From Intrasporangiaceae bacterium URHB0013 (GTDB taxonomy: Bacteria; Actinomycetota; Actinomycetes; Actinomycetales; Dermatophilaceae): a stretch of DNA of 64,000 nucleotides. Position 1 is the first letter of the stretch; each line of letters opens with the position of its first letter. Shown in pieces: positions 1-64,000 of the stretch. The stretch covers positions 310,001 to 374,000 of the forward strand of contig JIBA01000012.1 in assembly GCA_000620545.1 (NCBI GenBank), read 5' to 3'. The position numbers and the translations under genes are program-made. The notes below the pieces were generated by a model, which saw nothing but the letters and a program-made list of their open reading frames with translations, was not told the DNA's origin and did no database searches.

Positions 1-222
1 ACCTGGATCTACAACGAGTTCTTCTGGGCCACGGTGCTGCTCCAGCAGGGCGACAAGTTCCCGGTGACGAGCTCGCTCAACAACCTGCGGGGCCAGTTCT
101 TCACCGACAACAACCTCGTGGCCGCCGGGTCGATGATCGTCGCGATCCCGACCCTGGTCATCTTCTTCGTGCTCCAACGACACTTCGTGGCCGGCCTCAC
201 GCTCGGCGCGACCAAGGGATGA
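1..222 (+). CDS. Carbohydrate ABC transporter permease, MalG type (C-terminal fragment)
   Basis: Only the last 73 codons are inside the window, so the gene begins upstream. The fragment has a periplasmic-loop-like stretch with FFWATVLLQQGDKFPVTSSL, then one strongly hydrophobic helix (SMIVAIPTLVIFFVL) and the end GLTLGATKG, a very common C-terminus of MalG-type inner-membrane permeases of sugar importers. The family pairs with a MalF-type permease, an extracellular binding protein and an ATPase. One nucleotide separates its stop from the alpha-galactosidase start, so the two are probably cotranscribed and the imported sugar is probably an alpha-galactoside. The substrate is inferred from the neighbour only. 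Confidence 0.85.
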   Translation, partial: TWIYNEFFWATVLLQQGDKFPVTSSLNNLRGQFFTDNNLVAAGSMIVAIPTLVIFFVLQRHFVAGLTLGATKG

Positions 223-223
223 C

Positions 224-2425
224 GTGACCGACCTGACCTCCCAGTCCGACCTGTCCACCGTCCACCTGGAGTCCGCCGGGACCGCGCTCGTGCTCGAGCC
301 GCGCCCCGGCGGCTCGGGGCTGCCCGAGGTCGTCCACTGGGGCCCCGCGCTCGAGGGTGGCGCGAGCACGTATGCAGCCCTGTCCTCGCTCACGCCGGCG
401 CCCGTCGGCCACAGCGCGCTCGACGTGCCGTGGCCGCTCACCGTGCTGCCCGGCGAGGCCGACGGCTGGTCGGGCACGCCCGGATGGGCCGGCCACCGCG
501 CCGGATCTGCCGGTGCCGTGCGCTGGCACGACGTGTCCTCCGAGGTCGCGGACGGCATGGTCGTGACCCGAGCGAGCTCGCCGGACGGCATACGCCTCGA
601 GCTGCGGCACGCCCTCGACGAGCACGGCGTGCTCCGCGTCGACGCGTCGGTGACCAACACGGGCGAGGCCACTGCCCCGCTCGACGTCTCGGCGTTGCGC
701 GCGATCCTGCCGCTGCCGACGCGCGCCGACGAGGTGCTCGACCTCACCGGACGCTGGTGCCGCGAGCGCTCGCCGCAGCGCAGCCGGCTCGACCACGGCA
801 CCCACCTGCGCGCCTCGCGTCGCGGTCGCACCGGACACGACGCCACGCTCCTGATGATGGCAGGCACCGCAGGGTTCGACTGGCGCACCGGGGAGGTGTG
901 GGCCGTGCACACCGCGTGGAGCGGCAACCACGAGCACCTCGTCGAGGCGCTGCCCGAAGGCGCCGGACGCCACCACGCCGTCATCGGCGGTGGCGAGCTG
1001 CTCGCCCCCGGCGAAGTGCGCCTCGCCCCGGGGGAGTCGTATGCCGCCCCGACGGTCGTCTTCGTCCACTCGACCGAGGGCCTCGACGGCCTCTCGCGCC
1101 GGCTCCACCGCAGCCTCCGCGCCCGTGCTGGCCACCCATCGCGTCCGCGTCCCGTCGTGCTCAACACGTGGGAGGCCGTCTACTTCAAGACCGACCTCGA
1201 CCACCTCAAGGCGCTGGCCGACACGGCTGCTCGCATCGGGGTCGAACGCTTCGTCCTCGATGACGGGTGGTTCGGCGGCCGCCGCCACGACCGCGCCGGC
1301 CTCGGCGACTGGGTCGTCTCCACCGACGTGTGGCCCGAGGGCATGAGCCCGCTCGTCGACCACGTCAAGGGCCTCGGTCTGGAGTTCGGGCTGTGGTTCG
1401 AGCCCGAGATGGTCAACGAGGACAGTGACCTCGTGCGCGCCCACCCGGAGTGGGTACTGGGTCCGGCCGCCGGCTCGCCGCGCGAGTGGCGGTTCCAACA
1501 GCTGCTCGACCTGACCCGCGACGATGCCCGCGAGCAGCTGCTCGAGCGGATCAGCGGTCTGGTGGACCTGTACGGCATCGACTACATCAAGTGGGACCAC
1601 AACCGCGACCTGCTCGAGGCCGTGCACACCGTCGACGGCCCGACCGGGCGCCTCGTCGACGCCCCCGCCGTGCACGCGCACACGCTGGCCTTCTACCGCC
1701 TGCTCGACGACCTCCGGACGCGTCACCCGCAGCTCGAGATCGAGTCATGCAGCAGCGGTGGCGCACGCGTCGACCTCGCCGTGCTTGACCGCACCGACCG
1801 CATCTGGACGAGCGACTGCAACGACGCGCTCGAGCGCGCGAGCATCCAGCGCTGGACGGCCCTGCTCGTGCCGGCCGAGCTCATGGGCACGCACGTCGGT
1901 CCGGCAACGGCCCACACGACGCACCGCACCGTCGACCTCGGCTTCCGCACGCTCATGGCGCTCCAGGGCCACGCCGGCCTGGAGTGGGACATCACGCAGT
2001 GCTCGGACGAGGAGCTCCAGGCGCTGACGGCGTGGACGGCGCTCGCCCGCGAGCTGCGTCCGCTGCTCCACACCGGTGACCTCGTGCGCTCCGAGAGCCC
2101 CGACGGCACGGTCCTCGTCACGGGCACCGTCTCCGCAGACCAGAGCCGGGCGGCCTACACCGTGGCCCGTCTCGTGACCGGCCGCGACGCCGTGACCGGG
2201 GCGCTGCCCCTGCCGGGCCTCGACCCGACCCGCTCGTATGCCGTCCGCGTCCGTCCCGAGGCCGGCCTGCCCGCCGTCGTGCAGAACACGCCGCCTGTCT
2301 GGTGGGAGCCCGCCCTCGGCGAGGACGGCGTCCTCGTCCCGGGGTCGGTCCTGACGGCCGTCGGCCTGCCGGTCCCGATCCTGGGCCCGGCCCAGGGCTA
2401 CCTCCTCGACCTCCACGCCCGCTGA
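224..2425 (+). CDS. Alpha-galactosidase, glycoside hydrolase family 36
   Basis: This 733-residue cytoplasmic enzyme, with no signal peptide, would hydrolyse terminal alpha-galactosyl bonds of melibiose or raffinose-type sugars. It has the GH36 layout: an N-terminal beta-supersandwich (about 1-300), a central TIM barrel (about 310-640) and a C-terminal beta domain. The nucleophile lies in YIKWDHNRDL (Asp458), the acid/base in WTSDCNDA (Asp531), and ESCSSGGARVD lies between them. The length fits the family. The GTG start at 224 follows the permease stop by one base, which implies translational coupling with a sugar importer. After its stop lies the repeat cluster at 2448-2735 and then a convergent gene. 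Confidence 0.92.
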   Translation: MTDLTSQSDLSTVHLESAGTALVLEPRPGGSGLPEVVHWGPALEGGASTYAALSSLTPAPVGHSALDVPWPLTVLPGEADGWSGTPGWAGHRAGSAGAVRWHDVSSEVADGMVVTRASSPDGIRLELRHALDEHGVLRVDASVTNTGEATAPLDVSALRAILPLPTRADEVLDLTGRWCRERSPQRSRLDHGTHLRASRRGRTGHDATLLMMAGTAGFDWRTGEVWAVHTAWSGNHEHLVEALPEGAGRHHAVIGGGELLAPGEVRLAPGESYAAPTVVFVHSTEGLDGLSRRLHRSLRARAGHPSRPRPVVLNTWEAVYFKTDLDHLKALADTAARIGVERFVLDDGWFGGRRHDRAGLGDWVVSTDVWPEGMSPLVDHVKGLGLEFGLWFEPEMVNEDSDLVRAHPEWVLGPAAGSPREWRFQQLLDLTRDDAREQLLERISGLVDLYGIDYIKWDHNRDLLEAVHTVDGPTGRLVDAPAVHAHTLAFYRLLDDLRTRHPQLEIESCSSGGARVDLAVLDRTDRIWTSDCNDALERASIQRWTALLVPAELMGTHVGPATAHTTHRTVDLGFRTLMALQGHAGLEWDITQCSDEELQALTAWTALARELRPLLHTGDLVRSESPDGTVLVTGTVSADQSRAAYTVARLVTGRDAVTGALPLPGLDPTRSYAVRVRPEAGLPAVVQNTPPVWWEPALGEDGVLVPGSVLTAVGLPVPILGPAQGYLLDLHAR

Positions 2426-2447
2426 CCTCACCCCCCACCCCTCAACC

Positions 2448-2735
2448 GTCGAGAGGCCAAAGTTCGCGGGCTCCCACCTTTCGAAAGGCCAAAGTTCGCG
2501 GGTTCCCACCGTCGAGAGGCCAAAGTTCGCGGGCTCCCACCTTTCGAAAGGCCAAAGTTCGCGGGCTGGTGTCAGTCGAGAGGCCGATGTCGGCCGCAAA
2601 GTTTGGCCTCTCGACGTGCCCGGGGCCGCAAACTTCGGCCTCTCGACGGTTGGAGAGTTTGGCCTCTCGACGTGCCGTGGGCCACGAACTTTGGCCTCTC
2701 GACGTGCTGTGGGCCGCGAACTTTGGCCTCTCGAC
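2448..2735. repeat. Mirrored cluster of ten ~32-bp repeats with TCGAGAGGCC core
   Basis: This convergent intergenic region of about 325 bp holds no gene. It carries five forward units, with cores at 2448 (GTCGAGAGGCC), 2479 (TTTCGAAAGGCC), 2511, 2542 and 2575. The first four are a 63-bp pair repeated almost perfectly. Five inverted units with core GGCCTCTCGAC follow at 2605, 2638, 2661, 2693 and 2725. Most cores are flanked by CAAAGTTCGCGGG or its complement. Spacing is 31-33 bp except for one 23-bp step. The forward half can pair with the reverse half, so the region could form a large hairpin or many small ones. The same element recurs at 54488-54591. Confidence 0.93.
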
Positions 2736-2750
2736 GGGTGGAGTTGGGGG

Positions 2751-3326
2751 TCAGATGTCTGGGGTGGTGGAGGTGGGGGAGGTTGGGGTCGTGGGGGTGG
2801 GTGCGGTGCTGCAGGTGTGGCAGGTGCCGAGGAGGGCGGCGTGTCGGGTGTCAAGGACGAAGCCGAGCTCCTTGCGCAGTCGCGCGGCGACCCCGTCGAA
2901 CACGTCCGGCGCCACGTCGAGCACCCGGCCGCAGACGTGGCACTGGACGTGGGCGTGCCCGGGCTCGTGGTGCTGCTCCGGCGTCCGCTCGTCGGGGTCC
3001 ACGCCCTCGGCGAGGTGGTAGACGGTGGCCGCCCCGCCGAGGTGGACGTGCGCGAGCACGCCGGTGTCGACGAGGGAGGTCAGCGTCCGGTAGACGGTGG
3101 CCCGGTGGACGCTCGGCTCGATCTCCGCGACGCGGGACCCGACGTGCTCGGCCGTGAGGTGCTCGTCGGCGAGGTCGGCCGCATCGATGACGCGCAGGAC
3201 GGCATACCTCGCCGGGGTGACCCGCTCACCGGCCGAGCGAAGCCGGGCGACGGCGCCGGCCACCCGGGCACTGTCGGGCGGTCGCGGAGGTGGACTCCCG
3301 GCGGCGCTGTCGGACGAGGGGGGCAC
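2751..3326 (-). CDS. Fur-family metal-responsive transcriptional regulator
   Basis: The 191-residue protein has a winged-helix N-domain (VTPARYAVLRVIDAADLADE ... HRATVYRTLTSLVDTGVL, about 30-90). It is followed by the Fur dimerisation/metal domain with a His-rich EQHHEPGHAHVQC and two structural zinc Cys pairs, CHVCG and CHTC. The family represses metal uptake or peroxide-response genes when bound to metal. Whether this is Fur, Zur or PerR cannot be decided from sequence alone. The GTG start at 3326 is the most likely one, because further upstream the frame would run into tdh on the other strand. It is divergent from tdh with only 33 bp between starts. The C-terminus is a low-complexity Thr/Pro tail. 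Confidence 0.88.
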   Translation of the reverse strand: MPPSSDSAAGSPPPRPPDSARVAGAVARLRSAGERVTPARYAVLRVIDAADLADEHLTAEHVGSRVAEIEPSVHRATVYRTLTSLVDTGVLAHVHLGGAATVYHLAEGVDPDERTPEQHHEPGHAHVQCHVCGRVLDVAPDVFDGVAARLRKELGFVLDTRHAALLGTCHTCSTAPTPTTPTSPTSTTPDI

Positions 3327-3359
3327 GAGCCCATTATCCGCAGTGGCAGACTCTCCCCC

Positions 3360-4397
3360 GTGCGCGCCCTCACCAAGCTGACCGCAGGCCCCGGCCTGGA
3401 GCTCGTCGACCGCCCCGAACCCGAGTGCGGACCCGCCGACGTCAAGATCCGCGTGCTGCGCGCCGGCATCTGCGGCACCGACCTGCACCTCGCCGGCTGG
3501 GACGACTGGGCCGAGTCGACGGTCACCCCGCCGCTCGTCATCGGCCACGAGTTCTACGGAGAGGTCGTCGAGGTGGGCGAGGACGTCACCGGTGTCTCGA
3601 TCGGCGACCGCGCGTCGGGCGAGGGCCACATCGTGTGCGGCCGCTGCCGCAATTGCCGTGCCGGGCGGCGCCACCTCTGCATCCGCACCCAGGGCATCGG
3701 CGTCAACCGTGACGGTGCCTTCGCCGACCACGTCGTCATCCCGGCGAGCAACGCCTGGATCCAGCCCGACGGCCTCGACCCCGACCTCGGCGCAGTCTTC
3801 GACCCGCTGGGCAACGCGACCCACACGGCCCTCCAGTGGCCGATGGTCGGCGAGGACGTCGTCATCACGGGTGCCGGGCCGATCGGGGTCATGGCGGCCG
3901 CGATCGCGCGCCACGCGGGAGCCCGCTACGTCGTCGTCACCGACGCGAGCGACTACCGCCTCGCGCTCGCCGAGCACGCGGGCGCCGACCTCACGATCAA
4001 CGTGACCCGCGAGAGCCTCGCCGACGCGCAGACCCACCTCGGCATGAAGGAGGGCTTCGACATCGGTCTCGAGATGTCGGGCGCCGCGCCGGCCGTGACC
4101 GACATGATCGCGAACATGAACCACGGGGGCCGCATCGCGCTGCTCGGCCTGCCGCACCAGTCCTACGAGCTCGACTGGGGCAAGGTCATCACCCACATGA
4201 TCACGCTCAAGGGCATCTACGGCCGCGAGATGTACGACACCTGGTACGCCATGTCGCAGATGATCGCGACGTCCGAGCGCTTCCGCTCCGCCGTCGCGCA
4301 GGTCATCACGCACCGCTTCCCCGCCGAGCAGTGGGAGGAGGCCTTCGAGACCGCGCGGTCCGGCCAGTGCGGCAAGGTCGTCCTCGACTGGAGCTGA
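3360..4397 (+). CDS. tdh: L-threonine 3-dehydrogenase
   Basis: This 345-residue zinc-dependent medium-chain dehydrogenase oxidises L-threonine to 2-amino-3-ketobutyrate with NAD+. Visible motifs are the catalytic-zinc GICGTDLHLAGWDDW and GHEFYGEVVEVG, the structural-zinc lobe CGRCRNCRAGRRHLC, and the Rossmann turn GAGPIGVMAAAIARHAGA. The end includes GREMYDTWYAM, typical of bacterial Tdh. The next enzyme of the pathway, kbl, is 2 kb downstream on the same strand, which strongly supports the substrate assignment. The GTG start at 3360 gives the usual family length and faces the Fur-family gene. Confidence 0.93.
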   Translation: MRALTKLTAGPGLELVDRPEPECGPADVKIRVLRAGICGTDLHLAGWDDWAESTVTPPLVIGHEFYGEVVEVGEDVTGVSIGDRASGEGHIVCGRCRNCRAGRRHLCIRTQGIGVNRDGAFADHVVIPASNAWIQPDGLDPDLGAVFDPLGNATHTALQWPMVGEDVVITGAGPIGVMAAAIARHAGARYVVVTDASDYRLALAEHAGADLTINVTRESLADAQTHLGMKEGFDIGLEMSGAAPAVTDMIANMNHGGRIALLGLPHQSYELDWGKVITHMITLKGIYGREMYDTWYAMSQMIATSERFRSAVAQVITHRFPAEQWEEAFETARSGQCGKVVLDWS

Positions 4398-4408
4398 AGG
4401 GCTTTCGT

Positions 4409-5098
4409 ATGCCGTCCGCTCCCGATCCCGTTGCCCGTCCCCGCCCGCTCGTGCTGCTGCACGGGCTCGGCCAGTCGCCGATCGCGTGGCAGGACTTCGT
4501 GTCGGCCCATGGGGCAGGGCGACCGATGAGCGCGCCGTGGATGCGCGGGCTCAAGCCTCAGGACCCCGTCGGCTTCGACCTCGGGGCCGCGGCCTCGGGG
4601 GTCGCCGACGAGCTGGAGCTCCAGGGCGTGCGGCAGGCCGACTTCGTCGGGGTGTCGGTCGGCGCGAGCGTGGCGCTGCGCCTCGCCGTCGAGCGGCCGG
4701 AGCTCGTCGGGCGACTCGTCCTCGGCGGCGCGCTGGTGCGACCGAGCAAGGGGGCGCTGCGGATGCAGCGCCTCGCCCTGAGGCTCGTGCCTGAGGGCAA
4801 GCTCGTCGACGCCGGGGTCTCGCGGCCACGGATGCTCGCCGTGCTCGACGCGCTCAAGGACTTCGACGGCACGGAGTCGCTACGGACGATCCTGGCGCCG
4901 GTCCTCGTCGTCGCCGGGTCGAAGGACAAGGCGGGCATCGCCGCCGCGCAGGAGCTGGTGCGGCAGCTGCCGACCGCCCGCCTCCAGGTCATCGACGGCG
5001 CCGGCGCGCTCCTCAACACCGAGTCCGCTCGCGAGCTCGCCGACCTCACGCACGCGTTCCTCGACGGGCACGACGGCTCCGGGGTCAGCAGAGGTTGA
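4409..5098 (+). CDS. Alpha/beta-hydrolase fold protein lacking the catalytic histidine
   Basis: The 229-residue protein has the alpha/beta-hydrolase oxyanion loop LLHGLGQSPIAWQ near the N-terminus and a nucleophile elbow GVSVGAS. An acidic position follows in VVAGSKDKAGI. Where the family normally has the catalytic histidine in a GxGH motif, this protein reads IDGAGALLNTES, so Ala replaces His. It may be a non-hydrolytic member or may use another residue. It starts 11 nt after tdh with AAGGG upstream, so it is probably in the tdh transcript. Its 3' end overlaps the convergent lipoprotein gene by 14 nt. The substrate is unknown. Confidence 0.8.
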   Translation: MPSAPDPVARPRPLVLLHGLGQSPIAWQDFVSAHGAGRPMSAPWMRGLKPQDPVGFDLGAAASGVADELELQGVRQADFVGVSVGASVALRLAVERPELVGRLVLGGALVRPSKGALRMQRLALRLVPEGKLVDAGVSRPRMLAVLDALKDFDGTESLRTILAPVLVVAGSKDKAGIAAAQELVRQLPTARLQVIDGAGALLNTESARELADLTHAFLDGHDGSGVSRG

Positions 5099-5465
5099 TG
5101 CCGCCGGCGTCGAGCAGCTTCGACACGACCTGCTCGTCGGTGATCGCCGGAACCAGCCAGTCCATGCCGGCCACGGACTTCTCACCGGTCGTGCACTCGA
5201 ACGTGCTGACCCGCCGGTCGAGATCGACGGGCCGGTCGAAGAACGCCACCTCGAGCGGCTTGCCCCGGGCCCCCGTGCACGTGATCCGGTGGTCAGCGAA
5301 CGACCCGTCGGAGTCGCCGCTCGACGGGCAGACCAGCTCCGCCACGACGGCCCAGACGGGGTGCGCGACGACCTCGGGCGACGAGGCCGAACGGCTGCCG
5401 TCGCAGGCGGCGAGGGGGAGGGCGAGGGCGCCCGTGGCGCAGGCGAGGGTCAGGCGGCGGAGCAC
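5085..5465 (-). CDS. Small putative lipoprotein of unknown function
   Basis: This is a 126-residue protein with a clear lipoprotein signal: LRRLTLACATGALALPLAAC, with lipobox LAAC around residue 20. The mature part has three further cysteines (VCPSSG, ITCTG, FECTTG) and another at the very C-terminus (GGINLC), so disulfides are possible. I do not recognise a domain. The GTG start at 5465 is chosen because it places the charged n-region directly before the hydrophobic segment; an upstream GTG would add a Pro/Arg-rich leader. It overlaps the 3' end of the convergent hydrolase gene. Confidence 0.7.
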   Translation of the reverse strand: MLRRLTLACATGALALPLAACDGSRSASSPEVVAHPVWAVVAELVCPSSGDSDGSFADHRITCTGARGKPLEVAFFDRPVDLDRRVSTFECTTGEKSVAGMDWLVPAITDEQVVSKLLDAGGINLC

Positions 5466-5535
5466 GAAAGCGGTTCCTGGGGGTGGGGGACGAGGTCGGT
5501 CCGCCCGGCTCGGCCCGGCGAGAACCCCGGCAACC

Positions 5536-5964
5536 CTAGACGTCGTGCACGGTGCCACCCGTCGCGCTCCACCCCGACCACCGCGTCACCGCCACCCGCA
5601 CGAACGGGCCGGCGGGTGGCTGGAGGGCGTATTGCGGGTACTTCGCGGTCAGGGCGTCGAGCGCGCCGGCGGTGCCGGACGCGCCGAGCCCGAGAACCTC
5701 GGCCGTGCCGTCGGCGCGCACCCACCCCAGCCGGGCCCAGTCCTCGTCGTAGTGGTCGACGAGGAGGCTGACGTGCGGCTGGGCCGTGATGTTGGCGAGC
5801 CGCTTGAGGGCCCGTGTGGACTTGGGCTTGGCGTCCACCGCGCTCCACACGACGTCACCGACCACGGCGAAGACGACGGGCACGAGGTGCGGGCGTCCGT
5901 CGGCGCCGGCCGTCGCCAGCCGGGCGACGCGGGCGCCGGCGAAGCGCTGCCGGTGGTCGTGCAC
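5536..5964 (-). CDS. PPOX-class split-barrel flavin/F420-dependent enzyme (TIGR03668-like)
   Basis: The 142-residue protein matches the small split-barrel fold: RFAGARVARLATAGADGRPH, then LVPVVFAVVGDVVWSAVDAKPK and a central HVSLLVDHYDEDWARLGWVRADG. The dipeptide pattern DEDW...LGWVR is characteristic of the probable F420-dependent enzymes annotated TIGR03668 in actinobacteria. Such proteins usually reduce or oxidise small molecules using F420H2 or FMN; the substrate is unknown. The GTG start at 5964 gives the family length. It is followed upstream by another small minus-strand gene (6028-6276) and may share its transcript. Confidence 0.82.
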   Translation of the reverse strand: MHDHRQRFAGARVARLATAGADGRPHLVPVVFAVVGDVVWSAVDAKPKSTRALKRLANITAQPHVSLLVDHYDEDWARLGWVRADGTAEVLGLGASGTAGALDALTAKYPQYALQPPAGPFVRVAVTRWSGWSATGGTVHDV

Positions 5965-6027
5965 GGCGACCAGCGTAGGCGCCCCTGTTCGTCGGCGAGG
6001 GGGCGGCGGTGCCCCCTCGCCGACGCC

Positions 6028-6276
6028 TCAGGCCGTGACGGTGATCTCGTGGATCTCGTCGGCCGGGTGGCCGGTGCGCTCGTGGATGCGCTTGACGGCG
6101 TCGGCGTTCGGGCCCTCCGACAGGCAGAAGACGTGGCCGGTCGTCGGGTCGGCCCAGGCGTGCTTGAACACCACGCCCTCGTCATCCTGGATGTCGAGAT
6201 CGGCCTGGTGGGCCTCCATCAGTGCTTCTGAGGTGACACCGGGCATGTTGGTGTGCACGTCCATGAACTCTGGCAT
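6028..6276 (-). CDS. DUF4242 / SCO4226-like nickel-binding small protein
   Basis: This 82-residue protein starts [19 protein letters not shown] and continues with [39 protein letters not shown] and HPADEIHEI. The pattern and length are those of the DUF4242 family, whose Streptomyces coelicolor member SCO4226 is a nickel-binding ferredoxin-like dimer. A role in metal handling is inferred from that relative only. The start at 6276 was chosen to match the family; a longer frame upstream is not supported. The 156-bp gap to the divergent kbl gene shows no operator that I recognise. Confidence 0.83.
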
Positions 6277-6432
6277 GACATCGCCTCGCTGATCGATCCC
6301 CCGGGGAATGGATGGGACCACGCTACGCCGGGCCGGTCGTTCCGGTGGCGGCTTCGCCGACGTTCAACGGGCAGTTCACGGCGGCATACGCTGGGTGGCG
6401 CCACCCGCCCCACGGACCCGCGAAGGACACCG

Positions 6433-7626
6433 ATGTACGGCTCAGTCAAGGACGAGATCGCCGCGACGCTGCAGGAGATCCGGGATGCCGGTCTCTTCAA
6501 GAACGAGCGGGAGCTGACGTCGCCCCAGTCGGCGCACGTCACGACCCTCAAGGCGGAGGCGCTCAACTTCTGCGCCAACAACTACCTCGGTCTCGCCAAC
6601 GACGAGGGCGTCGTCGCTGCATCGCGGCAGGCGCTGGACGAGTGGGGCTTCGGCATGGCCTCGGTGCGCTTCATCTGCGGCACCCAGACGCTCCACACCT
6701 CCCTCGAGCAGAAGATCAGCGAGTTCCTCGGGATGGAGGCGACGATCCTCTACTCCTCGTGCTTCGACGCGAACGGTGGCGTCTTCGAGGTGCTCTTCGG
6801 CGCCGGGGACGCCATCATCAGCGACGAGCTGAACCACGCCTCCATCATCGACGGGGTGCGGCTGTCCAAGGCGATGCGCTACCGGTACAAGAACGCCGAC
6901 ATGACCGACCTGCGCGCGCAGCTGGAGGCGGCCCGCGCGGCCGGCGCACAGCGCGTCGTCGTGGTGACCGACGGTGTCTTCTCGATGGACGGCTCGTACG
7001 CCCCGCTCGACGAGATCTGCGACCTGGCCGACGAGTTCGGCGCCCTCGTCTTCGTCGACGACTCCCATGCGGTCGGCTTCGTCGGGGACGGTGGCCGCGG
7101 CACACCCGAGCTCTACGGCGTCCTGGACCGCGTCGACATCATCACCGGCACGCTCGGCAAGGCCCTCGGCGGCGCGTCCGGCGGGTACGTGTCGTCGCAC
7201 CGCGAGATCGTCGACCTGCTGCGACAGCGCTCGCGTCCCTATCTCTTCAGCAACTCCGTGGCGCCGTCCGTCGTCGCCGGTTCCATGGCCGCGCTCGAGC
7301 TCGTCGAGACGTCGGCCGAGAAGCGCGAGACGCTCAAGGCCAACACGGCCCTCTTCCACTCGCTCATGACCGACGCCGGCTTCGAGCTGCTGCCGGGCAC
7401 CCACCCCATCCGTCCGGTCATGTTCCCGGGCGAGGACGGCGCCCGACAGGCCGCGCAGATCGCCGACCACATGCTCGGCAACGGCGTCTACGTCATCGCC
7501 TTCAGCTTCCCCGTCGTGCCGCGCGGCAAGGCCCGTATCCGCGTGCAGCTGTCGGCCGCGCACTCCGAGGCCGACGTACGCGCCTGCGTCGACGCCTTCG
7601 TCGCCGCTCGGGAGGCGGTCGGCTGA
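6433..7626 (+). CDS. kbl: Glycine C-acetyltransferase (2-amino-3-ketobutyrate CoA ligase)
   Basis: This is a 397-residue PLP-dependent alpha-oxoamine synthase. It converts 2-amino-3-ketobutyrate and CoA to glycine and acetyl-CoA, completing threonine catabolism begun by tdh at 3360. Motifs: [12 protein letters not shown] near the N-terminus, [19 protein letters not shown], the PLP aspartate region [20 protein letters not shown], and the lysine loop [13 protein letters not shown] with Schiff-base Lys243. The length equals that of E. coli Kbl. The ATG at 6433 follows GAAGGACACCG. A strong hairpin at 7632-7665 follows the stop. It is separated from tdh by four genes, so the pair is linked but not in one operon. 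Confidence 0.95.
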
Positions 7627-7631
7627 GCCCA

Positions 7632-7665
7632 CCCACCGGCTGGGTCTGCGGGATCAGCCGGTGGG
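7632..7665. terminator. Bidirectional hairpin terminator between kbl and the PPOX gene
   Basis: CCCACCGGCTG at 7632-7642 pairs perfectly with CAGCCGGTGGG at 7655-7665 (11-bp stem, 12-nt loop). It lies 6 nt after the kbl stop and overlaps the last codons of the convergent gene, so it can serve both strands. It has no T-tract, which is usual in high-GC actinobacteria. Confidence 0.8.
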
Positions 7666-8082
7666 GAGGTCTCGCAGCCACGGCCGGGTCAGGTCGAAGC
7701 GGCGTCCGGAGATCTCGTCGACCTCGACCGCCACGACGACCGACTTCGGGCTGTCGAACCAGGGTCGCACCGGCAGGCGCTCGACGACGTGGGCCGCCTG
7801 CCCCTCGAGCGTGCGGGCCCGGCCACGGCAGATGACGCTCGTGGCACGCTCTCCGACGACCTCGTCGACCTCGAAGGCGACATCGGGGTTGGCCGTCACG
7901 CCGAAGAGCTTGCTGCCCTCCCCCGTGAGAAAGATGATGCGCTCGCCGTCGAGGGCGTAGTTGATCGGTACCAGGTGGACCTCGCCGACGAGGTGGAAGG
8001 CCAGGCGACCGAGCTCGTGCGTGCGGAGGAAGCCCCAGGACTCCTCCGGGTCAAGGACGTGGACGGGGTTGTGGTCCGACAT
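7654..8082 (-). CDS. Pyridoxamine 5'-phosphate oxidase-family (FMN-binding split barrel) protein
   Basis: The 142-residue protein reads ESWGFLRTHELGRLAFHLVG, then VHLVPINYALDGERIIFLTGEGSKL and VAFEVDEVVGERATSVICRGRA. This is the standard single-domain PPOX-like barrel that binds FMN, F420 or heme. The C-terminus RRFDLTRPWL is often seen in actinobacterial members. The reaction is unknown; many paralogs reduce quinones or act in redox protection. The ATG start at 8082 is preceded by AGGAGG on the minus strand. An inverted repeat at 8119-8137 lies 37 bp upstream and is a candidate operator. Confidence 0.82.
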   Translation of the reverse strand: MSDHNPVHVLDPEESWGFLRTHELGRLAFHLVGEVHLVPINYALDGERIIFLTGEGSKLFGVTANPDVAFEVDEVVGERATSVICRGRARTLEGQAAHVVERLPVRPWFDSPKSVVVAVEVDEISGRRFDLTRPWLRDLPTG

Positions 8083-8118
8083 GGCGGCCTCCTCAAGATC
8101 TCGTCGGCGACTGCTCGA

Positions 8119-8137
8119 CTACTACTGATGGTAGTAG
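8119..8137. promoter_or_regulatory. Perfect inverted repeat CTACTAC-N5-GTAGTAG, putative operator
   Basis: The arms CTACTAC (8119-8125) and GTAGTAG (8131-8137) are separated by TGATG. The site sits in the divergent gap between the PPOX-family gene (start 8082) and nadE (start 8220), closer to the former. Its AT-richness and symmetry stand out against the GC-rich surroundings. The shape resembles operators of dimeric winged-helix repressors such as BlaI/CopY, but I cannot name the regulator. Confidence 0.6.
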
Positions 8138-8219
8138 AAACGGGCCGATGCGTACCTGTGGCCGCGGCGAGTCCCGCATCACATGCGTCGGCCGAACGGC
8201 CGTGCGATTGACTGTGCCC

Positions 8220-10262
8220 ATGGACTTCTACAGCTCCTGGGCCCAAGGCTTCGCCCGCGTCGCCGCCTGCACGGTGCCGATCGTCGCAGCCGACCCCGAG
8301 CGCAACGCTGACGCCGTCATCGCGCAGCTGCGCGAGCTCGACGACGAGGGCGTCGGTCTCGCGCTCTTCCCGGAGCTGTGCCTCTCCGGGTACGCGATCG
8401 ACGACCTGTTCCTGCAGGACCCGCTGCTCGACGCCGTCGACGACGCCCTGGCCCGCATCGCCGAGGCCACCGTCGACCTGCGCCCCGTCGTCGTCGTCGG
8501 CGCACCGCTCGAGAAGGGCTCGCGCGTCTACAACTGCGGCGTCGTCATCCACGGCGGACGCATCCTCGGCGTCGCGCCGAAGTCCTACCTGCCGACCTAC
8601 CGCGAGTTCTACGAGCGGCGCCACTTCGCGCCCGGCGACGACCAGCGCGGCCAGACCATCGAGGTCGCCGGTGACCGGGTGCCGTTCGGCCCCGACCTGC
8701 TGTTCCGGGCCACCGACGTGCCGGGCTTCGTGCTGCACGTCGAGGTCTGCGAGGACATGTGGGTGCCGGTCCCGCCGAGCCACGAGGCGGCCCTGGCCGG
8801 CGCGACGATCCTGACCAACCTCTCCGGGTCCCCGATCACCGTCTCGCGTGCCGAGGACCGCCACCTCCTGGCCCGCAGCGCCTCCGCACGGTGCCTCGCC
8901 GCCTACCTCTACGCCGCCGCAGGAGAGGGCGAGAGCTCGACGGACCTGTCGTGGGACGGCATGACGATGATCTACGAGGTCGGCAACCTGCTCGCCGAGA
9001 GCGAGCGGTTCCCCGACGGGGCCCGTGCCTCCGTCGCCGACATCGACCTCGACCTCCTGCGCCAGGAGCGCCAGCGCCAGGGCACCTTCGACGACAACCG
9101 CCGCACCCTCACCGAGCGGACCGACGGCTTCCGCACCGTGGAGCTCGAGCTCGACCCGCCGGGCGGCGACCTGGGCCTGCTGCGCAAGGTCGACCGCTTC
9201 CCGTTCGTCCCCGACGACGAGGAGCGCCTCGCGCTCGACTGCTACGAGGCGTACAACATCCAGGTCTCGGGGCTGGAGCAGCGGCTGCGGGCCATCGGCC
9301 AGCCCAAGGTCGTCATCGGCGTCAGCGGCGGCCTCGACTCGACGCACGCGCTCATCGTGGCCGCCAAGGCCATGGACCGGCTCGACCGGCCACGCAGCGA
9401 CATCCTCGCCTTCACGATGCCCGGCTTCGCCACGAGCGACCACACGAAGAGCAACGCCATCGCGCTCATGGAGTCGCTCGACGTCACCTGGGAGGAGCTC
9501 GACATCCGGCCGGCGGCGACGCAGATGCTCGAGGCCATGGGCCACCCCTTCGGCCGGGGCGAGGAGGTCTACGACGTCACCTTCGAGAACGTCCAGGCCG
9601 GGCTGCGCACCGACTACCTCTTCCGCATCGCCAACCAGCGCGGCGGCATCGTCCTCGGCACGGGTGACCTGTCCGAGCTCGCCCTCGGCTGGTGCACGTA
9701 CGGCGTCGGCGACCAGATGAGCCACTACGGCGTCAACTCCGGCGTCCCGAAGACCCTCATGCAGCACCTCATCCGCTGGGTCGTCTCCTCGAGCCAGTTC
9801 GACGAGGAGGTCTCCGGCACGCTGACCTCGATCCTCGACACGGAGATCACGCCCGAGCTCGTCCCGGCGAAGGAGGGCGAGAAGCCCCAGAGCACCCAGG
9901 CCAAGATCGGCCCGTACGCCCTGCAGGACTTCACGCTCTACCACGTGCTCCGCCGCGGCTACCGCCCGTCGAAGATCGCCTACCTCGCGTGGAACGCGTG
10001 GCGTGACAGCGAGGCGGGGGACTGGCCCGCGGGCTACCCCGAGACGGAGCGGACGGCATACGACCTCGCCACCATCCGGCACTGGCTCGAAGTCTTCGTC
10101 AAGCGCTACTTCGCCAACCAGTTCAAGCGTTCGGCGCTGCCCAACGGGCCAAAGGTCGTCGCCGGCGGCTCCCTGTCGCCGCGCAGTGAGTGGCGTATGC
10201 CGTCCGACGTGACCGCGGTGGCGTGGCTGAGCGAGCTCGACGCGAATGTCCCTGAGAAGTAG
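8220..10262 (+). CDS. nadE: Glutamine-dependent NAD+ synthetase
   Basis: This 680-residue bidomain enzyme makes NAD+ from deamido-NAD+, ATP and glutamine. The N-terminal nitrilase-type glutaminase domain (about 1-300) shows ALFPELCLSGYAIDDLF with the catalytic Glu, the lysine region PKSYLPTYREFYE and the nucleophile in VEVCEDMWVP (Cys177). The C-terminal synthetase domain has the PP-loop VSGGLDSTHAL (Ser369 onward), then KSNAIALMESL, and GTGDLSELALGWCTYGVGD. The length matches the M. tuberculosis type (679 residues). The ATG at 8220 is chosen because it aligns with the family N-terminus MDFYSSWAQGFARVAACTVP; a longer frame upstream adds an unrelated Arg/Cys-rich leader. Confidence 0.96.
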   Translation: MDFYSSWAQGFARVAACTVPIVAADPERNADAVIAQLRELDDEGVGLALFPELCLSGYAIDDLFLQDPLLDAVDDALARIAEATVDLRPVVVVGAPLEKGSRVYNCGVVIHGGRILGVAPKSYLPTYREFYERRHFAPGDDQRGQTIEVAGDRVPFGPDLLFRATDVPGFVLHVEVCEDMWVPVPPSHEAALAGATILTNLSGSPITVSRAEDRHLLARSASARCLAAYLYAAAGEGESSTDLSWDGMTMIYEVGNLLAESERFPDGARASVADIDLDLLRQERQRQGTFDDNRRTLTERTDGFRTVELELDPPGGDLGLLRKVDRFPFVPDDEERLALDCYEAYNIQVSGLEQRLRAIGQPKVVIGVSGGLDSTHALIVAAKAMDRLDRPRSDILAFTMPGFATSDHTKSNAIALMESLDVTWEELDIRPAATQMLEAMGHPFGRGEEVYDVTFENVQAGLRTDYLFRIANQRGGIVLGTGDLSELALGWCTYGVGDQMSHYGVNSGVPKTLMQHLIRWVVSSSQFDEEVSGTLTSILDTEITPELVPAKEGEKPQSTQAKIGPYALQDFTLYHVLRRGYRPSKIAYLAWNAWRDSEAGDWPAGYPETERTAYDLATIRHWLEVFVKRYFANQFKRSALPNGPKVVAGGSLSPRSEWRMPSDVTAVAWLSELDANVPEK

Positions 10263-10272
10263 GGCGGTCCAC

Positions 10273-10773
10273 GTGGCTGAGAAGCTCATCGTCCGTGACT
10301 ACGCCGACGCCGACTGGCCCTTGGTGTGGCCGGTCATCGAGGAGGTTGTCCGCGCAGGAGACACCTTCCCGTACCCCACGGACCTCACCGAGGCGGAGGC
10401 GCGGGACATCTGGCTCGAGAACGGCCCCGGTGGCCGGACCAGCGTCGCCGTCGAGGACGACCGGGTCCTCGGCACGGCGAAGATGGGGCGCAACCGTCCC
10501 GGCCCCGGCTCGCACGTCGCGACGGCGAGCTACATGGTGTCCGCCGAGGCGCGCGGTCGCGGCGTCGGGCGCGCCCTCGTCGTCGACTCCATCGACTGGG
10601 CGCGCGACCGGGGCTTTGCCGCCATGCAGTTCAACGCCGTCGTCGCCACGAACACGGGCGCGGTCCGGCTCTACGAGAGCCTTGGCTTCACCGTCATCGG
10701 CACGGTGCCGCGGGCCCACGAGCTCCCGACGGGGGAGCGCGTGGGCCTGCGGATCATGCACGTGGACCTCTGA
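10273..10773 (+). CDS. GNAT-family N-acetyltransferase
   Basis: A 166-residue single GNAT domain. The acetyl-CoA loop is visible as VSAEARGRGVGRALVVDSIDWARDRG (motif A), followed by FNAVVATNTGAVRLYESLGF (motif B), the hallmark of small-molecule or protein-N-terminal acetyltransferases. The substrate is not predictable. It begins 10 nt after nadE and is likely cotranscribed with it. The GTG at 10273 (MAEKLIVRDY) is preferred because it starts the domain directly; an ATG at 10246 would overlap nadE and add nine residues. A hairpin follows immediately after the stop. Confidence 0.85.
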   Translation: MAEKLIVRDYADADWPLVWPVIEEVVRAGDTFPYPTDLTEAEARDIWLENGPGGRTSVAVEDDRVLGTAKMGRNRPGPGSHVATASYMVSAEARGRGVGRALVVDSIDWARDRGFAAMQFNAVVATNTGAVRLYESLGFTVIGTVPRAHELPTGERVGLRIMHVDL

Positions 10774-10797
10774 GGCGCGCCGGCGAATCAGCGCGCC
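10774..10797. terminator. Hairpin between convergent GNAT and helicase genes
   Basis: GGCGCGC (10774-10780) pairs with GCGCGCC (10791-10797) around a 10-nt loop. It starts at the GNAT stop codon and lies before the convergent helicase end at 10825, consistent with a bidirectional terminator. Confidence 0.65.
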
Positions 10798-10824
10798 GCC
10801 AGCGCGTGCCCTGCCCAGCGGGGG

Positions 10825-13002
10825 TCAGACCTCGGCGAGCGCCCGGCGCAGCAGCTCGACCAGCGCGTCGAGCTGGAGCGTGTCACCCGAGGTGACGTCC
10901 TCGTCGCTGCCGTCGAGGGCCCGCGCGGCGAGCCCCTGCTTGGCGTCGATGAGCTCGGCGATCTTGGAGTCGATGGTCCCGGACGCGAGGATGCGCCACG
11001 CGGTGACGGGCTCGTCCTGGCCGATCCGGTGCACTCGGTCGATCGCCTGCTGCTGCTCGGCGGCGGTCCATGACAGCTCGGCGAGCACGACGTTGGACGC
11101 GGCGTGCAGGTTGAGGCCGACGCCGGCAGCGGTCAGGGAGCAGACCGCGACGGCGACCTCGGGATCCTTCTGGAAGCCGTCGATCGCCTCCTGCCGCTGC
11201 TTCGAGGTCTGGTCGCCGCGGACCGAGACGGTCCGGAGCCCCGCTGACGCGAGGATGCGTTCGGCGGCGTCCATGACGTCGATGTGCTTGGCGAAGAAGA
11301 CGACCTTGCCGACCGAGTGCGACAGCTGCACGGTGTAGTCGGCGGCCAGCGTCGACTTGGCCTGGCCGATGCGGCGCACGAGCGAGAAGACGTTGTCGGT
11401 GCCCTTGTCCGCCGACGCGGCCCGCAGCTCCGCGACGGCGACCCGTCGCATGAGGGAGGAGTCCGGCTCGCCGTCCTCCTCGCGCCCGTCGCCGGTGGCG
11501 AGCAGCGATCGGTAGCGCTGGGCCAGGCGACGCCCGAGCGCGCGCTCGGCCTCGCGGATCGAGCGACCGAGGTCGTCGTCGAGCTCGACGGTGATGTCGG
11601 CGATCCGCTTGTCGGGCAGGTCCTTGGCCACGTCGACCTTGCGACGGCGCACGATGCCCATGTCGATGACGGTGCGACGTGCCTCGGGGTAGAAGGCGCG
11701 GTCGGCGGGCGTGTGCCCGGTGTCGTCGAGCCGCCGGACGATCTCGGCGGTCGGCTTGCCGTCCTTGATCCAGCCGAGGAAACGCCAGATCGCGTCGAAG
11801 TCCTTGACGTCGTTGATGAGCGGCGTCCCGGTGAGGGCCATGAGCAGCGGGTTGCCGCCGGGTGTCGTCGCGCGCAGCCGGTCACCGAGAGCCAGCACCT
11901 GCTGGGACCGCTGCGACGCGAGGTTCTTGATGAAGTGGGCCTCGTCGACGACCATCGAGCGGAAGCCGAAGCTCGAGAGCCACCCGAAGTGCCGGTCGAG
12001 GATCTCGTAGTTGACGACGAACACGTCGGCGAAGGCGTCGACGTCGTTGCCGTCGCCGTGGATCACGGTGACCCGGCGCTGCGGCGTCCAGCGCTCGACC
12101 TCGCGGGCCCAGTTGATCTTCACGACGTTCGGCACGACGGCGAGCATCGGGTAGGCGCCGGCGATCGAGGCGGCCATGACCGACTGCGCCGTCTTGCCGA
12201 GACCCGGCTCGTCGGCGAGCAGGAAGGTGCGGTGACCCTCCTGCACGCTCTGGAGGAAGCGGGACTGGTGGACCATGAGCTGCGACCCGGGTGGCGAGAA
12301 GCGGTCGATCTGCGGCGTCGGCGGCAGCTCCATCGACGCCGCCTCGCCGCCGGCGCCCTGCTCGAAGGCGCGGTAGAGCGGGCCGAGCAGGTCCCAGCCG
12401 GCAAGGCGGCTCGGCAGGTAGTCGCTCTGGAGGCGCCCCAGGTCGGGGGTGAGGAACGGGTTGGCGAGCGCGCGTGAGGGCACCGACTGCGGCATGACCT
12501 GACGGGCCGCGATCTGCGGCGGGACGACGGGCCGCGGCGGCTCCGGCGCCTGGATGACGAGGTCCTCCTCGCCGAGCTCGGCGCCCGACTCGAGGAGCCA
12601 GTCCTGGCGCATCTGCTGGGCCGCGGCGCCGGGCTTGGCGTCGGCGTCGAGCAACGTGAGCAGGCTCGTGTCCCGGGCCGCGATCTGCGCGAGGATCGTC
12701 GCGATGCCGTCGAGGCGCTTGAGCAGGTCGGCGCGGGTGGCCGACGGGATGGACGCGTCCTCGCGGACGCGGGCGCGCTCGGACCGCATGAGCAGGGCCA
12801 CGACGAGGAACTTGGTCCGGTTCGTGGGACTGGCCTTGCCCTTGCTCGACACCCGGGACTCGACCTCGCGGACCCGGCGTGCGAGCACGGGGATGAGCGG
12901 GGCGGGGTCGTCCCTGCGCTGGGTGGCCTTTCGCTGGCCCTGGTTCTGCCCCTGCTTCGGGCCCTGGCCGTCGGTCGGTCGGCGGCGGACGCGCGTTGCC
13001 AT
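10825..13002 (-). CDS. SNF2-family DEAH-box helicase
   Basis: The 725-residue protein has the full Snf2 motor: Walker A in DEPGLGKTAQS, motif II VVDEAHFIKN, motif III LTGTPLINDVKDF, and the C-terminal lobe with FQKDPEVAVAVCSLTAAGVGLNLHAAS and motif VI QAIDRVHRIGQDEPV. These ATPases translocate on dsDNA or remodel protein-DNA complexes, and the SMARCAL1-like arrangement suggests a role in DNA repair or replication-fork handling. The first about 270 residues are basic at the start (QGPKQGQNQGQRKATQRR) and otherwise unassigned. The ATG at 13002 has AGGAGGA just upstream, which decides the start over frames extending further. Confidence 0.9.
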   Translation of the reverse strand: MATRVRRRPTDGQGPKQGQNQGQRKATQRRDDPAPLIPVLARRVREVESRVSSKGKASPTNRTKFLVVALLMRSERARVREDASIPSATRADLLKRLDGIATILAQIAARDTSLLTLLDADAKPGAAAQQMRQDWLLESGAELGEEDLVIQAPEPPRPVVPPQIAARQVMPQSVPSRALANPFLTPDLGRLQSDYLPSRLAGWDLLGPLYRAFEQGAGGEAASMELPPTPQIDRFSPPGSQLMVHQSRFLQSVQEGHRTFLLADEPGLGKTAQSVMAASIAGAYPMLAVVPNVVKINWAREVERWTPQRRVTVIHGDGNDVDAFADVFVVNYEILDRHFGWLSSFGFRSMVVDEAHFIKNLASQRSQQVLALGDRLRATTPGGNPLLMALTGTPLINDVKDFDAIWRFLGWIKDGKPTAEIVRRLDDTGHTPADRAFYPEARRTVIDMGIVRRRKVDVAKDLPDKRIADITVELDDDLGRSIREAERALGRRLAQRYRSLLATGDGREEDGEPDSSLMRRVAVAELRAASADKGTDNVFSLVRRIGQAKSTLAADYTVQLSHSVGKVVFFAKHIDVMDAAERILASAGLRTVSVRGDQTSKQRQEAIDGFQKDPEVAVAVCSLTAAGVGLNLHAASNVVLAELSWTAAEQQQAIDRVHRIGQDEPVTAWRILASGTIDSKIAELIDAKQGLAARALDGSDEDVTSGDTLQLDALVELLRRALAEV

Positions 13003-13215
13003 GTTCCTCCTGATGACGCGGAGGACGTCGAGCGGGCTGGGCCCGCGGACGGCACCGTGTCGAGGTGTCGGCGGCGGACTCGGCTCGAGTCCCGGTGGAC
13101 GCGGATCGCGCGCCCCGTGTCCCGAGCGCCGGACCGGCGGTTGCGCCACGAACGGGCGCTTGGGACACCTCGACTCTACAGCCCGGCGAGGCCGATCGTG
13201 TCGTATGCCGCGCGC

Positions 13216-13965
13216 TCAGCCGATGTTGACGCCGACGAGCGCGCCGATGGCATACGTGACACCCATGGCCAGCAGGCCGCCGGCGACGTTGCGCAGGACC
13301 GCCCGGAGGGCCGGGCTGCGGCCGAGGCGGGCGCTGACCGCGCCGGTCAGGGCCAGGGCTGCGGCGACGCTGACCACGGTGACGTGGATCCGGATGAACT
13401 GCGGGCTGAAGGCGATGGTGAGCATCGGCAGGATGGCGCCGACGACGAAGGCCAGCATCGAGGCGCCGGCGGCGTGCCACGGGTTGGTGAGGTCGGTCGG
13501 GTCGATGCCGAGCTCCGCCTCAGCGTGGGCCGTGAGCGCGTCATGGTCCGTGAGCTCGCGCGCCACCTCGGCGGCCAGCTCCCGCCGCATCCCCTTGGCC
13601 TGGTAGAGCTGCGTCAGCTCCTCGAGCTCGCCCGCGGGGTCCTCGTGCAGCTCCTTCCTCTCGAGGGTCAGCAAGGCCCGCTCCGAGTCACGCTGGCTGC
13701 TGACCGAGACGTACTCGCCGGCTGCCATCGACATGGCGCCGGCCGACATCGCAGCGATGCCCGCGAGCATGATCGCGGCCTTGTCCGAGGTCGCGCCCGC
13801 GACGCCGACGACGACGCCCGCGGTCGAGACGATGCCGTCGTTGGCGCCGAGGACGCCGGCGCGCAGCCAGTTGAGACGTGCGCCCAGGTTGGCCCCGTGA
13901 GGCTCCATGCGGTCGTGGCCGGCGTCGAGGGGGGTGGGCTCGTGGGACGCGCGGACGTCGGACAT
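13216..13965 (-). CDS. VIT1/CCC1-family iron/manganese transporter
   Basis: This 249-residue membrane protein has the typical five-helix pattern. There are two helices after the conserved NWLRAGVLGANDGIVSTAGVVVGVAGA, the cytoplasmic metal-binding helices SQRDSERALLTLERKELHEDPAGELEELTQLY (Glu-rich), and three helices near the C-terminus. Family members move Fe2+ or Mn2+ out of the cytoplasm, into vacuoles in eukaryotes. The ATG at 13965 is chosen over an upstream frame because the family starts just before the helix. A DtxR/IdeR-like palindrome 71 bp upstream (14036-14054) supports metal-dependent control. It is divergent from the hybrid kinase at 14122. Confidence 0.88.
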   Translation of the reverse strand: MSDVRASHEPTPLDAGHDRMEPHGANLGARLNWLRAGVLGANDGIVSTAGVVVGVAGATSDKAAIMLAGIAAMSAGAMSMAAGEYVSVSSQRDSERALLTLERKELHEDPAGELEELTQLYQAKGMRRELAAEVARELTDHDALTAHAEAELGIDPTDLTNPWHAAGASMLAFVVGAILPMLTIAFSPQFIRIHVTVVSVAAALALTGAVSARLGRSPALRAVLRNVAGGLLAMGVTYAIGALVGVNIG

Positions 13966-14035
13966 GAGGTGCTGCTCCGATCGACGGGTGGCTGCGTTCC
14001 TGCCGATCGTGGCACCTGCTGCCGCCACTGTCACG

Positions 14036-14054
14036 GTAGGTGAGGCTCACCTGG
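14036..14054. promoter_or_regulatory. DtxR/IdeR-like iron (or MntR) box upstream of the VIT transporter
   Basis: The 19 bp read GTAGGTGAGGCTCACCTGG, with AGGTGA-GGC-TCACCT as perfect 6-bp arms. Against the known IdeR/DtxR consensus TTAGGTTAGGCTAACCTAA I count 14 of 19 matches, including the whole central AGG...CCT frame. It lies 71 bp upstream of the metal transporter start and 68 bp upstream of the hybrid kinase, so either could be the target; the transporter is the natural one. Whether the regulator is iron- or manganese-sensing is open. Confidence 0.72.
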
Positions 14055-14121
14055 ACGGCTCCCGCGCCGAAAAGGGGCCGACATCCGGGCGCAACCGGCC
14101 GGCATACGCGAGGATCGTGAC

Positions 14122-17439
<3,318 letters not shown>

Positions 17440-18136
17440 TCAGGTCGTCTTCACGCCGCCCGAGGTGCCGGAGCTCGAGTCGTCCTGGCTCGGGTCCTGC
17501 CCGGTGTCGTCCGAGAACGGGTCGACGCCCTGACCGAGCAGCTGGAGGAGGTCCTGCGGGTCGAGCTGGCCCAGCTGGTTCGGGTCGATCCCGTTCAGCC
17601 CGCCGCCGGGCGCGCCGTTCGGCAGGTTCGGCAGCTGTTGGGGGCTCGTGCCCTGCTGACCCTGCTGACCCTGCTGACCCTGCTGACCCTGCTGGCCACC
17701 GGGGGAACGGGAAGCTGCGGCCGCCGCCCGGACCGCGGACGCCCGTGTCGCCGCCGGTGGACCCGGCCGGCATCGCGGCCGCGGCGCCGATGGCGCCTGC
17801 CGACGTGAGCAGGAGCGCGAGCCCGGCGGTCAGGGCGGTCTTCTTCGCGTTCCACCGGGCGCCGTCACCGGTCTCGGCACCCGCCGGCTTCTGGCGAACC
17901 GGCAGCCCGGTGGGGGAGAGCGGCACGTCGGGACCGGCGAGCGGGGTCGCCGGACCCGACGGCGCGGCATACGCGTAGGGGGTGGCGGGCGGCGTCACCG
18001 GGATGGCCGACGTCGCCACGGACGGGAGCTGCTGGGTGTCCTCGACGGTGGGATGGGCGGGCGCGTTCGGGTCGAACTGCGGCAGCCCGGACGTCGGTGG
18101 CGCGGCCGGGACCTGTGGCGTGGACTCGTTGCTCAT
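17440..18136 (-). CDS. Membrane-anchored Pro-rich protein with GQQ repeats; apparent 1-nt frameshift
   Basis: From ATG 18136 the frame gives a Pro/Thr-rich cytoplasmic arm, then KKTALTAGLALLLTSAGAIGAAAAMPAG as a single membrane anchor, then GGRSFPFP. A run of five C (minus strand, about 17701-17705) follows. Reading on without change gives SAGSAGSAG and a long Arg-rich tail antisense to the kinase. Removing one C gives PGGQQGQQGQQGQQGQQGTS, then LNGIDPNQLGQLDPQDLLQLLG and an acidic/Ser end stopping at 17440, one base from the kinase stop. The second reading looks like real protein, so I annotate it with a frameshift, true or sequencing. A PhoP-box-like promoter lies directly upstream (18158-18175). 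Function unknown. Confidence 0.7.
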
Positions 18137-18157
18137 GGGGCAACCGTCGGGCGACCG

Positions 18158-18175
18158 GCTGTGCGAGTGCTGTGC
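18158..18175 (-). promoter_or_regulatory. PhoP-box-like direct repeat upstream of the GQQ-repeat gene
   Basis: On the minus strand the site reads GCACAGC-ACTC-GCACAGC, two perfect heptamers with a 4-bp spacer. The known mycobacterial PhoP box is TCACAGC-N4-TCACAGC. The box ends exactly 21 nt before the ATG at 18136, and GACGGT lies at -12 to -7 of that ATG, fitting a leaderless promoter with an activator site over the -35 region. Confidence 0.75.
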
Positions 18176-18202
18176 CGGAGCCGTCGAGGCGCTGGGTCTT
18201 CG

Positions 18203-18253
18203 GGACAGATGCTCCACAGGAATCGCACAGGGAGGTACTGGTCTCGGCACAGG
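18203..18253 (+). promoter_or_regulatory. Four in-phase PhoP-box-like heptamers upstream of the response-regulator gene
   Basis: Heptamers GGACAGA (18203), CCACAGG (18214) and GCACAGG (18225) follow each other with 4-bp spacers, an 11-bp period. A fourth, GCACAGG, lies at 18247, two periods further on. The last ends 22 nt before ATG 18276. TTCACT at 18263-18268 would serve as the -10 element of a leaderless transcript. The arrangement suggests autoregulation by the OmpR/PhoP-type protein encoded downstream. Confidence 0.72.
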
Positions 18254-18275
18254 CCCAGGGGTTTCACTGGATGAC

Positions 18276-19013
18276 ATGAGCGAGAAGACCAAGCCCGCAG
18301 CGGCGCGACTCCAGCGACTCGACGGCTCCCCGGTGCGGGTGCTCGTCGTCGACGACGAGGCCAACCTCACCGAGCTGCTCGGCATGGCCCTGCGCTACGA
18401 GGGCTGGGAGGTGCGCGCCGCCGGCACCGGCATGGAGGCCGTGCGCGCTGCCCGTGAGTTCGACCCCGACGCGGTCGTGCTCGACATGATGCTCCCCGAC
18501 TTCGACGGCCTCGAGGTGCTGCGACGCATGCGCGCCGACAACAGCAACGTGCCGGTGCTCTTCCTCACGGCCAAGGACGCCGTCGAGGACCGCGTCTCGG
18601 GCCTGACCGCCGGCGGCGACGACTACGTCACCAAGCCCTTCTCCCTCGAGGAGGTCGTCGCCCGGGTCCGCGCGCTGATGCGCCGCACGACGATCGCCGT
18701 GTCGTCCTCCGACTCCGTCCTGGTCGTCGGAGATCTCACCCTCGACGAGGACAGCCACGAGGTGATGCGCGGCAGCGAGGAGATCCACCTCACCGCGACG
18801 GAGTTCGAGCTGCTGCGCTACCTCATGCGCAATCCGAAGCGCGTGCTGTCCAAGGCGCAGATCCTCGACCGCGTGTGGAACTACGACTTCGGTGGCCAGG
18901 CCAACGTCGTCGAGCTCTACATCTCCTACCTGCGCAAGAAGATCGACGCCGGACGGGAGCCGATGATCCACACCATGCGAGGAGCTGGGTATGTCCTCAA
19001 GCCGGCCGCCTGA
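18276..19013 (+). CDS. PhoP-like OmpR-family response regulator
   Basis: The 245-residue protein has a receiver domain (RVLVVDDEANLTELLGMAL, phospho-acceptor Asp70 in VVLDMMLPD, Lys in GGDDYVTKPFSLEEVVARVR). A winged-helix trans_reg_C domain follows, ending LRKKID ... HTMRGAGYVLKPAA. Over VLVVDDEAN, GGDDYVTKPFSLEEVVAR and VW-YDFGG-NVVE it follows M. tuberculosis PhoP closely, closer than generic OmpR proteins. It is cotranscribed with its kinase (23-nt overlap). ATG 18276 is used; another ATG at 18271 is out of frame. The PhoP-box-like repeats here and before 18136, 20898 and 28841 suggest its regulon. Confidence 0.9.
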   Translation: MSEKTKPAAARLQRLDGSPVRVLVVDDEANLTELLGMALRYEGWEVRAAGTGMEAVRAAREFDPDAVVLDMMLPDFDGLEVLRRMRADNSNVPVLFLTAKDAVEDRVSGLTAGGDDYVTKPFSLEEVVARVRALMRRTTIAVSSSDSVLVVGDLTLDEDSHEVMRGSEEIHLTATEFELLRYLMRNPKRVLSKAQILDRVWNYDFGGQANVVELYISYLRKKIDAGREPMIHTMRGAGYVLKPAA

Positions 19014-20718
19014 GACCGGCACCGAGCTGCCGGATCGCGCGGACCTGCCCGACGACGACGGCGCGAGCGCGCCCGGCTTCCCCCAGGGCGTCGGCTTCGT
19101 CGACGACGAGTCCGAGGACGGCACGAGCGCGTATGCCGTGTCGGCGCCTCCCCCGGCCACGGCGCAGTCCGCTCCCGGACAGGAGCGCGACGCGGATGAC
19201 TCGGCGTCGCTCGGCCGGCGACTCGCCGATGCGCGGAGCCGGGTCCGGCCGTGGTCGGCCTGGACGCTGCGCGCCAAGCTCGTCGCCTCGATGCTCGCCC
19301 TCTTCACCGTGCTCAGCCTCGCCACCGGCGCCTTCACCGTCGTCGCCCTCGACCGGCAGCTGACGGGTCAGGTCGACGACCAGCTGCGCACGTCGGTCGC
19401 GCAGATGGTCAACGGCCGACCCTTCGACTCCGGGCTCGACGCCGGCGTGAGTGATGGCCCCAGGGGGCCCGGCGACGAGGGTCTCGTCGCGTTCCTCCCG
19501 ACGACGCCGTCGGCCGACGTTCCCACCGCGAGCGGGGTCGCCTCGTCCGCCGGCCGCCAGCGGGTGCGTCTGTCGACGACCCAGCTGGCCCAGCTCAGCT
19601 CGGCAGGGCTGGGACCGCAGCCCAGCACGGTCACCATCGACGGTCTCGGGCCCTACCGGCTCGTGGCGGCGGCGGGCTCTCTCATCAACCGCCAGGCACG
19701 CACCGCCACGAACGGCACGTTCGTCGTCGGTCTGCAGATGGCGCAGCAGCAGCGCACCGTGCAGCAGATGGCGATCCTCGCGATCAGCACCGTGGCCGCG
19801 GGCATCATCCTCGTGGCCCTGCTCGGGACGTGGCTCGTGCGCCGCAACCTCGAGCCGCTCCGGCGCCTCGCCGCGACGGCGACGAAGGTCTCGCAGACAC
19901 CGCTCGACTCCGGCAAGGTCGCCCTCGCCGAGCGGGTCGACCCCGCAGACACCGACACGCGTACCGAGGTCGGGCAGGTCGGGGCCGCCTTCAACGAGAT
20001 GCTCGACCACGTCGACGAGGCACTCAACGCGCGACACCAGAGCGAGCAGCGGGTGCGGCAGTTCGTCGCCGACGCCTCGCACGAGCTGCGGACGCCGCTC
20101 GCCTCCATCAAGGGGTACGCCGAGCTGTCGCGTCGCGAGCCGGAGCCCGTGCCTCCCACGGTGACCCACGCGATGGGCCGTATCGAGTCGGAGGCCAACC
20201 GGATGAGCTCGCTCGTCGAGGACCTGCTCCTGCTCGCACGCCTCGACGCAGGCCGCCCGCTCCAGGAGGGGCCGGTCGACATGTCGATGCTCGTCATCAA
20301 TGCGGTGAGCGACGCGCACGCTGCCTCGCCCGGTCACCGGTGGGACCTCGACCTGCCACCAGAGCCCGTCGAGGTGACCGGAGACGGTGCCCGACTGCAC
20401 CAGGTGGTGGCCAACCTCCTGGCCAACGCACGGACGCACACCCCCGACGGCACGCGCGTCACGACGTCGGTGCGCCCCGAGGGTGAGTGGGTACGAGTGG
20501 CCGTCCACGACGACGGACCCGGTGTGCCGGAGAGCTTGCAGCCCAACGTCTTCGAGCGCTTCGCCCGTGGTGACGACGCCCGCGTGCGAGCCGGCGGGAG
20601 CACCGGCCTCGGGCTCTCGATCGTCGCGGCCGTGAGCAAGGCCCACGGGGGACGGGTCGAGCTCGACAGCCGTCCCGGCGACACGACCTTCAGCCTGCTC
20701 CTGCCCGCTGCCCCCTGA
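18991..20718 (+). CDS. PhoR-like membrane sensor histidine kinase
   Basis: A 575-residue kinase. An acidic, Pro-rich N-terminal cytoplasmic tail of about 85 residues precedes TM1 (KLVASMLALFTVLSLATGAFTVV), an extracytoplasmic sensor domain of about 150 residues, TM2 (ILAISTVAAGIILVALLGTW), and HAMP. HisKA has DASHELRTPLASIKGYAE with His364. The ATPase has NLLANARTHTP, HDDGPGVP and GSTGLGLSI. It starts at ATG 18991, preceded by AGGAG 8 nt upstream inside the regulator gene, so translation is coupled. Its partner is the PhoP-like regulator. The sensed signal is unknown, but the sensor loop faces the envelope. A strong hairpin terminator follows. Confidence 0.92.
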   Translation: MSSSRPPETGTELPDRADLPDDDGASAPGFPQGVGFVDDESEDGTSAYAVSAPPPATAQSAPGQERDADDSASLGRRLADARSRVRPWSAWTLRAKLVASMLALFTVLSLATGAFTVVALDRQLTGQVDDQLRTSVAQMVNGRPFDSGLDAGVSDGPRGPGDEGLVAFLPTTPSADVPTASGVASSAGRQRVRLSTTQLAQLSSAGLGPQPSTVTIDGLGPYRLVAAAGSLINRQARTATNGTFVVGLQMAQQQRTVQQMAILAISTVAAGIILVALLGTWLVRRNLEPLRRLAATATKVSQTPLDSGKVALAERVDPADTDTRTEVGQVGAAFNEMLDHVDEALNARHQSEQRVRQFVADASHELRTPLASIKGYAELSRREPEPVPPTVTHAMGRIESEANRMSSLVEDLLLLARLDAGRPLQEGPVDMSMLVINAVSDAHAASPGHRWDLDLPPEPVEVTGDGARLHQVVANLLANARTHTPDGTRVTTSVRPEGEWVRVAVHDDGPGVPESLQPNVFERFARGDDARVRAGGSTGLGLSIVAAVSKAHGGRVELDSRPGDTTFSLLLPAAP

Positions 20719-20737
20719 CGCGAAGCCCCGCATCGAA

Positions 20738-20794
20738 CGCGGCGCCCGGTCTCGAGCTCACTGCCGTGCGGCGGTGTGCGAGACGGGCGCCGCG
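20738..20794 (+). terminator. Long hairpin terminator after the two-component operon
   Basis: CGCGGCGCCCG(G)TCTCG at 20738-20754 pairs with CGAGACGGGCGCCGCG at 20779-20794: 16 base pairs with a single bulged G and a 24-nt loop. It lies 20 nt after the kinase stop and separates that operon from the glycosyltransferase promoter. Confidence 0.8.
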
Positions 20795-20858
20795 TCGGTG
20801 CAGCCGGCCGCACCGGACCGGAGCCGACGAGGACTCTCATCAGCCCGCCCCAGTCGCG

Positions 20859-20897
20859 TCATAGCAAGCGCACAGACCCCGGTTCGACGGTAGGGGC
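20859..20897 (+). promoter_or_regulatory. PhoP-box-like leaderless promoter of the membrane glycosyltransferase gene
   Basis: TCATAGC (20859) and GCACAGA (20870) form a 7-4-7 direct repeat; a weaker third copy, CCCCAGT, lies at 20848. The box ends 21 nt before ATG 20898, and GACGGT occupies -12 to -7. The 18 bases GTAGGGGCATGGACACGA spanning the start are identical to those at the start of the gene at 28841. Confidence 0.7.
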
Positions 20898-22976
20898 ATG
20901 GACACGATGACCCTCACCACCACGGGAACCGGCCCGGCGGGCAGCAGCGCACCGGCGCCCGCAGGGCCGGGCGACCCCGGACCCCGGACCATGCAGCCGC
21001 CCGTCGAACGAACGGGTCGTCCGGGTCGGCTCCAGCGCCTCTGGCGCGGTGCCGACGTGGACCCGCCGTGGGCTCGCCCGGCTCTCCTGGTCGTGCTGCT
21101 CGTCACGCTCGTGCTCTACACGTGGAACCTCACCGCGAGCGGCTACGCCAACTCGTTCTACTCCGCCGCGGTGCAGGCCGGGAGCGAGAGCTGGAAGGCC
21201 TTCTTCTTCGGCAGCTCCGACGCCGCGAGCTCGATCACCGTCGACAAGCCTCCGGCCTCCCTCTGGGTGATGGCCCTGTCGGTGCGGGTCCTCGGCCTCA
21301 GCTCCTTCGCGATCCTGCTGCCGCAGGCCCTCATGGGCGTCGCGACGGTCGGTGTCGTGTTCACGACCCTCAAGCGCCACTTCGGCGCGGCGGCGGGCCT
21401 CATCGCCGGCGTCGTCGTCGCGCTGACACCGGTCGCGGCGCTCATGTTCACCTTCAACAACCCCGACGCGCTCCTGACGCTCCTCATGGCGCTGGGCGCG
21501 TGGGCCACGATGAAGGCCATCGAGCAGGCCTCGCCCAGGTGGATGGTGATCGTCGGTGTCCTCATCGGCCTCGGCTTCCTCACCAAGACCCTCCAGGTCC
21601 TCCTCGTCGTGCCCTTCTTCGGCCTGGCCTACCTCGTCGCGGCTCCGACGACCCTGCGAAGGCGCATCGTCCACTCGCTCCTCGCCGTTGCTGCGATGGT
21701 GCTGTCGGCGGGGTGGTGGGTCGCGATCGTCGAGCTCATCCCGGCCTCGGCGCGCCCGTACATCGGTGGCAGCCAGACCAACTCGTTCCTCGAGCTGACC
21801 TTCGGCTACAACGGCCTGGGTCGCCTCAACGGGGACGAGACCGGCTCGGTGGGTGGCGGCGCCGCCGCCGGTGGCGGTACCTGGGGGTCGACCGGCCTCC
21901 TCCGGATGTTCTCCTCCAGCGTCGGGGACCAGGTCTCGTGGCTCATCCCGAGTGCCCTCATCCTGCTGGCGGCCGGGCTCTGGCTCCGCGGCCGTCGCCC
22001 GCGCACCGACCTGCGCCGTGCCGCCTACCTCGTGTGGGGCGGCTGGCTCGTCGTGACGATGCTCGTCTTCTCCTTCATGGCCGGCATCTTCCACGAGTAC
22101 TACACCGTGGCGCTCGCCCCCGCGATCGGCGCCGTCGTCGGCATGGGCGCGGTCGAGGCCTGGCAGCGTCGCTCCGGCGCGGTCGGCGCGATCATCCTCG
22201 CCGCGGCGACCGCCGCGGCAGCGACGTGGGGCTTCATCCTCCTCTCCCGCACGACCGCCTACGGCGACTGGCTGCGTATCTCGGTGCTCGCGGTCGGCAT
22301 GGCCGCGGCGCTGCTCGTCCTCGCGACCCGCTGGATGCACGCCCGGGCCGTCCCGTTCGTCCTCGCAGCGGCGCTCGTTGCCGGGCTTGCCGGCCCCGGC
22401 ACGTATGCCGTGTCGACGACGGCACAGGGCCACAGCGGCTCGATCGTGACCGCCGGCCCCGCGGGCTCGAGCCGTGGTCCCGGTGGCAGGGGCGGCACCC
22501 CACCGCAGGTGCCGGGCCAGACGGGCACCAACGGGACGACGCAGCAGGGCGCCACGGGCCCCGTGCCGGGGGCACCGCAGACGGGCGGCGCCGGTGGCGG
22601 CATGGGCGGTCTGCTCGACGCCTCGGCTCCGAGCACCGCGGTCGTCGCGGCCCTCTCGGCGGACGCCGACCGCTACACGTGGGTTGCCGCGGCGGTCGGC
22701 TCGCAGACGGCGGCCGGTCTCCAGCTCGGCACGCAGCTCCCGATCATGGCCATCGGCGGCTTCAACGGGTCGGACCCGAGCCCGACGCTCGCGCAGTTCC
22801 AGCAGTACGTCGCAGCCGGGCAGGTGCACTACTTCGCCGGCGGGGGAAGGGGTTTCGGCAACCAGAACGGTGGCAGCAGCGCCTCGTCGGAGATCAGCTC
22901 ATGGGTTCAGGAGAACTTCACCGCCGTGACGATCGACGGCTCGACGTTCTACGACCTGACGCAGCCTCTCCAGTGA
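20898..22976 (+). CDS. GT39/ArnT-like polytopic membrane glycosyltransferase
   Basis: The 692-residue protein has a Pro/Gly-rich cytoplasmic start and then about a dozen transmembrane helices. The first periplasmic loop shows YANSFYSAAVQAGSESWKAF and SSITVDKPPASLWVMALS, the D-x-KPP motif of the GT-C fold PMT/ArnT-type enzymes that use polyprenyl-phosphate sugars. TFNNPDALLTLLMALGAW is also typical. The C-terminal about 180 residues are extracytoplasmic, with a Gly-rich linker and a globular part ending GSTFYDLTQPLQ. Homologs are annotated YkcB or mannosyl-transferases. The next gene, GtrA, overlaps it. The acceptor is unknown; envelope glycosylation is inferred. ATG 20898 is supported by the promoter spacing; ATG 20907 is an alternative. 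Confidence 0.87.
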   Translation: MDTMTLTTTGTGPAGSSAPAPAGPGDPGPRTMQPPVERTGRPGRLQRLWRGADVDPPWARPALLVVLLVTLVLYTWNLTASGYANSFYSAAVQAGSESWKAFFFGSSDAASSITVDKPPASLWVMALSVRVLGLSSFAILLPQALMGVATVGVVFTTLKRHFGAAAGLIAGVVVALTPVAALMFTFNNPDALLTLLMALGAWATMKAIEQASPRWMVIVGVLIGLGFLTKTLQVLLVVPFFGLAYLVAAPTTLRRRIVHSLLAVAAMVLSAGWWVAIVELIPASARPYIGGSQTNSFLELTFGYNGLGRLNGDETGSVGGGAAAGGGTWGSTGLLRMFSSSVGDQVSWLIPSALILLAAGLWLRGRRPRTDLRRAAYLVWGGWLVVTMLVFSFMAGIFHEYYTVALAPAIGAVVGMGAVEAWQRRSGAVGAIILAAATAAAATWGFILLSRTTAYGDWLRISVLAVGMAAALLVLATRWMHARAVPFVLAAALVAGLAGPGTYAVSTTAQGHSGSIVTAGPAGSSRGPGGRGGTPPQVPGQTGTNGTTQQGATGPVPGAPQTGGAGGGMGGLLDASAPSTAVVAALSADADRYTWVAAAVGSQTAAGLQLGTQLPIMAIGGFNGSDPSPTLAQFQQYVAAGQVHYFAGGGRGFGNQNGGSSASSEISSWVQENFTAVTIDGSTFYDLTQPLQ

Positions 22977-23500
22977 CGACCATGTCGGTCTCCACGTCGG
23001 TGGCGCGAATCCGCCTCTCCCAACAACTCATCCGCTTCGCCGGCGTGGGAGTGCTCTCCACCGCCCTGCACCTCGGCCTCTTCGCGGGCCTGGTGCGGGG
23101 CGGTGCCCCGTCCCAGCTGGCCAACGGCGTGTCCCTCGTCATCGCGACAGTCCTCAACACAGGGCTCAACCGGGCGTGGACGTTCGGGGTCTCGGGTCGC
23201 CGCAACCTCGTGGCGCACCATGGCCAGGCGCTCGTCATCTTCGCCATCACGTATGCCGCCACGACCGTTGCGCTCGCGGTGCTCGGTGCGCTGGCCCCCA
23301 GCGCCGGGACGCTCGTGCAGACCCTCGTCGTCGCGGTGGCCAACGTGCTGTCGACCGCCCTCCGGTTCGTCGCGATGCGTCGCTGGATCTTCCGCGCGCC
23401 GGCAGTCACCACCACCGGCCCGGCCAGCGGACCGACGGACGGCCACGACACGGCATACGCCGGCGATGGTGCGCTGGTCCGCCCGCGGGGAGAGCCGTGA
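22973..23500 (+). CDS. GtrA-family membrane protein
   Basis: A 175-residue protein with four transmembrane helices. LIRFAGVGVLSTALHLGLFAGLVRGG and ANGVSLVIATVLNTGLNRAWTFG are the classic GtrA signature, followed by two more helices and RFVAMRRWIFRA. GtrA proteins are thought to help flip or deliver polyprenyl-phosphate-linked sugars, which fits the adjacent GT-C glycosyltransferase. The GTG at 22973 overlaps the previous stop as GTGA; ATG 22982 in the same frame is an equally possible start. The C-terminal 40 residues are a polar tail unlike the rest of the family. Confidence 0.88.
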   Translation: MTTMSVSTSVARIRLSQQLIRFAGVGVLSTALHLGLFAGLVRGGAPSQLANGVSLVIATVLNTGLNRAWTFGVSGRRNLVAHHGQALVIFAITYAATTVALAVLGALAPSAGTLVQTLVVAVANVLSTALRFVAMRRWIFRAPAVTTTGPASGPTDGHDTAYAGDGALVRPRGEP

Positions 23501-23526
23501 GGCGACCCGCCGGACCGGCTGATGCC

Positions 23527-24624
23527 CTAGTCGTGGTCCTCGGCGGCGGCGCACGCCTCCCACCACGGGTCCTGGTGGGAGGCGATGACCTCGCCGATGT
23601 CGCTGTCGCTCAACTGGATCCGCGCACCCACGCGCGGCGCCACCAGGCGCACATCGCGCTGGGCGGCAGCCCGACGCGCCCGGCGGATCGGCTCGCTCCA
23701 CCAGTGGGTCGCGAGGTTGAAGGTGGCCCAGTGGATGGGCAGCAGCACCGACTCGGTCTCGCCCTTGTTGACGTCGAGATGCGCCTCGACCGCCTCCTCG
23801 GGGTTGAGGTGGATGTCGGGCCAGTGCACGCTGTACGCGCCGATCGGGATGATCGTGAGGTCGAACGGGCCGAGGTCGGCGCCGATGTCGGCGTAGCGGT
23901 GCGTCGGCCCCGAGTCGCCCCCGAAGAAGACCGCGTGGCGCGGTCCGCGCAGTGACCAGGCGGCCCACAGCGTCTGGTTGCGCACGAAGCCACGGCCGGA
24001 GAAGTGCCGGGCCTCGGTGCACGTGACGCGGATGCCCGCGATCTCGGTCTCCTCTCGCCAGTCGAGGCTCGTGATGCGCCCCGTGGGCACGCCCCACGAC
24101 CGCAGGTGCTCGTCGACCCCGAGCGGCACGACGTAGTGGGGACGGTGCGTGCGCTCGAGCTGCATGATCGACGGCTCGTCGAGGTGGTCGTAGTGGTCGT
24201 GGCTGATGACGACCGCGTCGAGGCGAGGGATCTCGGCGATGCGGCCCGGGACCGGGTGCAACCGCTTGGGACCGGCGACGAGGGACGGCGAGGCTCGCTT
24301 GCCGAAGACGGGGTCGAGCAGGAAGCGTCGTCCGTCGAGCTCGACGACGCTCGACGCGTGGCCGTACCACGTGACCGCCAGGTCGGCGGGCTCCTGCGGG
24401 TGTCGCGGCGGCACGAGCGGCACGGTGCCGCGCGGTCGCCCGCGGCCGAACTCGCGGACCATCGTCGCGAGCATGCTGCCCGGTCCCTCGGCCTCGGACG
24501 TCGCAACGACGTGCGTCGGCTCGTGCGACCGGAACTCGCCGTCGCGGTAGTTCGGCGACGCGGTGGCGCGCGAACGCTGGGTCGCGGTCGACGCACCCAT
24601 CCGGCGGAGGATCGGGAGCTGCAC
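23527..24624 (-). CDS. Metallo-beta-lactamase-fold hydrolase, NAPE-PLD/UlaG-like (copy 1)
   Basis: This 365-residue enzyme has VTWYGHASSVVELDGRRFLLDPVF, the metal motif VVISHDHYDHLDEPSIMQLE, then GVDEHLRSWGVP, FFGGDSGPTHRYADIGADLGPFDLTIIPIGAY and LLPIHWATFNLATHWWSEPIRR. This order matches N-acylphosphatidylethanolamine phospholipase D-like and MBL-fold lipid hydrolases. The substrate is unknown. The GTG at 24624 is chosen because AGGAGA lies 6 nt upstream on the minus strand. It is the paralog of the next gene and follows it on the same strand 127 bp downstream, so this looks like a tandem duplication. Confidence 0.85.
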   Translation of the reverse strand: MQLPILRRMGASTATQRSRATASPNYRDGEFRSHEPTHVVATSEAEGPGSMLATMVREFGRGRPRGTVPLVPPRHPQEPADLAVTWYGHASSVVELDGRRFLLDPVFGKRASPSLVAGPKRLHPVPGRIAEIPRLDAVVISHDHYDHLDEPSIMQLERTHRPHYVVPLGVDEHLRSWGVPTGRITSLDWREETEIAGIRVTCTEARHFSGRGFVRNQTLWAAWSLRGPRHAVFFGGDSGPTHRYADIGADLGPFDLTIIPIGAYSVHWPDIHLNPEEAVEAHLDVNKGETESVLLPIHWATFNLATHWWSEPIRRARRAAAQRDVRLVAPRVGARIQLSDSDIGEVIASHQDPWWEACAAAEDHD

Positions 24625-24750
24625 GGTCTTCTCCTGCCTGTCGTGCCTCACGGCTCGGGCGCCACGCGAGTGCGGTCTGCCGTCATTCTGCTCCAGCGTC
24701 GGGCGGGCCGCCCGAGTTCCCGGTGGTCGTGTGCCGCCGGACCAGGCTCG

Positions 24751-26067
24751 TCAGTCTCGGTCCTCCGGAGCCGCACACTCCTCCCACCACGGCTCGGAGT
24801 GGGCGGCCGCGACTGCGGCGGCGTCACCGGTCGTGAGGTCGACACGCTCGCCGACCCGGGGGAAGGCGACGGGGACCCTGGCCTCGAGGGCGGCACGGCG
24901 GATGCGGCGTACGGGCTCGGCCCACCAGTGCATCGAGAGGTTGAAGGTGGCCCAGTGGATCGGGACGAGGAGGGACTGGCCGGCGGCCGTCTGCACCGTT
25001 CGTGTCGTCACGGTGGGGTCGCCCTCCTCATGGGTCCCGCCCGGGGTGTCGATGCGCTGGTCGCCCTCGATGAAGTCGTCGGCGATGCCTGCGGCGTCCG
25101 CCGTCAGGGCGTGGGCCTCGTCGCCGATGCGGTTGACGTCGCGGTGGGCCGCCAGCGCCTGCTCGGGGTCCATGTGAATATCGGGCCAGAACGTGTCGTA
25201 GGCCCCGATGGGCATCAGGGTGACGTCGAAGGGGCCGAGGTCGGCGCCGATGGCGGCGAAGCGCTTGGACGTCCCCGAGTCGCCGGCGAAGTAGGCGGAG
25301 TGGCGCGGGCCGTGCAGGGCCCAGCCCGCCCAGAGCGTCTGGCTGTCGACGATCCCGCGCCCGGAGTTGTGCCTCGCCTCGGTGCAGGTGAGCCGGATAC
25401 CCGCCACCTCGGTCTCGCCGCGCCAGTCGAGGGCGGTGATCCGAGACTCCGGGACACCCCAGGTGAGCAGGTGGGCGTTGACGCCGAGGGGCACGACGTA
25501 GTGCGGGCGGTGGGTCTGTTCGAGCCGCGCGATCGAGGGCTGGTCGAGGTGGTCGTAGTGGTCGTGGCTGAGGAGCACCGCGTCGATGCCCGGGAGGTCG
25601 GCGATCGACCCCGGGACGCGGTGCAGGCGCTTGGGCCCCGTGTGCCGGATGGGTGACACGCGCTCGCTGAAGACCGGGTCGATGAGGAAGCGGGCCCCGT
25701 CGATTTCGAGGACGCTCGTCGCGTGGCCGTACCACGTGACGGCGAGGTCTCCGGGCTGGTGCGGCGGTCGCGCCGTGAGAACGGGGACCGTCCCGGCCGG
25801 CCGGCCCCGGCCGCTGACCCGGAGGGCGGCGATGAGGGCACCCGTCTGCGCCCGTACGCGTGGGCGCAGGGACGGCTCCTCACCCTCGAAGCGGCGGTTC
25901 CTGAAGTTCGGGGAGTTCTCTACGAGGGGCCGGATCGACGCGGGGGAGGCCCCCATCCGGTTCATCACCCGGACGAACCGGCGTGCGTGGGTGCGTGAGG
26001 AGACCTTCTCGATGACCGACGAGAGCGCGCGGACGGACCGGCGGTCGGAGGTTCCGGGGCTGCGCAT
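24751..26067 (-). CDS. Metallo-beta-lactamase-fold hydrolase, NAPE-PLD/UlaG-like (copy 2, with insertion)
   Basis: A 438-residue paralog of the downstream gene: VTWYGHATSVLEIDGARFLIDPVF, VLLSHDHYDHLDQPSI, YFAGDSGTSKRFAAIGADLG and LLVPIHWATFNLSMHWWAEP align without gaps. It differs by an N-terminal basic extension of about 35 residues before the shared MGAS start. It also has an insertion of about 48 residues (DRNV-like region through TPGGTHEEGD and TVQTAAGQ) between the DPEQALAAHRDVN helix and the LLVPIHWA strand. The start at 26067 lies after AAAGG. Enzymatic residues are intact, so both copies should be active, perhaps on different lipids. Confidence 0.85.
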   Translation of the reverse strand: MRSPGTSDRRSVRALSSVIEKVSSRTHARRFVRVMNRMGASPASIRPLVENSPNFRNRRFEGEEPSLRPRVRAQTGALIAALRVSGRGRPAGTVPVLTARPPHQPGDLAVTWYGHATSVLEIDGARFLIDPVFSERVSPIRHTGPKRLHRVPGSIADLPGIDAVLLSHDHYDHLDQPSIARLEQTHRPHYVVPLGVNAHLLTWGVPESRITALDWRGETEVAGIRLTCTEARHNSGRGIVDSQTLWAGWALHGPRHSAYFAGDSGTSKRFAAIGADLGPFDVTLMPIGAYDTFWPDIHMDPEQALAAHRDVNRIGDEAHALTADAAGIADDFIEGDQRIDTPGGTHEEGDPTVTTRTVQTAAGQSLLVPIHWATFNLSMHWWAEPVRRIRRAALEARVPVAFPRVGERVDLTTGDAAAVAAAHSEPWWEECAAPEDRD

Positions 26068-26130
26068 CGGGGACCTTTCACGGGAGCGGAGGGGCCTGCT
26101 GAACGTACCCCGCTGCGAATCGGCGTCATC

Positions 26131-26151
26131 ATGGTGTTGACGTGACACCAC
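26131..26151. promoter_or_regulatory. Inverted repeat TGGTGT-N7-ACACCA upstream of the RHH gene
   Basis: TGGTGT (26132-26137) and ACACCA (26145-26150) form a dyad in the divergent gap, 22 bp before the RHH protein start and 65 bp before the MBL gene start. The half-site TGACACCAC (26143-26151) reappears as both arms of a longer palindrome inside the RHH gene at 26453-26479. Direct repeats GGCGTCAT flank the dyad at 26122 and 26155. Confidence 0.6.
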
Positions 26152-26172
26152 AATGGCGTCATAGTGATGCGC

Positions 26173-26733
26173 ATGGACATCACCGAGTACGTCGACGCAC
26201 TGCGTCGGGATCTCGCCCAAGCGGCCAGGGCGATGGGTCCGGAGACCGAGCAGGCCGCCGAGCGGATCGGCTTCGCCCTCGACTCCTCCGCCCGTCTCGC
26301 GCTGATGGATGCGCTCTCGCACGCTGCAGCGGAGATCACCAACGAGCTCGACGGCACCTCGGTCGAGGTTCGGCTGCAGGGCCGCGAGCCGGTCTTCGTC
26401 GTCGTGGGGGCCGGCCCGTCAGCCGTCGCCGACGACACCCAGGTCATCGACACCGCTGACACCACGGTGGTGTCAGCGGACGACGAGGGGGCCGAGACGT
26501 CGCGCATCACGTTGCGCCTCCCGGAGGCCCTCAAGGTGCGCGCCGAGGAGCTCGCGACCGGCCGCGGGCAGTCGCTCAACACCTGGATCGTCAACGCCGT
26601 CCGCGCCGCCACGGGGGCCGGGCTCCCGCCGATGCCCGGCTTCCCGCCGCTGCCGCCCGGCCCGCAGTTCGGGCCCGGCGCCCCCGGCCGCAACCGCTCC
26701 TCCAACAAGCGCGTCCAGGGCTGGGTCCGCTGA
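26173..26733 (+). CDS. Ribbon-helix-helix DNA-binding protein (HicB/Arc-like C-domain)
   Basis: The 186-residue protein has an N-terminal helical region (ITEYVDALRRDLAQAARAMGP, HAAAEITNELDGTSVEVRLQG). A canonical ribbon-helix-helix follows, ETSRITLRLPEALKVRAEEL and GRGQSLNTWIVNAVRAATG (about 115-155), and then a Pro/Gly-rich tail. RHH proteins bind DNA as dimers and often autoregulate. I see no adjacent toxin, so it is probably not half of a toxin-antitoxin pair. It is followed by the DUF4097 gene after 76 bp. ATG 26173 (MDITEYV) is used; GTG 26164 and ATG 26167 are in frame. Palindromes upstream and inside the gene are candidate binding sites. Confidence 0.8.
   Translation: MDITEYVDALRRDLAQAARAMGPETEQAAERIGFALDSSARLALMDALSHAAAEITNELDGTSVEVRLQGREPVFVVVGAGPSAVADDTQVIDTADTTVVSADDEGAETSRITLRLPEALKVRAEELATGRGQSLNTWIVNAVRAATGAGLPPMPGFPPLPPGPQFGPGAPGRNRSSNKRVQGWVR
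26453..26479. repeat. Perfect 13-bp-arm palindrome inside the RHH gene
   Basis: CCGCTGACACCAC (26453-26465), one central G, then GTGGTGTCAGCGG (26467-26479). The perfect dyad sits in coding sequence for the linker DTADTTVVSADD just before the RHH domain. It shares TGACACCAC with the upstream dyad at 26131-26151. It could be an intragenic operator or simply a stable mRNA hairpin. Confidence 0.7.
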
Positions 26734-26809
26734 CCCGCACGGACCGCACGGACGTTCACCCACGACATCGCACCGACCTCACGACCATCACCGAGCAAGG
26801 GGACATCCC

Positions 26810-27679
26810 ATGGGCACCACTCTCGAGACCCGCTTCGACACGACGGGTCCCATCAACCTCAAGGTCGAGCTCCTCGTAGGCGACCTGACCCTCACCGTCG
26901 GCGACGGCCCGACGACGATCGTCCGCCTCCACCCGCGCGGCAAGCACGGCGACGAGGTCGCCGAGAAGTTCACGGTCGAGGCACACGGCAACGATGTCGT
27001 CGTGCTGGCACCGAAGCTGCGCGACGGCTTCTTCTCCCTCGGCACCAAGGGCTCCGTCGACGTCGAGATCGAGCTGCCCTCGGCCAGCGCGGTCGACGCC
27101 AGGACCGGCGCCGGTGACATCGCCGCTGCCGGGCTGCTCGGCGAGGTCCGCGCGGCCACGGGGGCAGGCGACCTGACCTTCCACGAGGTCGCCGGCGCCC
27201 GGCTCAAGTCGGGCTCCGGCGACATCACGCTCCAGTCGACGAGCCGCGACCTCGACGCCAAGACCGGCTCCGGTGACATCACCGTCGGCGCGGGCGGCGG
27301 ACGTCTCGACCTCGTCTCCGGCAGTGGCGACATCACGCTGCGGCGCTCCGACGCGGCCGTCAAGGCGAAGACCGGTTCGGGCGACCTGCAGATCGGCGCC
27401 TCGACCGGCGACCTCGAGCTGACGACCGGCACGGGAGACGTCAGCCTCGACGGCGTGCACGGCGGCGAGGTCCGGGCCCGGACCGGCACGGGCGACGTCA
27501 CCATCGCGGTCGCCCACGGGGTTGCGGCCTACCTCGACCTCAACACCGTCACCGGTGACGTCGACATCGACCTCGAGGAGACGTCGGGCCCCGGTGACGC
27601 CGAGGCCCAGGCGCGCCTCGTCGTGCACTCGGGGAGCGGCGACATCCGGGTCAAGCGGGCGCAGGTGAGCCTCGCATGA
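26810..27679 (+). CDS. DUF4097 beta-solenoid repeat protein
   Basis: A 289-residue protein whose C-terminal two-thirds is an array of about nine imperfect 20-residue repeats with the core SGSGDI/TGTGDV (for example KTGSGDITVG, VSGSGDITLRR, RTGTGDVTIAV). This is the DUF4097 (head-domain-like) right-handed beta-helix pattern found in cytoplasmic and membrane proteins of many bacteria. There is no signal peptide. Function is unknown. The start at 26810 follows AAGGGGAC. It overlaps the next small gene by 4 nt (ATGA) and follows the RHH gene, so the three are likely one operon. Confidence 0.85.
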   Translation: MGTTLETRFDTTGPINLKVELLVGDLTLTVGDGPTTIVRLHPRGKHGDEVAEKFTVEAHGNDVVVLAPKLRDGFFSLGTKGSVDVEIELPSASAVDARTGAGDIAAAGLLGEVRAATGAGDLTFHEVAGARLKSGSGDITLQSTSRDLDAKTGSGDITVGAGGGRLDLVSGSGDITLRRSDAAVKAKTGSGDLQIGASTGDLELTTGTGDVSLDGVHGGEVRARTGTGDVTIAVAHGVAAYLDLNTVTGDVDIDLEETSGPGDAEAQARLVVHSGSGDIRVKRAQVSLA

Positions 27680-27966
27680 GCGCCGGAACCCTGAGCCTGT
27701 CGCCGCAGGAGGCGATCGCCCGCGACCGCATCGTCGAGCGCGTCGCCGCCCGCCACCACGCCCCCAAGGCCGGCCGCACCCGCCGGCACGTCCGGGCCGC
27801 GCTCCTCCTGCGCAGCCTCGCCGAGCGGCTCGACCCCTCCGGCGAGCGGGCCGAGCGGGCGCAGCGGCCGGGCCGGGCCGAGCTGCACGTGGTTCCGGCC
27901 CCGCGCGCCGGGAGTCCCCGGCCCTGGGCGGCGGCCCCTCGGCGGGCCCCGCACCGGCACACCTGA
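27676..27966 (+). CDS. Small basic protein downstream of DUF4097 gene
   Basis: This 96-residue open frame begins at an ATGA overlap with the preceding stop. The N-terminal half forms predicted helices (LSPQEAIARDRIVERVAARHH, HVRAALLLRSLAERLDPSG) and the rest is Arg/Pro-rich and probably disordered. I recognise no family. Its reality rests on the 4-nt overlap and the strong hairpin terminator just after the stop, which ends the operon here. Confidence 0.6.
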   Translation: MSAGTLSLSPQEAIARDRIVERVAARHHAPKAGRTRRHVRAALLLRSLAERLDPSGERAERAQRPGRAELHVVPAPRAGSPRPWAAAPRRAPHRHT

Positions 27967-27988
27967 GCCCGTCCTCCTGCCCCTCTCC

Positions 27989-28022
27989 GCGGAGCCCGTC
28001 GACAGCCGTCGGCGGGCTCCGC
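27989..28022 (+). terminator. 15-bp hairpin terminator after the RHH-DUF4097 operon
   Basis: GCGGAGCCCG (27989-27998) pairs with CGGGCTCCGC (28013-28022). The inner bases T-CGAC and GTCG-G continue the stem through one T-G wobble to a 4-nt AGCC loop. There is no T-tract, as is common in actinobacteria. Confidence 0.82.
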
Positions 28023-28104
28023 GCCGGGCGCGCGACGTATCCGGTCACCTGGCCCCCGGCCCACCGCGGGTCGCAGGGATGGTGGACCGTGCGACGATCG
28101 GGAC

Positions 28105-28728
28105 ATGTACGTGCCCAGGGCCAACGCCATGGCCGACCCCGACGTCGCGGCGTTCCTCGACGCGCACTCCGCGGCGCGCCTCGTGACCGTCGGCCGCGAT
28201 GGCAGGCCGGACTCGACGCTGCTGCCGGTCCTCGTCGCCGGCGAGCGCGTCATCGGCCACCTGGCCCGCGCCAACCCCCACTGCAGCCGCATCGCCCCGG
28301 CCTCGCCCGGTCTCCTCGTCGTCAGCGGTGCGGACGCCTACGTCTCGCCCGCCTGGTATGCCACCAAGGCCTCGCACGGACGCGTCGTCCCGACGTGGAA
28401 CTACAGCGAGGTCCAGCTGCGTGGCGCGGTCACCGTCCACGACGACCCCGACTGGGTGCTCGACGTCGTCACCCGGCTCACGGAGCGTCATGAGACCGGT
28501 CGGGAGCGCCCTTGGTCCGTCGGCGACGCGCCGGCCCCGTACGTCCGTGGGCAGCTGCGTGCCATCGTCGGCATCGAGCTCGTCGTCGAGTCCGTCGAGG
28601 GCAAGGCGAAGCTCAGCCAGAACCGGTCCGACGCGGACCGCGAGGGGGTGATCGGCGGACTGCGGGTCGAGGGCGGCGTCGCGGCGCACATGGTCGCCGA
28701 CGACATGGAGCGCTCCCTGCGCGGCTGA
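28105..28728 (+). CDS. PaiB-family FMN-binding negative regulator-like protein
   Basis: The 207-residue protein begins MYVPRANAMADPD and has FLDAHSAARLVTVGRDGRPDSTLLPV, HLARANPHC, AYVSPAWYATKASHGRVVPTWNYSEVQLRGA and, near the end, GKAKLSQNRSDADREGVIGGL. These are the signature blocks of PaiB, a split-barrel FMN-binding protein first described as a negative regulator of sporulation and protease genes in Bacillus. Here it is probably a flavoprotein of unknown substrate rather than a proven regulator. It has the family's normal length. Confidence 0.88.
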   Translation: MYVPRANAMADPDVAAFLDAHSAARLVTVGRDGRPDSTLLPVLVAGERVIGHLARANPHCSRIAPASPGLLVVSGADAYVSPAWYATKASHGRVVPTWNYSEVQLRGAVTVHDDPDWVLDVVTRLTERHETGRERPWSVGDAPAPYVRGQLRAIVGIELVVESVEGKAKLSQNRSDADREGVIGGLRVEGGVAAHMVADDMERSLRG

Positions 28729-28801
28729 GGGCGCGGAAGGCATCGGCGCCGAGAAACCTTGCGGCACAGAGCTGCACACGCATGTCCAATGCATCCGTGC
28801 G

Positions 28802-28840
28802 CCACAGATGCCCCACAGGCGCAGACGCGACCGTAGGGGC
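28802..28840 (+). promoter_or_regulatory. PhoP-box-like leaderless promoter of the small secreted-peptide gene
   Basis: CCACAGA (28802) and CCACAGG (28813) form a 7-4-7 direct repeat ending exactly 21 nt before ATG 28841. GACCGT lies at -12 to -7. The block ACAGATGCCCCACAGG differs at one base from the repeat at 18205-18220 before the response-regulator gene, and the start region matches that at 20898. Confidence 0.72.
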
Positions 28841-29134
28841 ATGGACACGACACCCCGCCCCGGACACGTCCCTTCGACCTTTCGCTCCACGCTGCGTCGT
28901 GGCCTCGGCGCCGCAGGCGCTGCAGTGGCCGTCGCGTTCGTCGGCACCACGGCCCTCGGGGCCGGGCAGGCCCACGCGGCAGGCGTCGCCGGTGGCCTGA
29001 CGCCCGTGCACACTGCCGGCGAGCCCGCCCCGCGCCCGCACCCCCACCATGCGGCGCACCCGGCCAACCTGCCGGCGGCGACGACGACGGCCTACCGCTA
29101 CTCGTTCCGTGACGGGCAGCTCATCCGCCTCTGA
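28841..29134 (+). CDS. Small secreted His/Pro-rich peptide of unknown function
   Basis: A 97-residue protein with an Arg-containing n-region, the hydrophobic core LGAAGAAVAVAFVGTTALGAG and a likely signal-peptidase site after QAHAA. The mature product of about 50 residues contains PAPRPHPHHAAHP and ends YRYSFRDGQLIRL. I recognise no domain. It has no ribosome-binding site but a GACCGT -10-like hexamer at the position expected for a leaderless transcript. Its promoter copies that of the glycosyltransferase at 20898. It is convergent with the flavoprotein gene at 29171. Confidence 0.72.
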   Translation: MDTTPRPGHVPSTFRSTLRRGLGAAGAAVAVAFVGTTALGAGQAHAAGVAGGLTPVHTAGEPAPRPHPHHAAHPANLPAATTTAYRYSFRDGQLIRL

Positions 29135-29170
29135 ACCAACCGGCCCCTGTCTGGCCGACGACGACAGTCC

Positions 29171-30856
29171 TCAGCGGGCAGGGTCGAGCCAGGCGTGCAC
29201 GAGCGGCACGACCGAAGCCCCCTCACCGCTCGCCGCAGCGACGCGCTTCATCGAGCCCGCGCGGATGTCGCCGGCCGCGAAGACGCCGGGCACCGTCGTC
29301 TCGAGGCTCTCCGGCGGCAGCCCGCCGCGCCAACGGTCCTGCGGCACGTCGCGTCCCGTCAGGACGAAGCCCCGTTCGTCGCGCGCGACCTCGTCCGGCA
29401 GCCAGTCGCAGTAGGGCGCCGCGCCGATGAGCAGGAAGAGGCCGCGGCAGTCACGCCGCTCCTCGGTGCCGTCGGCGGTGTTGCGCACCGTGACCCAGCC
29501 GAGCCGACCGTCCTCGCCGGGTCCGCCCTCGATGACCTCGGAGCACGCGAGGACCGAGACCCGCGGGTTGTAGGCGATCTCGCCGACGAGATAGCTCGAC
29601 ATCGTCTCGGCGAGCGACTCCCGTCGCACGAGGATCGTCACGGTCCGGGCGAAGCGGGCGAGGTGGATGGCGGCCTGTCCGGCCGAGTTGCCGCCACCGA
29701 CGACGATGACGTCGGCGCCCTCCATCTCGCGCGCGGCCGTCATGGCGCTGCCGTAGTGGACGCCGAGCCCGACGAGACGCTCGATGCCCGGTGCGTCGAG
29801 GCGCCGGTACTTGACGCCCGCCGACACGACGACGGCCCGGGCGTGGACGTCGCCGCCCTCGGTGCACAGCACGTGCGGTGTGGGAACGCCGTCGTCGTCC
29901 ACGGCTCCCGGAGTGAACGACGTGACCGGCCAGCCGGTGAAGAACTCGGTGCCGAAACGGATCGCCTGGTTGCGCGCCCGCTGGGAGAGCCGCATCCCGG
30001 AGATGCCACGGGGGAAGCCGAGGTAGTTGCGGATCATCGACGAGGTGCCGGCCTGGCCACCGATCGCCTCGGCCTCGAGGACGACCGTCGTGAGCCCCTC
30101 GGACGACGCGTAGACGGCGGCGGCCAGCCCCGCGGGCCCGGCGCCGACGATGGCCACGTCGACGACCCGGTCGACGTCGACGTCGGCGGGGCGCCCGTAG
30201 ATGCGGCTCGCGACGTCACGCACGCTGCGTGCCGTCGCGACGTGCTTGCCGAGGTCCATGACGAGCGGGTACTCCGGCGCGCCACCCCCGGCCGTGAGGT
30301 GCTCGAGCACGGCGCGCCCCTTGTCGCTGTCGGGCGCGTAGACGCGGTTCGGCATCCCCATCCGGTCGAGGTAGTCGCGGATGCCCAAGGTCAGGGCGTC
30401 CTCGACGGGGGAGACGATGGCCACCGCCACGACCTCGGGCTCCGCCACGGTCGAGCCCCAGTCGGAAAGCAGCTCGCAGATGGCCGTGTGGAACTCCTCG
30501 TCGCGGGCACCGCGCGGCGCGAGGAGGTAGGCGTCGTACTTGCCCTTGGCCATGCCACCCCGCAGCCGCTCGGCGTCCTCGCGGAAGCTCGAGACGTGGG
30601 CGGCGATCACACGCCGCGCGGTCGGCACCGTCGAGCGCCACCAGTGGAAGGCCTCGAGCACCTCGGCGTCCGGCAGGCGCGACTCGGTGACGAACATCGC
30701 GACCTGGCCGCCCTCGGCGACGACGCGCTTGGCCGCCTGCTTCGCCTCGTGCGCGGAGGTCGCGGTGGGCAGCTCGTAGTCGCGGGCGTACCGCCCGAAC
30801 TCGTCGAGCAGCTCGTCACATCGGGTCTGGGACACGAGGATGATCGCCGGCTTCAC
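29171..30856 (-). CDS. Thioredoxin-reductase-like FAD/NAD(P) oxidoreductase with N-terminal receiver-like domain, no CxxC
   Basis: A 561-residue protein. Residues about 1-125 resemble a receiver domain (AIILVSQTRCDELLDEFGRYA) but lack its acidic pocket (FVTES where Asp is expected). Residues about 130-215 look like a small alpha/beta domain. The rest is a TrxR-type two-dinucleotide fold: VAIVGAGPAGLAAAVYASSEGL (FAD), GGQAGTSSMIRNYLGFPRG, VIVVGGGNSAGQAAIHLARFA (NADPH) and VFAAGDIRAGSMKRVAAASGEG. The redox CxxC normally before the NADPH domain is replaced by YGSAMTAARE, so it cannot be a classical thioredoxin reductase. The GTG at 30856 is chosen as the first start before the receiver-like fold. 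The electron acceptor is unknown. Confidence 0.85.
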   Translation of the reverse strand: MKPAIILVSQTRCDELLDEFGRYARDYELPTATSAHEAKQAAKRVVAEGGQVAMFVTESRLPDAEVLEAFHWWRSTVPTARRVIAAHVSSFREDAERLRGGMAKGKYDAYLLAPRGARDEEFHTAICELLSDWGSTVAEPEVVAVAIVSPVEDALTLGIRDYLDRMGMPNRVYAPDSDKGRAVLEHLTAGGGAPEYPLVMDLGKHVATARSVRDVASRIYGRPADVDVDRVVDVAIVGAGPAGLAAAVYASSEGLTTVVLEAEAIGGQAGTSSMIRNYLGFPRGISGMRLSQRARNQAIRFGTEFFTGWPVTSFTPGAVDDDGVPTPHVLCTEGGDVHARAVVVSAGVKYRRLDAPGIERLVGLGVHYGSAMTAAREMEGADVIVVGGGNSAGQAAIHLARFARTVTILVRRESLAETMSSYLVGEIAYNPRVSVLACSEVIEGGPGEDGRLGWVTVRNTADGTEERRDCRGLFLLIGAAPYCDWLPDEVARDERGFVLTGRDVPQDRWRGGLPPESLETTVPGVFAAGDIRAGSMKRVAAASGEGASVVPLVHAWLDPAR

Positions 30857-30902
30857 CCCGACGATCCTAGGAGCCCCGGGCCTTGCGGAGTATGCCGTCG
30901 CC

Positions 30903-33026
30903 TCAGTCGACGACGACGGTGACGTCCTCGGGCGCGCTGAGCACCTCGACCTCGCCGTCGGCCGAGACCGCGAGGTCGATGCGACCGCCGCAGAAGCGCA
31001 GTCCCTCGACGCGCAGGGCGCCGTAGGGAGCAGGTCGCACGGGAGACAGGCGCAGGACGCGGTGGGGCGCGTCGGGCTGCGGTCGCAGCGCCACCGTGAG
31101 GAGGGCGACGGCAGACGCCGCCGACCACGCCTGCGGACGGCACGAGGCCGGGTAGGGCGTCGGTGCGCCGGCGAGGGCGAGGCCCGAGTAGAGCTCCGGC
31201 CAGCGGTAGGAGAAGGCCTCGGCCGACGCGAGCAGGGTGCGAGCGACGTCGGCCGCCTCGGCGCCGAATCCCTCACGGGACAGGCCGATCGCAGTGATGG
31301 CCGTGTCGTGGGTCCAGATCGATCCGGTGTGGTAGCCGATGGGGTTGAAGCCGCCGTTGCCGGTGCCGAGGGTGCGCACCCCGAAGGCGTCCAACAGCTC
31401 GGGGCCGGTCACCGTGGCGGCCACGGAGGCGGCCTCCTCTGCAGTCAGGACGCCGGTGCCGAGCACATGGCCCATGTTGGAGGCCAGCCCGTCGACCGCG
31501 CGCCCGGAGCCGTCGAGGGCGATGGCGAGGTGGTGGCCGGCGTCGGTGTCGACCCAGAACCGGTCGCGCAGTCGGTCCGCGAGTGCCGTCGCGGCCGCCC
31601 CGATGGCATCTGCGTCACCGTCGTGGTCGGTGCCTTCGATCCCGAGCCACCGGTAGAGGCGCGCGGCAGCACGGAGTGCCTCGACGGCATACGCCTGGGC
31701 CTCGACGAGTGCGATGGGTGCGTCGGCTACCGTGCCGTCGCGCCGACGGATCGAGTCGCCGGAGTCCTTCCAGCCCTGGTTGGCCAGGCCGGTGCCCGAC
31801 GTGTCGACGTACTTGAGCAGGCCGTCCTCGTCGGGCTGTCCGTCGCCGGTGAGCCATGCGACGGCGGACCGCAGAGCGGGCAGGAGAGGCGTGACGCGCT
31901 CGCGTGGTAGCCCCCAGTCGCAGGCATCGGCGAGCAGGCAGACCCACAGGGCGGTCGCGTCGACGGTGCCGTAGTAGACCTGTGGCAGGGCCATGCCGGT
32001 GGTGGTGTCACGGTGCACGTGGCGGCGCAGCTCGTGCGGGATCTTGCCCGGCGCCTCACCCGTGGAGGCATCGTGCGCCGTGCCCTGGCGCCGCGCGAGC
32101 GTGTGCAGCGTGCCCTCGGCGAGCTCGGTGCCGAGGGGCAGCAGCATGCGTGCCGTCCAGAGGGAGTCGCGGCCGAAGAGCGTGAGGTACCAGGGGGTCC
32201 CGGCGGCAGCAAAGACGTGCTCAGGCGATGCGGGGTCGCGCAGGAGGAGGTGGCGCAGGTCGTCCAGGCCGCGCGTGACGGTGCGCGTCAGTCGGTGGTC
32301 CTGCGCCGTGACGCACACGTCGTCCCACGTGACGGCGTCAGCGCCGGGGTCGGCGTCGAACGCCGACGCCTGGAGCCGCTCGGTGGTCACGCGCAGCCAG
32401 ACGGAGGCGGTCTTCCCCGGCTCGACGACGAGCGTGGCCTCGAGCGCGACGGAGCCGTCGTCGCGCGGCCGCGTCGACACGGTCGTGCCGGCGGGGAGCT
32501 CCACGAGCGCCACGGTCGTACGGTGCCAGTCGTCCGTGAGGACGAGACCGTCGGCTGTAGGCGTCACGGCGGTGGCCGGGCCGGTGACGCGACCGGACTT
32601 CACGGCGCCGATGTCGAGGCCGTCGCCGCCCACGACGAGACGCAGCGGAGCGTGGACGGTCTGTGCCGCGCGCGAGCTGATGCTGACCTGCTCGGTCATG
32701 GTGCGGGTACCCGAGCCCAGCAGTCGCCTGGAGCGGCGTACCTCGACCGTCGGGTCCGGCCCCGGGTTGCCGAGGCTGCGAGCGGCCCCGGCGTACTCGG
32801 CCTCCGCGCCGGACGCACGCTCCGCGACGAAGTCGGGCGCCTCGCCCGCGACGTCGAGACGCAGCGTGCCGAGAATGCGACGGTCGTCGACGTAGAGCCC
32901 GTGGCTCGTGCCGGGGACGATGTCACCCGAGCGGTCCGAGAGCACCGTCGCGTTGCCGTCGACGATGATGGACAGCTCGTGGAGCCAGGGCTGGCGAGGG
33001 GGATGCGGCGCGTGGCGCTCGGACAC
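30903..33026 (-). CDS. Amylo-alpha-1,6-glucosidase / glycogen debranching-type glycoside hydrolase
   Basis: The 707-residue cytoplasmic protein has the N-terminal debranching-enzyme domain (SIIVDGNATVLSDRSGDIVPG, GLYVDDRRIL; about 15-210). An (alpha/alpha)6-barrel follows, with AAGTPWYLTLFGRDSLWTARM, GKIPHELRRH, VYYGTVDATALWVCLLAD, GLANQGWKDSGDSIR and GYHTGSIWTHDTAI. These blocks match bacterial enzymes annotated as amylo-alpha-1,6-glucosidases that trim branched oligosaccharides. The GTG at 33026 has GGAAGG upstream. It is divergent from the lacI gene and the sugar importer, with two LacI-like operators between, so it likely processes the imported sugar. Confidence 0.88.
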   Translation of the reverse strand: MSERHAPHPPRQPWLHELSIIVDGNATVLSDRSGDIVPGTSHGLYVDDRRILGTLRLDVAGEAPDFVAERASGAEAEYAGAARSLGNPGPDPTVEVRRSRRLLGSGTRTMTEQVSISSRAAQTVHAPLRLVVGGDGLDIGAVKSGRVTGPATAVTPTADGLVLTDDWHRTTVALVELPAGTTVSTRPRDDGSVALEATLVVEPGKTASVWLRVTTERLQASAFDADPGADAVTWDDVCVTAQDHRLTRTVTRGLDDLRHLLLRDPASPEHVFAAAGTPWYLTLFGRDSLWTARMLLPLGTELAEGTLHTLARRQGTAHDASTGEAPGKIPHELRRHVHRDTTTGMALPQVYYGTVDATALWVCLLADACDWGLPRERVTPLLPALRSAVAWLTGDGQPDEDGLLKYVDTSGTGLANQGWKDSGDSIRRRDGTVADAPIALVEAQAYAVEALRAAARLYRWLGIEGTDHDGDADAIGAAATALADRLRDRFWVDTDAGHHLAIALDGSGRAVDGLASNMGHVLGTGVLTAEEAASVAATVTGPELLDAFGVRTLGTGNGGFNPIGYHTGSIWTHDTAITAIGLSREGFGAEAADVARTLLASAEAFSYRWPELYSGLALAGAPTPYPASCRPQAWSAASAVALLTVALRPQPDAPHRVLRLSPVRPAPYGALRVEGLRFCGGRIDLAVSADGEVEVLSAPEDVTVVVD

Positions 33027-33160
33027 CGAGGAGCCTTCCGTCAGGAGCGGTGATCGTTTGGCGGGCGGGGTGCCGGGGTGGGGACGCGTCCGACCGACCG
33101 GTGACGGTCCGGCCGAGGACGCTTGACCACGGGGGCAGACAAGAGCATGCTCCCTCTCGT

Positions 33161-33193
33161 ATGAACGTTCAAGTCGCTACTTTGAACGATCAA
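33161..33193. promoter_or_regulatory. Two LacI-type operators in the divergent lacI/debranching-enzyme region
   Basis: ATGAACGTTCAA (33161-33172) and TTGAACGATCAA (33182-33193) are two copies of one operator with centres 21 bp apart, two helical turns. The first contains the perfect 10-bp palindrome TGAACGTTCA. They are far more AT-rich than the surroundings and lie between the starts at 33026 (minus) and 33236 (plus). Confidence 0.8.
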
Positions 33194-33235
33194 CCCGGCC
33201 AAAGCGGCCACGATGATGCGCAAGGGAGCGTGACG

Positions 33236-34357
33236 GTGACGTCCGACGAGAGCCGCGAGCCCGTGCTCGATGCCGTCGTGGCCTCGCCGCGCCCGACGAT
33301 CGTCGACGTCGCGGAGGCTGCCGGCGTCTCGCGACAGACCGTCAGCAACGCCCTCAACCGTCCGGACAAGGTCGCCTCCGAGACCCTCGAGCGCGTGCTC
33401 CGGGAGATCGAGCGGCTGCGCTTCACACCGCACGCCTCCGCCCAGCAGCTGCGCCGACGGCGCGCATCGGCCTACGGCTTCGAGGTCAACCCGTCGGGGC
33501 ACCGGCGACTCGGCCACATCCTCGACGAGTTCCTCGTCCAGCTGACCGTGTCCGCTCCGTCGCACGCGAGCCATCTGGTCGCCTTCGCGCCCGATCCCGA
33601 CGACGTCATCGCGGGCTACCAGCAGATCCTGGCGAGTGGGCTCGTCGACGGCTTCGTCCTGGCCGACACCCGGCACGCCGACCCGCGTCCGCCGTGGCTG
33701 CTCGAGCGCAACGTGCCGTTCGTCTCGTTCGGTCGCCTGTGGGACCTGCCCGAGCTCACCCGGTGGGTCGACGTCGACGGCCGTGCCGGCGTGCTCCAGG
33801 CGGTCCGCCACCTCGCCGAGGCCGGCTATGCCCAGATCGGCTGGCTCGGCTGGCCCACCGGCTCGCCCGTCGGTGACGACCGACGCCAGGGCTGGGCCGA
33901 CGGCATCTCCGGCCTAGGGGTCTCCGGTGACGCGCCGACCGCCGAGGCGGTCCAGGACCTCGACGAGGCGACCGGCGCCGCTGCCCGACTGCTCGACCGG
34001 CTCGGACCCGACGCCGCCGTCGTCTGCGCCTCGGACCTGCTCGCGCTCGGCGTCCTGCGCGCTGCCCGCAACAGAGGCCTCGAGCCCGGGCGCGACGTGG
34101 GTGTCGTCGGGTTCGACGACACCGACGTCGCCGCCGCCATGCAGCTGACCAGCGTGCACCAGCCCGTGGCCGAGGCCGCCCGCAGCGCGTGGGACATGCT
34201 CGTGGGCCCCGTGTCGACCCCCGGGCCGGTGCTCCTCGAACCGTTCCTCACCGTGCGCGCCTCGAGCCGCCGCGACCCGACAGGGCTCGAGGGTGCAGGC
34301 ACCCGAGCCACCCCCGAGCACGGGTGGGCCGACGACCCACCCGGGACACGTCACTGA
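33236..34357 (+). CDS. LacI-family transcriptional regulator of the sugar-uptake locus
   Basis: The 373-residue protein starts with a LacI helix-turn-helix (TIVDVAEAAGVSRQTVSNALN, about 22-42) and hinge helix (FTPHASAQQLRRRRA). The periplasmic-binding-protein-like sensor domain follows (GFVLADTRHADPR, VVCASDLLALGVLRAARNRGLEPG, VVGFDDTDVAAAM). It should repress the divergent debranching-enzyme gene and the importer downstream until the cognate sugar binds. The GTG at 33236 is chosen because GGGAG lies 7 nt upstream; GTG 33230 is too close. Two operator copies lie just before it. It is followed after 51 bp by the binding-protein gene. Confidence 0.9.
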   Translation: MTSDESREPVLDAVVASPRPTIVDVAEAAGVSRQTVSNALNRPDKVASETLERVLREIERLRFTPHASAQQLRRRRASAYGFEVNPSGHRRLGHILDEFLVQLTVSAPSHASHLVAFAPDPDDVIAGYQQILASGLVDGFVLADTRHADPRPPWLLERNVPFVSFGRLWDLPELTRWVDVDGRAGVLQAVRHLAEAGYAQIGWLGWPTGSPVGDDRRQGWADGISGLGVSGDAPTAEAVQDLDEATGAAARLLDRLGPDAAVVCASDLLALGVLRAARNRGLEPGRDVGVVGFDDTDVAAAMQLTSVHQPVAEAARSAWDMLVGPVSTPGPVLLEPFLTVRASSRRDPTGLEGAGTRATPEHGWADDPPGTRH

Positions 34358-34408
34358 CCCAACGGCAGCGCCGCAGAACCACCACCACACCCGAAACAGG
34401 AGACATCG

Positions 34409-35662
34409 ATGTCACGCAAGACCACCACGGCGGCTGTTGCAGCCTGCCTCACCGGAGTCCTCGCGCTCGCAGCCTGCGGCGGCGGAGGCGGCTTCGACAG
34501 CGGCGCCGACAGCGGCGCGACGCAGCCGACCGCGAGCGGCCCCGTCACGCTGAAGTTCATGATCACCTCGAACGGGCCGGCCGACGTCAAGCTCCAGCAG
34601 GACACGGTCAAGGCCTGGGAGACCAAGACCGGCAACAAGGTGGAGGTCATCGCCGCGTCCGACATCAACCAGCAGCTGACGCAGGGCTTCGCGGCCGGTT
34701 CGCCGGCCGACGTCTTCTTCACCGACGCCAACGTCTTCCCGACGTATGCCAAGGCCGGCAACATGCTCGCCTACGGCGACCAGCTCGACATGAAGAGCGA
34801 CTTCTACGAGGGCCTCGTCAAGACCTTCACCTACGACGACAAGTTCTACTGCGCCCCGAAGGACTTCTCGACCCTCGCCCTCATCATCAACACCGACATG
34901 TGGACCAAGGCCGGGCTCACCGACGCCGACGTCCCGAAGACGTGGGCCGACCTCGAGACGGTCTCCAAGAAGCTGACGACCGGCGGCGTCAAGGGCCTCG
35001 TCATCGGTGACACCCGCGACCGCGTCGGTGCCTTCATGAAGCAGGCCGGCGGATGGATCGCGAACGCCGACCAGACACAGATGACCGCCGACACCCCGGA
35101 GAACCTCGCCGGCCTGCAGGAGGTGCAGAAGCTGCTCGCCAGCGGCTCGGCCGCCTACCCCAAGAGCGTCGACTCCGGCTGGGGCGGCGAGGCCATCGGC
35201 AAGGGCAAGGCCGCCATGACGATCGAGGGCAACTGGATCAAGGGCGCCGTCAAGAACGACTTCCCGGACCTGAAGTGGAAGGCGTTCGAGCTGCCCGAGG
35301 GACCCCAGGGCAAGGGCACGCTGTCGTTCACGCAGTGCTACGGCATCGCATCGGTGAGCAAGAACCAGGCCGCGGCGATCGATCTCGTGAAGTACCTCTC
35401 GACCGCCGAGCCGGCGCTCGCGCTCGCCAAGGGCCTCGGCGTCATGCCGTCCCTGAAGTCGGCGGCCGACGGCTACAAGGCCGCCTTCCCCGACGAGGCC
35501 GCGTTCCTCGCCGGGGCCGAGTACGCCCAGGGCCCGGTCACCGTGGCCGGCATGGACCCGGTGCTCAAGGACTTCGACACGCAGCTGCAGGGCCTGCCGG
35601 GCGCCGACCCGAAGGCCATGCTCGCCCGCCTCCAGAAGAACGGCCAGGCAGCGCTCAGCTAG
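34409..35662 (+). CDS. Sugar ABC transporter substrate-binding lipoprotein
   Basis: A 417-residue extracellular solute-binding protein (family 1, MalE-like). The lipoprotein signal is KTTTAAVAACLTGVLALAAC with cysteine about residue 23 followed by a GGGGGFDSG linker. The body shows VTLKFMITSNGPADVKL, KVEVIAASDINQQLTQGFAAGSPADVFF, MTIEGNWIKGAVKNDFP and LVKYLSTAEPALALAKGLG. The start at 34409 has AGGAG upstream. A 14-bp hairpin directly after the stop probably lets the cell make more binding protein than permease. The substrate is likely an alpha-glucan or oligosaccharide, from the neighbouring debranching enzyme. Confidence 0.93.
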   Translation: MSRKTTTAAVAACLTGVLALAACGGGGGFDSGADSGATQPTASGPVTLKFMITSNGPADVKLQQDTVKAWETKTGNKVEVIAASDINQQLTQGFAAGSPADVFFTDANVFPTYAKAGNMLAYGDQLDMKSDFYEGLVKTFTYDDKFYCAPKDFSTLALIINTDMWTKAGLTDADVPKTWADLETVSKKLTTGGVKGLVIGDTRDRVGAFMKQAGGWIANADQTQMTADTPENLAGLQEVQKLLASGSAAYPKSVDSGWGGEAIGKGKAAMTIEGNWIKGAVKNDFPDLKWKAFELPEGPQGKGTLSFTQCYGIASVSKNQAAAIDLVKYLSTAEPALALAKGLGVMPSLKSAADGYKAAFPDEAAFLAGAEYAQGPVTVAGMDPVLKDFDTQLQGLPGADPKAMLARLQKNGQAALS

Positions 35663-35679
35663 TCCCGAGACCCCACCCC

Positions 35680-35714
35680 GGCGTGGCGGCCGGACCCACC
35701 CCGGCCGCCACGCC
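35680..35714 (+). terminator. Intercistronic 14-bp hairpin between binding protein and permease genes
   Basis: GGCGTGGCGGCCGG (35680-35693) pairs perfectly with CCGGCCGCCACGCC (35701-35714) around a 7-nt ACCCACC loop. It lies 17 nt after the binding-protein stop and 26 nt before the permease ATG, which has its own AGGAGG. It probably acts as a partial terminator or mRNA-stabilising structure rather than an operon end. Confidence 0.8.
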
Positions 35715-35740
35715 ACTCCTCTGACCAGGAGGGCACCACC

Positions 35741-36862
35741 ATGCGCAGAGGCGGATCCGCACGCGCCGCAGAGACCCGCTCGGGCTGGCTGTTCGTGAGC
35801 CCGGTCATCATCGTCCTCGGGCTGTTCCTCGTCGCGCCGATCGTCATCGCGTTCTGGGTGAGCGTCAGCGACTGGAACGGCAGGGGTTCACCGCTCAGCT
35901 CCGGCGTGTCATTCGTCGGCGCCGAGAACTACCGGCAGCTGCTGACCGAGGACTCCCTGACCCGGAGCGACTTCGCGACCTCCCTGCGGAACAACTTCTA
36001 CTACGTGCTCCTCGTCGTGCCGATCCAGACCGTCCTCGCGCTCGCCCTCGCGCTGCTGCTCAACCAGCGACGGCTCAAGGGGCTCAGCTTTTTCCGCACC
36101 GCGTACTACTTCCCTTCCGTGACGAGCTCCGTCGCGATCGCCTCCGTCTTCCTCTTCCTCTTCGCCGGCGGCGGCTCGGTCAACGCCCTGCTCGGGATCT
36201 TCGGCATCGACGGGCCCCAGTGGTTCGCCGACCCTCGCGGCGTCCTGCACATCGCCCTGGGCTGGGTCGGCATCGGCAACGGCGCCGACGGCCCCGGACC
36301 GGTCGCGCTGACGTCGCACGACTTCCTCGGTCTCTCCTGGTGGGACTGGCTCGCCGGTCCGTCCGTCGCGATGTTGACGATCATCGCTCTCGTCATCTGG
36401 GTCTCGGCCGGCGGCTACATGCTGCTCTTCCTCGCCGGCCTGCAGAACGTCTCGTCGGACGTCTACGAGGCCGCCGCGATCGACGGCGCGACCCGCTGGC
36501 GGACGCTGCGCTCGATCACCCTCCCGCTGCTGCGACCGACCCTCTTCACGGTGCTGACCCTCGGGTTGATCGGCACGTGGCAGGTCTTCGATCAGGTCTA
36601 CATCATGAGCAAGGGCAACCCGGGCAAGACGACCCTGACGCCGGCCTTCCTCAGCTATGACCAGTCCATCAACAACGGGCAGTGGGGATCCGGCACGGCC
36701 ATGTCGTTCGTGCTGTTCGGCATCATCGTCGTCTTCACGGCGATCCAGTCGCTCGTCCTGCGTGACCGGGACCCCGGCTCCCGCGGCCGCTTCGGACGCA
36801 GGCGCGCAGTTCAACCGGTGACCCCACCCAACTCGATGCAGCCGATGGGACCGACGACATGA
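35741..36862 (+). CDS. Sugar ABC transporter permease, MalF type
   Basis: The 373-residue inner-membrane protein has six or more helices. It begins with a basic arm and SGWLFVSPVIIVLGLFLVAPIVIAFWVSV. The EAA-loop that contacts the ATPase is visible as YEAAAIDGATRWRTLRSITLPLLRP. An extended periplasmic loop between helices 3 and 4 (about 130-200) is larger than in many MalF-type proteins. ATG 35741 has AGGAGG 8 nt upstream. It overlaps the next permease by ATGA. No ATPase gene is in the locus, so a shared MsiK-like ATPase encoded elsewhere is expected, as is common in actinobacteria. Confidence 0.93.
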   Translation: MRRGGSARAAETRSGWLFVSPVIIVLGLFLVAPIVIAFWVSVSDWNGRGSPLSSGVSFVGAENYRQLLTEDSLTRSDFATSLRNNFYYVLLVVPIQTVLALALALLLNQRRLKGLSFFRTAYYFPSVTSSVAIASVFLFLFAGGGSVNALLGIFGIDGPQWFADPRGVLHIALGWVGIGNGADGPGPVALTSHDFLGLSWWDWLAGPSVAMLTIIALVIWVSAGGYMLLFLAGLQNVSSDVYEAAAIDGATRWRTLRSITLPLLRPTLFTVLTLGLIGTWQVFDQVYIMSKGNPGKTTLTPAFLSYDQSINNGQWGSGTAMSFVLFGIIVVFTAIQSLVLRDRDPGSRGRFGRRRAVQPVTPPNSMQPMGPTT

Positions 36863-37764
36863 GCCAGGCGACTCTGACGAGGAAGCAGACGGCATACGAC
36901 CCCGAGGCGCCGGCGGCGGCGCCCCCGCCGAACGCCACGCGGACTGCCGTTCTCAAGGCGCTCGGCTACTCGGCGCTGACGGTCTTCGCGCTGCTCTACC
37001 TCTTCCCGTTCGTCATCCAGATCGGCACGAGCTTCAAGACCGACCCGGACGCGACGGCCAACCCGCTCAACCCGATCCCGTCGAACTTCACGACGGCGGC
37101 CTACCAGCAGCTCTTCCAGCAGGACTTCGGGCTCTGGTTCACCAACTCGCTCGTGGTGGCGCTCCTCGTCACCGCCGGACGCGTCTTCTTCGACTCGCTG
37201 GCCGGGTATGCCTTGGCCCGCCTGCGCTTTCGTGGGCGCGGGGCGGTGACCCTGGCCGTCGTCGCGACGATGGCCGTGCCCGGCGTCGTGCTGCTCATCC
37301 CGAAGTTCCTCATCATCAAGCAGCTCGGGATGTACGACACCTACAGCGGCATGGTCCTGCCGCTCATCGCCGACGCCGCGGGGGTCTTCATCATGAAGAA
37401 CTTCTTCGAGTCGGTCCCGGTCAGCCTCGAGGAGGCGGCCAAGCTCGACGGCGCCGGTGTCTTCCGGACCTTCTGGTCGGTCGTGCTGCCGGTCGCGAAG
37501 CCCGCGCTCATCACGATCACGATCATCGCCTTCCAGTCGTCGTGGAACGAGCTGCCGCACTTCCTCGTGTCCCGGGCGTCGCCCGAGACGAACACGCTGA
37601 CCACCGGTGTGGCCGGTCTGCTCACCGGTGCGCTCGGAGCGGGCAACCGCTACCCGCTCAAGCTCGCCGCAGCGGTGCTCATGACCATCCCGGTGGCCCT
37701 GATGTTCTTCGTCTTCCAGAAGCGGATCATCTCCGGTTCGCTGGAGGGCGCGGTCAAGGAGTAG
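36859..37764 (+). CDS. Sugar ABC transporter permease, MalG type
   Basis: A 301-residue permease with six helices (first ALTVFALLYLFPFVIQIGTSFK). The ATPase-contact loop SLEEAAKLDGAGVFRTFWSVVLPVAKPAL is diagnostic of MalG-type partners. It starts within the previous stop (ATGA), so expression is coupled. It ends QKRIISGSLEGAVKE, a close relative of the C-terminus at 1-222, showing that the window contains two MalG paralogs from two importers. Its 3' end overlaps the convergent PAP2 gene by 11 nt. Confidence 0.93.
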   Translation: MSQATLTRKQTAYDPEAPAAAPPPNATRTAVLKALGYSALTVFALLYLFPFVIQIGTSFKTDPDATANPLNPIPSNFTTAAYQQLFQQDFGLWFTNSLVVALLVTAGRVFFDSLAGYALARLRFRGRGAVTLAVVATMAVPGVVLLIPKFLIIKQLGMYDTYSGMVLPLIADAAGVFIMKNFFESVPVSLEEAAKLDGAGVFRTFWSVVLPVAKPALITITIIAFQSSWNELPHFLVSRASPETNTLTTGVAGLLTGALGAGNRYPLKLAAAVLMTIPVALMFFVFQKRIISGSLEGAVKE

Positions 37765-38623
37765 CAGGTGCGTCGTCCGTCGCGGTGACGGTGCCGCGCA
37801 CCGTCTCGGGTCGCTCGCGCAGGGTGAGCCAGAGACGGTGCGCGGTGATGACGGCCAGGGCCCAGGCCAGGCCGATGAGCCAGCCGGCGAGCACATCGGT
37901 CAGCCAGTGGTGCCCGAGGAAGACGCGCGACAGGCCCATCGTCACGACGAAGACGGTGCCGATCGTGATCGCGAGGGTCCGCTGCCAGGCCGCAGTGGTC
38001 TCGATGAGGACGAGGTAGACGACCATCGTCGTGAGCACCGTCGCGTTGAGGGTGTGGCCGCTCGGGAACGACGGCGACACCTCGAGCGGTGGCACGGCCA
38101 GCGCGGCCGACGGGCGGGCGCGGCCGACGGTGTTCTTGCCGACGATCGTCATGGCCAACGAGCCGGCTGCCGCGATGACGATGAGGACGATCGGCGTCCA
38201 CCCGCGGCGGCGCCACGTGATGAGCGCGACGACCACGAGCGCCAGGACCGGCATGCCGACGGGGCCACCGATGTCGGTGAAGGTGGTGACCGCGGAGTCG
38301 AGGCCGGGGGAGCGCAGCGAGATCGCGCCGTCGAGGACGGGTTGGTCGACCGCGGTGAGCCCGTCGTGCCCGACCACGCCCTCGTAGATCGTCTCGATGC
38401 CCTCGACGAGGGCGACCATGATGACGAGCGCGATGACCGCGAACACGACGAACGCCAGGTGCGCCGAGGACCACGACGCGACGCGGCGTGCCACGGGGCG
38501 GGAGATGCGGGTGAGCGCGGCGAAGACGCTGACGAGCCAGCGGCCGAAGCGGCTGTGCCAGGTGGTGAGGTCACGCGCACCGATGGTGTCGTCCGGTGTC
38601 TGCGGTCGCGTGGGCTCTGACAT
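37754..38623 (-). CDS. PAP2-family membrane phosphatase
   Basis: This 289-residue protein has about six helices and the three-part phosphatase signature of the PAP2 superfamily: KNTVGRARPS, SPSFPSGHTLNA and SRVFLGHHWLTDVLAGW. The histidines of the second and third blocks are catalytic in the family. Substrates of relatives include undecaprenyl pyrophosphate and phosphatidic acid; a role in cell-wall lipid carrier recycling is possible. The ATG at 38623 is chosen over an upstream ATG because it gives the usual short cytoplasmic N-terminus and is preceded by GAGGAC. Confidence 0.88.
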   Translation of the reverse strand: MSEPTRPQTPDDTIGARDLTTWHSRFGRWLVSVFAALTRISRPVARRVASWSSAHLAFVVFAVIALVIMVALVEGIETIYEGVVGHDGLTAVDQPVLDGAISLRSPGLDSAVTTFTDIGGPVGMPVLALVVVALITWRRRGWTPIVLIVIAAAGSLAMTIVGKNTVGRARPSAALAVPPLEVSPSFPSGHTLNATVLTTMVVYLVLIETTAAWQRTLAITIGTVFVVTMGLSRVFLGHHWLTDVLAGWLIGLAWALAVITAHRLWLTLRERPETVRGTVTATDDAPATP

Positions 38624-38648
38624 GTCCTCGTCCTTACCCGTACGGAGG

Positions 38649-38691
38649 CGCGCGGCTGCGGACGTGGGCCGTCCGGACACCCAGCCGCGCG
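38649..38691 (-). terminator. Hairpin terminator downstream of the CAP-domain gene
   Basis: CGCGCGGCTG (38649-38658) pairs with CAGCCGCGCG (38682-38691), and inside it CGGAC pairs with GTCCG. The two-part stem lies between the CAP gene end and the PAP2 start, both on the minus strand, so it would end the CAP transcript. Confidence 0.7.
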
Positions 38692-38700
38692 ACGAGGCGG

Positions 38701-38740
38701 AGCTGCCGTCAGCTGCCGTCAGCCGCCGTCAGCCGCCGTC
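38701..38740. repeat. Four tandem decamers after the CAP gene stop
   Basis: AGCTGCCGTC occurs twice and AGCCGCCGTC twice in direct succession (38701-38740). The CAP stop codon is formed at the edge of the array. The decamers are a short tandem repeat that could vary in copy number without affecting the protein. Confidence 0.8.
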
Positions 38741-39233
38741 AGCTCCCGAAGTCCTGGGTCCAGTAGTAGCGGTAGGGCCCGCCCACCGCCGCGCCGACGC
38801 CGATGGCCGTGTAGCGGCAGTTGAGGATGTTGGCCCTGTGCCCCGGGCTCTTCATCCAGGCGTCCATCACGGCCTTGGGCGTCGGTTGGCCCGCCGCGAT
38901 GTTCTCGCCGAGAAACGCGCCGGTGTACCCCTGGGCCCGGATGCGCTGGGCGAAGGTCCGCCCGTCGAGGCTGGTGTGCGAGAAGTAGCGGCGCTTGGCC
39001 ATGTCGATGGAGTGCGCCTGGGCGGCGCGCGAGAGGCGCGCGTCGAGCACCAGGGCGCGACACCCGACCTTGGTCCGCTGCGCGTTGACGAGCTGGATGA
39101 CCTGCTGCTGGCCGCTCACCGTCGCGGCCTCGGCGCGCTGCGGTGGGCCGACCGCCGGAGCGGCGGAGAGCGCAGCGGACGCGGCGACGACAAGACCGAG
39201 GCGGGTACGGGCGGGCGTTCTGATCGCGGGCAT
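38739..39233 (-). CDS. Secreted CAP-domain (SCP/PR-1-like) protein
   Basis: A 164-residue protein with a Sec signal peptide (RLGLVVAASAALSAAPAV, probable cleavage near RAEAA). One CAP domain follows: QQQVIQLVNAQRTKVGCRAL, RYFSHTSLDGRTFAQRI, LGENIAAGQPTPKAVMDAWMKSPGHRANILNCRYTAIGVG. The cavity histidines of CAP proteins are present in SHT and SPGHR. Bacterial CAP proteins act in the envelope, but their biochemical role is unclear. The ATG at 39233 starts the signal peptide. A 7-bp dyad GGAGGCC/GGCCTCC lies 46 bp upstream. Confidence 0.9.
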   Translation of the reverse strand: MPAIRTPARTRLGLVVAASAALSAAPAVGPPQRAEAATVSGQQQVIQLVNAQRTKVGCRALVLDARLSRAAQAHSIDMAKRRYFSHTSLDGRTFAQRIRAQGYTGAFLGENIAAGQPTPKAVMDAWMKSPGHRANILNCRYTAIGVGAAVGGPYRYYWTQDFGS

Positions 39234-39426
39234 GGGTCCTCCGAGGTGATGCGGGCGTGTGCCGTCCAGCCACGGTACGGAGGCCGGTGGCCTCCTGTCG
39301 ACAAAACGGACATATCTCCCCGGATCGGCCACGAAACCCGTGCGTCGTCCTCTCCGGGTCTCGGACGGCGACGACGCTGGCGCGAGCGCGTGACGGGTGT
39401 CGGTGCCCGTGGCTAGCGTGGCTGCC

Positions 39427-40005
39427 ATGAGCTTCGAGGTGCGGCCGGCCACGCATGCCCGGTTCGACGACGTCGCGACGATGCTCGGCCCGAAGAACCC
39501 GACCTCGAACGTCTGCTGGTGCCTGAGCCACCGTCTCGACGCACGGACCAACCAGGGGCTCGTCGGACCGGAGCGCGGCGAGTTCGTGCGGGCCCTGACG
39601 CGCCGCCCGGTCGCGCCCGGGGTGCTGGCCTACGACGGCGACGAGGTCGTCGGCTGGGCAGCGCTGGCGCCACGGTCGGAGCTGCCCTTCGCCCGGTCGA
39701 CGAAGATCCCGCACGTCGACGACCTCCCCGTGTGGTCGGTCTGGTGCGTCCGGGTCCGGCCCGGTCATCGTGGGCGCGGCATCGCCCAGCCGCTGCTCGA
39801 GGGTGCCGTCGACTATGCGCGCGACCAGGGTGCGCCGGCGGTCGAGGGCTATCCCGTCGACAATCGCGGCCAGAAGGTCGACCTCACGATGGCGTACGTC
39901 GGGACCCGGGCCCTCTTCGAGAGAGCAGGGTTCGTCAAGGCGGCCGACACGGACGCCGTCTCGGGGGGCTTCCCCCGCGTCGTCATGCGCCGATCGCTGT
40001 CCTAG
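39427..40005 (+). CDS. GNAT-family N-acetyltransferase
   Basis: The 192-residue protein has an N-terminal FDDVATMLGPKNPTSNVCWCLSHR block, then WSVWCVRVRPGHRGRGIAQPLLEGAVDYARDQG, which is the acetyl-CoA-binding motif A, and GTRALFERAGFVKAADT, motif B. The CWCLSHR segment is found in a subgroup of actinobacterial acetyltransferases with unknown substrate. It is separated from tag by 9 nt and probably cotranscribed with it. The start lies just after a run of non-coding sequence. Confidence 0.85.
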   Translation: MSFEVRPATHARFDDVATMLGPKNPTSNVCWCLSHRLDARTNQGLVGPERGEFVRALTRRPVAPGVLAYDGDEVVGWAALAPRSELPFARSTKIPHVDDLPVWSVWCVRVRPGHRGRGIAQPLLEGAVDYARDQGAPAVEGYPVDNRGQKVDLTMAYVGTRALFERAGFVKAADTDAVSGGFPRVVMRRSLS

Positions 40006-40014
40006 GGTCGCGGC

Positions 40015-40602
40015 ATGACGGTCGTTGGTGCTGACGGGCTCGCCCGCCCCACGTGGGCCTCGGTGGATCCCCTCCTCATGGACTACTACGACACCGAGTG
40101 GGGCGTGCCGGTCCGCGACGAGCGCGGGCTCTACGAGCGCATCTGCCTCGAGGGCTTCCAGTCCGGCCTGTCGTGGGCGACGATCCTGCGCAAGCGCCCC
40201 AACTTCCGCGCGGCCTTCGCCGACTTCGAGCCCGACGTCGTCGCGGCCTACACGGAGGCCGACGTCGAGCGGCTCCTCGGCGACGCCGGCATCATCCGCC
40301 ACCGGGGAAAGATCCGGGCCGCCATCGGCAACGCCCGCGCGACGATCGCACTGCGCGAGGAGGGCGGCCTCGTCGACTTCGTCTGGGGCTTCCAACCCGC
40401 CGACACCCCGCGCCCGATCGACCACTCCGAGGTGCCCACCGTCTCCGACGAGAGCAAGGCGCTGTCGAAGGCCTTGCGCAAGAAGGGGTTTGCCTTCGTG
40501 GGACCGACGACGATGTATGCGTTGATGGAGGCAGTCGGCATCATCGACACCCACCTCATGTCCAGCCACCGCCGGGGCAGCTCCGGCGTCTGGCCCGCGT
40601 AG
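40015..40602 (+). CDS. tag: DNA-3-methyladenine glycosylase I
   Basis: The 195-residue protein matches Tag: PLLMDYYDTEWGVPVRDERGLYERICLEGFQSGLSWATILRKRPNF, with the catalytic Glu in the LEGFQSGLSW block, then RHRGKIRAAIGNA and MEAVGIIDTHLM. It removes 3-methyladenine from alkylated DNA. E. coli Tag has a zinc 'snap' of Cys4, His17, His175 and Cys179. Here the N-terminus has no cysteine, Tyr replaces His in YYDTEWG, and SSHRR follows the C-terminal His, so the zinc site is probably absent. It ends 3 nt before the convergent flavoprotein gene. Confidence 0.93.
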   Translation: MTVVGADGLARPTWASVDPLLMDYYDTEWGVPVRDERGLYERICLEGFQSGLSWATILRKRPNFRAAFADFEPDVVAAYTEADVERLLGDAGIIRHRGKIRAAIGNARATIALREEGGLVDFVWGFQPADTPRPIDHSEVPTVSDESKALSKALRKKGFAFVGPTTMYALMEAVGIIDTHLMSSHRRGSSGVWPA

Positions 40603-40605
40603 CGC

Positions 40606-42162
40606 TCAGCCGAGGACGGCCTTTGCCGCGTTGTGGCCGGGGATCGCGCTGACCCCACCGCCGCGCCGGGCCCCCGCCCCGCCGAGCAGCACGTTGTCGT
40701 ATGCCGTCTCGACGCCCCAGGTGCCCACCTCGGAGTCCTGCTCCGCCCACGGCCACTGCAGCGAGCGGTGGAAGATGTTGCCCCCCGGCAGGCCGATCGA
40801 CTCCTCGAGGTCGACGGGGCTCTTCACCTCGATGCAGGGGTTGCCGTGGGCGTCGCGGGCCAGCACCGACTCGATCGGCTCGCCGAGCACCGAGTCGAGC
40901 GAGCGCAGCGTCGCCTCGAGCGCCTGCTTCGTCGCCGTCTCGTTGTCGCCGCGGAAGAGGCGCGCGGGAAGGTGCAGGCCGAAGAGGGTCAGCGTCTGGG
41001 CGCCGCTCGCGGCGAGCTCGGGCCCCAGGATCGAGCGGTCCGAGAGGGTGTGGCAGTAGATCTCGCACGGCGGCAGCTCGGGGATGCGCCCGTCGCGCGC
41101 GGCGGCATACGTCTCTTCGAGCTGGCCGTAACCCTCGTTGATGTGGAAGGTACCGGCGAAGGCGGCCGCAGGGTCGACGGTTGCGTCGCGCAGGCGTGGG
41201 AGCCGGGTCAGCAGCATGTTGACCTTGAGCTGCGCGCCCTCGACGTCGGGCTCGGTGGCGATGGGCTCGGCTCCTGCGGCCGCGAGGAGCCGGTTGAGCA
41301 CGGTCGGCGCGCAGCCCGCGACGAGGGTGCCACCCACGGCGCTGCCGCTGCCCGCGTCCCCGCCGGACCACGCCACCTCACCGGTCGAGGGGTCGACGGA
41401 CACGACCTCGGCTCCGGTGATGACCGTCGCGCCAGCCGAGACGGCAGCTGCCGCAAGGGAGTCCGTGAGAGCGCCCATGCCGCCGACGGGCACGTCCCAG
41501 TCACCGGTACCGCCACCGATGAGGTGGTAGAGGAAGCAGACGTTCTGACGCAGGTCGGTCTCGCCGAGCGAGGCGAAGGTGCCGATGAGGGCGTCGGTGG
41601 CGATGATGCCGCGGAGCGTGTCGTCGTCGGTGACCGCCTCGATGAGCTCACCGAGGGGTCGCGTCGTCAGCGCGTCGAAGAGGTCGACGTCGCCGGAGAG
41701 CAGGCGCATCTCCTCGCGCGAGCGCAGCGGCTGGAGCACAGTCGGGAAGACACGCCCGGCGACATCGGCCATGCGCCCGTAGAAGCTGCTCCACCCGGCA
41801 TACGCGTCGTCGCCACCGGTGAGCGCGCGGAAGGCCGTGCGGGTCGCGGTCTCGTCACCGTGGTCGACGAGCAGCCCCCGGTCGGGGTCTGACGGCACCG
41901 GTGTGTAGGACGAGAACCGCCGCCGGATGAGCCGCAGGTCGAGGTCGAGGTCGGTGAGGACCTGACGTGGCAGCAGCGACACGAGGTAGGAGTAGCGCGA
42001 CAGCCGTGCGTCGACGCCCTTGAAGGCACGGGCCGAGACGGCCGCACCGCCGACCCGGTCGGACCGCTCGAGAAGCAGGACGGTTCGTCCGGCGCGGGCC
42101 AGGTAGGCGGCAGCCGTGAGCCCGTTGTGGCCGGCCCCGATGATGATGTCGTCGTAGCGCAC
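40606..42162 (-). CDS. Phytoene-dehydrogenase-like FAD oxidoreductase (PYROXD2-type)
   Basis: A 518-residue flavoprotein starting MRYDDIIIGAGHNGLTAAAYLARAGRTVLLLERSDRVGGAA, the dinucleotide-binding and GG-doublet motifs of the CrtI/amine-oxidase superfamily. The C-terminal FAD signature is NVLLGGAGARRGGGVSAIPGHNAAKAVLG. The middle part (LIGTFASLGETDLRQN, GDWDVPVGGMGALTDSL) fits the NAD(P)/FAD proteins annotated PYROXD2-like rather than true carotenoid desaturases. No carotenoid genes lie nearby. The GTG start at 42162 is immediately before the motif. Confidence 0.85.
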   Translation of the reverse strand: MRYDDIIIGAGHNGLTAAAYLARAGRTVLLLERSDRVGGAAVSARAFKGVDARLSRYSYLVSLLPRQVLTDLDLDLRLIRRRFSSYTPVPSDPDRGLLVDHGDETATRTAFRALTGGDDAYAGWSSFYGRMADVAGRVFPTVLQPLRSREEMRLLSGDVDLFDALTTRPLGELIEAVTDDDTLRGIIATDALIGTFASLGETDLRQNVCFLYHLIGGGTGDWDVPVGGMGALTDSLAAAAVSAGATVITGAEVVSVDPSTGEVAWSGGDAGSGSAVGGTLVAGCAPTVLNRLLAAAGAEPIATEPDVEGAQLKVNMLLTRLPRLRDATVDPAAAFAGTFHINEGYGQLEETYAAARDGRIPELPPCEIYCHTLSDRSILGPELAASGAQTLTLFGLHLPARLFRGDNETATKQALEATLRSLDSVLGEPIESVLARDAHGNPCIEVKSPVDLEESIGLPGGNIFHRSLQWPWAEQDSEVGTWGVETAYDNVLLGGAGARRGGGVSAIPGHNAAKAVLG

Positions 42163-42183
42163 GGGGCCACCCTAGGCGAACGG

Positions 42184-42217
42184 GGAGGTGCCCACTCGAC
42201 GTCGAGTGGGCACCTCC
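42184..42217 (-). terminator. 34-bp perfect palindrome (17-bp arms, no loop)
   Basis: GGAGGTGCCCACTCGAC (42184-42200) is followed immediately by GTCGAGTGGGCACCTCC (42201-42217). It lies 20 nt downstream of the lipase gene end and 22 nt upstream of the flavoprotein start, both minus strand. It probably terminates lipase transcription, although its perfect symmetry without a loop would also suit an operator. Confidence 0.75.
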
Positions 42218-42237
42218 ACCCCAGCCCCGTGGCTGCG

Positions 42238-43311
42238 TCAGCGGCGCGCGGCGTCCTGTCGGGCCGCGTAGATGCGGTCGGCCGCGTCGATGCTGGCGCG
42301 GCTGCTCAGGTCGACCCCGGCCCGGGCTGCGGCAGCGCGCACCTCGGGCGTCGTGAGGTCCGGGGCGACGAAACGCTCGGGCGTGATCGCGCGGTCGACG
42401 GCGGCATACCGCCGTGCGTCACGGGCGAGCGAGTCGGCGGACGCGACCGCCTTGGCCTCCGCGTTCGCGGCGGAGAGGGTGGAGGTGAGTCCGAAGGCCG
42501 GCTTCGTCACCACGGCGTACCCGTCGCGGTGCCCGGCGATGGAGGGGTGGTAGCTCTCGCTCGTCGGGTTGGACAGTCCGTTGAGCCACTCGACGCTGTC
42601 ACAGACGGCGTGACCGACGAACCTCGAGGTCGGGTTGACGAACGTGAAGCCGGCGTTCGCCGCAGCCGTGGCCGTCCTCGCGTTGAGCAGGTCGGCCGTC
42701 GCGTTGAGCCGCGACTCCTCGGTGGGCGAGAACCAGGTGAAGGCGTTGCAGTCCTCGCCGTTGAAGATGCGCGGATAGCCGACGACGATGACGCGAGCGC
42801 TCGGCGCCTTGGCACGGATCGAGGAGTAGAGCGTCGCGAGGCGACCCGGGATCGTGCTGGTGATGGTGCTCTGCGCCGTGTCGATGGCGCCGTTGCAGTT
42901 GCTGGCCCAGCTCGGCTGCGCGCAGGTCGTCAGCACGCTCGCGAAGCCGGCGTCGTTGCCGCCCACCGAGATCGTGACGTATGCCGTCGTGCTCGTCAGC
43001 GCGGACAGCTGGGTGTTCGTCACATCGGCGATCCTGGCCCCGGAGCACGCGCGGAAGTTCAGCGCGAGGCCGAGGGCCGAGGCGTCGAGCGCGGGGTAGG
43101 CGTAGACCGAGCGCTGGCAGGTCGTGCCGTCGCTGATGTACGTCCGCGTCCCGGTGCCGGAGGAGTACGAGTCGCCGAGGGCGACGTAGGTCGTGCCCGC
43201 CGCGGTGGCGGGCCCGCCGAGGGAGAGCGTGGCACCGAGACCGATGAGGGCGGTGAGGCCGGCCCGGAGGGCTCGGCTGCGGGGGGAGGACATGACGGAC
43301 CTGCTCTTCAC
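42238..43311 (-). CDS. Secreted SGNH-family lipase/esterase
   Basis: The 357-residue protein has a signal peptide (SRALRAGLTALIGLGATLSLGGPATAAG) and the SGNH blocks: I YVALGDSYSSGTGT with the nucleophile Ser, III VTISVGGNDAGFA, and V SYHPSIAGHRDGYAVV with the catalytic His. Six cysteines (for example TTCQRS, RACSG, TTCAQ, SNCNG, EDCNAF, AVCDS) would form three disulfides as in Streptomyces SGNH lipases. After residue about 270 a Ser/Ala-rich extension of about 85 residues has no recognisable domain. The GTG start at 43311 has AAGGAG upstream. Confidence 0.9.
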   Translation of the reverse strand: MKSRSVMSSPRSRALRAGLTALIGLGATLSLGGPATAAGTTYVALGDSYSSGTGTRTYISDGTTCQRSVYAYPALDASALGLALNFRACSGARIADVTNTQLSALTSTTAYVTISVGGNDAGFASVLTTCAQPSWASNCNGAIDTAQSTITSTIPGRLATLYSSIRAKAPSARVIVVGYPRIFNGEDCNAFTWFSPTEESRLNATADLLNARTATAAANAGFTFVNPTSRFVGHAVCDSVEWLNGLSNPTSESYHPSIAGHRDGYAVVTKPAFGLTSTLSAANAEAKAVASADSLARDARRYAAVDRAITPERFVAPDLTTPEVRAAAARAGVDLSSRASIDAADRIYAARQDAARR

Positions 43312-43548
43312 GACTCACTCCTTTGTGGTGGAAGGCTTGCTGACGCCGAGCACTGCAACCTCGAGGACTGGGCCCGCCGACCACGATGTGCCCGCGTCAC
43401 CGTCCCCTGCCCGGACAGTAGGGCCACCCGGCCGGACCCGCGAGCCGAACGCGCTCCTTCCCGCGGCGACGCGGCGAACGACACTGCACCACCTAGGCTG
43501 GGAGGTCAGGGCCTGGCCCGTGAGGGCCTCGAGGACAGGAGGATGACC

Positions 43549-44241
43549 GTGGGCTTCCCGGAGAACGTGCTCGCCAAGGGAGAGAAGGTCGAGCGCGACC
43601 TGCACCCGCACTGGCTCACCGTCGTCGTTCCGACGATCTTCGGCCTGCTGCTGGCGGCAGCCTGCATCGCCGTGTCCGGCGTCACTCCTGACGACGACAC
43701 CGGCAACCGGATCCAGTGGATCGCGCTCGCCGTGTTCGTCCTCGTCGCCATCGCAGCCGTCGTCGTGCCCTATCTCCGTTGGCGCACGACCCACTACGTC
43801 ATCACCTCGCACCGCGTCATGGTGCGTCGCGGCATCCTGACCAAGACCGGCAAGGACATCACGCTCTCGAAGATCACCGACGTGAGCTTCCAGCAGACCG
43901 TCGTCGACCGGCTCATCCGCTCCGGTTCGCTGCACATCGAGTCGGCCGGCGACAGCCCCGACGAGAACCTCACCAACATCCCGCGCAGCAACGAGGTCCA
44001 GCAGCTCATCAACCGCCTCATCGACGAGGACGACCTGCGCCGGCGCACGCACGGTCGTGGCGCGCCCGACGGCCCCGGCTCGGACGCAGCCTTCACCTAC
44101 GGGGGTGACGGCTACGGCGAGGACACGACGTCGATCCGCCGCCCGGGCGCCGAGCGCCCCGAGCGTCCCGAGCGCCCGGAGCTCGCCGAGGAGCGGCGCC
44201 GCCCGCGTGACCTCCGCGACGGCAGCGACCAGCCGCTCTGA
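43549..44241 (+). CDS. bPH2 (bacterial pleckstrin-homology) domain membrane protein
   Basis: A 230-residue protein: ENVLAKGEKVERDLHPHW, two helices (LTVVVPTIFGLLLAAACIAV and IALAVFVLVAIAAVVVPYL), then a cytoplasmic bPH2 domain TTHYVITSHRVMVRRGILTKTGKDITLSKITDVSFQQ with GSLHIESAG. The polar C-terminal tail carries ERPERPERPELAEE. Such proteins are common and of unknown function; some contact membranes. AGGAGG directly abuts ATG 43543, so I prefer GTG 43549 six nucleotides after the Shine-Dalgarno; ATG 43543 adds two residues. A -10-like TAGGCT lies about 45 nt upstream. Confidence 0.85.
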   Translation: MGFPENVLAKGEKVERDLHPHWLTVVVPTIFGLLLAAACIAVSGVTPDDDTGNRIQWIALAVFVLVAIAAVVVPYLRWRTTHYVITSHRVMVRRGILTKTGKDITLSKITDVSFQQTVVDRLIRSGSLHIESAGDSPDENLTNIPRSNEVQQLINRLIDEDDLRRRTHGRGAPDGPGSDAAFTYGGDGYGEDTTSIRRPGAERPERPERPELAEERRRPRDLRDGSDQPL

Positions 44242-44277
44242 CCTGTCCCCGACGGGCGCGTGTGGCATCGTCGGGTC

Positions 44278-46041
44278 ATGACCTCCACTGTCGACGAAGC
44301 CGGTGTGACCGCGGCCTACCGGGCCGCCCGTGACGAGCTGCTAGGGCTCCGCGGTGATCATGCTCGCGCCGTCCGGGAGTTCGCCTTCCCCGACGTCGGA
44401 GACCGCTGGAATTGGGCCGTCGACTGGTTCGACGCCGTGGGCCGTGGCAACGACAGGGCGTGCCTGACCATCGTCGAGCAGGACGAGTCGGCGCAGTCCT
44501 ACTCCTACGACGAGATGGCACGCCGCTCCGACCAGGTGGCCGCTCGTCTGGCCGCCCTGGGCGTCCGCCGCGGCGACTCGGTGGTCCTCATGCTGGGCAA
44601 CCAGGTGGAGCTGTGGGAGTCGATGCTCGCCGTCATCAAGCTCGGTGCCGTCGTCATGCCGACGACGACAGCGGCCGGCCCCGGCGACCTCGTCGACCGG
44701 ATGGAGCGCGGCGCCGCCCGCGCCGTCATCACCAACACGTCCGAGGTGCACAAGTTCGACGACGTGCCCGGGGACTACGTGCGGGTCGCCGTCGGAGGGG
44801 CCGACGCGGCCGGGGCCGCCACGGTCGGCTGGGAGGAGTATGCCGCGGCCTTCCACCGCGAGGTCCCCGCGACGGAGCACCCGGGCACGGGGCCCGATGA
44901 CCGGATGCTGCTCTACTTCACGTCCGGCACGACGAGCCGGCCCAAGCTCGTCGAGCACACCCAGCGCTCCTACCCGGTGGGGCACCTGTCGACGATGTAC
45001 TGGATCGGGCTGCAACCCGGCGACGTGCACCTCAACATCAGCAGCCCCGGCTGGGCCAAGCACGCCTGGTCGTCGTTCTTCGCCCCCTGGGCCGCCGAGG
45101 CGACCGCGTTCGTCTACAACTACAGCCGCTTCGACCCGGCCGCGCTGCTGCGGGTCCTGCGCACGCATCAGGTCACCTCGATCTGCGCGCCGCCGACCGT
45201 GTGGCGGATGCTCATCACGAGCGACCTCTCGGGCGGCCCGGGCTCGCTGCGCGAGGTCATCGGCGCCGGTGAGCCGCTCAACCCCGAGGTCATCGCCCAG
45301 GTCGACAAGGCGTGGGGCCTGACGATCCGCGACGGCTACGGCCAGACGGAGATGACGGCGGCCGTCGGCAACACTCCCGGCTCCACCGTCAAGCCGGGCT
45401 CGATGGGGCGGCCGCTGCCGGGCTGCCCTGTCGTCGTCGTCGACCCGGTCACGAACACCCTTGTCACGGAGGCCGACTCGGAGGGCAACCGCGAGGGCGA
45501 GATCTGCCTCGACCTCTCGCAGCACCCCGTGCCGCTCATGACCGGCTACCAGGGCGACGAGCAGCGCAACGCCGACGCGATGGCGGGCGGATACTACCAC
45601 ACGGGCGACGTCGCCTCCGTGGACAGCGACGGCTACATCTCCTTCGTCGGCCGCACCGACGACGTCTTCAAGGCGAGCGACTACAAGATCAGCCCGTTCG
45701 AGGTCGAGTCGGTCCTCATCGAGCACCCGGCCGTGGCCGAGGCCGCCGTCGTGCCCTCGCCCGACCCGGTGCGCCTGGCGGTGCCCAAGGCCTACATCGC
45801 CCTCGCGCCGGGCCTCGAGCCCGGCGAGGACGTGGCGCGCTCGATCCTCGCCCACGCCCGGGAGAAGCTCCCACCGTGGCAGCGGGTGCGTCGCATCGAG
45901 TTCTACGAGCTGCCCAAGACGATCTCCGGCAAGATCCGCCGGGTCGAGCTGCGCGGCCGGGAGAACGAGCTCGACGCGACCGGTGTCGGGCAGCCCGAGC
46001 AGGAGTGGCGCGACGAGCAGTTCCCGGAGCTCAAGGGTTGA
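44278..46041 (+). CDS. AMP-dependent acyl-CoA synthetase (medium-chain, AcsM-like)
   Basis: The 587-residue enzyme activates a carboxylic acid to its CoA thioester through an acyl-adenylate. Motifs: LLYFTSGTTSRPKLVEHTQ (P-loop), YPVGHLSTMYWIGLQPGD, NISSPGWAKHAWSSFFAPW (medium-chain subgroup), DGYGQTEMTA, YYHTGDVASVDSDGYISFVGR and the catalytic lysine in LPKTISGKIRRVELR. The N-terminus FDAVGRGNDRACLTIV also fits the AcsM group. The acid is unknown; medium-chain or branched fatty acids are likely. The gene overlaps the convergent phosphoesterase by 11 nt. Confidence 0.92.
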   Translation: MTSTVDEAGVTAAYRAARDELLGLRGDHARAVREFAFPDVGDRWNWAVDWFDAVGRGNDRACLTIVEQDESAQSYSYDEMARRSDQVAARLAALGVRRGDSVVLMLGNQVELWESMLAVIKLGAVVMPTTTAAGPGDLVDRMERGAARAVITNTSEVHKFDDVPGDYVRVAVGGADAAGAATVGWEEYAAAFHREVPATEHPGTGPDDRMLLYFTSGTTSRPKLVEHTQRSYPVGHLSTMYWIGLQPGDVHLNISSPGWAKHAWSSFFAPWAAEATAFVYNYSRFDPAALLRVLRTHQVTSICAPPTVWRMLITSDLSGGPGSLREVIGAGEPLNPEVIAQVDKAWGLTIRDGYGQTEMTAAVGNTPGSTVKPGSMGRPLPGCPVVVVDPVTNTLVTEADSEGNREGEICLDLSQHPVPLMTGYQGDEQRNADAMAGGYYHTGDVASVDSDGYISFVGRTDDVFKASDYKISPFEVESVLIEHPAVAEAAVVPSPDPVRLAVPKAYIALAPGLEPGEDVARSILAHAREKLPPWQRVRRIEFYELPKTISGKIRRVELRGRENELDATGVGQPEQEWRDEQFPELKG

Positions 46042-47695
46042 CGGCCGCGCCGGTCGCTTGTGTCGGGGTGGATGAGCCGGGGTCGTCCGACGCGGACGGC
46101 AACGGACGCACGGTGGTCTCGTCGATGCGACTGCAGATGCGTTTGGCCGGGTCCGGCTGGTCCAGGCCCGGCTGCTGCACGGCCCCGGCGACCGGCCGGT
46201 AGGGGTCGATGCGCGCCCCGCTGATGACCTGGACGTTGTCGTAGGCGGGCCGCCCCTCGAGCAGGTTGCGGAAGGAGTAGCGGGTCAGCGAGGTCAGCTC
46301 GCACGACGTGCCGAACTGCGCGATGTCGAACGAGTACGGCTGCCCGTCGAGCTCCTCGCCGGGCCCCTCGGAGTAGTGCGACACGACCCCACCACCGGTG
46401 AAGGTGCCGACCTGGATCCGGTTGCCCTCGATCGCGGGGGTGTGCATGTGCCCGTTGACGAGGAGGCGTCCGCGCTCGACCTGCTCGGCGGCATACGGCT
46501 CGTGCGTCACGACGACGTCGGGCTCGGGCTGGTCGGCGACGGCCGCGTTGTAGCGGTCGGCCGCGGGCTTCGCCTTCGCCGTCGGGTCGGCGTTGTCGTC
46601 GCCGAAGTAGCGGGGGTCGTTGAAGCCGGTGATGCGCAGACCGTGGAACCTCAGCTCCCTCAGCGACCCGGCCGCGTCCTCGAGGAGCACGACGTTCGGG
46701 ATGCGCGCGAGTCGGGTCAGCACGGCGCGGTCGGCCGCGGACGACTGGTCGTGGTTGCCGCTCGTGAAGATGTACGGGACGCCGAGCGACTGGATGGACG
46801 CGTAGAGCCCGGCGGCGTCACCCTCCTGCACGCGGCCGAAGTTGACGAGGTCGCCGCTGTCGACGACGGCGTCCACGTCCTCCTCCTCGATGATGGTGCG
46901 CATGAGGGCGTACTGGTTCGCGCCGTGGATGTCGGAGACGAGCAGCAGGCGGGCCGAGGCCGGCTCGTCGACGTTGCCTGCGACGTACTTCTGCTGGAGC
47001 GCCTGCGTCACCGCGAGGAGGTTGCGGAAGTAGGGCGTCACCTGGGTGGCGCGCGCCTCGACGTCGGCGAGCAGGCCGGCGTTGCGCTGGACCACGCCGA
47101 GGACGCCGCTCGTGCGGTACTCGGCGAACCGGCTCGGCTGGTACGTCAGTGCGATCCCGCCGAACGTGACGACGGTGGCGACGACCATCGCGGAGGCGAC
47201 GAAGAGCACGTGGTGGCGTCGGGTGTTGCGCTGGCGGATGTAGTGCGAGGCGAGGGCGAGGAGCACGGCGATCGCCGTCGCACCGAGGAGGAAGCGGAGG
47301 CCCACGCCGACCCCGGCCTGCAGGACCGCGGACGAGATCTCGTCGAGCGAGGGCTGCAGGGCCCTGATGTCGACGTTGGGTCGGGTGAAGAGGTTGGTGA
47401 TCTCCTCGCGCACCGCGACCTGTACGTCGACGCCCGGTGCGACGATGGGAGAGGCGAACTGGACGTCGACGTCGCCGACGATGGTGGGCGCGTGCAGCAC
47501 GGGGGAGTGCCGCGGCACGGGATCGAGGCGCAGGACGGCGCGGTACTGAGACGTCTCTGCGACGGTCGGTGCGAGGTTCGTCGCGGCGACGCCGCCGAGG
47601 TAGCACGCCGCGAGCACCGCGAGCCACTTGAGGACGTGCGAGCCCCGGCGCAGCCAGGGGCTGTCGCCGGCCAGCAGGTTCCCCACCTGTCGCAT
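46031..47695 (-). CDS. Membrane-anchored metallophosphoesterase
   Basis: A 554-residue protein. One helix follows the N-terminus (KWLAVLAACYLGGVAATNLA), then an extracytoplasmic loop of about 110 residues and a second and third helix (FLLGATAIAVLLALASHY; VLFVASAMVVATVVTFGGIAL). After these comes a calcineurin-like domain with LLVSDIHGANQYALM, VVDSGDLVNFG, YIFTSGNHDQSS, VVTHEP and LLVNGHMHTPAI, all five metal-binding blocks intact. It may act on phosphodiesters near the membrane. The C-terminal about 70 residues are Pro/Ser-rich. Substrate unknown. It ends inside the convergent synthetase stop region. Confidence 0.87.
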   Translation of the reverse strand: MRQVGNLLAGDSPWLRRGSHVLKWLAVLAACYLGGVAATNLAPTVAETSQYRAVLRLDPVPRHSPVLHAPTIVGDVDVQFASPIVAPGVDVQVAVREEITNLFTRPNVDIRALQPSLDEISSAVLQAGVGVGLRFLLGATAIAVLLALASHYIRQRNTRRHHVLFVASAMVVATVVTFGGIALTYQPSRFAEYRTSGVLGVVQRNAGLLADVEARATQVTPYFRNLLAVTQALQQKYVAGNVDEPASARLLLVSDIHGANQYALMRTIIEEEDVDAVVDSGDLVNFGRVQEGDAAGLYASIQSLGVPYIFTSGNHDQSSAADRAVLTRLARIPNVVLLEDAAGSLRELRFHGLRITGFNDPRYFGDDNADPTAKAKPAADRYNAAVADQPEPDVVVTHEPYAAEQVERGRLLVNGHMHTPAIEGNRIQVGTFTGGGVVSHYSEGPGEELDGQPYSFDIAQFGTSCELTSLTRYSFRNLLEGRPAYDNVQVISGARIDPYRPVAGAVQQPGLDQPDPAKRICSRIDETTVRPLPSASDDPGSSTPTQATGAAVNP

Positions 47696-47790
47696 CGCCT
47701 CACCCTAACCGGACGCCGACGCCACATCCGGAGCGCGTCGTCCGGCCTGGGATCCGCCAGATCCTCGACCGCTGAGAGGGGTGACCGGCC

Positions 47791-48816
47791 TCAGCGCTGC
47801 GGCTCGACGACGACCTTGAGGCTCGTCGGGTCGTGCGCGAGGGTGTCCAGGGCGTCGCCGTAGCCGGCCAGCGGGAAGCGGTGCGTGATGAGCCCCTCCG
47901 TGCGCACGCGACCGGAGCGGAGCATCGCGAGGGACCGCTCCATGCAGTTGACCTGGGCGAAGGAGCCCTTGACGGTCAGCTGGCGGCGGAAGACGTCGTA
48001 GGGGCTGAGCGCGACCCGGTCGTCCTCGTCGCACATGCCGTAGACGAAGACCGTGCCGTTGGAGGCGGTGAGGGAGGGCAGCGTCTCGACGACGGAGGAG
48101 GCGCCCGTGACGTCGACGGTCACGTCGAAGCCCTGCGGCTGCAGGCCGGCGAGGGCGCGGGCCGTCTCGGCGGCGTCCCGGGTCACGTGGACCACGCGGT
48201 CGGCGCCGTAGGAGCGGGCCAGGCCGAGCTTGAACTCGGTCGGGGCGGCCACGGTGACGCGGCCGGCGCCGCCGTGGACGAGGAGCTGGGTGAGCAGCAG
48301 ACCCGTCGTGCCGGAACCGACGACGAGCACGTCGGCGCCGGGTCGCAGGCCGAGGACGTCCATGCCGTGCACGGCGCAGGCGAGGGGCTCGGCGAAGACG
48401 GCCACGTCGAGCGGCAGGTCGTCGGCGGCATACACCTTGTGCCCGGGGCTGACGAGGGAGCCGGCGAAGCCGCCGGGGGCGTTGACGCCGAGGGAGCGGA
48501 ACCGCTCGCAGAAGAGTGCGTCGCCGCGCGAGCAGGCGGCGCACCGACCGCAGGCGGACGCGTTGTCGACGACGACGCGCTGACCGACGTGGACGTGCTC
48601 GACGCCCTCGCCGACCTCGCGCACCGATCCGACGCTCTCGTGCCCCGGCGTCAGCGGGAAGCTGGCGAAGAAGCCGCCGTCGTGCAGGTGCAGGTCGGTG
48701 CCGCAGACCCCGGCGAGCTCGACGTCCACGACGACCTCGCCGACGGCGGCTGCGGGGGTCGGGACCTCACGCAGGTCGAACCGGCGCGGCGCGTCGTAGA
48801 CGACGGCCCGCGTCAC
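47791..48816 (-). CDS. Zinc-dependent medium-chain alcohol/polyol dehydrogenase
   Basis: The 341-residue enzyme has AGVCGTDLHLHDGGFFASFPLTPGHESVG (catalytic zinc), a structural zinc lobe CGRCAACSRGDALFCER, and a NAD(P) fold VLVVGSGTTGLLLTQLLVHGGAGRV. The pattern EPLACAVHGMDVLGLRPG places it with sorbitol/galactitol-type dehydrogenases. The substrate is not determined by context. The GTG at 48816 overlaps the stop of the upstream bpa gene as GTGA, so the two are translationally coupled although they look functionally unrelated. Confidence 0.9.
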   Translation of the reverse strand: MTRAVVYDAPRRFDLREVPTPAAAVGEVVVDVELAGVCGTDLHLHDGGFFASFPLTPGHESVGSVREVGEGVEHVHVGQRVVVDNASACGRCAACSRGDALFCERFRSLGVNAPGGFAGSLVSPGHKVYAADDLPLDVAVFAEPLACAVHGMDVLGLRPGADVLVVGSGTTGLLLTQLLVHGGAGRVTVAAPTEFKLGLARSYGADRVVHVTRDAAETARALAGLQPQGFDVTVDVTGASSVVETLPSLTASNGTVFVYGMCDEDDRVALSPYDVFRRQLTVKGSFAQVNCMERSLAMLRSGRVRTEGLITHRFPLAGYGDALDTLAHDPTSLKVVVEPQR

Positions 48817-49448
48817 AGGTACTGGCCGGTGGGTCCGGGCTCGCCCGGCTGGTGATCGCCCGTGTGCACGCCGGGGGGCGTGCCGTAGGCGGCGCCCGGG
48901 CCGGGCGGCAGGGCACGCATCTGCTGGAGCTGCTGCTGCGCCGCCATCTGCTGTGCGACCAGTGCGGTCTGGATGCCGTGGAAGAGGCCCTCGAGCCAGC
49001 CGACGAGCTGAGCCTGGGCGATGCGCAGCTCGGCATCCGTCGGGGAGTCGTCGCGGAAGGGCAGGGCGATCCGGTCGAGCTCGGCGACGAGCTCGGGTGC
49101 GAGGCCGTCCTTGAGCTCCTCGATGGACTGGTGGTGCACGTCGGCGAGGCGGCGGCGCCCGGCCTCGTCGAGCGGTGCGTTGCGGACCTCCTCGAGCAGC
49201 TGTTTGATCATCGACCCGATGCGCATGACCTTGGCCGGCTCCTCGACGAGGTCCGCCGGGTTGGTGCGCTCACGCTCGCGGCGCTCGTCCTGACCCCTGC
49301 CACGGCCGTCCTCGCCCTCGGTGTGCTGGTCGTCGCCGGGGGCGTTCGCGACACCCATGCCGTCAGGCGTCAGGACGACGATGCGCGGGTCGTCGCGGGT
49401 GGAGTCGGTGTCGGTGCCCTGGCCCTGTCGGCTCGCGTCGTCACTCAT
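48813..49448 (-). CDS. bpa: Bacterial proteasome activator Bpa (PafE) homolog
   Basis: The 211-residue protein has DLVEEPAKVMRIGSMIKQLLEEVRNAPLDEAGRRRLADVHHQSIEELKDGL, TDAELRIAQAQLVGWLEGLFHGIQTALVAQQMAAQQQLQQM and ends in GQYL. This is the four-helix ring-forming activator of the actinobacterial 20S proteasome, whose C-terminal GQYL docks into the alpha-ring and opens the gate for ATP-independent degradation. The N-terminal 60 residues are acidic and disordered. GGAG lies 5 nt before ATG 49448, which decides it over ATG 49457. The genome therefore should encode a proteasome. Confidence 0.94.
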   Translation of the reverse strand: MSDDASRQGQGTDTDSTRDDPRIVVLTPDGMGVANAPGDDQHTEGEDGRGRGQDERRERERTNPADLVEEPAKVMRIGSMIKQLLEEVRNAPLDEAGRRRLADVHHQSIEELKDGLAPELVAELDRIALPFRDDSPTDAELRIAQAQLVGWLEGLFHGIQTALVAQQMAAQQQLQQMRALPPGPGAAYGTPPGVHTGDHQPGEPGPTGQYL

Positions 49449-49491
49449 GCGCTCCATCCTGCCTCAAGCCATCCGGGCCTGGGCGCGCCCG

Positions 49492-50103
49492 TCAGGTCGC
49501 GCTGGCGGTGGCGAACCAGGGGTGGTGCAGGTCGTGGTAGCTGACGTCGCTCATCAAAGCCGTCATCTCGTCCATGTCCTGCTGCGCGTCCGGCGGTGGG
49601 CTCTTCTGCTCGCCCTCGCGGGCCGCGGCCTCGGTGCGGAACGACATCGTCTGCGTGAAGAAGCCGTCCGCGTCGATGGCGATGGTGCCGCCGATGATGT
49701 CGGGTCGGGCTTCCTGGAGCATGTCCATCGGCTGCTCCATCATGTGGCGGAAGCGCTCCGGGTCGCTGAGCCGACCCTGGATGACCTGGACGAAGCCCGC
49801 GTCGTCGGCGCCTCCGTCGAGCATCATCGTCACGTCGTCGCAGTCGTGGAAGCTCGCGTCGCCGTCGAGGTGACGAGCCGTCTCCTCCCACCAGGCACCT
49901 TGCTCCGGCCGGGCCGAGTTCGCCTCGGCAGAGGCTCGTGAGTCGAACCGGACGACGCCCACGAACTCGTTGTCGTCGGTGATGCCGTACGTCCCGCCGA
50001 GCCAGCCGGTCGCGCCCGGCTCGAGCTCCTCGGTCCACCGGTCCATCTGGCGGTGGAGTGCGTCGGCGTCGGTGCACCGACCCTGTATGACCTGGATGAA
50101 CAC
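49492..50103 (-). CDS. Protein with two tandem dimeric alpha-beta barrel-like modules
   Basis: The 203-residue protein repeats the same module: FIQVIQGRCTDADALHRQMDRWTEEL at residue 2 and FVQVIQGRLSDPERFRHMMEQPMDML at about residue 105. Each is followed by a strand-rich part (GTYGITDDNEFVGVVRFDS; GGTIAIDADGFFTQTMSFRT). The duplicated ferredoxin-like units resemble ABM/DUF-type stress-related folds. I cannot assign a function. The GTG at 50103 has GGAGG 8 nt upstream. The region 50104-50267 after it contains no gene. Confidence 0.75.
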   Translation of the reverse strand: MFIQVIQGRCTDADALHRQMDRWTEELEPGATGWLGGTYGITDDNEFVGVVRFDSRASAEANSARPEQGAWWEETARHLDGDASFHDCDDVTMMLDGGADDAGFVQVIQGRLSDPERFRHMMEQPMDMLQEARPDIIGGTIAIDADGFFTQTMSFRTEAAAREGEQKSPPPDAQQDMDEMTALMSDVSYHDLHHPWFATASAT

Positions 50104-50267
50104 GGTGAACCTCCGTCGGGATGGGGGGCCGCTTCGAGCCGAAGTGGTCCATCGACCGACGGTACGCCGGTGCAGGCGGCCCGTCACCGGACGAGTCCGA
50201 CACGGCCGGATCGTTCCGTCCGAGAAGGGTGTTCGCCGCCCCTCACGCGGCTCAGGTGGTGAGCTGT

Positions 50268-51245
50268 TCAGGTGGTGAGGAGGATCTTGCCGATGTGACC
50301 TGACGCCTCCATCTCGCGATGTGCCTCGGCGGCGTGCTCGAGCGGGTGTCGGGAGTGGATGACGGGGCGCACGGCGCCCGCCTCGACGAGCGGCCACACG
50401 TGCTCCCGGACGGCGGCGACGATGGCCGCCTTCTCCGTGACGGGGCGGGCCCGCAGCGACGTGGCGATGACGGCGCCGCGCTTGGCGAGGAGCGTGCCCA
50501 TGTCGAGCTCGCCCGTGCGGCCGCCCATGAGGCCGATGGTGACGAGCCGGCCGTTCGTGGCCAGGACGTCGACGTTGCGGGCGAGGTACTTCGCTCCCAT
50601 GTTGTCGAGGATGACGTCGGCGCCGTGGCCGTTCGACAGCTCGCGCACGCGCTCGACGAAGTCCTCCTCGCGGTAGTTGACGAGGATCTCCGCGCCGAGG
50701 TCGCGGCACACGTCGAGCTTGGCCTGGCTGCCTGCGGTGACGGCGACGTGGGCCCCGACCGCCTTGGCCAGCTGGATGGCCATGGTGCCGATGCCGGAGC
50801 TGCCGCCGTGGACGAGCAGCACCTGGCCTGGCTGGATGTTGGCGACGAGGAAGACGTTGGACCACCCGGTGCACGTCACCTCGGGCAGGCCGGCGGCGTC
50901 GACGAGCGAGACACCGCGCGGCACGGGCAGCACTTGCTCCACCGGCGCCACCACGCGCTCGGCGTAGCCGCCGCCGTCGAGGAGGGCACAGACCTCGTCA
51001 CCGACCTGCCAGTCCTCGACGCCGTCACCGATTGCCGCGATCCGGCCGCTCACCTCGAGGCCGGGGTACTCCGACGCGCCGGGAGGCGGTGGGTAGTGGC
51101 CGAGCCGTTGCATGACGTCGGCCCGGTTGACGCCTGCGGCCACGACGTCGATGAGCACCTGCCCGGCCTGCACCTCGGGGTCGGGCACCTCGTCGAGGAC
51201 GAGGCTGTCGGCGTCTCCAGGTTCGGGGATCGTGATGGCGCGCAT
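50268..51245 (-). CDS. NAD(P)H quinone oxidoreductase (PIG3/Qor-type, zinc-free MDR)
   Basis: The 325-residue enzyme reads MRAITIPEPGDADSLVL, AAGVNRADVMQRLGHYPPPPGASEYPGLEVSGRI, VEQVLPVPRGVSLVDAAGLPEVTCTGWSNVF, and the cofactor turn VLLVHGGSSGIGTMAIQLAKAVGAHV. These are the blocks of the TP53I3/PIG3-like subfamily of zinc-independent quinone reductases using NADPH. It likely detoxifies quinones by one-electron reduction. It ends with SGHIGKILLTT, the usual family end. Its ATG at 51245 is 10 nt after the peptidase gene on the same strand. Confidence 0.92.
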   Translation of the reverse strand: MRAITIPEPGDADSLVLDEVPDPEVQAGQVLIDVVAAGVNRADVMQRLGHYPPPPGASEYPGLEVSGRIAAIGDGVEDWQVGDEVCALLDGGGYAERVVAPVEQVLPVPRGVSLVDAAGLPEVTCTGWSNVFLVANIQPGQVLLVHGGSSGIGTMAIQLAKAVGAHVAVTAGSQAKLDVCRDLGAEILVNYREEDFVERVRELSNGHGADVILDNMGAKYLARNVDVLATNGRLVTIGLMGGRTGELDMGTLLAKRGAVIATSLRARPVTEKAAIVAAVREHVWPLVEAGAVRPVIHSRHPLEHAAEAHREMEASGHIGKILLTT

Positions 51246-51255
51246 GGGTGCGAGC

Positions 51256-51972
51256 CTATTGACCAGCAGCCCCGACGCGAACGAGGACCCCACCGGTCGC
51301 TGACGCGTCCCGGTTGACGTGCCACACGTGGCCGGCACCGACGATGACCCCGTCCGGCCCCAGCCGTGTCCCCTCGTCGATAGCGACACCGCTCGGCGCC
51401 AGCCCTGCCGCGACCACGGCGACGACCCGTGACACGTTGCCACGCTGGGCCGCGTGCACGTCGACGGCCCCCGGCACCAGGCCGATCCCGTCGACCACGG
51501 CCACGGCGTCGAGACCCTCGTTGCTGTCCTCCGGGCACACCGGCACCCCGTCGAGCCGCCAACCGCCGATCACCGCGTGGGAGCCGGCAATGGCAGCGCC
51601 CGCGGAGAACCCGGCATACGGCATACCCGCGGAGACCAGCGAGCGGATCCGGGGGTAGGCACCCGCGAGCGCCGCGTGGTACTCCGGCGTGGGGCCGCCA
51701 CCGACGAACAGACCGTCGATCCCGTCGAGCGCGCCGTGGTCGAACGGGGTTCCGTCAGCCACCCGCTCGACCACGAGCTCGTGCCCGCCGACGAGACCGA
51801 GCGTGTGGAGGTACCTCTCGTGGTAGTCGAGCGACTCGGCGTCGGTCCCCATGACGACGAGCAGGAGGCGTGGGGTCGCGCCGGCGCGGCGGGCGGCCGC
51901 CTCGACGAACCCGCCGTAGAGCGTGGGGGCGAGGGCGTCGTCCCAGCCACCGCCGACGAGATGGACATCCAT
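51256..51972 (-). CDS. Peptidase S51-like (cyanophycinase/dipeptidase E superfamily) protein
   Basis: A 238-residue cytoplasmic protein with the class I glutamine-amidotransferase-like fold. MDVHLVGGGWDD, FVGGGPTPEYHAAL and the nucleophile elbow PYAGFSAGAAIAGSHAVIGG place a serine where cyanophycinase and aspartyl dipeptidase have theirs. A catalytic His is likely in GAVDVHAAQRG. The substrate is unknown; cyanophycin synthesis genes are not in the window. The ATG at 51972 begins directly with the first strand. It is followed by the quinone reductase gene, probably in one operon. Confidence 0.8.
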   Translation of the reverse strand: MDVHLVGGGWDDALAPTLYGGFVEAAARRAGATPRLLLVVMGTDAESLDYHERYLHTLGLVGGHELVVERVADGTPFDHGALDGIDGLFVGGGPTPEYHAALAGAYPRIRSLVSAGMPYAGFSAGAAIAGSHAVIGGWRLDGVPVCPEDSNEGLDAVAVVDGIGLVPGAVDVHAAQRGNVSRVVAVVAAGLAPSGVAIDEGTRLGPDGVIVGAGHVWHVNRDASATGGVLVRVGAAGQ

Positions 51973-51998
51973 GTGGGCACCCTAGGAGACGCGAGCGC

Positions 51999-52808
51999 TC
52001 ACGGGGACTCGGTGGGGGTCTGCGGGACCCGCCGGCGAGGCCCTACGCCGTTCGGGGGGCTGAGCCGGCGCGCGATGTCGTCGGCCCCCAGCCGGGCCCG
52101 GGCCACCAGCTCTGCCACCTGCTCGGCGCCGGCCTCCGCGGTGCGGAGCGTCAGCGCGATCGCGGCGAGCGGCCGGCCGGCCCGGTCGAGCACGGGCACG
52201 GCCACCGATGACAGGTCGGCCGTCACGGTGCCCTCCTCGCGGGCGTAGCCGTCGGTGCGTGTCCGGGTGAGCAGACTGCGGAGCTCGGCGAGTGACCGCG
52301 GCCCACCACCGCTGCGCTGCACGAAGGAGGCGCGGTCGGGGTAGAGCGCGCGCACCTGCGTCGCGGGGAGCGCCGACAGCATGGCCAGGCCGCTCGCCGT
52401 GAGGTGCGCGGGAAGTCGCACGCCGACGTCGGTGACGAGCATCGGCTGCCCGGGCGCGCGTTCCTCGAGGAGGTAGATGACGTCGCGCCCGTCGAGCGTG
52501 GCGAAGTGGGCGTTGCGTCCGCACTGGTCGACGAGCCGGCGCATCGCGGCACGGGCGACCCGCGCGAGGGGCGCCTGCCGCTGGTAGGCCGACCCCAGCT
52601 CGTAGGCCGCCTGGCCGAGCCCGAAACGCCGCTCCTCCACGTAGTGGGTGACGTAGCCACGCCCGTGCAGCACCTTGAGCAGGTGGTAGACCGAGCTGCG
52701 GGGCAGGCCGAGGTCGCGCGCGATGGACGCGGCGGGCACCGGCTCGGCGTGACGGGAGAGGTGCTCGAGGACGTCGAGGGCGTTGGCGGCGGCCGGGGCG
52801 TTGGACAC
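51999..52808 (-). CDS. IclR-family transcriptional regulator, likely of histidine utilisation
   Basis: A 269-residue protein with an N-terminal winged helix (NALDVLEHLSRHAEPVPAASIARDLGLPRSSVYHLLKVLHGRGYV) and the IclR effector domain (RDVIYLLEERAPGQPMLVTDVGVRLPAHLTASGLAMLSALP, REEGTVTADLSSVAVPVLDRAGRPLAAIALT). It is divergent from hutH with 99 bp between starts, which contain palindromes at 52838-52860. Control of the hut genes, perhaps in response to urocanate, is inferred from position. The GTG start at 52808 has AGGAGGG 7 nt upstream, which fixes it. Confidence 0.88.
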   Translation of the reverse strand: MSNAPAAANALDVLEHLSRHAEPVPAASIARDLGLPRSSVYHLLKVLHGRGYVTHYVEERRFGLGQAAYELGSAYQRQAPLARVARAAMRRLVDQCGRNAHFATLDGRDVIYLLEERAPGQPMLVTDVGVRLPAHLTASGLAMLSALPATQVRALYPDRASFVQRSGGGPRSLAELRSLLTRTRTDGYAREEGTVTADLSSVAVPVLDRAGRPLAAIALTLRTAEAGAEQVAELVARARLGADDIARRLSPPNGVGPRRRVPQTPTESP

Positions 52809-52837
52809 GTGGGGTCCCTCCTGTCCGTGGCGACAAC

Positions 52838-52860
52838 GTCTCACATCCGAGACAATTGTC
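52838..52860. promoter_or_regulatory. Palindromic operator region between the IclR gene and hutH
   Basis: GTCTC (52838-52842) and GAGAC (52849-52853) form an inverted repeat with 6-bp spacing, overlapping the perfect 10-bp palindrome GACAATTGTC (52851-52860). A further GACAAC lies at 52832. The location 30-50 bp from both starts suits an IclR-type autorepressed divergent promoter. Confidence 0.65.
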
Positions 52861-52907
52861 CCCCTTCGCGGGCCGACGCGCCAGTCGTTCAGCGGTTCGA
52901 TGGATCC

Positions 52908-54485
52908 ATGAACGCAGCACCAGCCACAGTCGCCGCCTCCGTCGCGGCCACCGTCACGGTCGGCACCGCTCCGCTCTCCCTCGACGACGTCGTGGCCGTC
53001 GCCCGCCAGGGCGCCCGGGTCGAGCTCGCCGCCGAGGCCGAGGCCGAGATCGTGCGCAGCCGCGAGGTCATCGAGGACCTCGCCCACGACACGGTCGCCC
53101 ACTACGGCGTCTCGACGGGCTTCGGCGCGCTCGCGACCCGCCACATCCCGGTGGCGCTGCGCGCCCAGCTGCAGCGCTCGCTCGTGCGGTCGCACGCCGC
53201 CGGCGCCGGCCCCGAGGTCGAGCGCGAGGTCGTGCGCGCCCTCATGCTGCTGCGGCTGTCGACCCTCGCGACCGGCCGCACCGGCGTCCGGCTCGAGACC
53301 GCCCGGGCGTATGCCGCCCTGCTGAGTGCCGGCATCACCCCGGTCGTGCACGAGTACGGCTCGCTCGGCTGCTCCGGCGACCTCGCCCCGCTGGCCCACT
53401 GCGCTCTCGCCATCATGGGTGAGGGGCCGGTTCGGCTCGCGGACGGCACCCTGACCGATGCGGCAGCTGCGTTGCAGGACAACGGGATCGAGCCTGTCGT
53501 CCTCGCCGAGAAGGAGGGCCTGGCCCTCATCAACGGCACTGACGGCATGCTCGGCATGCTCGTCCTCGCGATCCACGACCTGCGCCACCTGCTCAAGGTC
53601 GCCGACGTCTCCGCCGCGATGAGCGTCGAGGGACTGCTCGGCACCGACGACGTCTTCGCGCCGGACCTCCACGCGCTGCGCCCCCAACCGGGCCAAGGTG
53701 CGTCGGCCGCGAACATCCGTGCTGTCATGGCCGGTTCGCCGATCCGCGAGTCGCACCGCACCGAGGCGTGCACGCGGGTGCAGGACGCCTACTCCCTGCG
53801 CTGCGCACCGCAGGTGCACGGCGGTGCCCGCGACACCATCGAGCACGCCGCGCGCGTGGCGGCCGCCGAGCTCGCCTCCGCCGTCGACAACCCCGTCGTG
53901 ACGCCGGACGGCCGCGTCGAGTCCAACGGCAACTTCCACGGGGCACCCGTGGCCTACGTGCTCGACTTCCTCGCCATCGTGGCGGCCGACGTCGCGTCGA
54001 TGGCCGAGCGCCGCACCGACCGGTTCCTCGACCAGGCCCGCAGCCAGGGTCTGCCGCCGTTCCTCGCCGACGACCCCGGCGTCGACTCGGGCCTCATGAT
54101 CGCGCAGTACACCCAGGCGGCGATGGTCTCGGAGATGAAGCGCCTCGCGGTCCCCGCATCGGTCGACTCCATCCCGAGCTCGGCCATGCAGGAGGACCAC
54201 GTGTCGATGGGCTGGTCCGGGGCCCGCAAGCTGCGGCGCTCGGTCGACGCGCTCGGCCGCGTCCTGGCCATCGAGGTGATGACGGCCGCGCGCGGCATCC
54301 AGCTGCGGGCCCCGCTCGAGCCCGGCCCTGCGGGTGCAGCCGTCATCGCCGCCCTCGGTGCGCGGACCGACGCCGCCCCGGGGCCGGACCGCTTCCTGGC
54401 CCCGGACATCGAGGGCGCCTGCGCGGCCGTGACCGACGGCGACGTCCTCGCCGCGGCCGAGTCCGTCACCGGCCCCCTCCGCTGA
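52908..54485 (+). CDS. hutH: Histidine ammonia-lyase
   Basis: This 525-residue enzyme removes ammonia from L-histidine to give trans-urocanate, the first step of histidine catabolism. Motifs: HYGVSTGFGALATRHIP, the MIO-forming loop EYGSLGCSGDLAPLAHCALA, QDAYSLRCAPQVHGGARDT and SNGNFHGAPVAYVLDFLAI. The MIO tripeptide is Cys155-Ser156-Gly157 instead of the textbook Ala-Ser-Gly; a Cys at this place also occurs in other actinobacterial HutH proteins as I recall. ATG 52908 faces the IclR gene. After the stop, four TCGAGAGGCC-type repeats separate it from hutU. Confidence 0.95.
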   Translation: MNAAPATVAASVAATVTVGTAPLSLDDVVAVARQGARVELAAEAEAEIVRSREVIEDLAHDTVAHYGVSTGFGALATRHIPVALRAQLQRSLVRSHAAGAGPEVEREVVRALMLLRLSTLATGRTGVRLETARAYAALLSAGITPVVHEYGSLGCSGDLAPLAHCALAIMGEGPVRLADGTLTDAAAALQDNGIEPVVLAEKEGLALINGTDGMLGMLVLAIHDLRHLLKVADVSAAMSVEGLLGTDDVFAPDLHALRPQPGQGASAANIRAVMAGSPIRESHRTEACTRVQDAYSLRCAPQVHGGARDTIEHAARVAAAELASAVDNPVVTPDGRVESNGNFHGAPVAYVLDFLAIVAADVASMAERRTDRFLDQARSQGLPPFLADDPGVDSGLMIAQYTQAAMVSEMKRLAVPASVDSIPSSAMQEDHVSMGWSGARKLRRSVDALGRVLAIEVMTAARGIQLRAPLEPGPAGAAVIAALGARTDAAPGPDRFLAPDIEGACAAVTDGDVLAAAESVTGPLR

Positions 54486-54487
54486 CC

Positions 54488-54591
54488 GTCGAAAGGCCAA
54501 ACTTTGCGGCCCCGGCCCGTCGAGAGGCCAAAGCATGCGACACGAACTGGCCTCTCGACGACGACGAGGCCGCAAGAAATGGCCTCTCGAC
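54488..54591. repeat. Second cluster of TCGAGAGGCC inverted repeats, between hutH and hutU
   Basis: Two forward cores (GTCGAAAGGCC at 54488, GTCGAGAGGCC at 54519) are followed by two inverted cores (GGCCTCTCGAC at 54549 and 54581), spaced 30-32 bp. They start 3 bp after the hutH stop codon and match the ten-unit cluster at 2448-2735, down to the CAAA flank. In RNA they could form intercistronic hairpins that separate hutH and hutU expression. Confidence 0.9.
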
Positions 54592-54665
54592 GGTTGGGGA
54601 CGAGGGGCCGGTGAGCCGGGCACACGGCATACCCGAGCACTGTGATGAACGAGAAGGGAACTGAC

Positions 54666-56321
54666 ATGGAAGGTGCACGACCCGTCCGCGCGGCACGCGG
54701 GACGACCCTGACGGCGCAGTCGTGGGCCACGGAGGCCCCGCTGCGGATGCTCATGAACAACCTCGACCCCGAGGTGGCCGAGCGCCCGGACGACCTCGTC
54801 GTCTACGGCGGCACCGGCCGCGCGGCGCGCGACTGGAAGTCCTTCGACGCGATGGTCCGCACGCTCACCACGCTCAAGCAGGACGAGACGATGCTCGTCC
54901 AGTCGGGTCGTCCCGTCGGCGTCATGCAGACGCACGAGTGGGCGCCGCGCGTCCTCATCGCCAACTCCAACCTCGTCGGCGACTGGGCGACCTGGCCGGA
55001 GTTCCGCCGGCTCGAGCACCTCGGGCTGACGATGTACGGCCAGATGACCGCGGGCTCGTGGATCTACATCGGCACGCAGGGCATCGTCCAGGGCACCTAC
55101 GAGACGTTCGCCGCCGTCGCCGAGAAGAAGTTCGGCGGCACCCTCGCCGGCACGCTCACGCTCACCGGCGGCTGCGGCGGCATGGGGGGCGCGCAGCCGC
55201 TCGCCGTCACCCTCAACGACGGCGCGTGCCTCATCGTCGACGTGGACCCGGCCCGGCTCCAGCGGCGCGTCGAGCACCGCTACCTCGACGAGGTCGCGAA
55301 GGACCTCGACGACGCGATCGACAAGGCCCTGGCGGCCAAGCGCGAGCGCCGGGGCTGGTCCGTCGGTGTCGTGGGCAACGCCGCCGAGGTCTTCCCCGAG
55401 CTGCTCCGCCGCGGCGTCGAGATCGACATCGTGACCGACCAGACCTCGGCGCACGACCCGCTCAGCTACCTGCCGGAAGGCGTCGAGCTCGCCGACTGGG
55501 CCGAGTACGCCGAGAAGAAGCCCGAGGACTTCACCGACCGCGCCCGCGCCTCGATGGCCAGGCACGTCAAGGCCATGGTCGAGTTCCAGGACGCCGGGGC
55601 CGAGGTCTTCGACTACGGCAACTCGATCCGCGACGAGGCCCGCCAGGGCGGCTACGACCGCGCCTTCGAGTTCCCCGGCTTCGTGCCGGCCTACATCCGG
55701 CCGCTCTTCTGCGAGGGCAAGGGGCCGTTCCGCTGGGCCGCACTCTCGGGCGACCCCCGTGACATCGCCGCCACCGACAAGGCCGTGCTCGAGCTCTTCC
55801 CCGACAACGACCGCCTCCACAAGTGGATCCGCGGGGCCCAGGAGCGGATCGCCTTCCAAGGCCTGCCTGCCCGGATCTGCTGGCTCGGCCACGGCGAGCG
55901 CGACAAGGCCGGTCTGAAGTTCAACGAGATGGTGCGCACGGGCGAGATCTCGGCGCCGGTCGTCATCGGTCGCGACCACCTCGACAGCGGTTCGGTCGCC
56001 TCGCCCTACCGCGAGACCGAGTCGATGGCCGACGGCTCCGACGCCATCGCCGACTGGCCGCTGCTCAACGCCCTGGTCAACACGAGCTCCGGCGCGAGCT
56101 GGGTCTCCATCCACCACGGTGGCGGCGTGGGCATCGGCCGCAGCCTGCACGCCGGCCAGGTCTCGCTCGCCGACGGCACCGACCTCGCGGCACAGAAGCT
56201 CGCGCGCGTCCTGACCAACGACCCCAGCATGGGCGTCATCCGCCACGTCGACGCCGGCTACGACATCGCCGACCGGGTCGCGCACGAACGTGGTGTCCGC
56301 ATCCCGATGCAGGAGGGCTGA
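54666..56321 (+). CDS. hutU: Urocanate hydratase
   Basis: The 551-residue enzyme hydrates urocanate to imidazolonepropionate using tightly bound NAD+. It shows [49 protein letters not shown], the NAD motif [40 protein letters not shown] and [24 protein letters not shown]. The length equals that of the Bacillus enzyme. ATG 54666 is chosen because AAGGGAA lies 6 nt upstream; in-frame GTG 54642 and ATG 54645 lack a good site. It is separated from hutH by 180 bp containing the repeat cluster. Confidence 0.96.
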
Positions 56322-56379
56322 GAGCCCGTATGCCGTCCCGCTCGTTCGAGGTGGGGCGCGGCCATCCGTGACCGCCACC

Positions 56380-56434
56380 CACGTCGAGCCCACGTCGAGC
56401 CCACGTCGAGCCCACGTCGAGCCCAGGTCGAGCC
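56380..56434. repeat. Five tandem 11-bp repeats CACGTCGAGCC
   Basis: CACGTCGAGCC occurs four times in direct succession (56380, 56391, 56402, 56413), then CAGGTCGAGCC at 56424. The convergent gap between hutU and the DUF2256-DUF3253 gene holds nothing else. The 11-bp period equals one DNA turn, so a protein could bind every copy on one face. Confidence 0.9.
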
Positions 56435-56461
56435 CGGAGGCGGGAAGGGTCGCGGGTCGGC

Positions 56462-56839
56462 TCACCGAGGGCGGCGCACCCGGATCGTGCCCTTCGCGTG
56501 GTCGGGGTCGATGACCCGCCCGCCCTGGGTGATCTCGGCGCGTCCAGCGGCAACGAGCCGTCGGGCCGCCGAGCGGGCCGGCTCGAGCAGCTTCTCCCAG
56601 CCCGCACCGCCGACGGCTCGAGCCACCTCGGTCGGGTCGACGGAGGCCGAGTCGGCCCCTTCCGCGAGCAACGACTCCAGGGTGTCCTGCAGCTGCAGGT
56701 CGACCTGGGTGAGGCCGTGCTTGCGGCAGTTGTCGGAGCACCACCGCACGGAGTCCCAGTCGCGCTGCCACGCCTTGCGCCACGTGATCGTGCGGCCGCA
56801 TCGAGCGCACGGTTTGGTGGGCAGCGGGGTGCGTGACAT
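56462..56839 (-). CDS. DUF2256-DUF3253 fusion protein
   Basis: The 125-residue protein fuses two small domains. The N-terminal part, [35 protein letters not shown], is the four-Cys zinc-finger-like DUF2256. The C-terminal part, [34 protein letters not shown] ... [31 protein letters not shown], is the winged-helix-like DUF3253. Both are common in actinobacteria with unknown role; a nucleic-acid-related function is plausible. The ATG at 56839 is used. GCACAGTGTGC lies just upstream of it. Confidence 0.85.
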
Positions 56840-56873
56840 GAGCACAGTGTGCGCCCTGCGGGCCGCGGGCCCG

Positions 56874-57407
56874 TCAACGGTCCTTGCGGACCTCCTCGTC
56901 GGAGATGTCGGCGACGGTCGCATCGAACAGCCTGATGACGTCGTCGCCGTTCACCGTCAGGCCGATCCCGTGACCGCCGCCACCGAGCGAGATGCGGCGC
57001 CCGACGAGGTGGCTGTCGGCGATGACCGGCAGGCGCGCGGCCGAGCCGAAGGGCGTGATCGTGCCGCGCTCGTAGCCGGTGACGGCCTTGGCCGCGGCGG
57101 CGTCGGGCATCGAGATGCGGTTGGTGCCGAGCAGGGCCCGCACCTTGGCCCACGAGAACGTCCGGTCACCGGGCACGAGGACGAAGACGTGGTCGTCCTC
57201 CGCCCGGCGCACGACGAGGGTCTTGATGAGGTCACGCGGCTCGATGCCGCGGGCGGCGGCCGCCTCCTCGAGACTCGACACCCGCCCGTGCCGGGTCACC
57301 GTGTGCTCGATGCCCGCCGCGAGGACCGCGTCGACCGCGGGCGTGTGGATCGTCGGTTCCGAGCCCGAGTCACTACGCTCGGCGGTGTCATCGAGGTCAG
57401 GATCCAT
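56874..57407 (-). CDS. YbaK/EbsC-family aminoacyl-tRNA deacylase-like protein
   Basis: A 177-residue protein with [44 protein letters not shown], the conserved catalytic-lysine region, then [58 protein letters not shown] and [19 protein letters not shown]. This is the YbaK/ProX editing fold that hydrolyses mischarged tRNAs such as Cys-tRNA(Pro) in trans. The exact tRNA specificity is unknown. It lies on the minus strand inside the hut region and interrupts it. Confidence 0.88.
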
Positions 57408-57469
57408 GGGACAGAGCCTAGTTACGGAGCCGGACGCACGTGCCGGCGTTGCGAGGAGTGGTGATCGAG

Positions 57470-58723
57470 GTGACGACGAGCTTCGACCGGATGTGGGCTG
57501 ATCTCGAGCCCGTCGGTCGCGACCCGAGGACGGGCGGCTACCGCCGCTACGCGTGGACCCGGACCGACCACGACCTGCGGGAGTGGTTCGCCGCCGAGTG
57601 CCTGGCACGCGGCCTGGACCTCGTCGAGGACCGCGCCGGCAACCAGTGGGGCTGGTGGGGCGATCCCGACACGACGCCGGGCGTCGTCATCGGCTCGCAC
57701 CTCGACTCGGTGCCCGACGGGGGCGCGTTCGACGGCCCGCTCGGCGTCGTCACGGCGTTCGCGACCGTCGACGCGCTGCGCGCGGGGGGCGTAGAGCCGG
57801 ACGTGCCGCTCGGTGTCGTCAACTTCGTCGACGAGGAGGGGGCGCGCTTCGGCATCGCCTGCGCGGGCTCGCGCATCATCACCGGTGCCCTCGAAGCCGA
57901 CCGGGCCCGCTCGCTGACGGACGCGGACGGCGTCTCGATGGCGCAGGCGTGGGAGCGCGCCGGCCGCGACCCGGTGACCCTCGGCCGTGACGACGAGGCC
58001 GTGCGTCGCGTCGGCAGGTTCGTCGAGCTGCACGTCGAGCAGGGCAAGGCTCTGGCGCTCGCCCCCGACGGCGGCGAGGACCTCGCCGATCCCGCACGTG
58101 CCGTCGCCATCGGCACCGACATCTGGCCGCACGGCCGCTGGCGCATCGACATCCCGGGTGAGGCCAACCACGCCGGCACGACCCGCATCCCCGACCGTCG
58201 GGACGCGATGATCGGCCTCGCCACCGTCATCCAGAGCGCCCGGTCGTATGCCGTCGCGCTGGGCTCGGTGGCCACCGTCGGCAAGGTCGACGTCATCCCG
58301 GGCGGCGTCAACGCGATCCCGAGCCACGTCACGGCCTGGCTCGACGCACGCGGCCGCACCGAGCACGTCGTGCACGCGACGGTCGATGCCGTGTCGTCGG
58401 AGGCGAGCCGGCTGGGCGCGACCACGACCTCGGAGTCGTGGACGCCGACCACCACCTTCGACGCCGACCTCGTCGGCACGCTGCGTGCGGTCCTGCCCGA
58501 TGCGCCCCTGCTCGGCACCGGCGCGGGGCACGATGCAGGCATCCTCGCGACGCACGGGGTGCCGAGCGCGATGCTGTTCGTCCGCAACCCCACGGGAGTC
58601 TCACACTCCCCGGCGGAGCTCGCGCGGGTGGACGACTGCCACCATGGGGTCACGGCCCTCACCGCCGTCGTGACCGAGCTGTGCACAGGGAAGGACCCCG
58701 AGTCGATGAGCGACGTCCGATGA
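57470..58723 (+). CDS. M20-family amidohydrolase (allantoate amidohydrolase-like) in the hut cluster
   Basis: This 417-residue zinc hydrolase resembles allantoate amidohydrolases and N-carbamoyl-amino-acid hydrolases: GVVIGSHLDSVPDGGAFDGPLGV (metal His and Asp), LGVVNFVDEEGARFG (Glu-Glu), FVELHVEQGKAL, IDIPGEANHAGTTRIPDRRDAM and GAGHDAGIL. It overlaps hutF by ATGA, so they are one operon. HutF yields N-formyl-L-glutamate and no hutG-type deformylase is in the cluster, so I infer that this enzyme removes the formyl group. The start is uncertain: GTG 57440, 57458, 57461 and 57470 are in frame; 57470 best fits the domain start. Confidence 0.85.
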   Translation: MTTSFDRMWADLEPVGRDPRTGGYRRYAWTRTDHDLREWFAAECLARGLDLVEDRAGNQWGWWGDPDTTPGVVIGSHLDSVPDGGAFDGPLGVVTAFATVDALRAGGVEPDVPLGVVNFVDEEGARFGIACAGSRIITGALEADRARSLTDADGVSMAQAWERAGRDPVTLGRDDEAVRRVGRFVELHVEQGKALALAPDGGEDLADPARAVAIGTDIWPHGRWRIDIPGEANHAGTTRIPDRRDAMIGLATVIQSARSYAVALGSVATVGKVDVIPGGVNAIPSHVTAWLDARGRTEHVVHATVDAVSSEASRLGATTTSESWTPTTTFDADLVGTLRAVLPDAPLLGTGAGHDAGILATHGVPSAMLFVRNPTGVSHSPAELARVDDCHHGVTALTAVVTELCTGKDPESMSDVR

Positions 58724-60054
58724 CCGCGTTCTGGTGCGAGAGCGCCTGGCTGACGGGAGGTTTGGCGCGACGGGTCCGTCTTGTGACGCAGGACGGCCTG
58801 CTCAAGGACGTGCTCGTCGACGCCGACCCCGAGCCCGACGACGTCCGCCTCCCCGGGGTGACGCTGCCCGGCATGGCCAACGCGCACAGCCACGCCTTCC
58901 ACCGCGCCCTGCGCGGGCGCGTCAACGGCGGTGGCGGCAACTTCTGGAGCTGGCGCGAGCAGATGTATGCCGCCGCGGAGCAGCTCAACCCGGACACGTA
59001 CTTCGCGCTCGCGCGGGCTGCCTTCGCCGAGATGGTGCAGGCCGGCATCACGGTCGTGGGCGAGTTCCACTACGTCCACCACCGTCCGGGCGGCCACCCC
59101 TACGGTGACCCGAACGCCATGGGTCTCGCGGTGCGCCAGGCGGCGGACGAGGCCGGCATCCGGCTGACGCTGCTCGACACGTGCTACCTCGAGGGCGGCC
59201 TCAACGGCGGTGGTCACGTCGACCTGCACCCCGGCCAGCGCCGCTTCAGCGACGGCACCGTCGAGGCCTGGGCCGAGCGCATGTCGGCGCGGCGCCTCGA
59301 GACCGACCGGGTGCGTCTCGGCGCGGCGATCCACTCCGTCCGCGCGGTCAGGCGCGCCGACCTGCCGCGCGTGGTCGAGGCGGCAGGTGACCTGCCGCTG
59401 CACGTGCACCTGTCGGAGCAGCACGGCGAGAACCTCGCCTGCCAGATGTTCTACGGGGCCAGCCCGACCCAGCTGCTCGACGAGGCCGGCGCCCTCGGCG
59501 CCCACTCGACGGCCGTGCACGCCACGCACCTCGAGGACCGCGACATCGACCTCCTCGGCGGCACGGGCACGGGCGCGTGCTTCTGCCCGACGACCGAGCG
59601 CGACCTCGCTGACGGCATCGGTCCGGCCCGGGCCCTCCACGACGCCGGCAGCCCGCTCTCGCTCGGCTCCGACCAGCACGTCGTCATCGACCCGTTCGAG
59701 GAGCTGCGTGGTCTCGAGATGCACGAGCGGCTCGTCACCAACGAGCGCGACCGCTTCTCGGCCAACGACCTGCTCCTCGCGGCCTCCTTCAACGGCTACC
59801 GGTCGCTCGGCTGGACTGACGGAGGCCACCTGAGCAAGGGCGCGCTCGCCGACTTCGTCACGGTGCGCACCGACACGGTCAACACGGCGGGAGCCGCGCA
59901 CGACCAGATCCTCTACGCGTGCGTCGCGTCCGACGTGTCGACCGTCGTCGTCGGCGGCGACGTCGTCGTCAGCGACGGGCACCACCGGATGGGCGACGTC
60001 GGGCGGATGCTCGTCAGCGCCATCGAGCGCGTCGCGGGAGGGGTCCCGGCGTGA
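58720..60054 (+). CDS. hutF: Formimidoylglutamate deiminase
   Basis: A 444-residue amidohydrolase that converts N-formimidoyl-L-glutamate to N-formyl-L-glutamate and ammonia. It shows the metal motif [17 protein letters not shown], then [56 protein letters not shown] and [16 protein letters not shown], the signature of HutF rather than atrazine-type relatives. It starts at ATG 58720 inside the M20 stop (ATGA) and overlaps hutI by GTGA, so the three genes are translationally coupled. Confidence 0.93.
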
Positions 60055-61247
60055 GCCTGCTCCTGACGGGCATCACGGAGCTGACGACGAACGACCCGGC
60101 CCGCGGTGACGGCGCCGCCGACCCCGGCGACGCCCTCCTCGGCATCGTCCGCGACGCTGCCCTCGTCGTGTCCGCCGACGGTGAGATCGAGTGGGTGGGC
60201 CCGGCGGCCCAGGCTCCCGACGCCGACGACCACCGCCACCTCGGCGGTCGCGCGGTCATCCCGGGCTTCGTCGACTCGCACACGCACCTCGTCTTCGCCG
60301 GCGACCGTTCGGCGGAGTTCGCCGCGCGCATGACGGGCACGCCCTACGACGGCGGCGGCATCGCGGTGTCGGTCGCGGCCACCCGCGCCGCGAGCGACGA
60401 CGACCTCCGCGCCCGCGTGGCCGCCCGCGTCGCCGAGATGCGCGCCCAGGGCACGACGACGGTCGAGATCAAGAGCGGCTACGGCCTGACCCTCGACGAC
60501 GAGCTCCGCAGCCTCCGCATCGCGCGCGAGCTCACCCCGCACACCACGTTCCTCGGCGCCCACGTCGTGCCCGGCGAGTACGCGACGCAGCGGGCGGCCT
60601 ACGTCGACCTCGTGACGGGCCCCATGCTCGACGCGGTCGTCGCCGACGGTCCCACGTCCCTGGCCGAGAGCATCGACGTCTTCTGCGAGCCGCACTCGAC
60701 GCACGCCTTCGACGGCGACGAGTCGCGCACGATCCTCGAGGCCGGTCGCGCCGCGGGTCTCGCCCTGCGCGTCCACGGCAACCAGCTCGGACACGGGCCG
60801 GGCGTACGGCTGGCCTGCGAGCTCGGGGCGCGCAGCGTCGACCACTGCACCTACCTGCGCGATGCCGACGTCGACGCTCTCGTCGCGGCGCGTGGCACGA
60901 CCGTCGCGACGCTGCTGCCCGGGGTCGAGTTCTCGACGCGCTCGCCGTACCCGGACGCGCGGGCGCTCATCGACGCCGGCGTCGACGTGGCGCTCGCCTC
61001 GGACTGCAACCCCGGCACCTGCTACTCCTCGTCGATCCCCTTCGCGATCGCCCTCGCGGTCCGTGAGATGGGGATGACGCCCGCCGAGGCGCTGCACGCC
61101 GCGACCGCCGTGTCGGCGCGCTCGCTCGGCCTCGACCGCCGGGTCGCACCCGGGCAGCCCGCCGAGCTGGCCGTCATCGACGCGCCGAGCCACCTGCACC
61201 TCGCCTACCGGGCCGGGGTGCCGATCGTCCGCGCCCTGGACCTCTAG
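60051..61247 (+). CDS. hutI: Imidazolonepropionase
   Basis: The 398-residue enzyme hydrolyses imidazolonepropionate to N-formimidoyl-L-glutamate, linking HutU to HutF. Motifs: [33 protein letters not shown] (metal site), [52 protein letters not shown], and [18 protein letters not shown] with the catalytic Asp. The GTG start at 60051 overlaps the hutF stop by GTGA. Its 3' end overlaps the convergent DUF1918 gene by 4 nt. The order hutF-hutI is usual in actinobacterial hut operons. Confidence 0.95.
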
Positions 61248-61453
61248 GAGCCGGCCGCGTCGTCGGCCGGGTGCTCGCAGCGCAGCACCGAACCGGGGCC
61301 GGGATGGATGATCCCGGTGTGGCCGTCGGACCACTCCACGACGTAGGGCGGGGCGCCGCCCTCGCCCTTCACCTCCCGGATGGTCCCCTCGCGCGTGCTC
61401 TGACCGACGTGCTCCGCGGCCATCGTGATGCGGTCACCGACCCGTGCCTCCAT
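61244..61453 (-). CDS. DUF1918 protein
   Basis: A 69-residue protein reading [55 protein letters not shown], the single small beta-barrel (DUF1918) common in actinobacteria. Its role is unknown. It converges on hutI with a 4-nt overlap and starts 199 bp before the divergent kinase gene; that gap shows no promoter that I can name. Confidence 0.88.
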
Positions 61454-61652
61454 GGCACACCTCCTCGCGCTCGGGTTTCACTCCAAGGAGACCACCTTCG
61501 GGCGCGGACGGGAAGGTCTTCCCGGCCCCAGGCATACGAGACGTCGTCGAGCACGCGCTCGTGGACCCGCGGCGGCGCGACGCGCTGGACCGCTCGCCCG
61601 TGCGACCACGGTCTGACGACCCGACTCCCGGCGCCCTCGTAGGCTTCGGGGC

Positions 61653-62837
61653 GTGAGTGAGGGGAACGTCTACGACTGGCTGCAGCGCCGACCGATGCTG
61701 CTCGACGTCCCGCTCGCTGTCGTCCTCGCGCTGCTCAGCCTCGTCGTCCTCGGTGAGGGCCAGGGCATCGGGTGGGCCGTCGTGGGCCTGTCGGACCTCG
61801 CGCTCATCTGGCGCCGATCCCGTCCGGCCATGGCCTTCGCGGTCGTCAGCGTCGTCCTGGCCCTGCGGGTCATCCCGACGAGCAACCTGCTGCCCGGCGA
61901 CATCGCCTTCCTCGTCGCGCTCTACTCGCTCGCCGCCTACGACCGGCGCCGCGGCGTGCGTCTGGCCGGCCTCGGCGTGGCCGCGCTCGGCTCGGCCATC
62001 GCCGGGGCGCGGTTCAGCGCCGCGAGCGGACGTGTGCCCGGGGCCGGCGAGTTCCTCTTCACCTTCCTCGCCTGCGCCGCGGCCTCGCTCGCGGCGTGGG
62101 CCCTCGGCGACCTCAAGCGGGCCCGCCTCCAGCGCCTTGCCGACCTCCGGGACCGCGCCGAGCGGGTCGAGCGCGAGCGCGAGCAGGAGCTGCGGCTCGC
62201 CGCCCAGCAGGAGCGCGCAGCCATCGCCCGTGAGATGCACGATGTCGTGGCGCACGCGCTGTCCGTCATCGTCGTGCAGGCCGACGGCGCCGCGTATGCC
62301 GCCGAGCGCAGCCCCGAGGGTGCGCTCGCCCGGTCGGTGGGCGCGCTGGGGACCATCGGGTCGACAGCCCGTGACGCCCTGACCGAGACCCGCCGCCTCG
62401 TGGGAGTCCTGCGCGATCCGGACTCGGGCGTCGAGCTGGCGCCGACCGGTGGCGTCTGCGAGCTCGACGACCTCGTCGCCGGCGTGCGCGCGGCCGGGGT
62501 GCCGGTGGCCCTGACGGTCCGGGGCGCGGAGCGCAGCCGATCCGTGGGCCTGGACCTCGCGGCATACCGCGTGGTCCAGGAGTCCCTGACCAACGTCATC
62601 AAGCACGCCGGGTCGGGCGCGTCCGCCGTCGTCGACGTCGAGCAGACCGACGAGGTGCTGCGCATCGTCGTGAGCGACGACGGCGTCGGCGCACGCAGCG
62701 TCGACGACGGTCGCGGCCACGGGCTGCCCGGCATGCGCGAGCGGGTCGCCGTGCACGGCGGCACCCTCACCGCGGGGCCGCGAGCGGGTGGCGGCTTCGA
62801 GGTGCGCGCGACGATGCCGACGAAGGGGGAGCGGTGA
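61653..62837 (+). CDS. NarL-type (HisKA_3) membrane sensor histidine kinase
   Basis: The 394-residue protein has four to five N-terminal helices (PMLLDVPLAVVLALLSLVVLGE, MAFAVVSVVLALRVI, FLFTFLACAAASLAAWALG) with almost no extracellular loop, so it likely senses the membrane or an internal signal. A helical linker leads to QERAAIAREMHDVVAHALSVIVVQADGA with the phosphorylated His196. The HATPase shows RVVQESLTNVIKHAG, DDGVGARSV and GHGLPGMRERVAVHGG. GTG 61653 is the start. It overlaps its regulator by GTGA. The cognate stimulus is unknown. Confidence 0.92.
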   Translation: MSEGNVYDWLQRRPMLLDVPLAVVLALLSLVVLGEGQGIGWAVVGLSDLALIWRRSRPAMAFAVVSVVLALRVIPTSNLLPGDIAFLVALYSLAAYDRRRGVRLAGLGVAALGSAIAGARFSAASGRVPGAGEFLFTFLACAAASLAAWALGDLKRARLQRLADLRDRAERVEREREQELRLAAQQERAAIAREMHDVVAHALSVIVVQADGAAYAAERSPEGALARSVGALGTIGSTARDALTETRRLVGVLRDPDSGVELAPTGGVCELDDLVAGVRAAGVPVALTVRGAERSRSVGLDLAAYRVVQESLTNVIKHAGSGASAVVDVEQTDEVLRIVVSDDGVGARSVDDGRGHGLPGMRERVAVHGGTLTAGPRAGGGFEVRATMPTKGER

Positions 62838-63535
62838 CCGAGGTGATGAGCGAGCGGTCGACGGACCGGGCGACCCGGGTGATGATCGTCGACGACCAGG
62901 CGCTCGTGCGCGCGGGCTTCCGCATGGTGCTCGACGCGGAGCCCGACATCGACGTGGTCGCCGAGTGCGCCGACGGGCTGGCTGCCCTCGACGCGCTGCC
63001 CGGCCGTGACGTCGACGTCGTGCTCATGGACATCCGGATGCCCCGGCTCGACGGCATCGAGGCGACCCGGCGGGTCGTCGAGCGCGGCGACACCCCGAAG
63101 GTGCTCGTCCTGACGACCTTCGACCTCGACGAGTACGTCTACGCAGCCCTGCGTGCGGGCGCGGCCGGCTTCCTGCTCAAGGACGCCGGACCGTCGGAGC
63201 TGCTCGCGGCGATCCGCGCGGTGCACACCGGTGACGCCGTCGTCGCCCCGGGACCGACCCGCCGGCTGCTCGACCGCTTCCTGCCCGTGCTCGTGGATCC
63301 CGTCGAACCGACCGCGCTGGAGCAGCTCGACGTGCTGACCGAGCGCGAGCGCGAGGTGCTCGAAGCGGTGGGCAAGGGGCTCAACAACACCGAGATCGCC
63401 GCGACCCTCTACGTCGCCGAAGCCACCGTCAAGACGCACATCGGCCGCATCCTCGCCAAGCTCGGACTGCGTGACCGGGTGCAGATGGTCGTGCTGGCCT
63501 ACGAGACGGGGCTGGTCCGCGTCGGGGACGCCTGA
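62834..63535 (+). CDS. NarL/LuxR-family response regulator
   Basis: The 233-residue protein has a receiver (RVMIVDDQALVRAGFRMVL, phospho-Asp66 in VVLMDIRMPR, Lys in GAAGFLLKDAGPSELL). It ends with a LuxR-type helix-turn-helix (VLTEREREVLEAVGKGLNNTEIAATLYVAEATVKTHIGRILAKLGLRDRVQMVVLA). It forms a translationally coupled pair with the preceding kinase (GTGA overlap). Targets are unknown; relatives often control drug-efflux or envelope genes located next to them, but none is visible here before the window ends. It is followed by four 18-bp tandem repeats. Confidence 0.92.
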   Translation: MTEVMSERSTDRATRVMIVDDQALVRAGFRMVLDAEPDIDVVAECADGLAALDALPGRDVDVVLMDIRMPRLDGIEATRRVVERGDTPKVLVLTTFDLDEYVYAALRAGAAGFLLKDAGPSELLAAIRAVHTGDAVVAPGPTRRLLDRFLPVLVDPVEPTALEQLDVLTEREREVLEAVGKGLNNTEIAATLYVAEATVKTHIGRILAKLGLRDRVQMVVLAYETGLVRVGDA

Positions 63536-63563
63536 CTCGTCGGCCGTGGGCAAGGTGCGAGGC

Positions 63564-63635
63564 GCACCGGCACGCCGGGCAGCACCGGCACGCCTGGCGG
63601 CACCGGCACGCCTGGCGGCACCGGCACGCCCGGTG
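63564..63635. repeat. Four tandem 18-bp repeats after the response-regulator gene
   Basis: GCACCGGCACGCCTGGCG occurs twice (63582, 63600), flanked by variants GCACCGGCACGCCGGGCA (63564) and GCACCGGCACGCCCGGTG (63618). The array fills the gap between the regulator and the convergent DUF4235 gene, where a terminator would be expected. Confidence 0.9.
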
Positions 63636-63653
63636 GGACTGCCAGAGCGGGCG

Positions 63654-64000
63654 TCAGTTCGCCGCCCGGTCGATGGCCCTCCTGAGGAGGAACTCCGACC
63701 GGCGCCTGGTGCGGGCGATCTTGGCGTAGGCCTTCCTGTCCGTCGGGGAGAGGGTCTCCTCCTCGAGGCGCTCCGGCAGGTGGCCCGCCGAGTTGCGGTA
63801 GTAGGTCGCCGCACCCCGTTCAGCCGCGACACGGGCCGCCGAGATGAGCATCGAGGACAGCGCGGTGAAGAGGATGACGTCGCGGGTGCGCTCCCGCTCG
63901 TAGTCGCCCTTGACCGGGACGCTGCGTCCCGTTGCGAGCTTCCAGCTCCGCTGCGCGACGTCGGTCGCCACCTTCGTCGCGAGGACGGTCGAGCCGATGC
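63654..64000 (-). CDS. DUF4235 membrane protein (partial; start lies beyond the window)
   Basis: The visible 115 codons read GSTVLATKVATDVAQRSWKLATGRSVPVKG, VILFTALSSMLISAARVAAERGAATYYR and end RTRRRSEFLLRRAIDRAAN. The WKxxTGxxxP and RGAATYYR pattern is that of DUF4235, small actinobacterial membrane proteins with one or two helices and unknown function. The frame is open to the window edge without a preferred start, so the gene very likely begins beyond base 64000; GTG 63971 is in frame but falls inside the conserved region. The 45-residue charged tail after the domain is unusually long. Confidence 0.8.
   Translation of the reverse strand, partial: IGSTVLATKVATDVAQRSWKLATGRSVPVKGDYERERTRDVILFTALSSMLISAARVAAERGAATYYRNSAGHLPERLEEETLSPTDRKAYAKIARTRRRSEFLLRRAIDRAAN

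What the first reader, a model, noticed from the sequence alone, without database searches (positions are those of the whole stretch)
18158..18275. PhoP-box-like repeats drive both sides of a divergent region at a PhoP-like two-component system
On the minus strand, GCACAGC-ACTC-GCACAGC ends 21 nt before the GQQ-repeat gene. On the plus strand, heptamers with ACAG core at 18205, 18216, 18227 and 18249 share one 11-bp phase and end 22 nt before the response-regulator ATG. The known M. tuberculosis PhoP box is TCACAGC-N4-TCACAGC, and the encoded regulator resembles PhoP. So the regulator probably controls itself and its divergent neighbour, both as leaderless transcripts. I know of no description of such a system outside mycobacteria with this gene set.
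Basis: partly seen in the sequence, partly recalled or inferred. Interest (0 to 1): 0.8.

Follow-up and report, generated by a model that had tools for sequence, protein, structure and literature searches.

The report
A self-controlling switch's shared DNA address
A soil bacterium's sensor-regulator pair appears to switch on its own genes, its neighbour and a few other genes through a repeated 11-base DNA address placed at a fixed distance from start codons that seem to double as transcription starts, and the regulator is the counterpart of tuberculosis TcrX rather than of PhoP.

Summary
Four ACAG cores share one 11-bp phase on the plus strand (0 of 20,000 shuffles do), and a 7-4-7 repeat faces the divergent gene. 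It is conserved: of 106 distinct loci with relatives of this regulator, 79 carry CACAG-N6-CACAG upstream, against 34 of 11,024 control blocks. Start codons sit in one helical phase to the box in 74 of 88 promoters, and further phased elements and a -10-like hexamer, 6-7 nt before the start codon, emerge without being selected for. Autoregulation, control of the neighbour and leaderless starts are thus well supported by comparison; none was measured.

The identity needs correction. The regulator is the reciprocal best match of the mycobacterial regulator beside lpqH (TcrX type), not of PhoP; another Terrabacter regulator lies in the PhoP clade. The same promoter design precedes a YkcB-like glycosyltransferase, a 97-aa secreted protein (both in the window) and a ferric-reductase-like protein. 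The bare box is not enriched over the genus's genomes: position makes it specific. A 2024 TcrX study reported no binding consensus; this comparison supplies a candidate.

The parts
18276..19013 (+). OmpR/PhoB-type response regulator, TcrX-type (245 aa)
   Evidence: Pfam Response_reg + Trans_reg_C; reciprocal best hit with the regulator beside lpqH in a mycobacterial genome, 71%; recognition helix NVVELYISYLRKKID
18991..20718 (+). Membrane sensor histidine kinase, TcrY-like, overlapping the end of the regulator gene
   Evidence: HAMP, HisKA, HATPase_c; 236 of 498 aligned positions (47%) identical to the kinase next to the mycobacterial TcrX-type regulator
18204..18252 (+). Phased array upstream of the regulator: GACAG 18204-18208, CACAG 18215-18219, CACAG 18226-18230, degenerate ACTGG 18237-18241, CACAG 18248-18252
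   Evidence: conserved in relatives
18263..18268 (+). -10-like hexamer TTCACT, 10 bp after the last CACAG and 7 nt before the ATG
   Evidence: T at the sixth position in 98% (weighted) of 59 aligned promoters
18158..18175 (-). Box GCACAGC-ACTC-GCACAGC for the divergent gene
   Evidence: a minus-strand CAYAG pair within 300 nt in 28 of 106 loci
18143..18148 (-). -10-like hexamer GACGGT of the divergent gene, 10 bp after the box core and 6 nt before its ATG
17440..18136 (-). Divergent gene: Pro-rich N-terminus, one hydrophobic segment, Gly/Gln-rich tail; frame broken by a C-run in this record
20860..20875 (+). Box CATAG-CAAGCG-CACAG of the glycosyltransferase gene, then 10 bp, GACGGT (20886-20891), 6 nt, ATG 20898
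   Evidence: same spacing in 8 of 8 Terrabacter genomes that have the locus
20898..22976 (+). YkcB-like membrane glycosyltransferase (PMT_2 + YkcB_C)
22946..23500 (+). GtrA-type membrane protein, possibly on the same transcript as the glycosyltransferase
   Evidence: Pfam GtrA; co-transcription inferred
28803..28818 (+). Box CACAG-ATGCCC-CACAG of the small secreted protein gene, then 10 bp, GACCGT (28829-28834), 6 nt, ATG 28841
   Evidence: found in 7 of 8 Terrabacter genomes
28841..29134 (+). 97-aa protein with a signal-like N-terminus (by eye), no Pfam family

Best explanation
This is a TcrXY-type two-component system with positive feedback. The membrane kinase phosphorylates the regulator. 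Regulator molecules then line up head to tail on CACAG elements spaced exactly 11 bp, about one per helical turn. The last element lies 10 bp upstream of a -10-like hexamer (NANNNT in most cases), where a -35 would be, so the bound regulator stands in for the -35 contact (class II activation). RNA polymerase starts on, or within a base of, the first base of the start codon, 6-7 nt after the hexamer, giving a leaderless message. The same design serves the regulator-kinase operon, the divergent envelope protein, the YkcB-like glycosyltransferase, the 97-aa protein and a distant ferric-reductase-like gene. Shown here: sequence, conservation, phase, spacing, orthology. Inferred: binding, activation rather than repression, exact start sites, the signal (acid or envelope stress by analogy with TcrXY) and the physiological role (envelope and redox adjustment).
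For: Counts on 106 distinct loci (one search gave nearly the same on 107 before two hidden duplicates were removed): CACAG-N6-CACAG in 79 against 34 of 11,024 control blocks, relaxed form in 103 against 50; pair distances 11, 22 and 33 make up 196 of 227. Start codon in phase 5 or 6 mod 11 in 74 of 88, exactly 49 or 50 nt from the core in 59 of 88. Unselected columns (elements at +11 and +22, hexamer) rise in the logo of those 59. Same design at other genes: glycosyltransferase 8 of 8, 97-aa gene 7 of 8, ferric-reductase-like gene 8 of 8 Terrabacter genomes and 4 of 6 loci fetched from other genera (read by eye). Own genome: box plus start codon 7 hits against 2 reversed controls, four sharing the hexamer. 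Five of the six base-contacting residues listed for Mtb PhoP are kept; position 216 is Leu, not Ser.
Against: No binding, expression or 5'-end data. The bare box is not enriched (115 against 104 in nine genomes; 79 against 91 in four mycobacterial genomes). The regulator's own hexamer TTCACT lacks A at position 2, as do 45% (weighted) of the aligned hexamers. 18 of 106 loci lack a CAYAG pair, 13 of them Streptomyces, where elements are degenerate (CTCAG), and no Streptomyces glycosyltransferase had a box. Of 29 loci with a minus-strand pair by a slightly wider pattern, 15 gave the 27/28-nt spacing under a first-ORF rule. Four genomes of other genera of the mycobacterial family gave only PhoP-type best hits, 53-55%. 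Repression by a box over the -35 region is not excluded.
Confidence: 0.83

Rival explanations
1. The array is bound by another OmpR-type regulator, above all the PhoP-clade paralogue of this genome, and the TcrX-type regulator is only a target.
For: The paralogue is 58% identical to the window regulator, its promoter has 11-bp phased repeats too, and the Mtb PhoP box (TCACAGC-N4-TCACAGC, passages of PMC4832192) fits the window box.
Against: Of 18 paralogue promoters read, 13 carry [CT]C[CA]AG pairs (10 of 10,026 control blocks) and 0 carry CAYAG pairs; of 106 TcrX-type loci 0 carry the [CT]C[CA]AG pair. The CACAG array follows the TcrX-type gene across families.
Confidence: 0.07
2. The regulator is an autorepressor: the box covers the -35 region and shuts the promoters until the signal arrives.
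For: The box overlaps where a -35 would lie; direction of control cannot be read from sequence.
Against: A repressor would need a promoter of its own under the box; a sigma-70 scan of 18000-18400 found none, though it finds none in shuffles either and so says little. PhoP sites over the -35 are read as class II activation (passages of PMC3413638), and mycobacterial tcrXY induction depends on TcrXY (passages of PMC10883919).
Confidence: 0.1
3. The messages have leaders; the fixed distance to the start codon reflects something other than a transcription start on it.
For: No 5' ends were measured; 14 of 88 promoters are out of phase.
Against: The start codon stays 6-7 nt after the hexamer across genes and genera, too short for a leader with a ribosome site.
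Confidence: 0.1

Closest known systems
TcrX/TcrY (Rv3765c/Rv3764c) of Mycobacterium tuberculosis, PMC10883919 (abstract, outline and passages seen)
   Same: Counterpart of the regulator and kinase by reciprocal best hit with the mycobacterial copy beside lpqH; autoregulation reported; small proline-rich effectors and a redox theme. The four mycobacterial genomes read carry a CACAG/CATAG array upstream, and two of four have a divergent membrane protein, one with a clear box.
   Different: The published site is a 7-bp mirror repeat, and the authors state that a genome-wide screen gave no obvious consensus. Here the site is a direct-repeat array tied to a -10-like hexamer and a start codon; candidate targets include a YkcB-like glycosyltransferase and a ferric-reductase-like protein.
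PhoP of M. tuberculosis and its 7-4-7 box, PMC4832192 (passages seen)
   Same: Direct repeat of CACAG heptamers with a 4-bp spacer; five of six base-contacting residues.
   Different: Different clade (100/100 support); position 216 Leu instead of Ser; the reported phoP autoregulatory repeats lie downstream of +1 (PMC3413638, passages), here upstream of the hexamer.
PHO boxes of Streptomyces PhoP and E. coli PhoB (as cited in PMC4832192)
   Same: 11-bp phased direct repeats bound by OmpR/PhoB-type regulators.
   Different: Heptamer sequence and regulator differ.

Membership tests
TcrX orthologue | Reciprocal best match with the mycobacterial TcrX | tested here: met
   Window RR finds it at 70-71% as best hit in 4 of 4 genomes of genus g54; in four genomes of other genera of that family the best hit is PhoP-type, 53-55%. 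One of the four (G137) was used for the way back: window RR first in G000, 71% against 56% for the next.
TcrX orthologue | Adjacent TcrY-type kinase | tested here: met
   47% identity over 498 aligned positions
TcrX orthologue | Autoregulation and response to acid | not testable with these tools
   Only the conserved array upstream of its own gene was seen
TcrX orthologue | Forms a clade with mycobacterial TcrX apart from PhoP | tested here: inconclusive
   Apart from the PhoP clade: yes, 100/100. TcrX-type rows form a grade, two Micromonosporaceae rows sit at the base of the PhoP clade, and long branches are flagged
PhoP (M. tuberculosis) orthologue | Lies in the PhoP clade | tested here: not met
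   the paralogue L123 lies with PhoP (61% to Mtb PhoP, window RR 56%)
PhoP (M. tuberculosis) orthologue | Base-contacting helix residues N212 V213 E215 S216 Y217 Y220 | tested here: inconclusive
   5 of 6 kept, S216 is Leu
OmpR/PhoB response regulator | Receiver plus winged-helix Trans_reg_C | tested here: met
OmpR/PhoB response regulator | Binds 11-bp phased direct repeats | tested here: inconclusive
   Repeats conserved; binding not testable here
Leaderless promoter | Transcription start at the start codon | tested here: inconclusive
   Fixed 6-7 nt from hexamer to start codon; no 5' ends

The most novel reading that the evidence does not exclude
The CACAG/CATAG direct-repeat array with a fixed -10 and leaderless start is the general operator of TcrX-type regulators in Actinomycetia, mycobacteria included. 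TcrX and PhoP of mycobacteria would share one heptamer and so be open to cross-regulation, while Terrabacter and its relatives have drawn their two sister systems apart (CACAG against CCCAG/TCCAG).
Probability: 0.5. Interest if true: 0.75.

Novelty: new variant of a known kind. Interest (0 to 1): 0.6.

Why it matters
It gives a testable binding site and regulon rule for a widespread actinomycete regulator whose tuberculosis member is reported as needed for persistent infection and as lacking an obvious consensus. It also offers a natural experiment in specificity: two sister regulators in one genome with two boxes that do not mix (0 of 106 and 0 of 18). And it shows start codons held to a promoter by a 6-7 nt rule over many genera, a clean comparative case for leaderless, activator-dependent promoters.

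Tried and rejected
PhoP orthology was rejected. A large regulon of the bare box was not supported: counts are near the reversed control in Terrabacter (own genome 14 against 6) and in four mycobacterial genomes. Of the seven own-genome hits with a start codon at the right distance, three were set aside as chance-like for lack of the hexamer (an HTH gene, an ATP synthase gamma-like gene, a short frame, names by eye). A sigma-70 scan found none, but expects none. No NCBIfam model among the best 25 listed reached its cut-off for the regulator. The divergent mycobacterial proteins match DUF5666 only below cut-off. The partial gene after the ferric-reductase-like gene looked like an FMN-binding protein by eye but matched no Pfam family. 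TcrX target genes in mycobacteria were not traced: of 79 box sites I looked only at those by tcrX and phoP. A simple one-residue rule for specificity (Asn212 with CACAG) was not borne out strictly: the paralogue L186 has Asn but a TCCAG pair, and 2 of 8 PhoP rows have Gly. Literature searches for a TcrX motif or this design; nothing beyond the papers named (seen as listings except the three cited). No structure was predicted.

Rows dropped: 4 of 110 loci as duplicates before the counts on 106 (searches used a set of 107 that still held two hidden duplicates and lacked one distinct locus); 18 of 106 without CAYAG pair before the phase count; 29 of 88 outside spacing 49/50 before the logo; six rows (one TcrX-type and five of six meant as outgroup) not extracted for the tree; three matches of 50-57% not fetched.

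Full report
What was claimed and what is there. The window lies in a Terrabacter-type genome (G000:C10:310001-374000; the nearest named records are Terrabacter and Intrasporangium flavum). Four ACAG cores at 18205, 18216, 18227 and 18249 share one 11-bp phase, which none of 20,000 dinucleotide shuffles reached; the minus-strand pair arose in 0.015% of them.

Is it conserved? Yes. I took 106 distinct loci (of 110 fetched) with relatives of the regulator. CACAG-N6-CACAG lies within 150 nt upstream in 79, the form with C or T at the third place in 88, and a relaxed form in 103; in other 150-nt blocks of the same loci, both strands, the counts are 34, 42 and 50 of 11,024 (one search gave nearly the same on a set with two hidden duplicates). 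Of 227 pair distances up to 60 nt, 110 are 11, 55 are 22 and 31 are 33. The 18 loci without the C/T form include 13 Streptomyces; those printed show CTCAG and CACAG elements in the same phase.

Position relative to the start codon. In 88 of the 106 loci a CAYAG pair and an in-frame start downstream were found by rule. In 74 of 88 the distance is in phase 5 or 6 of 11 (16 expected if uniform; relatives are not independent), and in 59 it is exactly 49 or 50 nt (rows). Aligned on the box, those 59 show elements at -11, 0, +11 and +22 and then a hexamer at +37 to +42 with T at its last place in 98% (weighted) and A at its second in 55%. The box pair and the start distance were selection criteria; the elements at +11 and +22 and the hexamer were not. 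The hexamer ends 6 or 7 nt before the start codon, the usual distance from a -10 to a transcription start (recalled). That is why I think the messages are leaderless; no 5' end was measured.

Other promoters with the same design. In the own genome CAYAG-N6-CACAG followed at 19-26 nt by RTG gave 7 hits against 2 for the reversed pattern. Four of them share CACAG, 10 bp, GA[CG][CG]GT, 6-7 nt, ATG: the divergent gene (ATG 18136), the YkcB-like glycosyltransferase (ATG 20898), the 97-aa protein (ATG 28841) and, elsewhere, a ferric-reductase-like protein. In the genus the glycosyltransferase box has the same 22-nt spacing in 8 of 8 genomes that have the locus (G002, 74% complete, does not show it) and the 97-aa gene in 7 of 8; in the eighth (L260) no pair was found in the stretch read. 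The ferric-reductase-like gene has it, read by eye, in 8 of 8 and in 4 of 6 loci fetched from other genera (L305, L306, L307, L310; not L308, L309). Of 80 named loci 42 have the glycosyltransferase; 22 of these gave a box with a start by a relaxed rule, 11 at 27 or 28 nt: ten Intrasporangiaceae and one MAG labelled Propionibacteriaceae. Two Knoellia rows count as 19 nt because of an upstream GTG; no Streptomyces row had a box there.

The divergent gene. By a slightly wider pattern 29 of 106 loci have a minus-strand pair within 330 nt; 15 give a start at 27 or 28 nt from the core. In the Intrasporangiaceae among these the proteins share a Pro-rich N-terminus, a Trp-containing, Lys/Arg-rich entry to one hydrophobic segment and, mostly, a Gly/Gln-rich tail; the Nocardioides ones differ in sequence (by eye). 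Several of the other 14 frames look spurious. In two of four mycobacterial loci the divergent gene encodes a membrane-anchored protein with a sub-threshold DUF5666 match; in L222 its promoter reads CACAG-N6-CACAG, 10 bp, CACCGT, 6 nt, ATG; in L221 the second element is CACAT.

Which regulator is it? But four genomes whose PhoP is 92-98% identical to that of Mtb hold a closer protein at 70-71%, against 56% for their PhoP; four genomes of other genera of that family do not. In L219 this protein is followed by a kinase, a 19-kDa lipoprotein (Myco_19_kDa, E 5e-37) and an alkyl sulfatase, the surroundings that I recall for tcrX-tcrY-lpqH. It finds the window regulator first in G000. A tree puts Mtb PhoP and the second Terrabacter regulator in one clade with support 100/100, without the window regulator; the TcrX-type rows themselves form a grade and long branches are flagged. 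A further mycobacterial group (257 aa in L223, near kdpA by eye) looks like TrcR by recall; one row that I labelled so (L199) falls with TcrX in the tree.

Specificity. PMC4832192 (passages) lists Asn212, Val213, Glu215, Ser216, Tyr217 and Tyr220 of PhoP as base contacts. TcrX-type proteins keep all but Ser216 (Leu), with Ile for Val213 in some. Of 18 PhoP-clade paralogues of this order, 17 have Gly, Ala or Ser for Asn212 and one (L186) keeps Asn. Their promoters carry [CT]C[CA]AG pairs in 13 of 18, against 10 of 10,026 control blocks, and CAYAG pairs in 0 of 18; the 106 TcrX-type loci carry the [CT]C[CA]AG pair in 0. So the two sister boxes do not mix. Which residue does it is open: L186 has Asn with a TCCAG pair, and 2 of 8 PhoP rows have Gly. 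In one mycobacterial genome a CACAG-GAATCT-CACAG stands just upstream of phoP itself (G059:C1:5278050).

What is against it. The bare box is not enriched: 115 against 104 reversed controls in nine Terrabacter genomes, 79 against 91 in four mycobacterial ones. Direction of control and signal are not readable. The regulator's own hexamer is weak. Outside Intrasporangiaceae the wider target set is largely unsupported.

Literature. PMC10883919 (abstract, outline and passages) describes TcrXY as autoregulated and acid-sensing, with a 7-bp mirror repeat as site, its second half overlapping the putative -10, and states that a genome-wide screen revealed no obvious binding consensus. I found no paper with this array (searches; most subscription papers are not held, and the 2011 paper on the mirror repeat was not seen). 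That the mirror repeat is a CATAG element plus the -10 read backwards is my inference; the H37Rv promoter was not examined.

Noticed in passing
window 17701-17705 (plus-strand G run): A run of five C on the coding strand of the divergent gene puts its GQQ-repeat tail out of frame; the three relatives in which the same search found the site have three or four. Sequencing error, pseudogene or a slippery run; a GIDPNQL-x-x-LDPQDLL stretch of the tail recurs in the Terrabacter relatives read.
   Followed up: partly
L123 (G000:C17:38295-38966): PhoP-clade paralogue with its own phased CCCAG pair and, by eye, the same 10-bp / hexamer / 6-nt / GTG layout; its helix has Gly where PhoP has Asn212.
   Followed up: partly
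G059:C1:5278050-5278065: A CACAG-N6-CACAG pair stands about 75 nt upstream of the phoP match in one mycobacterial genome, so PhoP and TcrX may share sites there.
   Followed up: no
window 14122-17439: A 1105-aa hybrid kinase (PAS, HisKA, HATPase, two receiver stretches, Hpt) ends head-on against the divergent gene.
   Followed up: no
L041, frame upstream of the regulator on the minus strand: In Phytohabitans a minus-strand box precedes a frame that resembles an ApbE-type flavin transferase by eye (no family search made).
   Followed up: no
window 20800-20860 and relatives L251-L257: Upstream of the glycosyltransferase box further degenerate elements (CAAAG or CCCAG, CATCA) keep the 11-bp phase in several rows, so the array may have more members.
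   Followed up: partly
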